From the NCBI RefSeq assembly GCF_910592395.1, contig NC_088309.1, positions 622,501-686,500 of the forward strand: a stretch of DNA of 64,000 nt, in the 5' to 3' direction. Source of the stretch: Lineus longissimus (lineage: Eukaryota > Nemertea > Pilidiophora > Heteronemertea > Lineidae). How positions within the stretch are numbered: the first letter of the stretch is position 1; every line of letters starts with the position of its first letter. Both the position numbers and the translations under genes were made by a program. Below, piece after piece: positions 1 through 64,000 of this stretch. The notes under the pieces were generated by a model. The model searched no databases. It had not been told where the DNA came from and saw only the letters and a list, made by a program, of their open reading frames with translations.

Positions 1-60
1 TATTGCCGTGAACAGAATAACAGTGAGGAACGTTCCGTAGCAAAGTGGTTGATAAACTTC

Positions 61-3000
61 TCAGCCTCTCCTTGAGCAGCCCTGTCGTGCTGTACGGAAA
101 GCTAGTCTCTCCAAGTCTCGGGTAAGAGCCATCACCAACGTGTGATCCAGCATCGTCAGACTGCCACGGTTACTGTCCAACATCTCTAGTTGACCATCAT
201 TGGCAAGGATCAAGAATTTGGCATCTCTCTCTGAAATTATGAAATGTTGAATACATGAATACCGGTACATATATCTGGTCTTACTGCTCAGCACAGAAGG
301 GGTTAATATTAACTTGTGATGATTACCAACCGTCTTTAGACACTGAAGTGGACACAGCAGGATGTGGCGCCACCTATTCCACAAGTGGAATACGCTTGCA
401 ATACGGGACAGATGACAACAAGACATGTTCTTTTACAAAGAACTGCGCACCGAACGAAGCCCTCCGACAGTACACCTGGTCAGATGGTTTGTCTCAATAG
501 GTTGGTTACCTTTCACCAGCTGCTAGGAGATCGATACAAGTGTTTGATGAGCTAAGAAGAAAGTGTATGACGTACCTGCCAGAGAAAATGCTGAGCAACT
601 GCAATTGGTGGACATTCTGTATTTGGCAAAGACGTTCATGGCCACCTTTCCAGTCTCCGGCCTCAGGTCGGTCATCACCTTGAGAGGGTAAACACTACTG
701 CTGCCCTTGTAGTTAACCTTGTATACTGAAACATGGAGATAAATCAGTTAAGAAATGACACAACTTTAGAATCCCAGCCTCCTCACACCTTAAACTGATA
801 ACTGAACAGGTGCTTAGCTCAGCGACAGTCTTTTAGATCAAACATGTACAACATTCACAAGCCATGGATAGGTAGAAACCTTTGACGAGTACATCACTGA
901 TAGTCAGCAGATAGGATGGAATGGAGGGGAACAGTACAGAATGGAAGCCAAGAGTTATAACATACCTTTGTCGTAAGTACAGAATCGAGTGACAAAGTTC
1001 TGCGGCATGGCATCAGGACACATGGGGCACCCGGGTTCCAACTGACCATTCTGCAAAGGAGAGCACATTCTTTTTGAAAAACAAGACTAACTAGGATGGG
1101 AATCCTCTGTACTGGAATGAGAAGACTGTCTGGCTAAAGTGTTCACACAAAATGCTCCTTTCTCTTCTCATTTGGTCCTACCTTAGTTGTCTCTGGTTCT
1201 GGTTGACGTGTAGAAGATGAAGGCTGTGTAGGCTCATCAGGTTCTGTCGTATCGTCATCTTTGTCTGTTGACTCTTGTGCCATGTCTGTAGGAGTTGGCG
1301 AAGTTTCCTCCTCTGTTGGCTCTGGCTTCGATGGCGTTGGCTCTGGCTCAGTTGGAGAATCGTCTTCTCCATCAACGAAGACTGAAAGAGGACTTGCTAT
1401 TTTGAAAACCGAACCAATGAGTTATACAGTGCTGACGCTATTTAGCCTGACGCTATTTAGCCTGATGCTATTTAGCCTGACGCTATTTAGCCTGATGCTA
1501 TTTAGCCTGATGCTATTTAGCCTGATGCTATTTAGCCTGATGCTATTTAGCCTGATGCTATTTAGCCTGACGCTATTTAGCCTGACGCTATTTAGCCTGA
1601 CCCAGTAAACCACCACACATAACATTGATAAAGGATTTGTTTGCTAAACTGGTGTGAAGAATACAAACAACGTACCAGTGACCTTATTCTCTTGTGCTGG
1701 TTCTGGAGGAGAATCAACATCTGGAGACACTTGGTTGTCACCTGGTTTGCCCGGTCCAGCTTGAGGCCCCATTGGTTGGATAGGCAGACGCATCTCAGTA
1801 ATCTCACCACCGTCTTCGGGAAGCACAGGATTAAAAGGAGCCTCCTCCTTTGTTCCGCAGTAGGGTCGGATCACGTAGGCGTGGAGCACAGAGTTTTCTG
1901 AAATGGATAAAGATGATGAATTAACAGGTCATCTACAAAAACCACACCGCAACGCTCACATTTACTGGATTGCTAACTATCGTGTCTGACTTCAGTAGCT
2001 CTTACCTGTTTGATAGTAATCATAGACACTGATGAGACCCGGTTTAGGCGACTCCACCTCTATATCCTGCACAAGTTCAATCAGGAAGCACTTGATTTCA
2101 CTATCAAACTGGAAAAACAACCACAACAACATAAAATATGACCATTGTAACAATATCAGCATAAACAATACAAAGATGACGAAGGTGCTCTCAATGAAGT
2201 AGCATCAAAGCCTTACCACAGTGTTATCCTAGCAATTTTATCATGCATGTGTATATTGAACGGCACAAAAGCTCTTAAGTATTAGCAAGTATTGTACTTA
2301 ATTCAGTGGTCAAAGATTTGAAGAATTTCACATTTACCTCATCAAAATATAAGTTCACCATGTTTTTCTCGACTTCAATTCTCTTGAGAAGAAGGTCAGA
2401 TCTCTGTACTTTCAACTGAAATAGACGAGCATAACACAATATGTAAACTAAAGGTTACCGTAGGCCTGTAAGCTTGGTATCCAAAGTATCCACTATATTT
2501 CAACTTTTGTTTCTGTGTGAAAAGTTTCCCAATAGAGAGCAGAACATCTGGGCAATAACTAGCCAGGGAAAGGCATAACAACTGCGTGCAAATATGTCAC
2601 TTCACAGGTTTCTAGTTTTTGATGAGTGCAGGGCGCTTACCGCTGTGACCGACTCCTTCACTGGGACCCATCCGGACACCATCTGTATCTCAACAACAGC
2701 CATGTTGGAGGCACCATCATCCAAGTTGTACCTGGAAAAAGGAGATATGATAGCGTCATAGAGCTTAGGAAAAGACATGTCCAACCGTGGACTCTGTGGA
2801 GAAGTCTCCTAAGTTGAGTTGAGGCACACCTGTCAACCACCATCACCGAAGTAACACTGAGAGAGGTTAATCAGTGGATGGGTGAAGAGAAAACATTTCC
2901 TAAAAACTTCCTTCACTGTTATGTAACTTACTTGACACAAATATCCATTAACCTCTTCCTACAGTCATCTCCTTGCTTAATCCTGATGATGTTAGCTGTG

Positions 3001-6000
3001 ACATCGAAAGCTGGCGTTGTAGGAGGTGTCACTTCAACATTGAATCGGACGTCTGCCTGAAAATGAGACAATGATGGTGCTGAACAGCCTGTCAGAAACT
3101 CCTTCTATTCCCTGAGAGATTGTCCTCTCATACTAGAGACGGGTATCTTCAGGAAGGAGTCACAATTTGAAGAAGACTGTCCTCACTCGAGCTGTCTAAG
3201 GAGAAGCTGCCACAAAGTTATATCTTCACTTTTCGTGTCTTGTCCGACTTCATTCAACAAGTGGGCAAGATGCATGAAATGTATGGGGTGAAAGTACACA
3301 GAGACAACATACAAACATGCAAGTGTTATTGTCACTTACCTGCACAAGTGCACAGCCTGTTCCACTTGCATTAATCGTCAAGTCATTGGGAACCTGGATA
3401 GGTTTCTTCTGCAGCAATAGGCTGTTGTCGTCCCTCACAGAGAATGTCTCGTCTAGGCCCTCTCCCATAATTCCAACATTTAGATTGATTCCATCACTGT
3501 AGGCGAGACTTGCATACTTGGCAAGAGCTTGAAGGGCGACCACAGTGTCCTGAAGTAGGCAAGAGGTCACTGGCTATAGTTTGTGTCATGGAAACAAATT
3601 CTTGGAAGTCAGGTCATATCATCTGTTGACAATCATAAAGAAGTAATACTGAAAGGCATTCAATCACTGACAATAGTGTGACCAGCTCTAACAAGAGCAG
3701 CACCAGTTGCTGGGAACCTGTTCTTGCTTATATTCACACCAATAAGTCTATTTACCTGAGTTGAGCTAAAACCTCCATTAGCATTTCTCTGTTTTGTCAA
3801 CCACTGGACGATGGGAATGAGAGCAGCTATGTTCGACCTCCCAGCACGGACCACGGATGCCATGAGTGCATACGCTGTCATCTCAACATCGGTTGATGCA
3901 GCTCTCTTGTACGGAGATTGCCAAAGATTATCGATAACCTTCGAAGTAACAAGTTGTGGGTTCTTTTGCCAATGGATAAATCCTGGAACGAAGAGTGGAC
4001 ATTGTGTGAGAGTAACTGTGGTAAATAGCAGAACTCTAAGATCACGATTACATGCATCAGATGAGCAATCTTTTTACTGCTCATTGCAGAAATAATTGTT
4101 GCAGCGATGAAAATGACTTGTTCTTTACGTATGGGAACCTGAAGAAATGACAACAATAATGTTACCTTGGTCATCAGTGGTGGCAGCATCTCCAAGTCTC
4201 CTCATCGCTAGACTTGTCCTTGGATCGGTCGGATCATACAGACTATAGGCATAGGCAATGAGGGCAATGGAGTAGGTATCAGTGACTGGGTTCGCCTCCA
4301 GACATTCCAGGGCAAGATGCACCGATTCAGACTGCAAGGAGAAGACCGATGGATGTCAAACACCATAACAATGTATGATACAGCTTGATAGTTCGAAGTC
4401 AACCATACATCAGCAACAGACCACATTTTCCCCACATCTTCATTTTCATTATCCAACTGCGGCATTACCAGGCCTAGCTGTCTACAGCAAATCAATTCCA
4501 TCAATGTACCGTTCAGCCATGTGGCCAGTCTCATATCTCTCCCAGATTTGGCGGTTCAATACTCACCACTTGTGTTTCCCCAGCTTCAAGCATCGCAATC
4601 AGAACGTAGGCTGAGAGTGCAGCAGATGAATCACCATCAGCCAGTCCACCTTTCATGTCTTTATGAAGAACCCTGCCAACCTGAAATCAGATTACAACCA
4701 AAATCAGGCATACAAAAAACCAGTGAAAAAAAATGTAGGCCCTTTGGTCAGGTTAGAGGGGTGAATTTGGTCATTGGGACCTCTCAATCCAGTGGTCGTG
4801 GCCTGGGTACCTGCCTGTCCGGGGTCTCATGCCGATTGGGGGATATGAACCAGGGACCTCTTGACCAGAAGCTGAGAGTCCAAGCAACTAGACCACAGGG
4901 TTAAGAATCAACTTGAGAGTTGGTATCCTACCGATAGAAAGCATCCATCATCGCCCTGCAACGATTTCAGCCACTCGACACTTTTCTTCACATCCTCATC
5001 ATCAATCGTGATATAGGGTCTGGCCTCCGAGAAGGATTTGACAACAAATGCCGTTAACCAGGTGCTGCCAGAGGGATCATTGCTTCCAAACGCACTGTAG
5101 GAGCCATCCTCATGTCGATACGTTAGTTCACGCTGATAACCTGTAATAGAGTATTGTACAGTGTTTTCAACAGTTAAAGCTTTGTGATGATGACATCCTA
5201 AGTATAAGTCAAGACCACATTAATTTCATGACGAGTCCATTTCCAAAAAGTCATGCAGACTAAATTTGTTTGACGAAGCTCTGGTGCTGCTGAAATGAAC
5301 GACAGTTTGCAGTATGGCCGGGCATCTGGCTTGCCGATCAGATCAGTACTGCTGAAATGAACGACAGTTTGCAGTATGGCCGGGCATCTGGCTTGCCGAT
5401 CAGATCAGTACTGCAGGAACCATAACTCTGATGCACTGTAAGCAAGCGACTCCACCTGGAGATAATATTGGGAACAGAATGACTTAAAGGAAGAGAAAGA
5501 TAGCACATCAGGCCCTACCTGTCATCATGAAGTTAACCGCCTTAGTCCTGATCTCAGTGGAGAGTTGGCGAGTAGCTTCCAGATACTGCATAACAAAGAT
5601 ATTGGGTGCGAAGTTCAACATGTTCTGTTCGCCACAGCCAGTAGGAAGGCGCAGAAGCTCGTCTAGACCATCCAAAGTCGGGCCCATTATGTCACCTGGA
5701 ATAATGGAGTAGCAACAATTGTAACCATAAGGCAGCTGGCAAATGTCCTTCATTCTCAATGTCCAGGTGATGATTGTTACATTCCTTCTCAGAGACAGGC
5801 GAGAGGCTGTTCGATTTAAGAAGACTTCACTTGCCACACATTCCTTGACTTAAACTTACCGATGACAGAGACGAATCCTCTAGCTGATCCATTAACGAGG
5901 GTGCTCGGGAGAGGAAGCTGGATGGTTTCTGTGAATGTCCCCTTATCGCTATCAGAAGGACACACTAGAGTACTGAATGTATACTCATCTTTGGCACCTT

Positions 6001-9000
6001 CAGGCTAAAATATTAAAGGTTTCAGGACCATGGTTATAACTAAGCTTTCCCAATGAATTGCTAAATCCACATAACTTTTGTTCGTTACACTATTTGACTA
6101 GCATTTTTAGGTCGTGTAGCTTATCTTCATGCTATTCACAGTTCAAATTTCCAATTTATTGTTGGTCCAGGTCGGTTGATGCTGAACGTATAAAGTGTGA
6201 GACATAGATCTACCTCGTTCGGTGCTCAAAGTGAACTTGATAGAATCTTGAATGGGATCTATAACTTCTACAAGGCATGTTTTTGTGTATAGTTTACAGA
6301 CATTGTTGGCTTAACAGTAAAACCAATTTCACATTACCAACCTGAACAATGAGCTGTCGCGTTACTGCGTCGCTGGCCACAAGTGTCGATAAAGGTTTGG
6401 AACCGCACACATCACTATCAGGGTTACTCTGAGCCTGCGGAAGAAAGAGATGATCATTCAAATAGTGACACTCTGACACTGCCATTTTCATTGCACCAGA
6501 ATCATGGCATTATTTGGCATGTGCCTCCATCATTCAAACAGGCCATGCAAGTTTAAGTTAGCACCACTTCTCAGAAATGGCGCTTACTCACTGTTGAAGG
6601 TGGTTCTCTTCCAAAATGAGTTGCGGAGGTTGAAAAATACAAATGCTGAAGATTACAATGTCAGCTGTAGAGGGATGGAAATACCGGCGTCCAATGAAGG
6701 GGGCCTAACGACCCCAGAGTTATTGAGTGTCCCCCCTGTGGCCTCGAGTAGCATATCTTACCATAACAGTGATGTTGACATTCGCCAAGGTCTTGGGCGT
6801 GACCTTGAACGTCACTGAGCTGGACTCATCGCCACAGACACATATCTGCTGCAGGTAATTGTCATTGGTCACATCAAAGTCTGCTGACCTTGTCAAGGTG
6901 AGATCGATCTGAAATGATTGGGAATTAGAGGATGAGTTGCTCGACATAAACCTGAAATACTCCCAGGAGATTTACACCCCCAAAAGCAGTGCGACCGCTG
7001 AAGGAGAAGAAAAAATTCCGACTGATAGTTTACATGGCTGAGACTTACCACAAGGCATTCAGACTGATAGTTTACATGGCTGAGACTTACCACAAGGCAT
7101 TCAGACTGATAGTTTACATGGCTGAGACTAACCACAAGGCATTCAGACTGATAGTTTACATGGCTGAGACTTACCACAAGGCATTCAGACTGATAGTTTA
7201 CATGGCTGAGACTTACCCCAAGGCATTCAGACTGATAGTTTACATGGCTGAGACTTACCACAAGGCATTCAGACTGATAGTTTACATGGCTGAGACTTAC
7301 CACAAGGCATTCAGACTGATAGTTTACATGGCTGAGACTTACCACAAGGCATTCAGACTGATAGTTTACATGGCTGAGACTTACCACAAGGCATTCAGAC
7401 TGGTAGTTTACATGGCTGAGACTTACCCCAAGGCATTCAGACTGATAGTTTACATGGCTGAGACTTACCCCAAGGCATTCAGACTGATAGTTTACATGGC
7501 TGAGACTTACCACAAGGCATTCAGACTGATAGTTTACATGGCTGAGACTTACCCCAAGGCATTCAGACTGATAGTTTACATGGCTGAGACTTACTACAAG
7601 GCATTCAGACTGATAGTTTACATGGCTGAGACTTACCCCAAGGCATTCAGACTGATAGTTTACATGGCTGAGACTTACCCCAAGGCATTCAGACTGATAG
7701 TTTACATGGCTGAGACTGACCACAAGGCATTCAGACTGATAGTTTACATGGCTGAGACTTACCACAAGGCATTCAGACTGATAGTTTACATGGCTGAGAC
7801 TTACCACAAGGCATTCAGACTGATAGTTTACATGGCTGAGACTTACCACAAGGCATTCAGACTGATAGTTTACATGGCTGAGACTTACCACAAGGCATTC
7901 AGACTGATAGTTTACATGGCTGAGACTTACCCCAAGGCATTCAGACTGATAGTTTACATGGCTGAGACTTACCACAAGGCATTCAGACTGATAGTTTACA
8001 TGGCTGAGACTTACCCCAAGGCATTCAGACTGATAGTTTACATGGCTGAGACTTACCACAATGCATTCAGACTGGTAGTTTACATGGCTGAGACTTACCA
8101 CAAGGCATTCAGACTGATAGTTTACATGGCTGAGACTTACCACAAGGCATTCAGACTGATAGTTTACATGGCTGAGACTTACCACAAGGCATTCAGACTG
8201 ATAGTTTACATGGCTGAGACTTACCACAAGGCATTCAGACTGATAGTTTACATGGCTGAGACTTACCACAAGGCATTCAGACTGGTAGTTTACATGGCTG
8301 AGACTTACCACAAGGCATTCAGACTGATAGTTTACATGGCTGAGACTTACCACAAGGCATTCAGACTGGTAGTTTACATGGCTGAGACTTACCACAAGGC
8401 ATTCAGACTGATAGTTTACATGGCTGAGACTAACCACAAGGCATTCAGACTGGTAGTTTACATGGCTGAGACTTACCACAAGGCATTCAGACTGATAGTT
8501 TACATGGCTGAGACTAACCACAAGGCATTCAGACTGGTAGTTTACATGGCTGAGACTTACCACAAGGCATTCAGACTGGTAGTTTACATGGCTGAGACTT
8601 ACCCCAAGGCATTCAGACTGATAGTTGAACACAGTTACAACAACTGGTACAATCTCGCCACGGATGACCGAGTAGGGCAGCGTGAATGAGGCGAAGAACG
8701 GCTGGAAAACTGTCATATAAGCAGTTGGTGCCACACCAAAGCCAGACTGCAAGTTTGTGCAGAATGCAGCACCGACCCATTGCGTGATGGTATCTGGGAC
8801 CTTCTTCGTCAGTGTCATCTCACCGCTTGAGCTACAAAATACATGCAGGTTAAAATGATCATGATACAACCGTTGGATGGGTAGGCCTAATCAGCTGCAG
8901 TTGATATGGAACAACTTCTCAGAGCTTCTAGCTTATGATATCATTTCACATTATCCCTGCATCTTTAAGATTGATTGTGATGTTGTATTCAATTGTAGGG

Positions 9001-12000
9001 CCTGTTTTGAAACTTATGGTTCACAGCGTCACCAGCTGCAGACAATAGGACATATTCTTACCCGGTTGTTTCTAAATCCCAAAGCCAGGTTTCTGGGAAA
9101 TATCTGCGGACTGTTTTTGCTTTGGTGGACGTGCCTTCTTCCTCTTCAATGTCAGCATCAACAGCTTGTTCTGGTTCGACGACCGCAGACTCAAGAACTG
9201 AAAGATATTCCATAGGATTACGCTTATCAAAAATGAGGATATCTTTATCAGCATGTTATTCATGCATGGTACATTTCAATCCGTTTTACAGACACACCAG
9301 TTAGCAAGATGCCCTCTCTATATAGACACTGGTTTGAATGACATTCTGGTCATCCTCGCATACCACAGTCAATCGTATGGTCATCCCCTCACACATGTTA
9401 CATAAGCTTTAGTGCCGAGTGTTGGCCTGAGGTTCAGGCTGCATTCTGGTCCGACCAATCAGTTTGACTGCGTGATCAAGGTGCTTATCTATTACGTTTA
9501 GTATAGTCAATGATTAGATAAGTTCGTCTCTGATATCATCAACAAACTGGGTAAGTGGTACATGCAGATAAGGTGACAAACCACCCTGGGTAAGTGGTAC
9601 ATGCAGATAAGGCGACAAACCACCCTGGGTAAGTGGTACATGCAGATAAGGTGACAAACCACCCTGGGTAAGTGGTACATGCAGATAAGGTGACAAACCA
9701 CCCTGGGTGAGTGGTACATGCAGATAAGGTGACAAACCACCCTGGGTGAGTGGTACATGCAGATAAGGTGACAAACCACCCTGGGTAAGTGGTACATGCA
9801 GATAAGGTGACAAACCACCCTGGGTAAGTGGTACATGCAGATAAGGTGACAAACCACCCTGGGTAAGTGGTACATGCAGATAAGGTGACAAACCACCCTG
9901 GGTAAGTGGTACATGCAGATAAGGTGACAAACCACCCTGGGTAAGTGGTACATGCAGATAAGGTGACAAACCACCCTGGGTAAGTGGTACATGCAGATAA
10001 GATGACAAACCACCCTGGGTAAGTGGTACATGCAGATAAGGTGACAAACCACCCTGGGTAAGTGGTACATGCAGATAAGGTGACAAACCACCCTGGGTAA
10101 GTGGTACATGCAGATAAGGTGACAAACCACCCTGGGTAAGTGGTACATGCAGATAAGGTGACAAACCACCCTGGGTAAGTGGTACATGCAGATAAGGTGA
10201 CAAACCACCCTCACCTGGCACTGCGGGATATCTACCTCGGTAATCATAATCCGGACTCTCGCAAGGCCTTGTATCCACTTTAAGATCTGTCATGTAGATG
10301 AGACCAGTGTTCTGTAAAAGCATGTTTGATAGGTTTTATGAGTGCTGTATGGAAACAGGAGATAACATAGAGAGATTATGCTTGGATATTAGGTCTGCTT
10401 TAGCGAATGGATAGGCCCATTATCATTGGTGTTATATAGTGCTTGGTTGTTGTTGTTACAGAATGTTCAGAGGCCTTGAAAACATAACAGACTGCAAAGA
10501 TATATTTAGTTGTTCCTCCGACTTACCTTGAATGCAGTAGACGAGTCCACAAATCTTGAACTTGCACTTGGCCAGTAAATGTCGCGTTTCTTACGTTTGA
10601 ATGGCTGTACTTCCATATCGACATCCCATGGGTTTGTCACTGGACCAACCTCTGCAAGAAACACATTGACCATCAAAATGAGCTGCAAGCCAAAAGCCAA
10701 CATTTTTTGGGGGCTGATGATGTTTCTTCATGACAAGTAAAAAAAATATTTGGAAAATTTTTTCATCTGTAGCATGAAAAATTTTCCACAATCAATTTCT
10801 TAACAGAAATCATGGCAGCATTCGTCTTTTCACAGCAATTAGGCCCTTTGGTCGGGTAAGAGGGGTGAATTTGGTCATTTGGACCACCCAATCCAGTGGA
10901 TGTGGTCTTGGTACCGCCGGTGTGGCCGACCGGGGTTCCACTGTATACCGTGCGAGTTAAAACCCACTCTGGATGCAGGTACATACGTTTTTCACAGTAT
11001 TCATCTCTATAGCTGTAACCATCTGGCTCCACATCAAAGGCAGCCAGAGCTCCAAACACCTGAAATAACAACAATCCATGAAATATTTCACAATGTAAAC
11101 TGCCGTCGCTAGTTCGATAGTAAAATCCTTCACTGAGTCAATCCCATCTAAAGTTGCTAAAGTGCTCATTTTCAAAAAGAGGGGCCTAAATTCAAAGCAG
11201 GTCTGCCAGTTAGATGGCTGGCTTCCCCAAATCACAGTTGATTCTGGCTGGAAGGAATCCATTCTGTGGCTACCTTTCCATTGCTAACTTTGATCATTGC
11301 AAATTGAGGTAAATCCACAAATATAAACCTCTGGAAAGATCTGGTGGTTTACAGTAAGAGTTTAAGGAAAGTGTTGCTACCTTGGCTGGATTAAGCTGAT
11401 TACTCTTATCCAGGAGATGAACACTCTTATCAACAACACCGATGTTACATAAAGAATCAGGATCCGCACGCATCTTGATATTTGCATCATCACCTGGACG
11501 GTAGAATTCCTTTTCAAAAGCGAGGTCAACCTGAAACAAATTGAAATGGTGAGAGCCTGCGACAAGGACGTTGAGTGTTTTTCAGATAGATCTGGTTGAC
11601 CTGCTGTCTGTAGACTGTATTAGTCTGATCACATATAGTAATGTTACACAGCCCTGGACAGCTGGTGTCCTAGTTGACTGGCTTTTCAGCATTGGTTAGG
11701 CCTACCCTAAGGATAATCTAGTGTTGTGCAACACCACTTTCTTTCGGTAAATGTGATCTGGCAACATTCCTGAGTTCAACTAAGTAACTTTGGCCAGAAC
11801 GATATGAAAACACTTCATGAGATAGGCTACTGAGAGGCTGCTACTGAACATCGACCCCCGAGGGAATCACGTGATGCCGAAGATCATTTAACAAGGACCT
11901 GTTGATGGAAAAGTTCTAAATAACACATCAAACTTGACATTTTGAACATTTACAATGAGGCCATACCTTGTTGGCGAAGCATTCCTTGACGTTCAACTGG

Positions 12001-15000
12001 AGAGTATCAGCAACAGTCTCGCCGTCATCTCTGATGTAGTAGACGAGAACGCGGGCTAACGGCGCCATCTCTGGCAGTATCCTGATCGGGATGGTAAACG
12101 TATCGATAAACTTAGGTGGAGTTACCGCGGGAAGTGGAGTTGTCGTAGGGGGTAACCTCTTTTTCGGTATAAGGAGCGGAACATCTTCTATCTCCTTCTT
12201 ATCATCTGTCAAATGATGAATGTTTCATTGAGATTTAAGAACATTTGACAACTTGTTACAGAAACATGTTGGCAGAGCACTTACAAGATTGATTAGTAGC
12301 AGCTCGGTCCAGTTTCAGTAAGAAAACATGAGGCCTAAGTGCACCAAAACAGATTTTGCAGAACGTTCGTAGAACCTCTTAAGTGACGTAACTGATGGGA
12401 CAAGTCCTGATTATTGACACCATTTCTGGGCAAAAATCTGAAATAGATATTGCTGTGCAACAAGTGTACTCATCCTTCAAGGGATTTCCCTCGACAAGAG
12501 GTAAAGACATGCTGCAGTTTGAGCCTTACCTCTAGGGCTGAGTGGACCTGCTTCGTCATCACTGTCATCATCGTCTTCATCATCCACAGCCCGTTTACGT
12601 CTTCCTGAGAACAGATCCCAGAGCGACTTTGTTTTCTTCCTGAAGTCACGTACCTGCATCCCCTGGCTTATGATAGCGCCACGGGCCATGACCTGAAAAT
12701 ATCAACACATGGTCATGGAAACTTGCGTGAGACTAATAGTCAAAGCAGAAACGTGCCACATTCACATCTTTTATGCCATTTCTCTTGATGTTGTTATGCT
12801 TCGACTTTGACTGACGATGACGATGATGGTACACATGACCAGGTTGGTTTTGAGCAAAAGCATTGCTGCAAGTGCAAACTACAAAATGTTTTCTTTCAAC
12901 AAGACAGACTGTGGGAACTTGAGTGGGTGATGATCAGTAAAACAACAGGCATGCTGAGTGAGAGATGAGGTCGATGTTTACCTCAAAATGGAATGTGGTT
13001 CTTGAGGGAGAATCCGTCAAATACTGAATGCCGACTTGGTATTCTGTGCCACAATCCACCTTCTCGTCAACAGCTTCGTTAGTGACCTGCATGCCGCTGC
13101 CTGACGGTGAGTACCACTGCTTCACTTGCAGATTGGTGCGAGTTGTCAACATCTTGTAGCAGTCGTTACAGCCGTCTTTCATCTTCTCAGGAGATGATGC
13201 CTTCAATGTAAAGAATGAAAAGAATCAGTCAGAAAAATATCAGGAATATGGAGTAGTTAGCAGTAGTTGATAGTCGTGAGAGAACCAGAATCACATTGGT
13301 TTGAAAACGGGACTCGTCATCTACTTTACTGAAGAGAACAAACAGATCGATCTCTATACTCACATAGATACTGAATTCTCGGACCTCCCTTTTCATCGGT
13401 GGGAAAGTATAGACGAAAAAGCCTTCATCATCACTCCTGACAAATCGTTTGTATTGAATATCTGGACGGTAGGATGTGACTTCCACTTTGATGTTGACAC
13501 CTGCCGCTGGTCGACCGTCAGGGTAGGTCACTAAACCCTGCAAATAGAAGTTCATAATTTAAGGCATTTCCTTTAACAATAAGTCGCAATTCGACTCGTC
13601 AAGTCACAAGGCTGGTGCGATGCAATGAGATCAAGCAGCAAGAATAGCCAGTCATGGGAAAATGTATAACAAGCATGATTCTGTGACTTATTGTAACTTG
13701 CACCAGAGTAATTGAGCTTAATGTGACATTCAGTGGAAAAACCACCGAAGCTGACATGACCTGTAGTGTCTTTAGTGTTTTGACAAAATGAATTGCCAGG
13801 ACAGGAGACCACGAAGCAAGTTGATTGCATCATCAGCCAGTAAATGATTACCGTACCTTGGTTTTCAATGGAAGTTCTGGTTTGAAATATTTATCTGTGT
13901 AAGAGATGATGTCGATTTCGTAGCGTTGGCGATATATTTTGCTTGATCCATTGCCCTTGAGCATGATACCGGTGGCCTCCTCTGTGACAATAGCATCAAA
14001 GAATATACTCGCGTCCCAGATTGGGAAGCGATTGGATTTCAGACGCAGTTCTGTCCCATTGATGGTCAGTTTGCCACAACCATTGATCTGTAACAAATGG
14101 ACATATTAAACTCGCTAGCGAGGAGCCTAATAACCCAGCAGTTGATACTGCTGGCTAACATGCAATTGGGTTCGGGTTCAATCCAGGGAGGAATACCCTC
14201 ACCATGATATGCCACAGGTTGAGAAGTCTCATAGACATGTTAGAGATTTATTAGACAAATGAGGGATCATCAAAGAAGACGCATTGCTTTTTCGAAACCA
14301 ACATCACAATTTATCCAGGTTGGGAGTGCACCGTATGGTTCAATGACTGGCACTGACAGATCACTTCAGACCTTGGGTGAGGGACTTTACTCTGACTGCC
14401 ATACTCGTACCATGAAAGACGTAAAACAGAGATTCCTTGAACCTAGTGTTTGTGCCATAGAGGCGAACACAGGACCCTATTCCAAATAGAATAAGTACTC
14501 ACATCAAGTCTAGAGAGGAGGATCGGACGAGGTCTACCGTAACTATAGCCTGTTGTCTTAGCCTGGGTCACAACTTCAGCAACTCCCTTCACAGGTTTAC
14601 CATATGTATACCTAAAAAGCAAAACAAACTGTAGTGGAATGCAAGGGAGGCAGGTGGTAGAAGGTTAGACATGGTAGAGGAGAGTGGGGTAGAAGGTTAG
14701 ACATGGTAGAGGAGAGTGGGGTAGAAGGTTAGACATGGTAGAGGAGAGTGGGGTAGAAGGTTAGACATGGTAGAGGAGAGTGGGGTAGAAGGTTAGACAT
14801 GCTAGAGGAGAGTGGGGTAGAAGGTTAGACATGGTAGAGGAGAGTGGGGTAGAAGGTTAGACATGGTAGAGGAGAGTGGGGTAGAAGGTTAGACATGGTA
14901 GAGGAGAGTGGGGTAGAAGCATAGACATGGTAGAGGAGAGTGGGGTAGAAGCTTAGACATGGTAGAGGAGAGTGGGGTAGAAGGTTAGACATGGTAGAGG

Positions 15001-18000
15001 AATATGAGTTAGAGACTTACTTGGCACATATTTCCACATCGATGACATCATCATTGATGTAGACAAATTGAGGAGACTTGACTGTCACTTCATACTTGGG
15101 GAGAACTGGCAAAGAGAACAAAGTTCAAGAATCACGAAGATTTCCTGATTGAAATACATGTACTGGTACAGTGGGACCCCGGTAACACGACCACTCATGG
15201 GACCGAGAATTTTTTTCATCTTTCAGAGTTGAATTTTTTCATAGAGGTTGGTCGCCGCCCGGGGTTCCACTGTACACCAATGATTGGACCCAGAGCAACA
15301 TGGGGAATCATATTTATGATGGATGAATGTTCTTAGAAACTGACAAGCACCTTTCACTATGCTAATTAGATGGATGACATTTAATCTAACTACAGGGTTA
15401 TCAAAACCACCTTGAACGTTATCGCAAAGTTTAGCATTCATGTTTTAAATTCACTAGTCGGACGTTAAGGATCATTCCACCAAATTGATAACACCTATTA
15501 AGACGATAAAGAAAATCGATGAAATATTTCATGATAGAATGTGTACCCACCATATTCCTCCACCTTAAACACCTGCTCAGTTGCTTCCATGTCTTCTTTC
15601 AGTTGAACCGTGATCTTCCAATTGCCCAGCACAGGTTCTTTAGAGAGGGGCAGCTTGAAGGAGGCCAGGCCTGGAATCACACCACAGATCAACTTGACAT
15701 TATGTTACTTGCCCTTGAGTCAAACACAAATTCATATTTCTCCTAATGTATATATACTACAATTAAAAAGTGATCTCATACATATTTTAATCAGTGCTAT
15801 GTGTTAAAGTCACAAGCTGTACCCAATTAGCAAACTGACTTTGGTAAGTATACAAATGATAGAGGATGTAGTTGAATCTTACCTTTCTCTGTTTTGATGT
15901 TTTTCCATTGTATTATCCTAGTGCCTTTAGCATCCTGGATATACACTGCAGAAATCTGCAAACAGCAAAGACATTTGTGATATCGGAATTCAATTCATTA
16001 TAACAGATACAACAGAGACCAGGGACAGCACCATCTAAGTCACATTTAAACAGATACAAGAGACCAGGAACAGCACCATCTAAGTCACATCTAGACAGAT
16101 ACAACAGAGACCAGGGACAGCACCATCTAAGTCACAACTAGACAGATACAACAGAGACCAGGGACAGCACCATCTGAGTCACACCTAGACAGATACAACA
16201 GAGACCAGGGACAGCACCATCTGAGTCACACCTAGACAGATACAACAGAGACCAGGGACAGCACCATCTAAGTCACATCTAGACAGATACAACAGAGACC
16301 AGGGACAGCACCATCTGAGTCACACCTAGACAGATACAACAGAGACCAGGGACAGCACCATCTAAGTCACAACTAGACCAGGGACAGCACCATCTAAGTT
16401 ACATCTAGACAGGATTCTCGCCACTTGATGCAGAGTGACAAGAGACCAGGGACAGCACCATCTAAGTCACATCTAAACAGGATTCTCGCCTCTTGATGCA
16501 GAGTGACAAGATCCAAGAGTACTAGTAGCTACTAGTCATGAATCTGTTCTCTGGTGACCAAGATAGAATTTCTATTGAAAGTTACGGGAATCATAAACAA
16601 ACTCACCATCTGGTCCATTGGAGTGAGATCTGGACTGAGACTGAGAACCCTAAACTGCACTGAAACAATGAGACAAATTTTATTCAATAATCATATTATT
16701 AGGCTTGTGGGGCAAAACTTTTTACCAGACCGAAAGCAATGACTTAAACCCAAATAAAGAAGTTTCTTTACTATAAGAAAGTTTCTTTACAGTATTGCAA
16801 GGAAGGTTTGACTTTATTGTAATGAAAACCTTAGTATACCTCCCAGCTTCAAGTTCAAGGATACCACATCACATATATGGACCTACTTATGTCGAGATAC
16901 TTGTAGATAAAACTGCCTTACCTAGCTGTCCCGGTTTGTACATCGGTTTATCAGTCTGGACAAACGTCAGAAGAGGATTCTGGGTGCGAACCTGGACCCA
17001 TTTACGATTTTCAAACATGTAGTCACCAGCTTCTCCTCTGATAGATAGTTGTATGAGTTTGCCGGCCAGATTGCTGGGCACATCATGCTCCACACATGCC
17101 CCTTCACCTGATTGAGAAAAAAATCATGGGATTGGTAAATATTGAGTGTGCTTCAACCTTGAGACTCATCCTTAGTGCTATTAATGGTCATCAGTAGGTC
17201 ACAAAAGTAGCTGAGCTCAAACTTGCATAAGCTAGTTACTCCCTTAGCTCTAATGATCTTTAAGGAGGTTAGTAGGTGGCAAACCTGCTCCATCTACTCA
17301 CCATTAGGGAAGTCATGAACCATGGAGTTGATAGTACTGTTGTCCTTCTCTAGAAATTCCATTGCCACGGTAACAGTGGTATCTAAATCAGTGAATGTCA
17401 AGCACATGTTGGCCATTCCACCAGCCTTTAATTCTCGCGGGAACGTCAGAATATAGCCTCTGAAATACACAGCAATCAAAATATATCACAGAGATACATT
17501 ATATAATAATACTTTATATAATATAACTTATATAATATTATCACAGAAATCAACAGCCAGCACTGAAGAGTAGGCCTTGGACTGGCCCAGGTCTGACTAG
17601 ACCCGGCTTTGTCAGTCGGTCCAGACCTGTTCTACCATAATTTGACTGGGGGTCAAGTTTCTCCCAGGCCTTCCACCAGGGAGCAATGGTGTCACCACTA
17701 GAGAAACAACCCTGAAAGAAATGAAAAATACCCGCAATTTGTACTTGAGAGAAACAAACAATGGTGTGGTGCTGAAAAATAAACTAAGACAATCTGCCTG
17801 CATCTTTAACAAGTAGGTGATACAAAATATGATGCATTTTTCTTTCTTGACTTGCTGTATGGCATGTATAGGTATTTCTTATACGAATAAACTGATGAAT
17901 TCCTACTGCATTTTTTTTTTTAAAGACGTTCTTGCAAATACAGGTCAAGATACCGAGTCAGGTCTTGGCCAGAGTTAAGCCAACCCTCAGAGAGCTATCA

Positions 18001-18858
18001 TTTCATCTTCTGTATGAACAAGACCTATTTGGCCTTTTTAGAGTCAAAAACAGACCACTTTAGTAAGTGAGCCTTTAGTTGTTCTTGGAACACTTGGGTA
18101 AACTTTCATTTCCTTGTCTCATGTGACGTGTCTGTGAGTGTGACATTGTCAATGTCAAATTGTAATAATAATAATATATCAATGTTGGCAAATTAATATG
18201 ACCTCCACTAGAAATGACATAAGGTATTACAATAAAGTAATTTCAAGTTCGCATATAAATCACATCAAATTGTTTGAAGTAGTTAATATTCAAAATTAAA
18301 TGGAATATGTAATACCCCAATACATAGACTACGACCCCGTGTTCATACACATGAATCCACTTTTTGGACAATAATGGTATAACCTCCCTATTAAGGACAC
18401 CTCTACATTACGGACACCATCGCCCAGTCCCATGGGTGTCCGCAATAGAGAGCTTGTACTGTATAAGAAGGCGTGGAAACATTCTCATTCATATATGGGC
18501 CTATTACACAGTTCTAAATGTGTGAAAGTAATGAAAGTAGATTCTTCTAGAATGTAGGCCTACCCAGCGCAGTTACGATCTGCACCGCAGTTCATAAGTT
18601 AGGAAGGATTTGTGGTCTATGACTGGTCTCGCTTGCCATGCATTGTCCCTGGCATCGTTACAAGCGACACTGTGGTCTTAGAGTGGTTACTCCATTAAGA
18701 CCTACTTCAAGAACCACCGACACAGCATCGACCGTCAGTGTCAGGCCAAGGGCCTAAAACGTCACGATTAAGCTAACACGAGGTAGAGTCACTTACTTTC
18801 TGGCTGTGGCACACCCACTAAACGCTACCAAAGCCGCGAGTAGCAGGAACCTCGACAT
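61..18858 (-). CDS. thioester-containing alpha-2-macroglobulin/C3-like protein with C-terminal NTR domain
   Basis: Secreted innate-immunity or protease-trapping protein, about 1,797 aa from 37 exons. Exons, 5' to 3': 18797-18858, 17302-17459, 16922-17107, 16607-16659, 15883-15955, 15551-15670, 15021-15105, 14503-14611, 13857-14087, 13364-13537, 12982-13200, 12530-12692, 11967-12205, 11381-11530, 10987-11059, 10527-10651, 10215-10311, 9062-9197, 8603-8831, 6762-6908, 6342-6434, 5860-6004, 5519-5695, 4932-5140, 4567-4680, 4166-4331, 3756-3982, 3340-3549, 2932-3056, 2641-2731, 2338-2415, 2006-2108, 1676-1897, 1182-1381, 966-1050, 576-725, 61-230. All phases agree. Order: signal peptide (1-20), macroglobulin domains (TDKPMYKPGQ; IGVVDKSVHLLDK), polybasic RRKR 521-524 and KRKKR 717-721, FPETWLWDL, thioester GCGEQ 1042-1046, catalytic-type His1157 in LHKDMKGG, receptor-binding domain ending VYDYYQT, Pro/Thr/Glu-rich linker, NTR domain (about 1664-1797). 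No anaphylatoxin cysteine cluster is seen. The body is closest to A2M, while His and NTR recall C3; CPAMD8- or C3-like assignment stays open. Confidence 0.93.
1434..1601. repeat. 15-bp minisatellite, about 11 copies
   Basis: Tandem copies of gacgctatttagcct, with a C/T variant at one position. It sits in the intron between exons 33 and 34 of the thioester gene. The 15-bp period keeps frames open on both strands, which produces spurious peptides such as LFSLM repeats; no splice site supports coding. Confidence 0.95.
4735..4899 (-). mobile_element. tRNA-derived SINE
   Basis: On the minus strand the 5' end carries an RNA polymerase III A-box-like TGGTCTAGTTG and, about 45 nt on, a B-box-like GGTTCATATCC. 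A non-tRNA body follows, containing CCACTGGATT and ACCAAATTCACCCCTC, and then a T-rich tail. The same body recurs at 10846-10946, so this is a repeat family and not a tRNA gene. It lies in the intron between exons 24 and 25 of the thioester gene. Confidence 0.7.
5287..5411. repeat. 62-bp direct duplication
   Basis: Two near-identical adjacent copies of a 62-bp segment (for example tgaaatgaacgacagtttgc at 5291 and 5353). They lie in the intron between exons 23 and 24 of the thioester gene, next to the thioester exon. The near identity suggests a recent tandem duplication. Confidence 0.9.
7031..8626 (-). repeat. 38 tandem copies of a 42-bp exon-intron junction (5' splice-site array)
   Basis: Exactly 38 units of 42 bp. 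Read on the minus strand, each unit holds 24 nt equal to the 3' end of exon 19 (NYQSECLG or NYQSECLV) followed by 18 nt of intron starting GTAAGT. The donor is GTAAGT in 34 units, GTTAGT in three and GTCAGT in one. Exon 20 begins at 6908 in phase 0, and every donor is also phase 0, so each could join to exon 20 in frame. Each additional unit included would add 14 residues (VSLSHV plus NYQSECLV). A truncated 39th copy precedes a pyrimidine-rich tract at about 7001-7018. The opposite strand also reads open, but only because the period is a multiple of three. Confidence 0.95.
9547..10211. repeat. 39-bp minisatellite, 17 copies
   Basis: Unit ctgggtaagtggtacatgca plus 19 further bases, repeated 17 times with very few differences. 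On the minus strand it begins only a few nucleotides inside the intron after exon 17 (donor GTGAGG at 10214). The period of 13 codons leaves two minus frames open (246 and 269 codons). Unlike the 42-bp array, the exon 17 donor itself is not copied, and exon 17 to exon 18 phase (1) is satisfied by the GTGAGG donor, so I treat the array as intronic. Confidence 0.93.
10846..10946 (-). mobile_element. SINE-body fragment fused to a terminal-repeat sequence
   Basis: The minus strand shares the SINE body found at 4735-4899 (CCACTGGATT, ACCAAATTCACCCCTC, ACCAAAGGGCCTA). It lacks the tRNA-like head; in its place is TACAGTGGAACCCCGG, which is the terminus of the inverted-repeat element at 15167-15274. 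It lies in the intron between exons 15 and 16 of the thioester gene. Confidence 0.65.
14128..14210 (+). mobile_element. possible tRNA-derived SINE fragment
   Basis: A B-box-like GGTTCAATCC at about 14178 follows a tRNA-like stretch (cagcagttgatactgctggc). The A box is poorly preserved and no second copy was seen in the window, so the call is tentative. It is intronic to the thioester gene. Confidence 0.35.
14657..15001. repeat. 32-bp minisatellite, about 11 copies
   Basis: Unit gtagaaggttagacatggta plus gaggagagtggg, nearly invariant. It ends about 15 nt from the exon 7 donor (15020) of the thioester gene and fills most of that intron. Confidence 0.94.
15167..15274. mobile_element. about 108-bp terminal-inverted-repeat element (MITE-like)
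   Basis: The ends tacagtgggaccccgg and ccggggttccactgta are inverted copies of each other with one mismatch, around a short A/T-rich core with no coding capacity. Related termini occur at 10930-10945 and 27247-27262. It lies in the intron between exons 6 and 7 of the thioester gene. Confidence 0.6.
16002..16480. repeat. 47-bp minisatellite, about 10 copies with deleted units
   Basis: Core unit cagatacaacagagaccagg followed by gacagcaccatctaagtcac and a few more bases. The central units are full length; those after about 16370 are shortened and carry an inserted gattctcgcc segment. It lies in the intron between exons 4 and 5 of the thioester gene. Confidence 0.9.
18379..18463. mobile_element. 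short inverted-repeat element (MITE-like)
   Basis: Starts tataacctccctattaaggac and ends, as inverted complement, with gtgtccgcaatagagagctt then gtactgtata. The termini match those of the longer element at 21843-22024, so both belong to one family. It lies in intron 1 of the thioester gene. Confidence 0.6.
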
Positions 18859-21406
18859 CACGTTATCACGTAGTGCGCTTCAGCAGTACCAAGGAAAGTT
18901 CAGTACCAAGGAAAGTATCCACGCTCAGCTAATCATGTAATGCCTGCTTCCTCGCCTCTCTCCACACTTATACCAGGTCATGATATCCGGCGCAAACGAC
19001 AGGTGAAAGTCCACTGTGTAATTAACGTTACAACCCGGTATCTTTCTGGTTATGTAACCTCCAAGGCCATCAACACTTACTTTATATCTGCTTATCGCAA
19101 TGCCTAATCCTTTACAGACATAACAAAGATGTACAAGAAAACCTCTTCTGGTAAACATATAAAAAGATAAGATAAATCTTTCGGTGGTTCCGTCATATTT
19201 TTATAGCAAACAGTAGACTCCCGGGGCGGTCAATTTCGTCATCCTTTAGCGTCGTCTTTAAGCGCCCCACTCCCGACCCCACCCCCACTTTTGTCATGGT
19301 GAATCCCTGATCATTTTCGTAAGGGTTTTCTCTCCAGGGTATACACACTTATTTCTTCAGTGTCTGACAGGTCTTCCCTCATCCTGAGATACAGGTTTTT
19401 GATACTCCTACATCGTACACAAAAATTAATATGAAATCTGAAATATCGAGACGCGGAGTATATTCAAAACCACTGGATACGTTAGGATGGTCTTTCCTAA
19501 AATGTGACGACAGGGTGTAACGTGTCTCCAAAAGATTGATGTGTCATGCAATCTTGTCTCGACTAGATGTGACATGATCCAGGTTATTTTTACTCCAGGA
19601 TTGAGTCTAGTTTTGTGTATAGCTGTCCTTCTGACTGAGGAGAGCAGGAGATCAAAGTCACCCTCAATTACATAAAGAGACTACTCTGGACCAGACTTTT
19701 AGGACAGTTATACCAGGTTCTGGTCAGTTTAAACGAAAGTCCTTCCTCCCCAGCTCCCCTGTTGTGTACATACCATGTTCTGGTCCATTCCCTCCCTGTA
19801 GCTCCCCTGCCGTGGACCATTAGTACTACATAAAACGTATAGACGACATCCCCATGGGAGGAATGCTGGGAGAAAACATCTTGGTATGGAAGTAAGACAT
19901 ACCGCAGATTTGAACCAGGTTCATGCTTGCTTTGACGTGATGGATAACGGGTCTGCGGAGCTGGTTCAGGGGTTCCAGCTGTAAATCCTCCCCGCCCTAA
20001 AAACGGGCGATATTTTTTATTTTAGGCAAATGACTAGTTCCAATGTCTTATCTCAGATGGCGGCACCTGACAGTGACGGAGACTTGTAAAGATGTGCCAA
20101 ATGTCATACGGATTTACCGTGGCTCTATGTTAATCTGCTGGGGAGGCCCCATATTCGTCAGAAATGACTTTTGCCAATGCGACAGTAGATCGACTGGCCT
20201 TGCTCTTCCCTCAAATGGATGTTCCTTTTCGCTACCTTGTGCGCCTTGTCCCCAATGGTGTGCCATTGCTCTGATCTGCAGGGTGTGTCAGGTTCTACAT
20301 GTGCCCCATGTCTCTTCTGAACGTGCACTACCCTTCATAGCGCACGATCAGTGTCGCTACAGAGTAAGTGTCCCAAGTCTTTGCTGGATGTGCCATGCCC
20401 CTTTACTAGGCGTTCTCTGCAACTGGATGTGTACTCTCCCAACGTAGTGTAGTGCACCATCTTTCTACAGGGTGGACCATGTCTCTACCCTTAGTGAAAA
20501 ATGTGTCTCATTTTCACATGGTAAATCCACAATTCACCATGGTGATCTTTCTGCACATCACCATGGTGAAATGGGGCGGTGAAATATTCGCCATTTTTTT
20601 GTCTCTTAGCACCTTCTTATGGTAGACTCCCTGGGCAGCCCATTAATTGTGTCATCCTAACTGGTCTCCGTATGTGAGGAACGAGGCCGGTCCACTGCAT
20701 CCGGAGTGTATCTTATGGAGGCTTATTCCTAAGCATTTCGGAAAATTGCTCTGGTAAATACTCCAATGGTTCAATCCGCAGACTACCCGGAACTGCACAT
20801 GGCACAACGAGATAACGTCTGAACTTTAGATTAGGCCTAATAATGCAGTTTGATTAGGCTCACACCCTGCATGACATAATATCATGATATACTGACACAC
20901 CGGTTTAGAAGTTTGAAATGTCCTTGTATAGAATGTCCAGGGAACAAAGAATTGGCCTATACTATTAGGCCTAGTGCTACCTTAGAGTAAGAATCAACAA
21001 TCCCAGAGACAGAAACAGGTCTAGTTACTCTAAGATCTCAAATATAAGAATATCGGTAGTTGATATATAATAGGCACATTTCCCCGAGAAAGCATTTTCT
21101 AAAGAAATGCCAACTTAAGACCCCCATTAATGACCCCCCCCCCCCTTGTGTGACTTTCGACTGCTGCATGCTGTATAGCAGCAGCATATAGCAGCATATA
21201 GCATAGAGCAGATACCATATCAAGGATAATGTATGCGGAACTAACAGTGATACGGCGCAATGATATTCTAATTAATGAAAGTAGTGCATGTAACGCAGCG
21301 ATGCTGATGTAGACGTTTGTCAAAATACTCGAACTCCCACAAATACCCCCGTTGGAATACAGTTGTGGACATTTATGTAATGGCTGTGGATATCCTCGAC
21401 ATCAGG
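18859..21406. other. intergenic region between the divergent thioester and TMEM132 genes
   Basis: About 2.5 kb separating two head-to-head start codons, so it must hold both promoters. I see no TATA box that I would defend. Contents noted: C-rich stretch near 19260-19290, a degenerate tandem stretch around 20215-20480 (tgtgccat and catgtctct motifs), palindromic caccatggtg copies near 20535-20570, and a poly-C run at 21136. The 134-codon open frame at 20043-20447 falls in the degenerate stretch and looks non-coding. Confidence 0.7.
20908..20960 (+). repeat. interspersed repeat fragment (partner at 51926)
   Basis: The segment beginning tagaagtttgaaatgtcctt and continuing to agaatgtccagggaacaaag resembles 51926-51980 at roughly 80 percent by eye. 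The two copies sit upstream of different genes 31 kb apart, consistent with a dispersed element of unknown class. Confidence 0.5.
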
Positions 21407-24400
21407 ATGATTTCGATACGGCTCTTTTGGAATGGGCTATGGATATTACTGGGCCAGGTTCTAGCAGGTATGTCGCTTACATCTATCTACCAGTTAGCAT
21501 ACACGGTGATGCTAGTAGTATAGTATAGCCAGCTTCGCTGTGTATTATACAGCACGCTAGCAGTATATATGTATGCCTTCAGGTTTTGCATGTAATATAT
21601 ATATCGATTGACGCACGGGACAAATATCGGCAATGAAATGTGTAGGCTGTAATAGTAGGCCAGGCTGATCTGCTAATACTAATAGGGCCTAGGCCTATAT
21701 CCAATCCAATGGCAATGGCCAGAATGAGTGGATGCAGATATCTATGATGTTGCCATTTGGCTGGGCTAGGACAAACTTTACTGGTGACCTGCTCTGGCGA
21801 AAGGAAGCTATCATAGGGCCTATGGGCAGAATTCTTGAAATATAGTAGAACCTCCATTAGCGGACACCTCTCTACTAAGGACACCCTCTCTAAAGGACAC
21901 TAGTTTTGGGTTAAATTGGGTGTTTCCCGGGCATTCAATTTGACCTCTCTAATCAGGACACCTCGCTATTAAGGACAGCACTTGTTAGTCCCGAGGGTGT
22001 CCTTGATAGAGAGGTACTACTGTACTGCACAAAATATAGATCTTTTTAAAGGGGGAACATGGGCAGTTCAAGCTGTGGCGTTTATGGTGGTCTTCAGTTG
22101 ACTATTTTGCACAGTAGCCTATAGGGTTTGGTTTGACTTAGTGATAAAACCCTTCCTCATACAATCTGTATGAATAGTGGTGATGTAATATGATGAGAAA
22201 AGCGAAACCTATTGGCAACTTTGTGTAACTCGACCCTGTTGGCTCCTTCCTATAGTCCCCCTCAAAATGATGATTTAGGCCTGTGATGATACTGAGACCT
22301 ACAATGCTCTGATTGTGCCCTGCATGAGCCTTCACCAAATGAGGGCAGATGTCTCGGGGTTTATGTGCAGGGCCGGAGAGGCAAACATTAACCCCTGATT
22401 CTTTAGGATGCGAGTGAGGATACTGACATAAATGGAACATGATTACAAGGCCTATGTTATATCTTGTCTCACAATCAATGATTGGTCAGGTGAGATGCTA
22501 CAGCACTGTCAGCTCAGAACATGGTCTCCACATGAAGGCCTACTTCCATGATTGAAGAAACACTTACAAATAGGGCATGTTTATATTCTCAAGGCCTATT
22601 TGTATCATTTGTGCATAGGCCTCATGAGATCTTCAAGAATGCAACTGACGTGACTGTATCAGATTTGATTTAACCCATTCTGTGATCAAATCATTTATCA
22701 GATTTGAGATGACCTACCAGTTGTAAGGTTATCATGTTTGCTATCAAAGTGCAGCTAATAGAAGTCTTTTTCAGTTTATATTTCATGCATCTTTTTGCTG
22801 TTACTCTAAAATATATTTCAGCTGAGCGCCAGGCACGGGGCTCTTGTTTCTCAGACGATGGTAAAAGCTAATCTAATTGGTTGTACAAAAAGACTTGTAA
22901 AATAGTTTAATTTTTGCTAATTTCAGGTTGTGCTCAATCGGTTGATGTTTCATTTACTCAAAGAGATCGAGCATACTTCATCAAACCATTGACTTTGAAG
23001 AGTTCTATCTTTAACCCATTATTACAAGAAGGACAGTTTGCCATCACACACCCGTCACCATTCAATATGGTCAAGGCAAAATATGGACAGTTTGAAGCGG
23101 AGGGTCTAGTCAATCAGAACAGTTTCATCACTAGTCATAAGAATGAAAGCGTCAATTTAGAAAGCTTAAAAAATATAGAGATAAGTGCACATATAGTATC
23201 GCGGTCTCTGACTCGAGAGCGGCCGGTCCTTCAAGTCCTGTGCCATTCTAGTCAAATAATCCAGGTTCCACCGAACAATGCTAAATCAAATAAGAACAAA
23301 AATGCTCAGTCTAAGCCTGTTATCTCCGAGCAGAGATGGTGCTTGCAGGTCCATGCCCAGTTCAACATGCAGAGAGCCGCGTCAGTCTGTATTTTAGATG
23401 GACACAGAAACAAGTGCACAGCAGATATTGTAATTCCCGACTTGTGGTGGAAGGATCCTTATCGCAGTGCGGATGTTTACTACTCATATTATCCGATCGA
23501 AAAGAACGTGGAATGTTCGAGCTCGTCCAACATCATCAAATATGACACAGAAGGAACTGTGGAGAGTTTGCAAAAGTTTTATGTTGGTGCGGTGCGTTTG
23601 GATAAGGATACGACCCGCTATAAGGAGCTAAAAGAGGACCAACACATCTTGCTCTATGTGCCGAGGGATCCAGTTCTACCTGGTACGAAGTTTAGGGGAG
23701 CAGTCAAGTTGCAGGCTGAATCAGATGTGCAGAAATTCACTGTCAGGTAGGTGTTCTCTCATTTATACCAAGGTTACTAATAAGTGGTGGAGATATTTGG
23801 AATATTTTGCGATTTTCGGAAATATTTTTGCTATTTTTTATCCATTTTGGAATGTGTTTATTTGGAAAAGTGGAGGGAATTTTTGTTAGATTAGTTTAAA
23901 AAATTGTTTTTTTTAAGAAATAAATTTTTGTTCAAATTAGTAAAAAATGCTAAAATTTGGGATTTTACCATTGGGATTTTTACGGTTAGGATTCTTTACC
24001 TTTAGGATTTTTACCATTAGGATACAATATGCCTTTCAATGTGTCTTTGTCATTGACCTCTGACACAGTAACTGGAGATTGTGACGGCATCGTTGCTTCT
24101 CTCTTCCATCTGCAGAATCCGCGTGCGACGAGGAATTAAAGTGATTGGTGTGGAAGCGAGGGATCCTGATCGATGGCATCTTGACGTCGACCTCAACACT
24201 AAACGAAGGGGAGCGGTTGTCGTGGCAACAGTTAATAGCGACAAAGTGTACACCAAGGCCTCTAGGTAAGGGACTGTCTCCAGTGATCGGGTGGTGGCCA
24301 TTGCTTCAATTTGTCGGATGTAATTAGGTCAATGTTGGTGTGGGAAACTTCTGCGACCTTTATTACATGCCTCCTACCATTAGTGCCTACACACTTAGAG

Positions 24401-27400
24401 TCACAACGTTGGTATGCAGACCATTTTAACACTTTCTGACACTGCAATGAGAGCAGTGGTGCCACCTGTTGTTATGCCCAGGAACTGCCTATCACAAATA
24501 ATGCCTATCGCGCCGAAACCGATAAAATAGAAGCTCAGGAGAACTTAGCGCTTTGCAGTATTGTGCGAGGACACTCAGTCTCCATGTCTCTGGTCTACCG
24601 AGCTCAGAACTCACTCAGCTCATAAATCATGATGAAATACTGATCTCAATTTTGTACGTGGTACCTTTCAGGATTCAAGACATATATGATTGGGTGTTCG
24701 AGGTTGAGGAGGAGACTGTCCGTGACGGCGATATAGACGGGCGAATCTTTTGGCAGATCCAGTACATGCCGAGTCACCTGGCTGTTGGTCCGGTGAAACA
24801 GCTAAGGGCGTCGACAAGAATTCCTGTCAGTCCAGATGAGGATTATCATATTGTTCCTGTTCTCAAGGTATGTTGTCATGGAAACATTGAAGGCCTACTC
24901 TGCTTGGTGTCAACTAAACTTGGGTGTCAGTCATATCTACTGATCAAACAAACTGTTCACTTTCTGATGAAACCATTCTCTTGTGTGAAAAAGGCGTAGA
25001 GTCAGCCCGATGTCAGCTTATTGCAATACACATGATCCATGAAGATTAGCTTTGAAATTTCAAAAGGTCACAAATAAATTGGAGCTGCAGAAATGCTGGG
25101 GGTGGTTTGAGATATGATCCTTGTGAGTTGGTGGTTGGTGTCGGCTCCCCAAACAAGGTCTGTCATTGCGACACAGCATTGACACCATGACGAGTCATGG
25201 TGATTTTTAATGGCGTCTGCTTTCCAATCCCAATTGTCATGTTACCACCCCTTTAGTCACATCACTGTGAACATGTAGATTTCAAAAAAATATCCCAACA
25301 CAATCAATGCTCATGTTTCCGGTTGGCAGAATGCAAGGAAGGAAGCCATCTATTCTGTTCTATTCTACTATTACAAACCTAAAATGGTGCGAACTTGAAT
25401 GTTGCATCTTTGAAGTGTTGCTGTGATAACAGTCTTGCGTCTGCATGTTGTGTGCAGACGTCACTGGTAATGCTATTCTGGGTAGAACACACCAATCCAG
25501 ATCGTGGATGTCATACATATGGCAAGCCTGCGAGAGCTGTAGTAACTGTTGCCATGGAAACGTGATTTTCTCTGTGTTGTACCAATATCAGAATCTGCAT
25601 AAGTTTTGGAAATCAATACCTTTGTCTATGACTCGAATGAAATAGTTTCTAGCGTTTGGTTCACTGCTTTGACGAGGGATTAAAAAACACGGGGAGTCCT
25701 ACACACTCGCCATTCAACTCACTGGAAATGTTTGGGTTGGTTTAGCTTTTGATGCTCAAGATAATGTTTGCTACTGTTGCACTGATGAGAGTGGTCTTGC
25801 TGTGAGCTTAGAAACCAATGTTACAGTTGGTAGGTTGTCATAGAGAGACCTTTAGGAGATATCTAAGGGATTGTTTTGACTGGTGAAAACCCATCTTTAT
25901 TTTGACTTTATAGATTTGGGAAGTGCTCAATCTTGCTATCCTGACTGGTCGACGACAAACATGGTCAATCCAGGTGTACGCTGTGAGAACATCCGGCCAC
26001 ACTGATGACATCACAAAGCTGTGCAGCTGTCACTCGATGGATGAAGAAGTCATCAAGGTACAGTTCTTCCCTACTGACTGCTCAAGCCTAGTTTAAGCAG
26101 ACGTACTCTGATCGTCATGATATTCCAGACGTACAGCATGGTCTAGCAGTTCAGATTACATACTCATCATCAGATTGTTGTGGGTTTGAATCTTGTCCTT
26201 TGGCAAGTCACTTGACTTTGATTGTCACGTTCTCTGAATGAGATGTGATCTCCTCTTCTCTTGATGAACTGACTGACACCAAGACGATTTATACTGCACT
26301 TATTTATATGCAGTTTTTATAACTTATGTAATCATTCTTTTGCCCAGGTGACTTTGGATTGTTCGCATGTGTACGTGGACGGAACAGAAACAAATGGAGC
26401 CAGGAATGCCACTATTATTCTAAAACATGCCGATAAAATCCAAGAAGTTCAGCTGACCGTTTGGATCCCGGAGGTGCCCGTCAATGTCGAAATATCCGAC
26501 ACAAAACTGAGTCAGATAAAGCTGTGGAAAGCACCTGATGTTCATACAAGGTAACGTCAAAGTCTTCAATAACTTGTGATGTAACATTGATCAACTATCA
26601 AAACTCATAAGGGAAAGGATCAAGTGGGGAAACCAAACCATAATGCATTGAAAACAAAGATTGTAGGTCATCCTTTATAGTGGCTGGTTCTGGTGTACTG
26701 TTGTCCTTGCGTTAACTCCTCTTACCTAAAGCTATGCAATACTAATTACAGCCAGCATATTCAAGTATGTGATACTCAGCGTCTGCCAGTTTGTGCCATA
26801 TAGCTATAGGGGATGTCTGATCTATTTTCAACTCGCAGTATGGCCACAGAAGGTGCCATGCCATAAAACCGTCAATCTGTCAGGATTAAGTAATTGGTCA
26901 TGTTAGGTATGTTGGTGGTGAACCATTTGTAAACGGAAGCTACCAGCCAAGATTCCCTTTCCTCGAAGTGTAATAGCCAGCCACGTGGGGGGGGGGTGGT
27001 GCCAGGTTGACAATTCTAGAAATTTTCAAAGTTAAAAAATTTTGACTTCTTTTTTTGCTAACCCTTACCCTAACCCGAAAAAAATTTCTAAGTCCAAAAC
27101 TTTTTTTCACTGTTTTTTTTTTCCTGCTCAAAATCAACCAACATCATCAGTCCCAAAACTTTTTTGACTTTGAAAATTTTTCCAAATTTGGACTTTTTTT
27201 CTGCTAACCCTTACCCTTACCCTTACCCGGCGGGGTAGTCGCTGACCGGAGTTCCAGTGTAGTTTCTAAGTTTGTCATATGAATGTATGTATGTATCTAT
27301 ACAAGCGTATTTCAAACTTGTTCCAGGAAAACTCGGGGCACTGATTTTGGTAGCATGGACAGCCCAGCCTCTTTGCCGGAACGTGATACCAAGAACAGTG

Positions 27401-29431
27401 ATGATGATGGAAGTACTTGTCACCTGCGTTTCCAACAAGCCGACATAAAAGTGTACACCCGCTTTGTTCTTTCCGAGATGGGAAAATCGACATATTGGTT
27501 GAACAGAAAAGCCCAGCTTGATATTACGGAGAACGTAGCTAATCGCCTGAGGGTGTCTGACCCAAGGATCGCCAGGCTTGATGGACGCATTATTGAAGGG
27601 CAGTCAAAAGGTCGCACTGAAGTGCAGGTAAGTTCATGACAAGACCTTCAGTTCAGGTTTGCTGTAGAGTAGATTGACTAGTAGAGGTGGCCTACCACAC
27701 ACATTCAAGACTGTAAGTCATAGAACTGCAACGTGCCATGGTTCTTGGGATTGTGAAACAACGTCTCCAGAGGCCTGGTTGCGTTTCTTGCACTGGGGTA
27801 ACAAATTAAACTTATCTTTAATTTCTTGATGACGTATGTCTTGCACAGGTTTGTAGAGGCATCATGGAGCGATTTTCGAGGCCTTGTTCCTTGCAACCAT
27901 TTAGATTTTTTAAATGGTTTTATGAATTCAGGTAATGTCAAGGACAGGACGAGTAATCGGTGCGAAGGAAGTGCGTGTGAGCACGGACAAAGTGAGCATC
28001 AAACGTCTTGAAGCTACTCTGGTCGCTGGATTGGATGTCGAGGTTCAGGGACCTGGAGATCTGCAGGGAACATACATAGCTCGGGTCAAACTTCTCGAAG
28101 ATCTAAAACATGTTGGTCAGGTAAGTCCTCGATACACATTCAGAGGAGTGCTCCTGCCCTCCTGCCTCCATCAGTCATCTCAACATCCTTTGGCCGAGCA
28201 GGCCCACCTGTGTGAAGTGTTCTGTCACTGCCTCTCTTACTTATGGCTTGCCCACTACCTTAGTCCAAGAAACAAAATAATAGCTAAGAATGATATTGGA
28301 CACGAATACAAAGTTGGTCATGTTTCAACAGAGCTCCAAGGCATAGACTTTTTATAAAACTTTTTATCTTGATTTTACTTCCAGGAAGGATTCCTTGACA
28401 TAGCTGTTCACTTCACGGACGAAACCATCATCCCTCTTCATCAGATCAATCCAAACGATTACTTCCTTGAAATGGACACCATTAATAATCACGTGGTAGC
28501 ATTTGGCCCTCTAATGACAGCTGACCGTCCAAGAGTGAAGGCGATGGGCCCAGGCAAGGGAGAATTGCTCAAACTCTCTATGGAGCTTGGGGACGAGTGT
28601 CGTCGCAAGGTTTCAGATCCCCTCGCTGTGAGTTACGTATACGTTAATGTCGAGTTAAAAGACTTAGACAAGGAGTTGCAGAATGATGATTTCTTCAAGA
28701 AGGACAACCGTGCCGGTGGTCGTTGGGATATAAAGCCCTCACAGGGCAAAAAGGGCATGTTTGATCTTAACCTTGGCCCAGAGAAGAAGCATTCGGCACA
28801 GGATGATCTGAGAAATGATCCGGAGCAGAATGCGCCTGATTTAAGCGACATGGATCTAGATCTTGGTGAACTATCAAAGAGCCCTGAGAGCAGTGCAATG
28901 CAGGAGGCGCGGCGGCAACGCATTGATCAAATCGGTGGAGTCACACCGCTGGAGATCGGGATGTACACACTGTTGGCCCTGGTCTGTATGGCAGTCTTTG
29001 TTATCGTATCGTATTGCGTAGTCTTCGTTGTTCGATATCGTCGTAAGAGGTTACCAAAGGAACACGGAGAATCAATTGCCCAGGCAAAAGACTGGGTGTG
29101 GATTGGTCGGGCGACTCTTGAGCGCAATCGTGTTAACACCCAGTGTTCTCAGACACTCATGCCACCTGCAGACTTTAATGGCAATCAGACTGTTCGTCGT
29201 GGGAGTAACCGAAATTCCGCCGACAGCAGCAATCGTAATAGTGGTGTATCGGAATACAAGGGCTCCGAGTGTAACATCCGCATCACATCCAACCCGATAC
29301 CTAACGGAGGCAATGTCGAGGAGACGGCGAGTTTAACCCGGAATGAAGTGCAATGGGATTACGAAGCTATGGGACTTACATATGACCAATTGATGGAATA
29401 TTTTGACAACCTTAAGGAGACCTCTGCTTAA
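21407..29431 (+). CDS. TMEM132-family transmembrane protein
   Basis: Single-pass membrane protein with a large extracellular part, about 1,036 aa. Exons: 21407-21467, 22927-23746, 24116-24265, 24672-24867, 25914-26057, 26348-26550, 27327-27627, 27932-28120, 28385-29431; phases chain through all of them. The start gives a good signal peptide (MISIRLFWNGLWILLGQVLA); an in-frame ATG at 21380 is an alternative. Family marks: the ectodomain segment LLYVPRDPVLPG, the block EVLNLAILTGRR, then LEIGMYTLLALVCMAVF as the membrane segment (about 881-905), a basic RYRRKR stop-transfer and the cytoplasmic AKDWVWIG motif typical of TMEM132. The tail is Asn/Ser-rich and ends YDQLMEYFDNLKETSA. TMEM132 proteins are linked to cell adhesion and actin regulation in neurons; a role here is inferred only from family. 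Invertebrates generally have few copies, so I give no vertebrate paralogue letter. Confidence 0.92.
21843..22024. mobile_element. about 180-bp inverted-repeat element (MITE-like)
   Basis: Starts tagtagaacctccattagcg and ends with the inverted counterpart gtccttgatagagaggtact actgta. Several internal ctctctaxxaaggacac copies occur, and there is no coding capacity. Termini of this type (CAGTRGAACCTC followed by aaggacacc) are common in non-autonomous DNA transposons of marine invertebrates. It lies in TMEM132 intron 1; the short relative is at 18379-18463, and a one-ended fragment (tacagtaaaacctccg) is at about 58613. Confidence 0.65.
22822..22860 (+). other. candidate 39-nt in-frame microexon of TMEM132
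   Basis: Flanked by a good acceptor (tatatttcag) and a donor (gtaaaa) between exons 1 and 2. Length 39 nt keeps the phase, so inclusion would insert AERQARGSCFSDD just after the signal peptide. It could be an alternative exon or a chance splice-site pair; nothing else in the sequence decides. Confidence 0.35.
26131..26262 (+). mobile_element. tRNA-derived SINE
   Basis: An A-box-like TGGTCTAGCAG at 26139 is followed at about 26183 by a B-box-like GGTTTGAATCT, then gtcctttggcaagtcacttg, a tail type widespread in invertebrate SINEs. It lies in TMEM132 intron 5, immediately upstream of exon 6. Confidence 0.6.
26985..27262. repeat. low-complexity element with telomere-like motifs
   Basis: Contains a G10 run at 26987-26996, two related T-rich blocks each followed by telomere-like sequence (ctaacccttaccctaacc at about 27058 and ctaacccttacccttacc at about 27204), and a terminus ccggagttccagtgta resembling the element at 15167-15274. 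It lies in TMEM132 intron 6. No reading frame of interest. Confidence 0.45.
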
Positions 29432-32095
29432 ACATGTCACTTCATTGACAGTTAGAAACATTTCATATTGCAATGGACAAAAATTATTTTAGTACGATCA
29501 CAAGACTTCATGTATATACAGAGTGTCTCTGAATGTCACATGGCTTATGCACGCTTATGAGTTGGATCAAGAATGGGAATTGATGGGGCTATATATTTTT
29601 TGTTTTGAATAACTAGAGGTGTTGCTAATCATGCTAATGGTTTTATTAGCTGATTTGAAAGTGACGTGGGTCTGTTTTAAGAGTTTTCTAGACCTGCGAT
29701 GTTGGGCACACATGGTGTGAACCATCAAATCCCATTCTTGGTCGAGTGGTCTGTCGAATCTGCTAGGAGGTGCAGCGAGTCTATGTACTTGTTCAGGCTC
29801 ATACGGAGGTAGGTTTTTTCATCAGAAAGACAACAAACAAGATGAAATGACGAATGGGAAAGCTATCACCTCTCGCAAGATCCATTCCATCACTGTGCTT
29901 GTATTGTGACAGCTCATCCTGCGTGAAGGCATTTTAGTCACGGAGTTCATACGGGCCTGAAAAAGGTACATGACTCACAGCACCATCTACCAGGCTTGGT
30001 CAAAAGTCCACATTCCCATTACATAAACAACATCAAATGACCCGGGACACTCTGTAGTGATCAGATCAATTTTACTCAGGATGTTACTGAGCGTCTCAAA
30101 CAAATCTTAATTAGTTGTGCCAAAGGGTAAAAATCAAATTCTCTGCTAATGAAACAAGGAAGTGTTCATTTTGACCCAAATTTTTAAGCAAATATGTATA
30201 TTTTGTACCCTGGATGCAGTGCTTCAATAGCTAGATCCCTCTTCTGTGGTTTGGGCGGTCGGTTGCCGTCAGCTTACGCCGGTAGAGTTTGAAATCAAAG
30301 TAGGTCAGCTGGACTGCAAGACCACATTATCTAGTTGACAGGACGCGCTGTGTGCTGTAGCACAGTGTCAGGTTTTCAATGCTAGTCAGCAACTTCTAAT
30401 GGAAATTGCACTCCAAATATTTGTCGTATTGTAATATAAAGTAGATTGTTATAATCATTGTCATTTTGTGCGTATGGTCCTTTCAGTTCATTGAGGAAGT
30501 CCAACTAATTGCGATTAGTGAACTGAACTTTGGTGATATATTGTACAAAACTACGAAGTTGCATTTCTACAGCACTCCTGGGATATTGTGGTGGTCATGC
30601 CATGTTCTTCCCTTCATATAAGAAAACTTTTAATTGATCGAATTTGGTAGGCTTTTTGTGGCAAAATCTAAATCTAAGATCTAGTCTTATAGAATCAATT
30701 AACACAGGGTCATCACACATAGTCAAAGGGTCAGTGTAATACAGGTTGGTCCCCTCATTTATTGATTTGTAACATTCGTACAAAGCTGGGGGGGTTAAAG
30801 AGCCTTTTAGTAGGTGAAGGTCACAGTCTTCTGCGTATGTTCTGAAGAAGGAGCCCGATATCATTCACAGTGGCACTTGAAGCGCAGTCAATCACCCGCT
30901 GGAGCTGTGACACTTAAAGTTCACGTTTGTTGGAACGACTCAAAAACCGTGATTTCGTACTTATTTCTTGCTGTAACTAGAATGGTTTATCGATATTGTG
31001 TGATAGTTAGCAGTAAAGTAAACGGAAAAAAAACATTTTTAATGCAAATTTCAGTTGATTTTGCACCTTATGAATTCTTCCAATTTTTTGCGGCAAAGTA
31101 TCTTGCCAATTTCAGTGGAGCTGGCATGTGAGCGTGTGAATAAATGGGTAGCTCTTTACACGCCTTGGTCAAGCTCTGTTAAGCTGAGAGAGATCTCTTT
31201 TCAAAGGTGTAAAGAAAGTGTACATACATGTAGGACAAAGATTCAAATTTTGCACTGTTAGAGAAAAGTGGTGATCTGGGGTGGCAAGAGTGAAACAGCA
31301 GTTAGGTTTGGATTCTCCTCTTGACTTGTTTCCACATCGTAAACTCTCTTGTCGTATGGGACTGACTGATGACACGAAACTAGCATGTTGTTGATCAAGT
31401 TGTAGCGGGAAGCACTGTAGCAATACAATTGCTGTTGTGGCATGAACAAGGAACATCAGAGGAAGCCAGCCTGTGGTGTAACCTGTGATAAGCATGGTGT
31501 GTGGGAAATGTAAGATCTGCCAGCATTCTCATCATGGGATGAACTTTGCCTGGTACCTTATTCACAAAACGCATGTTGGTAACATGTGTGAGTAGTGTCA
31601 TTGAACCTAGACAGAGTTAAACCTTAAACCCTTAAATCTTATAATCGCACCACACTTTGTCAAAATGTTGTCTGAAGTTGATCTAGTTATCTTTCGACAA
31701 GGTGGCAAACACAAATTCTGGTCTTAAAACAGCTATAATATGTGTATTTGTATAAATGTACCTATATATAACTGACATACAGACTGATTGAGCATAAGTC
31801 AAATTTCTCTAAAGTTTCTATTGTTTCTAGATGTGAACTGTAAGTTAGGGAACGAATAGCTAGATGTGTCCCCAGTCATCATGCTCGTCTCTTCACGTGG
31901 CCCTCTTACTTGGCATTTGTACATGACATAGCCTGTTATATAGTCGGTACTACCCCAGATTGAAATAGTGCTAGCAGTGTTCAATGTGGCCATTCTCTTT
32001 GTTTGGCTGATTCACGCGGCTTTTTGTCTCATCATTGTATTTCTTTATCCGTTGAAAATGTGTTTAATTCAAGTAATAAATTGTTCTGTTATAAC
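29432..32095 (+). other. probable TMEM132 3' UTR
   Basis: No exon with credible splice sites was found between the TMEM132 stop codon and the poly(A) signal at 32075. The stretch is A/T-rich and free of tandem repeats. The minus-strand 89-codon open frame at 30595-30864 is the only notable frame and is discussed separately. Confidence 0.5.
32075..32080 (+). terminator. candidate poly(A) signal, TMEM132
   Basis: Canonical AATAAA followed by a T-rich stretch (ttgttctgttataac). It is the best-placed signal before the convergent REEP gene; earlier signals could also be used. Confidence 0.45.
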
Positions 32096-33036
32096 AAATC
32101 TCAGATTGTTGGTTGTGTCTTGTAAGGCTGGCTTTGCATAGAGTTCACGTTCTCACTTGTAATGTGTCACTTTAAGACAAGTCATTTCCAATGAGCAGGC
32201 TGCACAGCAAACAAGATCATGACAATGATGTGACCCTGGTAAACTCAGCTGAAGGAGCGCATCGCAGTGTCCCACCCCCCATTTCAGCTGTCTCTCGTAA
32301 CGAAGAAGCTCTTGTGGATGGCAGCATCTATACTTCTTATTGAAGAACCAGTTCCACCTGATTTATGTACATGTACACTTTGGATGCAGCGGCCCAGCCT
32401 GGTCACCCGGTAAGGAAGGACAATCGGTTGACGAAGTGAACTGCAAAGGATTCTATCCCTGTGAAATCTGCAATGCTCTCCATGGGAACTTGGTGATTGC
32501 GACTCCATGAAGTGAACTCTGAGCCTGTCCCTGCATTCTGGTTGTGACTTGTCCTCAAGAGACCAATCTGGGACAAATGGATATTATAATGACACAGCAT
32601 GGATCCGTGCAACCCAGCAATGATGATTTCTTGTGTCTCTCTGCATGTCAGACAAATGCTCAAGGCCGAGTCTCACAGTCCAGAGGTCCACACTATTGGC
32701 TACCAGGCAATAGGGTTCAGGTTCGATTTGGAGGAGCCAGAAATCATAATTCTGGATGAACTGCCGTCGCTGTGGTTTGAAGGAACTAACAGTGACATTC
32801 AAGGCTCCTCACAAGAAAATTTGAGACACCATGCGAGATAGATCAATGAGTCTCTGTGAGATGAGACTAAAAGCTATGGTCCTTCGTGTCTATGCCAGAG
32901 CAAGATCCCACACAGGTCGACTGCCGCCCATAGAGGACACCACATCTCTGGCAAACATCCAATAAGGTTACGATGTCGGCAATGATGATACATTGTAATG
33001 ATATAAAAACAAAGGTGATTTGGACTAAAAATGTGT
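32096..33036. other. intergenic region between convergent genes
   Basis: Lies between the 3' ends of TMEM132 and the REEP gene. A B-box-like ggttcgattt near 32720, after a tRNA-like stretch from about 32685, hints at a SINE fragment. I see no coding exon. Confidence 0.4.
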
Positions 33037-33042
33037 TTTATT
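33037..33042 (-). terminator. candidate poly(A) signal, REEP gene
   Basis: AATAAA on the minus strand (TTTATT on plus), within an A/T-rich stretch. It would give a 3' UTR of about 2.6 kb, long but with no competing gene in between. Confidence 0.4.
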
Positions 33043-35685
33043 TGCCTCGTAATTGGGCCCATTGAATGCAACACATGCATAGATAGACACGTAACATGTA
33101 CAGAGTGTATGGTTACATAACATTTTATAGAAAATCTGTGACAACTGGTTACAACAAATGGAAGTGTGAGGATTTAACAACTGTCAACATGTCACGAAAA
33201 AAATCAAGATGCCGCGTGGTTCAACATCAGACTGTCGGGTGGTTCTAAAATCTGTAAAAGTTTGCTTACTTTTTAACATCACAGCTTAATCTTAATTTCA
33301 CTTTGCCTGAGATAGTACATGTACTTACAACGATTTTGAGCTTCATTTAAAAAGGGCATCTGCTCTTTGCTTACAAAAGGTAGCAAGGTCTGCAGTGTAG
33401 AGCCACTTGCAAGGTCTGCAGTGTAGAGCCACTTGCAAGGTCTGCAGTGTAGAGCCACTTGCAAGGTCTGCAGTGTACAGCCACTTGCAAGGTCTGCAGT
33501 GTACAGCCACTTGCAAGGTCTGCAGTGTACAGCCACTTGCAATGATTCCACTGCAGATTGTATGTGGATTATCCTTAATACTTGGGTTTTGTGCAGCGGA
33601 GTATGTAGGCCCTTATCACTGGGTTTTCACAAGGGTATTGGGGATCAATCATCTAAAATGTGGAGACCCCAAGATGGTGTCACAGATCAGATAAAGTATA
33701 CACTATACGTTTCAGGTTGTATTACATGTGAGGTAACGCTCAATGAGTGTAGAGAAGCTTAGTCAATTTCTACAAGCGTGATGAATATGACAATGCATAT
33801 TAGGCTGGATTATATAAGGTCCATGTAACATGTCACTTTTCACTTGTCATTTGTGACATGAAGAACAAGCAAGTCATTTCCAGAGAGTGGGCTGTGATTC
33901 ACGTTGCCACTTTGTGCCACGACATGTTTTCAAGCCGGAGTCAGTCAACAAACATCCTCGTGACAAGTCACCCCATGTTCAGGGCCAAGGGACAGCATGA
34001 ATCGAATATATACCCAGCCCGAGGCACAGGGCCAAGTTTTGCGATGATCAAAGCTGCACTAGAGAGACAGATATTTGTCTTTAAACCAAGAATAACTTGA
34101 CACTAAATTCAAAAGTGGATCTGATGAAAATACACATGCAGTAACTTTCATAATAACTTAGATTCCTTTCCGACACAGAATTATTTATAATAGGAAAAAG
34201 ATCCCTCATATCACTTCTAAAAAATATGGCATTCATTCGAAATTCATTGAGTACGACTAGTTATTTCATATGAATAAGGCCCATTTAGACTTGACAAATC
34301 CTAAACCGATTACACAATCTTAACTTGAAAATGACTGTAAACAACACGTCTGCACATTATGAATTGGTGCAGGACACGGCCACCTTTATAATGCAACTTG
34401 GGCACCTACGTACCATCTGTGAACAAGAAGTTAAACTCTGATTTCAACAATTCAAAAACTAACATCTACATGAAGACCTTTAATTGGCTGAGATAAGAAC
34501 AAGATCACCGACAGAAACAATGCGAGAGGGACACACAGGACGGGACACACACAAGTCATACTATTCTCTCTACACCCCACATAAAACATTTGTATGGGGC
34601 AAAACAATGCACTCTTGGAGAATTCATGTTGTTTTTACAAAATACAGATCAACAATATGTTTGAGAAGTGTCCAGCTCATAACCTTCACCGATTTGAACA
34701 ATTTACGACTGCAATAAAACACAAGAGTGTCTTCCCAGTGGCCGTCCTTGGACGCTTGAAGGAAGGTTATGCTGGCTAAGATCTCACGATGATAAGTAGT
34801 TCATAAAACAAGAATTATCGATAACTGCAAAAGGCTTCTGTCTAAAGCAGATATTGCAGAAAATGAAAGAATGCAAGTTAGACTAGGGGCCTACCCATAT
34901 TGAATATAATACTTGAAGGCAGCAAAAGACTCATTCCCTTCACACCATGTCATATATGCCAGATTCTTTGAGAACACCACAATAGTCAATGCAAATAGAA
35001 ACCGTATTTAGGCGCATCATCAAGGCTGCAGATTATCAGGCGGATTTATCTGGATTGAGCCAACGCAAGCCCAATTGCTCCGAGCGACTGCAGTCAGTCA
35101 GACCGTACAGGTTCATACTTTGATTAAAAAGCACCTCGTATTTACATCCTTTTGGAGAGCTTTAGTTCAATACTGCAGCGGTAGTATCATGGAAGATATT
35201 GGCCTCACAGTTGAGAGGATGTGCGTTTGTCTCCCGACCGAGTCGCCCCGACTGGTCGACCTCAAATGATCACTTTGTAGCAGCTCTTTGAAAACAGTAT
35301 GATTTCTGTGAAACCAGGATATCATTCATTCCAAACAAGCACTATCAAAGAGTTTAAAAACCTTATTGTTATTACTGCCAAGGTTCAGTTATGTACACAT
35401 GCATCCATAGAGCTCTTAGTTAAACAGTGGTGTCCTTCCTGAGGACCATCTTAGCAGTACTACAACAATTAGTTTGGCCAAATAATTAGGCCCAGTTTCA
35501 GCAGCAGACACCAATAAATGATCACAAACCACCAAAACACCTCTTGACAAGTTGGACCACCATGATTTAACTAAGAAGCGTCCATATCTGGATCCCAAAT
35601 CCACCGTGTAAACATGATGCGCCCAAATACGATTGATATTATTGTTATTGTCCAACCAATATAAAACACGTCGTAGTTTCACCGT
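33043..35685 (-). other. probable REEP 3' UTR or downstream region
   Basis: No credible coding exon between the REEP stop codon and the candidate poly(A) site. The region is A/T-rich and includes the 26-bp minisatellite at 33383-33542. Confidence 0.4.
33383..33542. repeat. 26-bp minisatellite, about 6 copies
   Basis: Unit gcaaggtctgcagtgtagag plus ccactt. The first copies carry gtagag and the later ones gtacag, so two blocks of homogenised units lie side by side. Open frames across it on both strands are repeat artefacts. Confidence 0.94.
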
Positions 35686-40338
<4,653 letters not shown>

Positions 40339-41359
40339 TTTTCTCACTTCTTTTTCCAGGTTCCAACTTCGACAGCTGCTCCTCGTAAACAGATCATGTG
40401 ATCAATACGTCACACCACCGCCTTCAGCCATAAGAGGAATTTCTATTTTTAACTCTGCCCCCACCCCCACCCTGCCATGTGACTGGTAAGCTGTCTTCTC
40501 AGTATACTGAGACAATGTCATTGGGGAAATCCCTCCCTCCGCTGGAATAGCCAAAACGAATAACGGGCACTCAGCCCGCGCTGGTACATGAATACTCATT
40601 TCGCGTTAGGGAATTCCTATACGTTCTGTTCATATCAACAATCCCATCAACAACTTCTTGCATTTCATGAATTTTTAGTGATCAGGATTCAGGCTATACC
40701 CTAAATCTGTGAGTTAACCCTCATCTGAATCAAGGCTCTGAATGGTTACTCTCTGTCCTCTCTGTCACTGCCCCTCGCATCCCCAACAATAACATGCAGT
40801 GCAGTCAACAAGCTAGCAATGAGCCAAAAACTGAAAAAGGGCAAAAACTTGAAAAAACAAAAAGACGGGGCTCAAACATAAAACAGATCAAGTATTACAA
40901 GGCACGTTTCTTGGACATACTGTCCGCCGCGCTGACAGAGAGGATTGTCCTGATGATCATGATGATGTCCCATTCATTTTTGGGGATTTTAAAAGTGTTT
41001 GTTGATAGCGACTAGGGCCTTCTTATAAAAGCCTAGTATAGTTAGTATTTTATAAACTAAAGCGTGCCCGTCTGAAGGCATCGACGTTGCATTCAGCATT
41101 GCCATGCTGTGCGTATAATCGTTATTCACACCATGATGACGATATTTCCAATGAAATATTTTTGGTGATAAAACTATAAGTAGGCCTAGTAGTAGGCCTA
41201 CTTAGTTACAAAGTCCTGACAGATGAATGATACAGATAATCAACTCGATTCTAATGGGTATGACGTCGTCCATGATCATCCTTACCTTAAAAACAGTTCA
41301 AGCAATTAATTTTCTTCTTATCTGAATTAGTAAAGTGCTGTAAGTTGCAAAGCTTTGCT
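40339..41359. promoter_or_regulatory. divergent intergenic region REEP/TCHP
   Basis: About 1 kb between two opposed start codons, so it holds both promoters and 5' UTRs. No TATA box is convincing. A C-rich stretch occurs at 40456-40475, and a palindromic aagtaggcctagtagtaggc motif near 41178. A role as one bidirectional promoter is inferred from geometry alone. Confidence 0.45.
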
Positions 41360-44300
41360 ATGGCTTTGCCTCACATGCCAACAACCTACACAACCAGAAA
41401 GAATCCCCATGAAGCCATTATCATCCGTCGGAGGAATCAGGATGAAATGTTTCGTGACAGTTGGTCAAAAACTGTCAGTTATTTTCATGATCAAGACATA
41501 AAGGCATCAAAAGAGAACTTCTGGACCTCGAATAAATCATTTAAGGACAGGTAAGGTGAAAGTAATAAGCATAGTTTTTATCATGTAAGTTCTGAAGCAA
41601 AAATTAAGAACGCATTTGAAAGTGAAAGTCCATGCATGCTCAGGCATTAGCAGATTATCATGCAAGTTGATAATTGACAATATTATAGATGTCTTGATAT
41701 GATCAACACTCTGGGCCATCTCCTCAACCTTCATGCTGTTGGTGGACATAGTTTCAATCTCCTCAATCAATATTCTTACAGCATGGATGCATTTGGCCAA
41801 CAGCAAGAACGAGAAATCCGGGCTCTGCAATTACAAAGACGCCGCACAAAGTTAGCGGAGATGCTTCAAAAAGAGAGAGATCAACTGGAGGCTGAAATGC
41901 ACGGCGTTTCAAAACATAATTATATCCGTTTGAAAGATATGAAGGAGAGGACTGAGGAGTTGAAGAGTGCGAGGGAGGAGAAACGTCAGGCTCTCGCTGA
42001 GGAGCTTGCTTATGAACACTTCAAGCAAAATAATCCAGATCTGAGGAGAGTGAGTAGTGACTGGAGTTGTGTCCATACAAACCTTTTTGATGTAGCTCTT
42101 ATTTCTATACTACTTGTTGTTCAAGTTATAAGAGAGCTCCCTCTGATGAATCTCTTCACAGATCTTTCACCCATGCCCAACTTCACTACGACCATGAATC
42201 TAGCAAAAAAGCTGATATAGCAGCATAGGAAACTCCAGCGTGCAAAGTTTATCCACGGCTCATGAGCCTGAACTACAGTGACATCATTGTATGATGTGGC
42301 TTACGTCATTGACAACACGCCATGGCCTGCTGTCCATTTAATGAGGCTTGGCATAAATTGTAGTTGATCGTTCCTAAAAAGGTTATCGTTTTGACATTTC
42401 CAGATCGAATCGGACTTGCTCAAGGAACATGTCATTGATAAATGGGCTGTACAGAAGGAAGAGAAGGAGGCTGTAAGTTTGAGCACCGATCTGGTTGTGG
42501 ACATTTATATTCCTGTTCAGACTTAAATAATTGTTTTGACATGTTGATACTGTCAATTTAGATAATTGGAAAATACATGTAGTAGAGAGTTGTGGTAAAG
42601 AGTGTCGACAGGTCATGTCAATAATCGTATAATTACAGGTTCTGGCTAATGCCCGGGATGCTGAACAGAGGTTCTTGAACGAGTATGAGAGGAACAGGGT
42701 GGAAGCAATGGAACGCATGAAGAAGAAGGAAGAAGAGAGGTTGGCTGAGAAGAAGGCACTGCAGGCTGTACTCAAGGACCAGATGAACGAACTCAAGGAG
42801 AGGGATAAGGAGGTAGGAGAATGATGTGGTCAATATTGCATGGAGATTCATTACCTACAGTTAACAACATGAATTTGTATTGGTCAAGTGATACATTTGT
42901 GGTTTGATGAAACCTTCTGATAATTGCTTTCCATCTATCTTGTAGTCGTCTGCCTTGAATAAAGAAGAAGATCGTTTGTTGAAGGAACGACTTGAGCTTG
43001 ATAGAATGGAAGAGGAAAGGAAGAAAGTCGACCAGGCCAGAAAGAGACAGGAATTTGGGTAGGACTTCCATGTAGAATTAGAAAATAACGTCTGCTGAGG
43101 GAAGTGCTGTTCATAGCTGCTGACTCTTCTTACTGATGTCATCTACAAGAATGCAGTTTTCTTCCAAGCCTGGTCAAAGTATTCATTTCAGGACATCAAA
43201 TTAACCACTGATGCTGTATAGCAAAAAGCCTTGAGTGTGGAAGGCTCAGCTGTTCAGCCAGGAGTTTGAACATGTATTCTGTATCAGGCTAATTCAGGTC
43301 AGAAGGATTCGAGAGGAGGCTTCACTTGCATTATTGATATCATTTCAGAAAAGTGTTACTCAGGCAGCACACAGCCCAACTAAGAAGGAAATCAAAGAAA
43401 ATTCAGGAAGAATTGGTAAGCAATGTTCTGATATGTGTTGCTTTTTCATTTTCCACAATTGTTGTCATCTTAAGATCGGACATGATGTCTTCCTTGGTGG
43501 AACCAAAGGGTAGAAATAGGTGGCAGGGGTTAAGACATGATCACTAACATATTTTTCTGCCAAAGGTAACGAGTATATAGTCTTTTCTCTCTCATTGCTT
43601 GTGTTGTTTAGGAAGATGATCTGAAACTGCTTGCTGCGCTGGCTAAGAAGGAGGAGGAGCAGAAGGTAATACTGACGAGCAGACGTGAGAAGGCACATGC
43701 AGACGCCAAATGGATGAAGCGGGTAGTAGAGGACCAGCTCAAGTTAGAAAAAGCCAGAGAGGCAGAACTCGATATGTTATTCCAGTAAGAATCTTTCAAA
43801 CCCATCTATTGGTTGAGTTTGGTCACATGGTCCTAGTTAAACAGGCTGTCAAGTTGAGAGTTTCTGGTGTTCTGATCTGCTGTCCTCTGGTGCAGAGTTT
43901 TTTGGTTGAGTGCGCAGTGGTATTCTTGCAGCGGACCTTGGTGACTGGTATTGTGTCTGTCCAAGCTGCAGCGGACCTTGGTGACTGGCATTGTGTCTGT
44001 CCAAGCTGCAGCGGACCTTGGTGACTGGTATTGTGGCTGTCCAAGCTCCAAGTGATGAAGACCGATACCGGATGTTTTAACGGCACTGGCGATGCGCTTT
44101 TCAATGCGACTATTGTTCAAGAGACATCAGAAGCATTGGGGATGATTTTCATGGGCTTGCTATAGTCAGTGCATGGATGAAGAATGGATGTCGATTGGAC
44201 CAGATCACAAAAATGCCCCTTGTGTTTTCTTATGGACTCTTAATCTTGTTTGTTCCAGGGAGGAAGCAGCACGGTTATGGGAGAAAAGGGAAGCTGAGTG

Positions 44301-45664
44301 GGACAAGGAGCGGCAAGCCAGGGAAAGACTCATGCATGAGGTAGTTTATTACTTCAAGAGTAGATATCTTGGAGGGTTCCTGTTTTAAACCATTGCCTTG
44401 TAGCCAAGTTTCCTGCAGAAGGATCTGTGCGTGATAACCACGGTCATCAGCTACTCCTTTTTTTAGCGGTGTGCAGATTGGTGCAAAAAGCACAGACTCC
44501 TTCAAGTGGTTTCAATCAGTGGTTCTAGAGATATCTTGAGTGTGCCACTGGCATTGGGAGTGTAGAAGAAAGCAAGCAATAGGTAGAACTTGTAATGACT
44601 CGATATAGTATAATTTGGACTTCTACGTAGGAGCATGTTATATATTGTTTTCCATTTTGCAGGTGTTTGAAGGTCGCCAGGAGCAGCTTGATCTCCAGAT
44701 GGATGAGGTTAGGAAAGAGCAGGAGGAGTCATTAATGAGGCGTGAAGAGCTACTGAGGGAGATCGAGGTGGCCAATCAGCTCACTCAACGGGATATTGAG
44801 AAGAAGGAGGAAGAGAAGGCTGGAAGGAAGAAAGAGCTAGAGGCACAGGTAAACACAATGCTAATCAGGAATTCTGGCATTTGCCCTTTGGAGGCCAAGT
44901 TTCCACAGAAATACCACCCCATGAAGCCTGAGCACTTTGGGCAGCCTTGATATTAGGAAAGAGGCTGTCTTTTAGTGCCTGGAGAGAAAGCCAGCAAACA
45001 TGTACTCTGTCACATAAGACCTGGCTGATAGCAAACGTGGCTTACCACAGCTCCACGGCTCCACCCCACATGCCTCAACCTCTGGGCAAGTTTTTCTTGA
45101 CCGACACACATTAAAGACTCTGACTGTACTACTTGCAGATTACCTCACGACGGACGGAAGCCATGACTGCTCGAGAACGCTTAGCCAAGGAATTGGAGGA
45201 GGAGAAGATAGCTGAGGATGTTTATGAAGAGATGTTGAGAAGAGAAGCAGAGAAGATGAAAATCGATGGATTCCAACCCAAGGTAGGTGTCTCTTCAACA
45301 AACACGGATAGATCTTTTCAGAAAACACTGCATCTTAAAGTGATGACATGCGTCCGGTGTGATCCAACTTGATATTCTTCTTTAACTGAGCGCTTTAGAC
45401 TGAAATAGGATGGGAATCTGACACTTTCCTGCTGTCCACATATTTGGCACTATTGATCTGATCCATTATAGGTATTACAGCTTAGAGATGGACTTCTTGT
45501 CAACCTGAAGCATAAGGGTTGCCATGTGTGGTTCAGTTTCTGGTTGGGCTGCATATGGATGGTCAACCATAAGATATTCTGTACTGCTCCATCAAGCTTA
45601 ATCAATGTCCTGTTCTTCTTTCCAGGACCATAGTAGAAAACCACCTCGGAGTGCTTGGATGTGA
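41360..45664 (+). CDS. TCHP: trichoplein keratin filament-binding protein
   Basis: Coiled-coil protein of centrioles and basal bodies that, in vertebrates, activates Aurora A to restrain primary cilium assembly and binds keratin filaments. Length 501 aa (human 498). Exons: 41360-41550, 41782-42049, 42404-42472, 42639-42812, 42946-43058, 43349-43415, 43612-43784, 44259-44340, 44663-44848, 45139-45282, 45626-45664; phases chain throughout. The start MALPHMPTTY mirrors vertebrate trichoplein. Almost the whole protein is charged helix (about 70-480) with the family landmarks LAEELAYEHFKQNNPDLRR, KWAVQKEEKEA, RQHTAQLRRKSKKIQEEL, AKWMKRVVEDQLKLEKAREA, LWEKREAEWDKERQARERLM and the C-terminal tail RKPPRSAWM. 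Exon positions interrupt the coil at regular points. A candidate poly(A) signal is at 46505. Assignment is firm, because short motifs match along the full length. Confidence 0.94.
43928..44047. repeat. 40-bp direct repeat, 3 copies
   Basis: Three copies of gcagcggaccttggtgactg plus gtattgtgtctgtccaagct, with one or two changes. They lie in the TCHP intron between exons 7 and 8; coding peptides seen across it are artefacts. Confidence 0.9.
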
Positions 45665-46510
45665 TCGATGAATAAGGATTAGGATTTTAACTAACAACTT
45701 GCCGTCCACAAAGTTGCTTTTAGGACATTCCACCAATTTCTGCTGGGAAATATTGAGTCATATCAATAGCATGATAAGGAGTGATCATGCATGATAAGGA
45801 CTGATCATGCTTTCTGAGTGGAAGTTCATCGACTGCTTTATCCTCTCGGTATTTGGCTCCAAAATGATTGCTTCACTTTGTTGGGAGCCCTTATTTTCCT
45901 AAATGATGTATTTTATTCTTCACTTTGCTGATGTTTTTCTTTATCCAGTAACAATATATGTTGCTCTGAATATTCTGAGTGGACTCGAGTTCTCTCAAAC
46001 ATAACAAGCTTCCTCTCTATGGCAATATTGTGAACCTGAGATTTTACATTTTTTAGTTTCTGTCCATTTTCCGACGCATTGTTTTGGCTGGCCGTGACCG
46101 TGCTTGGAGATTGTCAGTGAGTGAAGTTTGCTGATTACGATGTTTTAAAGTGACAGGTTTTGAAAAAATGTCATGTAGTTGTAAAATATATCATTTGTCA
46201 CGACCACTCTGTATACGTACATGTATTTGATAACTGTTGGTTACGTCAGGGACATGCAGGATGTCTCAAATGGTACATCTGTTCTGCATGCAGTGCACAT
46301 TGCTGTTTATGTGTGGAGCATGCAGGCATGCACCGACTGCATAATATGCCAAGTACTACATGCCAGTGTATCCAACTCAAATCAGAAAGTTAGCCTTTGT
46401 ACTGTGTATGACTCACAAGAGAACCCTGTCTATTGTATATGACGAGTACCACATCAGCCTCATTTCATGTAGACATGTGTTACACCAATTGATTTTACAT
46501 GTACAATAAA
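45665..46510 (+). other. probable TCHP 3' UTR with poly(A) signal
   Basis: Non-coding stretch after the TCHP stop codon, ending at a canonical AATAAA (46505-46510). A short tandem duplication (gcatgataaggactgatcat-like) is at about 45769-45810. No further exon is supported. Confidence 0.5.
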
Positions 46511-46904
46511 TTCACTATAAAAACTGATTGTTTATTGTCAGTGATCTGTTCCAGTCCTTCTGAAATAGCATGCAGCGCGTTCATTCTCATTATGGAAGTA
46601 TTAGCAGGCAGGAGTATTCCAATTCCAGGGATAGGTGGGGGGACAGAAGTCGTGTCGAGTCTGAAAAAAGGCAGTGATGGGCAGAATGACGTCATTGAAG
46701 TCAAGTTGTGACATCCCTCTTTATATTGTCAAATTGACAGTACAGTTCTAGTATAACCACACAGGAGACAGGTTGTGACTTCCCTTTCATACATGTACGC
46801 TCGAGAGGCAGTGTCTTGCAGTACAGCACACATTACTGAAGGTGACCTTGATCTCCTTTGTATTGACCAACAGGCTGTGACTGCCAGGAAAGCTTTAGTA
46901 TGGC

Positions 46905-47490
46905 ATCACTGAAGACTGGTTGTGACAACCCCTTCATATTGTCAGACAGGCTGTGATAGGCAGTGTAGGACACCAGTGGCAACTGGTTGTGACAACCCCT
47001 TCATATTGTCAGACAGGCTGTGATAGGCAGTGCAGGACACATGTGAAGACTGGTTGTGACAACCCCTTCATATTGTCAGACAGGCTGTGATAGGCAGTGT
47101 AGGACACCAGTGAAGACTGGTTGTGACAACCCCTCCATATTGTCAGACAGGCTGTGACAGGCAGTGTAGTACTAGGACACCAGTGAAGACTGGTTGTGAC
47201 AACCCCTTCATATTGTCAGACAGGCTGTGATAGGCAGTGCAGGACACATGTGAAGACTGGTTGTGACAACCCCTTCATATTGTCAGACATGCTGTGATAG
47301 GCAGTGTAGGACACCAGTGAAGACTGGTTGTGACAACCCCTTCGTATTGTCAGACAGGCTGCGATAGGCAGTGTAGGACACCAGTGAAGACTGGTTGTGA
47401 CAACCCCTTCGTATTGTCAGACAGGCTGCGATAGGCAGTGCAGGACACATGTGAAGACTGGTTGTGACATCCCCTTCGCATTGTCAAATA
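46905..47490. repeat. about 67-bp tandem repeat, 8-9 copies
   Basis: Unit gaagactggttgtgacaacc followed by ccttcatattgtcagacagg and ctgtgataggcagtgtagga plus caccagt. Units vary from about 65 to 72 bp. Diverged half-copies precede it at about 46700-46880 (gtgacatccctctttatatt), showing older decay at the left edge. It lies between the 3' ends of TCHP and RANBP1. Confidence 0.92.
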
Positions 47491-47556
47491 GAAATCATGA
47501 AATTTCAGTGATCTTGAAGGAAACAAACAAAAACATTATCACAGTATAAAATCTTT

Positions 47557-48003
47557 TTTATTTCTTTCAATGTGGATTTCAGTAGAATTCAGGTTTTGCC
47601 TATTTCATGATATCTTGATACACAACAGAGGTTCACTGTACATAGCTCTCAGACAAGATTGGCTATATTCACAAGTGACTTCAAAATGCATCAAAATGCA
47701 ATTCTGGTCTGGGGAACAATAGGGTTGTCTCTATTATGATAGAATCACAATGAGGTGACTACCTACATGTAAGACTATTGATATGAAGCAGCACAGTTCT
47801 GATTGGGCAGAAAGAAACGACAGAAAAGTCTTGTTATTTCATTTGCACCCCTCGTGCATAACTCCTACGTGATCAGCAAGGGAACAGTCACATTCAAGTG
47901 TCTATTCACCTGGAGTCCTTCTGCACCACACTTGAAAAGTAACGTCAAGTTGAATGACGGAAGTAGCACTAAAATAACATTCAGCAGGCTCTTGAGTTCC
48001 ATC
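47557..48003 (-). terminator. RANBP1 3' UTR with candidate poly(A) signal
   Basis: Minus-strand AATAAA at 47557-47562 (TTTATT on plus), about 440 nt after the RANBP1 stop codon. No other coding sequence in the interval. Confidence 0.55.
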
Positions 48004-50292
48004 TTAAGTATCAGTTGTTTGTTCTGTAGCTTCTGTTTTTGAGTCAGATTTGTCCTGATCAGACTCAGACTGGTCTTTCTTAACAGTCATTTCCCCTAAT
48101 TGTTCAGCGACTGAGTCAACGTCAGGCTTCTCCTGAGACTCACTTTCCTCCTTCGCTGCTTCGTCATTCTTTTCATTGCCTCCATCTGCCACAGCTTCTC
48201 CACCACCATCAGGACCTGAGAATACCAAAACCATCAGAATCAGTACTGGAGAATCTGTTGACCAGTCCCCGTACTCAGGTGAAACCCACACTATCCCCCA
48301 ATTGGAAATGAAACTCTCCCCTTCAAACACACATCTACTTAATGATATAGCTGTCACCTCTTGTTAATTTGCTAGTGTACCGAGTCAACGTCCAACATAA
48401 AATCAAAGTCTTACCTTCCTTTTCACAAGTATCTTTTACTTCACCTTGTGCACTTTCAAATGCGGCTTTGAACTTCTGTGCATCTGCAATGACAACATTG
48501 GTGGCATCAATATGAAAGTAATGCAGTTTGAAACCAATTGTCGCTAATATCAACGCCAACTAAACAAAATCTGATGTGTCCAATTTGGGAATGGAATTTA
48601 TCTTCAGATGAGATAACCAACCGGCTGTCATCATAAAGCACTATCTTCTGCTTTAGTGATTGTGCCAAAAATGCCATTTCCCAACAAAATTCTTAAAAAT
48701 ATTGTTGAAATCAAAGCATTGCAGTTCCAGTCCCATTTCTTTCCAATACCAGTTTGTATGATTGTTTTCAGGCTAGAATCCCGACCAGAACGACATTGTC
48801 TCTTGATGACAAGATGAGTTGATTCTCTTTCAATCTTTGTTACTTACTATCAGCATTTCCAAAACGAATGGCTAAGTGTTCCTTTTTGGCCTCTAAATCA
48901 GCGAAGTCCGCTGGAGTACTCCAAACCCAGGCTCTGTTACTGCCAGCACTAGGAAGAAGTTCCATGTGTGGGGTGACTGCAGAGAAGAACACTCACATCA
49001 TTACTGAGATAAAGCATATTGCTGAGGTTTCAACATGATAACCTTTGAGCTACATTTTGATTTTTCAGTCCGCAACTTCAGAAAGTTATATCCTAAAAGA
49101 CAGCATGGCCACTAGGTGCCATTTGTGACCCGCCATGGAGAGAGGCACTTCCGTGTGGGTAAGGCGAGATTTGGCAAGCAAAGTGAACTTACTATAGTGA
49201 TTGGCACACATCTTTAACGTTTTATCCCTTCGCATCAATATACGGATCAAATTATTCTGTTTATGTTTTAAAATTTTGACATCACCAGTGCCGCGTTCCT
49301 TCCACTCAGAATCAGTCGCATCAAATCTGAATAACTTGGCCCTCCTAAAACAGTAAAAAAACAAGATTCATAGTCTCAATCAGAAAAAGCATGGGTACCA
49401 ATTCATAGGCAGGGTATAACTAAATGCTGGAGGTGAAACTACCTTGTTTGATAACGTATTATATTACTACTTGATAACGTGTACTTCAACTATCCAGACA
49501 ACAATTGTCAGTCCTGGCCAGACTTTCTTCATCAACACAGAGGAAAACATGGCTTTTCAAAAGGATGCAGTGTCTGTGTACCAATACAGGCAATAGATAA
49601 CATTCATACACGTAGGTAAGTTGGCCATTACAATGTGCAATGTCCTACATGACAGGACAACATACAATTTGATGAGTTCCTCTTCATCTTCTTCCAGTGT
49701 TTTGGTCTCAATTGGTGGAGGCAGTAGCTTCACCACGGGCTCAAAGTGGATGTTCACCCCATCTTCTTCACGACTGTCGTCCAAACACTAAAAAACAATC
49801 AAAAAGTTTGAGATGAGATTACTGATTAGGCCTAGCCTATCAGTATAAGTATCATTGGCCTACCTTATGAAGAAGACAACATCGTATGCATACCAGGTGT
49901 TACTGTTCCTTCATTGTAATTGTCGAGCGCCCAAACATAAAATAAGGTCAAGGATTATAGGCCTAATGCCCCTGGGGGACTTCACTTGGCCTTCGTCGTT
50001 GGCATGCCATCGCCATGCCATCAGACATTAAGTTCGTTGTGTTTTTTTACATAAATATGACAGCATATTGGAATAAAATGAGAGATGACACATGAAGGAC
50101 CTCAGACCAAAGGCACCCAACCAAAGCACTATAATAAATATCATGCATGTACTGTCATGTACATTGCATGTATTGTCAATGGGTGCCCATGCATGCGTGC
50201 ACTCATGCAGAGGATGTAGCCTAGCGCGATTGCGTTAATTTTTGAAAACCGATCCGAAAAATCACCTTCGTAGTTTGATCTTCATCAGTCAT
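48004..50292 (-). CDS. RANBP1: Ran-specific binding protein 1
   Basis: Cytoplasmic Ran-GTP binding protein that assists RanGAP in releasing export and import complexes. Length 236 aa (human 201). Exons, 5' to 3': 50266-50292, 49666-49787, 49193-49344, 48848-48976, 48415-48483, 48004-48215; phases agree. The single Ran-binding domain (about 28-170) shows [76 protein letters not shown] and [15 protein letters not shown], all landmarks of RANBP1. After the domain comes [10 protein letters not shown], matching the position of the leucine-rich nuclear export signal in vertebrate RANBP1, and then an acidic Ser/Asp/Lys tail longer than in human. The first coding exon is only nine codons. The gene lies head to head with TRMT2A. 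Confidence 0.95.
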
Positions 50293-50990
50293 AGTTGTGT
50301 TTAACTGTGCGATCAAGCAGGCAGTCAGCTAGTTTATGTTGATAAGTATTTATCGTTTGATTGAAAGCTTTGAGAGCAAAAGTAATAGAACAATCACGCA
50401 AATCCGCCGCCACTTTTCAGGTTGTACATCGTTTTCAAGTGCGTATCTTTGATCGTTCAGTTCCCGTTCTGGACGAATGGTGCAAGCATCACGTGACTCA
50501 CAGGCGGAGTAGGTACATGGCGGTGAATTTGAAAACAGGAGGAGTGGGGTAAAGTTGTGCAAGTAACGGGTACGTTCCCGGAGTAAATTCAGTGCCACCC
50601 TAATCGCATCTACAGGCTTCTCGAATATTAGAGGGACGCTAAAAAGGTTCAACTTACTCGTGCTTCTCCAATACATTTTCTGAATTCTCTTCCTTTTAAT
50701 CCTTGGTGTCCGCGCCGCCTGACTCAATCGGCGATACTTTACACTAGTCCAGCTGCTAAGCTCCCAAAAAGGCAAGAATTGTGCATTTTAATGGGGAAAG
50801 CATGAAATTTGGCAGGGTGGTAGAACGACCACTAGGGGTCATTTATCGATTAAGACCCTAATTTTTACGCCCCCTGGCGGTCGCCATCTTGAAATCCAAT
50901 ATGGCCGCCATTTTTGGCCCGTTTCCTGCAATGCTCTCGGAATCTATTGCACGTACGGGTATAATTTTGACGGGTAACCCTAGGTTTTCA
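50293..50990. promoter_or_regulatory. RANBP1-side promoter region with YY1-like site inside a repeat-like block
   Basis: Upstream of the RANBP1 start. At about 50903-50915 the sequence ggccgccatttttgg is the complement of a YY1-type AAAATGGCGGCC site, a common promoter element of housekeeping genes. However, the block around it (about 50785-50990: cgccccctggcggtcgccat and the phrase after it) has the look of a dispersed repeat, so the site may be fortuitous. The RANBP1 and TRMT2A transcription starts are not determined here. Confidence 0.35.
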
Positions 50991-52839
50991 GGTATAACGA
51001 ATTCAACGGAACCAATGAAAATCATGCCGTCGAAGCTGGTGCTTTAATTAACCGTCTTTACCCCAGCCCACCTATAGATTGTACCAATATTACTATAAAG
51101 AACGATTGCGAATACAATAAAAGGAACGTGGCGATATGTAAAGGTGAAAGACTGTTTGTGATCTTTTTGTGTTTGATCGGCCGGCCGACAGGAGAAACAT
51201 CGTTAGGTCCAGTTGTCACAACTATTACGATTTGAAAGAAGATGACGATAGATTGTAAACAGGCCTTGCATGTAATGACAATGAGATCAAACTTAATGGG
51301 TGACCAAACATTTGCCGTTTCACGTCTTAAAGACCCTGAACTATTTTGCCTATAAATCGTATACTATATTTGCATTAAATCATATGATATACATGTATTT
51401 GTCAAATAATATATTTGCAATTGGTGAGCTGTAGAGCTATATTCCACTGCCTACGTTTGTATATACAACGTAGTTTAATAGTAGATTTGTTAGAAGGGTA
51501 GCAAGAACTACTGCTGACTTCATCACTGTGTTGTCAGTTGCTGTACATAATATTAAAGGAGTAAGCGGATTATCCCTTCAATTTATTTGTTCTTCTCCTG
51601 TTTCATGAGTAGAATTTGGTGATGAAACTATGACTGTGTTGTGGAAGGTGGTGACATGGCAGCTGACAGTATGGAACGCTGTTGATTAGCCACCTATACT
51701 CCTTTGAGCGGGCGGTTCTGAGCTGCATCAGACAATCTCAACTATTTCCACTTACGCCATCTACAACTACATTTGTATAGAGGCTGTCAGTCACTTTGAC
51801 CTTGACTGTGCATGCTGTAAATACATATCATGTAGTTTCTTTAATGAAATAAACATCCAAGAGCTGAATTCCGAGTTGGTTGTTTCTGGTATGCAACAGA
51901 CACTTCTTGCGGTGACGGTGTAGAAGTTTAAAATGTCCCTGGATAGAATGTCCGGGGAGCGAAGGATTCTCTTAGCTTTGGCGGGAATGGCCTCCACAGA
52001 TAGAACCATCATAATCTGTCAGAATACAATAGGACTGGGCACGTTTTCCATGAGTACGGTTTCCTCCTCTACACCGTACGGCCTTGGCCGAAATGGTAAA
52101 TACGCAATGTACGTCATTGTCAGTTCAAGTCAGTGTGTGTGATTTTGACAATATGCAGGTTTCGGCAGCTATACGACTGACGAAATACGAAGTGCAAGGA
52201 TCTATGGAATAATCTAGTCCTAAGCTAATTCATTAATGCGACACTCGTAAATCATCTTTTGTCCGATGTTGTAGGAGTAATCGGCTAAATTTTTGAAAAT
52301 CGCCAATGAAATGCATTTACAAACTTTGCCCTTCGCAGCTCTTCGTAAGGCTTGCGAAACCTGCCTTGTACATGTATATATTTCTATGGCCATATAGCTC
52401 CGTTCATGTGCATGTTATGCAATAGCCCAGACCCACCTTAGACAATACCATCCAATTGGTCTAATGACATAACAATACAAGTTGGTGCTAAGCCGCCGGC
52501 CTGTCTTTCGCGGGGTGAGGAATAGTGCACGGATGGTGTGACGTCAAATGTATTGTCTTCGGTCATGATCGGTCTCGGTTGATTTGAACGCAAGTCAGTT
52601 GGTGTGTGAGTGAACTGCGCAGAACATCGCTGGAAAACTTTTTCCGATTTCAAAGGTAAAATTCCCTTCAACATTTCGGAAATCAAGTTAAAAGAGCTGC
52701 AGCAGAAGGTAGGGCCCAGTATCTATGATTGATAATTGTTTGAATTGGTTTCAACAGGTTTTTATTGCTGTAAAAGTAATGCAGTCGAGCCGAGAATGAA
52801 CTCCGGAGTGAGAAATTTCAGTCGCAAATTCACGGTAAA
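50991..52839. other. intergenic sequence, no gene seen
   Basis: Part of the gap between RANBP1 and TRMT2A. I find no coding exon with matching splice sites. It contains the dispersed repeat at 51926-51980. Potential 5' splice sites at about 52655 (aaag|gtaaaa) and 52834 (cacg|gtaaag) could belong to untranslated upstream exons of TRMT2A. Confidence 0.35.
51926..51980 (+). repeat. interspersed repeat fragment (partner at 20908)
   Basis: Begins tagaagtttaaaatgtccct and matches 20908-20960 with scattered substitutions. Class unknown. Confidence 0.5.
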
Positions 52840-53667
52840 GCAGGACTTATGTGCATGACTGGAAGGCTTTTGACCTCCAAACCTTGTCATATGATTTTTC
52901 AAAAAATGCTTTAAATTTAAACAATCATTCACGTGGCTCCACTATCCCGACTGTGGTGTAGCACCCGACTGTAACTGGCATGAATAGGGAATACGCTGGT
53001 TATGGATGTCAGATCGTGGTTCCTTGACAATTGCAAACAATTTCACTGGACGTAACCCACGCGGCGACACCAAGGACCGCTGGCTGATCTATTGATATGT
53101 TCGCAGAAGGGTGTCAAAGTCGGGGAGACGAAGAGCCACTCGTCTCTTGTAGGGGGTTCATTGAAAGTGTTTGCATTTGTTAGCCTATAAACACAAGATT
53201 TTAATCCTTCAGTCCCGTGTTTGGCGGAGAAACTAATCTTACAGAAGGCCCAGTCATATTTCGTCATTGACGGTATCTCTGGGAGGCCCTGTGTGCCGTT
53301 GATCCAATATTCATTGAGGCTGTTGGAGAGACTTCTTGTCTGAGCAGTACCATTCCGCCCCCTCTAAGGCATACAATGGTAACTTATAAACTCAAGATTT
53401 TAATCCCTGTCATACACAATTCCCAACCTACTCGTCAGCCAGCTGACAGATTCCCTGGGTCGAACGTGTTACTGTGATGTTTTCGAAGAGATACTTGTGG
53501 CTGTTGGAGAGACTTCTTGTCTAAACAGTACCATTCTGCCCTCTCTAAGGCATACAGTGGTAACTTATCAATCAACTGCGAAATGATCGCAGATTGAATA
53601 CAGTGAGTTAATCATTCAAACAATATCAAATGTAACCATGATGATACTTTTTACTGGGTGACCCATG
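52840..53667 (+). repeat. tandem duplication, copy A (828 bp)
   Basis: Nearly identical to 53916-54767. The two differ by single substitutions, a one-base length change in an A run and a 25-bp insertion in copy B. Each copy also has an internal weaker repeat (gttggagagacttcttgtct with the phrase ctaaggcatacaatggtaac, twice per copy about 180 bp apart). The 74-codon minus-strand frame at 53043-53267 is identical in both copies but has no coding signature. Confidence 0.93.
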
Positions 53668-53915
53668 CCTGTTGGATGTTTGATCCAACATACTTTGAGG
53701 CGGTTGGCGATCATTCTAGTCTATTGTTTGCAAGCATAGCGCCTCTTGTGATTTAAAGGTAAGGAGGCATGACCAAAAGTGGTCAGCATGTTATTGCCAG
53801 GCAAGTAGATTCGGTAATTCTATTCAAACTTGGATTGTAATTGGTGTCGTATCAAAGGGAAGCTTTCACTGTGGTCAAAGCACTGAGAGTCTCCCTCCAA
53901 GGTAAGTTTAGGAAG

Positions 53916-54767
53916 GCAGGACTTATGTGCATGACTGGAAGGCTTTTGAGCTCCAAACCTTGTCATATGATTTTTCAAAAATGCTTTAAATTTAAACAAT
54001 CATTCACTTGGCTCCACTATCCCGACTGTGGTGTAGCACCCGACTGTAACTGGCATGAATAGGGTATACGCTGGTTATGGATGTCAGATCGTGGTTCCTT
54101 GACAATTGCAAACAATTTCACTGGACGTAACCCACGCGGCGACACCAAGGACCGCTGGCTGATCTATTGATATGTTCGCAGAAGGGTGTCAAAGTCGGGG
54201 AGACGAAGAGCCACTCGTCTCTTGTAGGGGGTTCATTGAAAGTGTTTGCATTTGTTAGCCTATAAACACAAGATTTTAATCCTTCAGTCCCGTGTTTGGC
54301 GGAGAAACTAATCTTACAGAAGGCCCAGTCATATTTCGTCATTGACGGTATCTCTGGGAGGCCCTGTGTGCCGTTGATCCAATATTCATTGAGGCTGTTG
54401 GAGAGACTTCTTGTCTGAGCAGTACCATTCCGCCCCCTCTAAGGCATACAATGGTAACTTATAAACACAAGATTTTAATCCCTGTCTCGGGTGTCTTTGA
54501 GAGAGCTGATCATACACAATTCCCAACCAACTCGTCACCCAGCTGACAGATTCCCTGGGTCGAACGTGTTACTGTGATGTTTTCGAAGAGATACTTGTGG
54601 CTGTTGGAGAGACTTCTTGTCCAAACAGTACCATTCTGCCCTCTCTAAGGCATACAGTGGTAACTAATACATTAACTGCGAAATGAACGCAGGTTGAATA
54701 CAGTGAGTTAATTATTCGAACAATATCAAATGTAACCATGATGATACTTTTTACTGGGTGACCCATG
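53916..54767 (+). repeat. tandem duplication, copy B (852 bp)
   Basis: Second copy of 52840-53667, separated from it by about 250 bp of unrelated sequence. It holds the extra 25-bp segment at about 54486-54510 (ctcgggtgtctttgagagag plus ctgat). Just upstream is a consensus-like 5' splice site (ccaag|gtaagt at about 53902). Confidence 0.93.
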
Positions 54768-56218
54768 GAAAGTATGGTATTAAGGAAATCTTGCTTTTTA
54801 TAAACATGACCCTGAAACCCACCTTAACCTTTATCTGTCTCATAATTTCAGAGGCTTAGCCCAAGGATGAGTCCGATCCACGAGATGTGAGAGGACGAAT
54901 GTTGTCAGTCTTCAGCAGCAGTGCCCAGCAGTCCAGTGGCAGTGCCCAGCAGTCCTAGGCCAGCAGCTCAAACCGGTAGGAATAGGTAGAATCCGTACAT
55001 AGAAAACAACTTCTGCTAGAATGAGAAAAAGTCCCCCTGATGCAGTTAATGGTATTTCGCCGTGCAAGCAAAAGAAACAGCTAGCCAAATGAGAAACACG
55101 GGTGTCTAGTGATGGTCTGTTCGATAGACTCAGGCTAATAAATGCAATCCGTGTACAATTGGGCCATGTACTGTAGAACAAATTCACATATTAGACTGGG
55201 GAGACTGATCGTTGGGGGGGGGGGGGGGGATACCAAATACATGACGATTGAATAATTGTTTCTATTCTCCCAAATCTGCAAGTCTGCTCCCAGTTGCGCT
55301 AGAATAAGTTTTGAACTAACACTCCATAACCCTTATATGGATATATTTTCTCTCATCTTCAGAGGGATGGACCGACTCCCTTCCCTTCCTACTTGACAAC
55401 ATCACAACAAGTAGTACACTTGGGCCATGTGAGTATGTAAATTGGCTGTACTGTTGACCAATCAGAAAGCTCGAAATAAATCTTATGACTATCCTGTATG
55501 GGAATTGTAAATTCGCTCCCGGGATGCGTTCTCAATCTCCAACAAAAAGGCCAAGGGAGCGAAACGACTGGGTGCGAAAAGGTCAAGGACCGAAACAACC
55601 GCAATCGATCGCTGGATTGGTATGTATAAACTTAGAGTAAAGTCTGGTTACTCTAAGGTATAAAGCACGTGCGTTGAAATAGGTTATGATATTTACATCC
55701 ATCCATCATGAGCCTTTTAAGAGCAGAATCCTGGATCTGGAGCCCCAAAACAATACCCTTGCATTATCCTGATCCACGCTTTCCATTATGATAATCGACA
55801 AGCCTACAGGCGGGAGAGGTTCATAACTCTGGTGGCATGCTTTTTGACTGTATTCCCCTTTAGCACCCCCAGGCTCTCACAAAAATAATGGGCACTGTTC
55901 TGGATGCATCAATCAAAGTCTTGGTCAAGCTCAAAGACACCGAGCATTGGTTGCCGTCTTTGTCGAACGTTGTGCGAAATTGTGTATAGCCTGCGGTTTA
56001 TCGCCATACGTCATGACGTTAATTCCCTTTAAAGTGGCGATATAGCGCACAATCTTTTCACGATGTGGCGATACAAATTACAATATTGTGCAACGTCACT
56101 TGACATCTCGGAGCACTACTTCTGGCAACTGTAAAAAAAACATCCAACTCGACCACTGATAATGATGCTCATTACTGTTTGTGTCTATTTGTTTAAATTG
56201 TTTCATAACTATTTTCAG
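54768..56218. other. intergenic sequence upstream of TRMT2A
   Basis: No protein gene recognised. It contains acceptor-like sites at 54851 (ataatttcag) and 55362 (catcttcag); the second is followed 66 nt later by a strong donor (catgtgagt). It also has a G15 run at about 55206-55220. These may be untranslated exons of TRMT2A or of a non-coding RNA. Confidence 0.35.
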
Positions 56219-56243
56219 GGTTTCAGTTTTTAAGTCGTAAGTT

Positions 56244-59200
56244 ATGGAGGCTGTCAATTCAATTACAGCTGGAACCGAGATGGTCCAGGAAAAAGCTCTG
56301 TGCCCCGAGGATGATGCTGAGATGATAGAAAAGGAAGCCCTCTCTGACGTTATTGAGGCTGAAGTAAAAACAGATGATGGACCCAGTTCAGTTCATCCTG
56401 TGGAATCTGGTGATCAGCCGACTCCAAAAAATGAAGGAAACCCTGATTCGGAGATGAACGAGTATTCTTATCTTGATCGAGAAGGTTTCACGTCCGAGCT
56501 CTTTAAAGTAAAGCTGACCAACCTAACAAGGCATGTGAGTTATTCAAGTCTCAAGAAACATGTCTCGGCAATGAAATTGCAACCAAGAAAGATCAAGATC
56601 TTCAATAATGATGATGGTGGTGGTGGAGCGTTTGCCTTGGTAACCTTTGCTGATGAGAAGAAACGTGATGAGGCGATTACGGTGTTAGACGGTCATGAGT
56701 GGAAGGGACGTACGGTGGCTGCAAAGAAGGCCAAACCTAAACCTGACCCTCTGTGGCGAAAGAGGAAAGGTCAAGCACCTGGTGGTGAGGATGAACCCAT
56801 TGCGAAGAAGGAGAGGAATTCAGAAGATGATCTGCCTCCAGACATCAGGCTCAAAAATAGTGTTATCCCACTTTGGAACCTCTCCTACGAGGATCAACTG
56901 AAGGAAAAGACCAAGTCGATGGAAACATTTATAAAGAAACTTGGACGAAATATGGACAAACTTAATAAGAATCTTTCTAAGTGGGTCGCTCAACAGCGTG
57001 CGGCTAATGGGAGTTTGTGTTGTAAGCTAGAGCAGGTTAAACCATCTCCAATTCAAGATGGCTATCGGAATAAATCTGAGTTCACAATTGGAAAGTCCGC
57101 TGACGGCAATGAAAGGATTGTTGGCTTCAGATATGGCAAATATCGCGCTGGTACATGCAGTGTAGGAGAGCCTTCACCGTGTCGGAACATCTCCGAGAAG
57201 TCACTCGAGCTTACTCAAGCCTTTCAGAGGTTTGTGCAATCACAGAAATGGGATGTTTACAATCCGGCGACTTCTGAAGGTCACTGGAGGATGCTGTTGG
57301 TCCGGACAACATGCGTTGGTGACATGTTAGCGTGTGCTGAGTTCCATCCCCAGGGTATGACACAGGTATGTTCTCAATGGCTGTGGGGAAAGGTGTTGAC
57401 AGTCACTTTCAACATGAGTAAAGACCTAGTTGACTTTTGTGTAGCAGCAACAAACCTACCGGGTTGGTATGACTACTGGTCTACTTGTCAAGAGGGCTGA
57501 AACATCAGTGCGGACACCTCTGACGCCCACGTTTGATTCATCAATCAAAGGTCACTCATGCGATGGAGGGCGACTCTCTTTGACGGCATACTTGGTTCTC
57601 CTTCGACAAAACAAGAAGTGCTAGTTTGAATCCATTGATTATGATGTGCATTCCTGGCTTTTTACACAATCTGTCTAATGAGACTGCAAAGAGCTCACAC
57701 AGTGGGCAAACGTGTGGCCTGTTGTCATTGTCACTGTGATTGTATCTATTTGTTGTTTCAGGATGAGCTTGCGACTGTGAAAGAAGACCTGAAGCAGTAT
57801 TTCACAACTGGACCTGGAGGAACTGCTGGAGTCACTGGAATGTTCTTTCATCTCAGTACTGAAAAGTAAGTGGTCATCATCGCGAAACCTTTCACTAAGA
57901 TGTTACCTTATCATGTTCAGTGTACATTAAGATCAGGAAGACACCCTATTTTAGCCATCCAGAAACAGCATGATGTTTTCATAATGTTGACATCAACCTT
58001 GTGGTAAATGTATTTCACGCTCTTTTCATCTTTTCTTTGCAGAATAACTGGTGCTGGTGGAAAGTTGAAACGAGAACTCTTATTTGGAAAACCAGTAAGT
58101 GCATGTATTGTCATTTTATTTCAGTTTCTAGATATCTTGTGGATGGAATTGAAAACATGTGATCCAAAACATCCAGAAACTATCAACTTTTAGAGTAAAG
58201 AAGTCTAGCAAACTGCCAAAATTGCAACTTTTATGGGCGGGAAATATCAATACAAGGGACACATTTTTGCTGCATATCGCCTTGACGTTTCATGACGATT
58301 AGCTTTCATTTCTTTTATAGCACATACAAGAAAAACTTCTTGAAATGACATTCCAGATCTCACCTGATGCTTTTTTCCAAGGTAAGCCCTTGATGTTGAA
58401 TAGAGCCCTCAATTATTCAGAGGTAATCACGAGTCATGGTACCCCTTCGATTGGTGAACCCGCTCCCATTACACTCCTATAATGTCATTAATTATGAGCC
58501 AAGAGTCTCACGCTGACACTTGGGTTTGAACCAGGGACCTTATGACCTCTAGTCAGAGTCCTGAGCCACTACACGATGTCTCCTCTTGACAGTGTATATG
58601 GTAAGGTGGTACAGTAAAACCTCCGTATACAATTATAGTCTCGGGATGTAGTTCATGTACTGCCTGCCATTTTCTATCCTGTTGGGGCTAGAATGTTACC
58701 AGGGGTGTAACTGTTCCACTTTGATGACAGTATTGCTTGTTTCAGTGAACACCCAAGGAGCTGAGGTCCTCTATTCAACCATCAACAGCTGGTGCAATAT
58801 CGATGCAGGTGCTACTGTTCTTGACGTCTGCTGTGGTACGGGGACTATCGGTCTCACCATGGCGAAGCATGTGAAGAAGGTGATTGGGATTGATATCTGC
58901 CAGGAGGCCATCAATGATGCTAAAGTGAATGCAGGCCTGAACGGTGAGTTCGACAACTTGTATTGTCTTGTCAACGTTACATGGCATCCTCATTAATCTG
59001 CAGATGTCAACTACATGGTGCGATTCTTTATCACCAGAAGTTCATCCAAGTGATGTGTGATAAAGCACATCCACCTCTTATCCTGCTGAAGCTCCCCCTA
59101 TTTCACAAGGAATTGTTGTGGCCAGAATGGCCCGTATTACATTATTTAAACCAAATTGCTCCAACGAAGTGTTTCATTTTGGTCGCCGGGTAAGCTGGGC

Positions 59201-60495
59201 TTGATGAGCTGGTTTCTCTCGCAGGTGTGAAGAATGTTGAGTACCACTGTGGAAAGGCTGAAGACGTCCTACCGGAGGTGATTCGGAATCTCTTCACGAG
59301 GGACATCATAGCAGTCGTTGATCCACCTAGAGCTGGGCTCCGTAAGTGTGTAAGGCCGAAGTTACATAGACCTCATTCGTTCATTTCCCAGGACTCATTT
59401 TCCCCTTTTGCTTTCTTTCCCCTGTGAATGCACGGCCTTGTGGCGTGCATTCACCGAGGAATGAAAGAAAAACCCGGAAAGTGACTCGTGGTAAATGAAC
59501 AAATGAGGTCTATGTAACTTCGGCCTTATACTCCTTTGAGGACTTTGAAGCAGAGCCACGATGGCAGAGTTTGGAACAAAATGTCCTGACTTTGTGTCTG
59601 GTTACACATCTGCATGAATGAGTACTGTAGCCAAGTGTGGTGTGCTAATACGTAACCGGATACAAAATCTACAGAATCTCAAAACATCAATCATTACGTT
59701 GATTCAAAGGAGTTTTCAAGTGAATTTTCTATATTGTTCACTTCACCTTCGATGTTGTTGCATTTCTCTTATCATCGGCCCACTGTGTTGTGAATAGGAA
59801 CAATTCCTTCATTCAGATACGATTATCTTTCAGACCAGCGTGTGATTCAATCTATCAGAAGATATGGTGCCATAGACAGACTTATTTACGTCTCCTGCAA
59901 CCCACCATCTGCCATGCAAAACTTTGAAGAGTAAGTGTTTTGATGTTGTCTTGAACGAAATCATGTTGGGCTGGAATAGTCCAAAACTGCATTTTCTCAC
60001 ACCCGCAGACTCAGATCACCAAGCGACCATAAGTTACTGCTGTGGTAACTTGGCATACATTATAAGAATGACTTTCATTAAGCCTTGATCAGGTAATTTG
60101 CCTCCGTTAGGTCTAGTATTTGTTGAGAAATGACTTGTTCAATATTTGTTCATTCCAGTCTGATGCGGCCAGAGTCGAAGAGGATCAAGGGTAAACCGTT
60201 TGTTGCCATACGTGCCATACCGGTTGATCTCTTCCCTCACACGATGCATTGCGAGTTGGTCGTCTTATTCGAACGATACAGTGACAAGCTTTTAACGTCT
60301 TCAGTAGAGACACAACCACTTGTAAAGTCTGACCTCTCACAGCAAACTGCTCAGCCAGACTCGACAGTACATGCTGCTCAGTTACAGTCGGACATTACTG
60401 AACAGAGTTCCCAGTTAAAATCGGACTCGACACAACAAGGTTCTCTGACGGCGCAAGCGAGCCAGTCACAGTCCGACTCGGCCGGACGTGATTGA
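56244..60495 (+). CDS. TRMT2A: tRNA (uracil-5-)-methyltransferase homolog A
   Basis: SAM-dependent enzyme that makes 5-methyluridine at position 54 of cytosolic tRNAs. Length 695 aa (human 625). Coding exons: 56244-57365, 57762-57865, 58043-58094, 58321-58381, 58746-58943, 59225-59341, 59834-59930, 60159-60495; phases agree. An acceptor at 56216-56218 (ttttcag) just before the start codon shows at least one untranslated upstream exon. Domains: acidic N terminus (1-80), RRM (about 86-170), a TrmA-type central part, SAM-binding DVCCGTGTIGL (473-483), VVDPPRAGL, and the catalytic nucleophile Cys573 in YVSCNPPSAMQNFE. The C-terminal end runs on into a Ser/Gln/Thr-rich tail of about 60 residues not typical of the family. 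The paralogue TRMT2B is mitochondrial and lacks the RRM, which supports TRMT2A. The gene is head to head with RANBP1. Confidence 0.94.
58495..58590 (-). mobile_element. tRNA-derived SINE head
   Basis: The minus strand has an A-box-like TGGCTCAGGAC and, about 40 nt on, a B-box-like GGTTCAAACCC, then degenerates. It lies in the TRMT2A intron between exons encoding FFQ and VNTQ. It is not a functional tRNA: I could not form a full cloverleaf. Confidence 0.5.
59351..59528. mobile_element. 178-bp near-complete inverted repeat (foldback MITE)
   Basis: The left arm taaggccgaagttacataga continues to gaatgcacg and is mirrored by the right arm ending tctatgtaacttcggcctta. The arms are about 84 bp each with a few mismatches, around a short loop (gccttgtgg). 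It lies in a TRMT2A intron a few bases after the exon ending at 59341. Transcribed, it would form a long hairpin. Confidence 0.85.
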
Positions 60496-60579
60496 CAGTT
60501 GGAGTGAATGTCTAAATGGAGAAAGTACATAACGAACAATGTCTTTTGTAATCATTGTCTGCTTAAGGAAATGATACCA

Positions 60580-60585
60580 AATAAA
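60580..60585 (+). terminator. candidate poly(A) signal, TRMT2A
   Basis: AATAAA 85 nt after the stop codon at 60493-60495. It gives a compact 3' UTR ending before the satellite array. Confidence 0.55.
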
Positions 60586-60959
60586 GTAGAGGTATTGACT
60601 GCCTCATCTAACACTCCAAGGGTGAAGCTCAAATGTAGGCCAAAACTGAGGCCGCAGTCAAAGAGGCAGCTCCATCGGAATACCTCCAGTTCGGTATCAA
60701 TTCCTCCTGAAGTCCTACAGTGTTTTATGTATGTTATCTTCAAACACTCATCAGTAAGAGTTCAAGATTAAACTATAAAATATACAATTGGTCTTTACAT
60801 GTTATGTCTAGAATATGATTGTGTGACTTTGACGATGCAGCTGGCTCGTCATCATGCCTTGTCTTGGGAGGAGCATCAGCCTTGTTCAAGTAGCCCAAGG
60901 GCCGAACATGGGCTGAGAGTCAAGGAGTCGCAACCGGAACAAAACTGGCCTGGCTGCTC

Positions 60960-63060
60960 CACTATCCTGTTGCCAATACATGAAAGATGAGAAAGTCACA
61001 ACCAGATCAAATTGCGCCTGGCTGCTCTGGCGTGTTGCCCTTGTGGTAGGAATGGCAAGACAATCACAACCTGACCAAATTTTGCCTGGCTACTCCATGG
61101 TGAGCGAGTTGAGACAGTCGCTACCTGACCTAAATCGGACCTAACTGCTCCACTATGCTGGCATGGTAAGAGAGACGAGACAGTCATAACCTGGCCTAAT
61201 CGGACCTCACAGCTCCACCGTGTAGCCATCATGGTGAGCGAGACGAGACAGTCACTACCTGACCTAAATCGGACCTAACTGCTCCACTATGCTGGTAGCA
61301 TGGTAAGAGAGACGAGACAGTCATAACCTGGCCTAATCGGACCTCACAGCTCCACCGTGTAGCCATCATGGTGAGTGAGATGAGACAGTCACAACCTGGC
61401 CTAATCGGACTTGACTGCTCCACCGTGTAGCCATCATGGTGAGAGATGGGACAGTCACAACCTGGCCTGTTCGGACTTGACTGCTCCACTGTGTAGCCAT
61501 CATGGTGAGAGACGAGACAGTCACAACCTGACCAAATTTGGCCTGGCTACTCCATGGTGAGCGAGTTGAGACAGTCACTACCTGACCTAAATCGGACCTA
61601 ACTGCTCCACTGTGATGGTGGCATGGTAAGAGAGACGAGACAGTCATAACCTGGCATAATCGGACCTCGCAGCTCGACCAGGTTGACAGCACGGTGAGGG
61701 AGAATAGATCATGAGGTAGTCACAACCTGACCAAATTCAGCCTGGCTGCTCCACCACCGTGTTGCCAACAAGGTGAGGGACACGGGAATTCACAACCAGG
61801 CTGAAACGGGCTGGGCTGCTCCACGCTAAGGGAGATGAGAGACTCACAGCCAGATCGAATCGGATCTGGCTGCTGCAAAATGTTGACTGCATGGTGAGCG
61901 AGATGAGACAGTCACAACCTGGCCTGTTCGGACTTGACTGCTCCACCGTGTAGCCATCATGGTGAAAGAGATGAGACAGTCACAACCTGGCCTATTCGGA
62001 CGTGACTGCTCCACCGTGTAGCCATCATGGTGAGCGAGATGAAACAGTCACAACCTGGCCTAATCGGACGTGACTGCTCCACCGTGTGGCCATCATGGTG
62101 AGGGAGGTGAGACAGTCACAACCAGGCCTGTTCGGACTTGACTGCTCCACCGTGCAGCCATCATGGTGAGCGAGATGAGACAGTCACAACCTGGCCTAAT
62201 CGGACGTGACTGCTCCACCGTTGTAGCCATCATGGTGAGAGATGAGACAGACACAGCTTGACATATTCTTGCTGGGCTGCTCAAACGTGTCGCCAACATG
62301 GTGAGAGAGATGAGACAGTCACAGCTCGACATATTCTTGCTGGGTTGCTCTACTGTGTCGCCAACATGGTGAGGGAGATGAGATAATGACAACCTGGGTG
62401 CTCCACTGGCTCGGCAACAGTGTGAGAGATAAGACAATCGCAACCAGATCAAATCGGGCCTGGCTCACAGCCGTGTTGCCAACATGATGCGATGGGAGAG
62501 AAAGTTATGACCACACTGAATCGAGCCTTACTGCTTCACCGTTCTGACAACATGATAAGAGAGTTAAGGGCTGCTGCCTCATTCTGACAACTCGGTGAGG
62601 GTGATAAGACAGGTACAACCAGACCGCATCAGGCCTGACTGCTCAACTTTGTTGCCAACGTGGGTGAGTTGGGAGACGAGACAACCACAGCAACACCAAA
62701 TGGGGCCCAGCTACACCATCATGTTGGCAACATGATGAGATAGTCGCAACGAGACCTTATTGGCCTGGCTGTGTCACCGTCCTGCCACCACGGGGCGAGA
62801 GGTGTGACATCCGGGACCTCAGGCAGACCGCATTTGGCTGGACTGCGCCATCGTTTTGACAACACGGTGATGAAGATAGGACACCCGTAATCAGACTGAA
62901 TCGGGCTTGGCTTCTACTGTTTTTAGATTACAAGGAGAGGGATGAGACACCCTTACACAGTCCGAATCGAGTCTAGCTTCGGCACCGTGTTGCCAAAACA
63001 CGTAGGCCTACACGGCATGGACCGAATCGGGGTTTGCCTGTCTATGTCAAAAGAGAGTTG
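60960..63060. repeat. degenerate satellite with about 68-bp unit and dimeric higher-order repeat
   Basis: Unit of roughly 68 bp built on gagacagtcacaacctggcc, taatcggacttgactgctcc and accgtgtagccatcatggtg. Units are best preserved at about 61090-62400 and decay to both sides. From about 61105 to 61380 two unit types alternate (…ctacctgacctaaatcggac and …cataacctggcctaatcgga), giving a period near 135 bp. Minus-strand open frames of 60-119 codons here are by-products of the repeat. Confidence 0.9.
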
Positions 63061-64000
63061 AGATAGCAACAACCAGTGAATAATTTCTAGTTTATTTCAA
63101 AATACTTATAAAAGCAGCAGTCCATGTTCACAAAATATGTTTATATAAAATAAAAAGAAGGGACAGCTGTATCGATACATGAAAGTGTTAGGTATCTGCT
63201 GACTTTGAAATCTTAGTCAGCAAACGGACAAACTTAACAAGTCTTACATCAATCAACTTAATCACAACAGACATTTTACACCATAAATAGTTTGGAACTT
63301 TACAATTAGCCCCAGAACATCTTCACCCTGGTTAACCTTTTAAAGCTGATACTAAAGCTAACAGTTCCGCGATTGGTCAGCAATATCATTTCAAAATGAC
63401 CTGCAGGTTAGGAATATGTAACTTCTCTGGTTGTGTGATAATGTACAATAACGGACAAGTCACAAGCTAGGATTTGAAATAAGTGAAAGTGACATCACAT
63501 ACGCATCATGGCATCACTTGTACTTTGCGTCATATTGGATGACGTACGTGGCATGGTGCTGTACATTCCGACTTTCTCATTTTGGCTTAAAACTCTGAAG
63601 CTGTTTGTCACATGCGCCAAAAAACTACATATTTTTCATCAGAACGTGTGACTTTGACTTATTTTGGAGGCAATTGTAAACTTAGTCTTCTTCGATAACG
63701 GTATTTGAAAACATCTTCAGAGCCAATTTATTTACATTTTCACATCTTAATAAAGGAAGTCCAGAGGCAGGAGTCATGTAGGTCTGATTAGGTTAGACAA
63801 AGTAACGAGTAGCTATCTCAAACGATTCACGTTGGTACCTAGAATGTATTGATTGTTGAATAAAACACGATCCGTCCCCTAAATTTGCATATCAGTCACC
63901 TGACTACCATCACTGTCGACCCCTATTGGTCGACCCCTAGCTCCTGCCTTTAGTCCCTCTAAAACCGCGACAAATACACCTCCGGCTCAATATCTGCATC
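63061..64000 (-). other. probable 3' UTR end of a further minus-strand gene
   Basis: A/T-rich sequence without repeats or coding exons. It begins with a minus-strand AATAAA (TTTATT at 63091-63096) right after the satellite stops. The abrupt change in composition suggests the 3' end of a gene lying beyond the window, in line with the strand alternation, but no coding sequence confirms it. Confidence 0.3.

Follow-up and report, generated by a model that had tools for sequence, protein, structure and literature searches.

Tandem copies of an exon-intron boundary with 38 splice donors in an alpha-2-macroglobulin-like gene of the nemertean Lineus longissimus

The host gene and the structure of the array

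The 64,000-nt stretch of Lineus longissimus (Nemertea) DNA analysed here, hereafter the window, carries on its minus strand a gene whose product (P0001) is named alpha-2-macroglobulin-like by NCBI and matches the queried region with 100% identity (Table 1). When P0001 was mapped onto the window, 1789 of its 1790 residues were placed in 37 segments, which put the end of exon 19 at 8603 and the start of exon 20 at 6908. This mapping replaced our first gene model, which contained three phase mismatches (small exons had been missed) and a different exon 17 donor; the two agree at the exon 19/20 junction. A Pfam search with the two halves of the first gene model detected PF00207 (E = 2.8e-25), PF07678 (4.5e-87) and PF07703 (9.5e-29), as well as the MG domains MG2 (3e-10), MG3 (1e-5) and MG4 (1.1e-6). 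The product thus has the MG, bait-region, A2M and thioester domains (the last with GCGEQ) that characterize the alpha-2-macroglobulin family, and P0001 itself contains GCGEQ, which we take to be the thioester motif of this family. The gene shares its domains (Pfam A2M, bait-region, MG2-4 and thioester) with other alpha-2-macroglobulins and thioester proteins, and its coding sequence is ordinary at the exon 19/20 junction; only the intron is unusual. A search for paralogues with the peptide encoded by these two exons found four further places in the genome (E up to 7e-4), and at two of them, both on C11, the match continues uninterrupted across the junction, with no intron.

Table 1. Features of the macroglobulin-like gene (window positions) and arrays on exons of three other Lineus genes
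Feature	Position	Strand	Description
Alpha-2-macroglobulin-like gene, whole	64..18858	-	37 coding segments, 1790-aa protein
Exon 19 (SSGEMTL...VFNYQSECLG)	8603..8831	-	P0001 residues 812-887; last 24 nt = exonic half of unit 1
First 5' splice site, GGG|GTAAGT	8597..8602	-	phase 0; donor yielding the annotated protein
Intron 19, as annotated	6909..8602	-	1694 nt, ~94% of it array
Minisatellite, 38 x 42 nt	7031..8626	-	unit of 24 nt exon-like + 18 nt intron-like sequence, one donor each
Last (38th) intact donor copy, GTG|GTAAGT	7043..7048	-	last exon-like base 7049
Exon 20 (IDLTLTRSADF...VNITVM)	6762..6908	-	phase 0 acceptor CATTTCAG before 6908
DNA-PKcs exon array			period 44, 6 units; Pfam E = 1.4e-12
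UROD exon array			period 49, 5 donors; Pfam E = 1.7e-15
CCDC93 exon array			units 40/42; Pfam E = 3.1e-39

Tandem Repeats Finder (TRF) identified a single array in this intron (7015-8626; period 42, 38.4 copies, 97% matches, no indels), and an in-register alignment resolved it into 38 full units (7031-8626) followed by a broken 39th, in which homology ends after approximately 16 nt. Each unit joins 24 nt from the end of exon 19 to 18 nt from the start of intron 19. The GT dinucleotide is kept in all 38 donors, and the donor hexamer is GTAAGT in 34 units, GTTAGT in three and GTCAGT in one. On these points the initial annotation was exact: it had described 38 tandem donors with the same hexamer counts and had recognized the unit as the exon 19/intron 19 junction itself, the numbering of the intron being that derived from the annotated protein. 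Variation among the units is confined to five of the 42 positions (6, 19, 23, 24 and 27). At position 6, T and C alternate across units 3-10, which suggests that duplication may recently have proceeded in two-unit steps. Exact matches to a 23-nt word of the unit number 34 in the 391-Mb genome, and every one of them lies inside this array.

Tandem arrays are often mis-assembled, and the true array might be far shorter in the animal. We consider this extremely unlikely, because distinct variants are unevenly placed among the units, the 1.6-kb array fits inside one long read, and similar arrays are present at other loci.

Donor choice and the annotated protein

The donor after 8603 and the acceptor before 6908 are both in phase 0, and, in the frame of the gene, each of the 38 units is free of stops and encodes NYQSEC(L/I)(V/G)VSLSHV. 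Since the period is divisible by three, every donor of the array has the phase of the acceptor, as had been pointed out from the sequence. On this basis, the initial annotation proposed that choice among the 38 donors would set the length of the protein, with 0 to 37 extra repeats of 14 residues inserted in the MG7-type region; the stated maximum of 518 residues (37 x 14) is arithmetically correct. However, the frame compatibility that suggested this idea, although real, was overemphasized. When hypothetical units of 20-60 nt straddling the 22 donors of the first gene model were simulated, 6947 of 28,864 (24%) had a length that is a multiple of three and were free of stops, and among those of period 42 the stop-free fraction reached 71% (532 of 748). 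With approximately a quarter of such units behaving in this way, no selection is needed to account for the open frame of the array.

The annotated protein points to the first donor. The P0001 sequence VFNYQSECLGIDLTLTRS corresponds to 8603 joined directly to 6908 and contains no repeat, and its record carries no "isoform X" label. This join aligns without a gap to the solved alpha-2-macroglobulin 7voo, presumably the human protein. Among the best 120 of 4285 matches, P0001 counted, the spacing between FNY and the strand that follows the junction shows zero length difference in 116 proteins; of the other four, one has a difference of +9, two are unaligned at the junction and one is not aligned at all. 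None of the proteins measured in this set deviates in length at the junction by a multiple of 14. The corresponding sequence of P0006 from Tubulanus polymorphus, which we assume to be another nemertean, reads FNYLTQCLVIDLTL. A search with the repeat peptide gave no match at E 0.001 among 1609 candidates of the eligible lengths of 672-2138 aa, a range that leaves products with more than 24 inserts outside the search. Taken together, the annotated protein and the conserved spacing fit regular splicing through the first donor, which is therefore likely to be the usual course.

These results leave the proposed length variation without support, and we regard it as very improbable. In its favour are the common phase of the donors, the period and the stop-free units; against it are the repeat-free P0001 without an isoform label, the constant length at the insertion point in 116 of the 120 proteins described above, the repeat peptide unmatched within the searched length range, and the cysteine that each 14-residue insert would add to the protein. 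The pattern of variation among the units speaks on both sides. Four of the six distinct changes are synonymous in the frame of the gene, against 21% expected (P = 0.019, uncorrected, for the best of six frames), which agrees with coding use of the units; the two sister arrays tested as controls did not show such a bias. The synonymous excess is thus a weak hint of coding constraint. There is perhaps a slim chance that later donors are used rarely or in a limited set of tissues. If so, the gene would produce a ladder of macroglobulins carrying 0-37 one-cysteine repeats of 14 residues by the thioester domain, and the ladder would vary between animals with the length of the minisatellite. The peptide VSLSHVNYQSECLV would mark the use of later donors. 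Short reads map poorly in tandem arrays such as the 42-nt one, which tempers the weight of the junction annotated in P0001.

Another role that could be imagined for the 37 extra donors leaves the protein unchanged: by binding U1 snRNP, they might slow or buffer the splicing of intron 19 or prevent premature polyadenylation. In favour of this, GTAAGT is kept in 33 of them, and 32 have a donor score of at least 9.5 bits. However, the donor bases have not been preserved preferentially: they are more variable than the remainder of the unit. Three of the five variable sites fall inside the 9-nt donor, which occupies 9 of the 42 positions (P = 0.057), and the +3 donor base is changed in 4 of the 38 units. 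GTAAGT arrays are also not enriched in the genome (1100 matches of the pattern versus 1729 of its reversed control). A regulatory function of this type is accordingly very unlikely.

The reading that we prefer is the one the initial annotation had kept as a fallback, namely use of the first donor with the decoys retained in the intron, and it holds in the light of the annotated protein and the conserved spacing. A 42-base segment spanning the boundary has been repeated 38 times, and splicing probably proceeds from the first copy only, which would leave the other 37 donors as intronic decoys. Replication slippage or unequal exchange may have expanded a segment that merely happened to span the boundary. 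The first donor would then win through exon definition, with exonic enhancers located upstream, because it alone adjoins the real exon and because the splicing machinery would have difficulty recognizing an exon hundreds of bases longer. In model substrates with duplicated identical donors, the donor nearer the acceptor is often preferred. Such a preference would predict use of the last donor in the Lineus array, which makes the array a real test of donor choice. If the first donor is indeed the one used, the locus would represent a natural experiment in which splicing must find one donor among 38 nearly identical consensus copies spaced at 42 nt, and it would offer a strong case, open to testing, that donor choice follows exon-side rules.

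Sister arrays and comparison with known boundary duplications

Scanning the Lineus genome for at least three CAG|GTRAGT words at a spacing of 20-49 yielded 45 places, which represent all places of this pattern and belong to 10 arrays. As judged by inspection, the first unit holds the end of an exon in five of these arrays, and the other five show no exon. Three of the five exon-anchored arrays gave Pfam matches above the cut-off and lie on exons of DNA-PKcs, UROD and CCDC93 (Table 1). When the first donor of the UROD array is joined to the next exon, 101 of 101 residues align without a gap to the solved UROD 1r3r, which we take to be human; because the period is 49, donors 2, 3 and 5 would shift the frame. 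For the remaining two, at C2:164640 and C11:18785790 (periods 41 and 40), the exon assignment consists of an open frame and an acceptor, accompanied in the former by a weak ANAPC2 match below the Pfam cut-off and in the latter by no Pfam match. In the C11:18785790 region (L060), the array has 40-nt units with CAG|GTAAGT or CAG|GTAAGC, is preceded by a short exon-like stretch, SIIQSLCDPEIVLITGENMGILEQ, and reaches the end of the 3-kb locus.

We also inspected eight GTAAGT regions, which were picked by eye, non-randomly, from the first listed places; four were read base by base, three of them containing an exon, and four were analysed by TRF alone. One array, L041 (G000:C1:28645200-28655100, 4569-5215, minus strand; period 45, 14.4 copies), lies downstream of an open exon. 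In most of its units, a microexon-like stretch of 18 nt is flanked by an acceptor-like CTTTCTGTCTGCTCAG and by the donor AAG|GTAAGT, and most units contain an in-frame TAG. Its motifs resemble those of a cadherin gene, but Pfam gave no match above the cut-off.

Among the seven exon-anchored arrays, the macroglobulin array included, only the macroglobulin array is wholly in frame and stop-free, against 1.7 expected at 24%. The sister arrays are thus mostly frame-breaking or stop-bearing. Frame compatibility, which is expected in approximately one in four such units anyway, is therefore absent from most arrays of this type, a further argument against a length-setting role in the macroglobulin gene. 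Some donor-bearing arrays do sit on real exon ends. Their over-representation in the genome is not shown, because the reversed controls yield as many matches or more: in addition to the GTAAGT pattern mentioned above, CAGGTRAGT arrays gave 45 places versus 66 in the reversed control. AAGGTRAGT arrays gave 18 versus 1, but these 18 places represent only three arrays, one of which is L041. Genome-wide enrichment was accordingly discarded as a claim for the GTAAGT and CAGGTRAGT patterns.

Arrays of this kind are not unprecedented. According to two reports on amphioxus, tandem duplications of exon-intron boundaries, termed mirages, are found in Adh3, troponin C, the globin genes BflGb6 and BflGb9, and PGBD5; AG/GT signals are present in many, but not all, of the repeats, regular splicing is reported to be undisturbed, the copy number varies (haplotypes of BflGb6 have six and three units), and mirages may seed new introns (PMC3087553, PMC3902484). 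The Lineus array resembles them as a minisatellite-like duplication whose unit spans an exon end and an intron start and many of whose units keep the splice signals. The differences concern the lineage and the scale: the mirages belong to cephalochordates, which is their known range rather than part of their definition, and BflGb6 has six or three units, whereas the Lineus array is found in a nemertean and repeats its 42-nt unit 38 times, without a frame shift or a stop in any copy.

Other systems are less close. In human genes within segmental duplications, internal tandem repeats at exon-intron boundaries affect splicing and can create introns; these are likewise boundary minisatellites, but they differ between recent paralogues and RNA demonstrates both retention and splicing-out, whereas the Lineus array is a single locus described here from DNA (PMC2812944). 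The CeRep25B minisatellite of C. elegans lies near alternatively spliced regions and is statistically linked to splicing decisions, but, according to the abstract, it consists of intronic motifs, whereas the Lineus repeat duplicates an exon-intron boundary (PMC4039745). A further minisatellite holds a transcription start, and the accessible parts of that report describe no boundary duplication (PMC3039753).

Rather than setting protein length, the Lineus array is probably a nemertean mirage, a striking example of a class of splice-site repeats already described in amphioxus. The kind itself is known; what is new is the nemertean lineage, the copy number and the presence of similar arrays at the donors of DNA-PKcs, UROD and CCDC93. 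In the open-licence literature searched, no report of boundary-spanning minisatellites in nemerteans was found. The array is ordinary as a kind, remarkable in its size and host, and a testbed for donor choice. The occurrence of such arrays at four donors in a ribbon worm (DNA-PKcs, UROD, CCDC93 and the macroglobulin) suggests that boundary-spanning minisatellites are not a peculiarity of amphioxus, and their recurrence in a second, distant animal lineage is a lead worth following. The expansion of minisatellites at splice sites would then be a repeated source of raw material for changes in introns among distantly related animals.

Other minisatellites in the window

Whether the arrays of the gene cluster around splice sites was evaluated with five arrays, the two-copy array at 5287-5414 being left out. 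Each of the five has a splice site within 50 nt, versus 3.6 of five by random placement (P = 0.15), so that this distance is uninformative; with the limit set at 0 or 10 nt, a single array of the five qualifies, below random placement (~3).

The second minisatellite of the macroglobulin gene (17 x 39 nt, 9547-10211, minus strand) starts approximately 25 nt inside intron 17 and has GTAAGT words of its own on the opposite strand. Besides the annotated donor of this intron, after 10236 (GAG|GTAGAT), a rival in the same frame lies 21 nt downstream (CAG|GTGAGG, after 10215; 11.1 bits), and use of the rival (10215-10236, minus strand) would add GRYPAVP to the protein. A 15-nt unit that ends in CAG is repeated 11 times at 1432-1601 (minus strand). 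The acceptor before 1381 follows approximately 50 nt downstream of this array, which may provide decoy acceptors. Another intron, flanked by the exons at 15106-15020 and 14610-14503, is largely filled by a pyrimidine-rich 32-nt unit in approximately 11 copies (14656-15001, minus strand), an array that ends approximately 45 nt before the acceptor. Elsewhere in the window, long minisatellites with periods of 67 and 68 and with higher-order repeats are present at 46910-47486 and 61058-62397.
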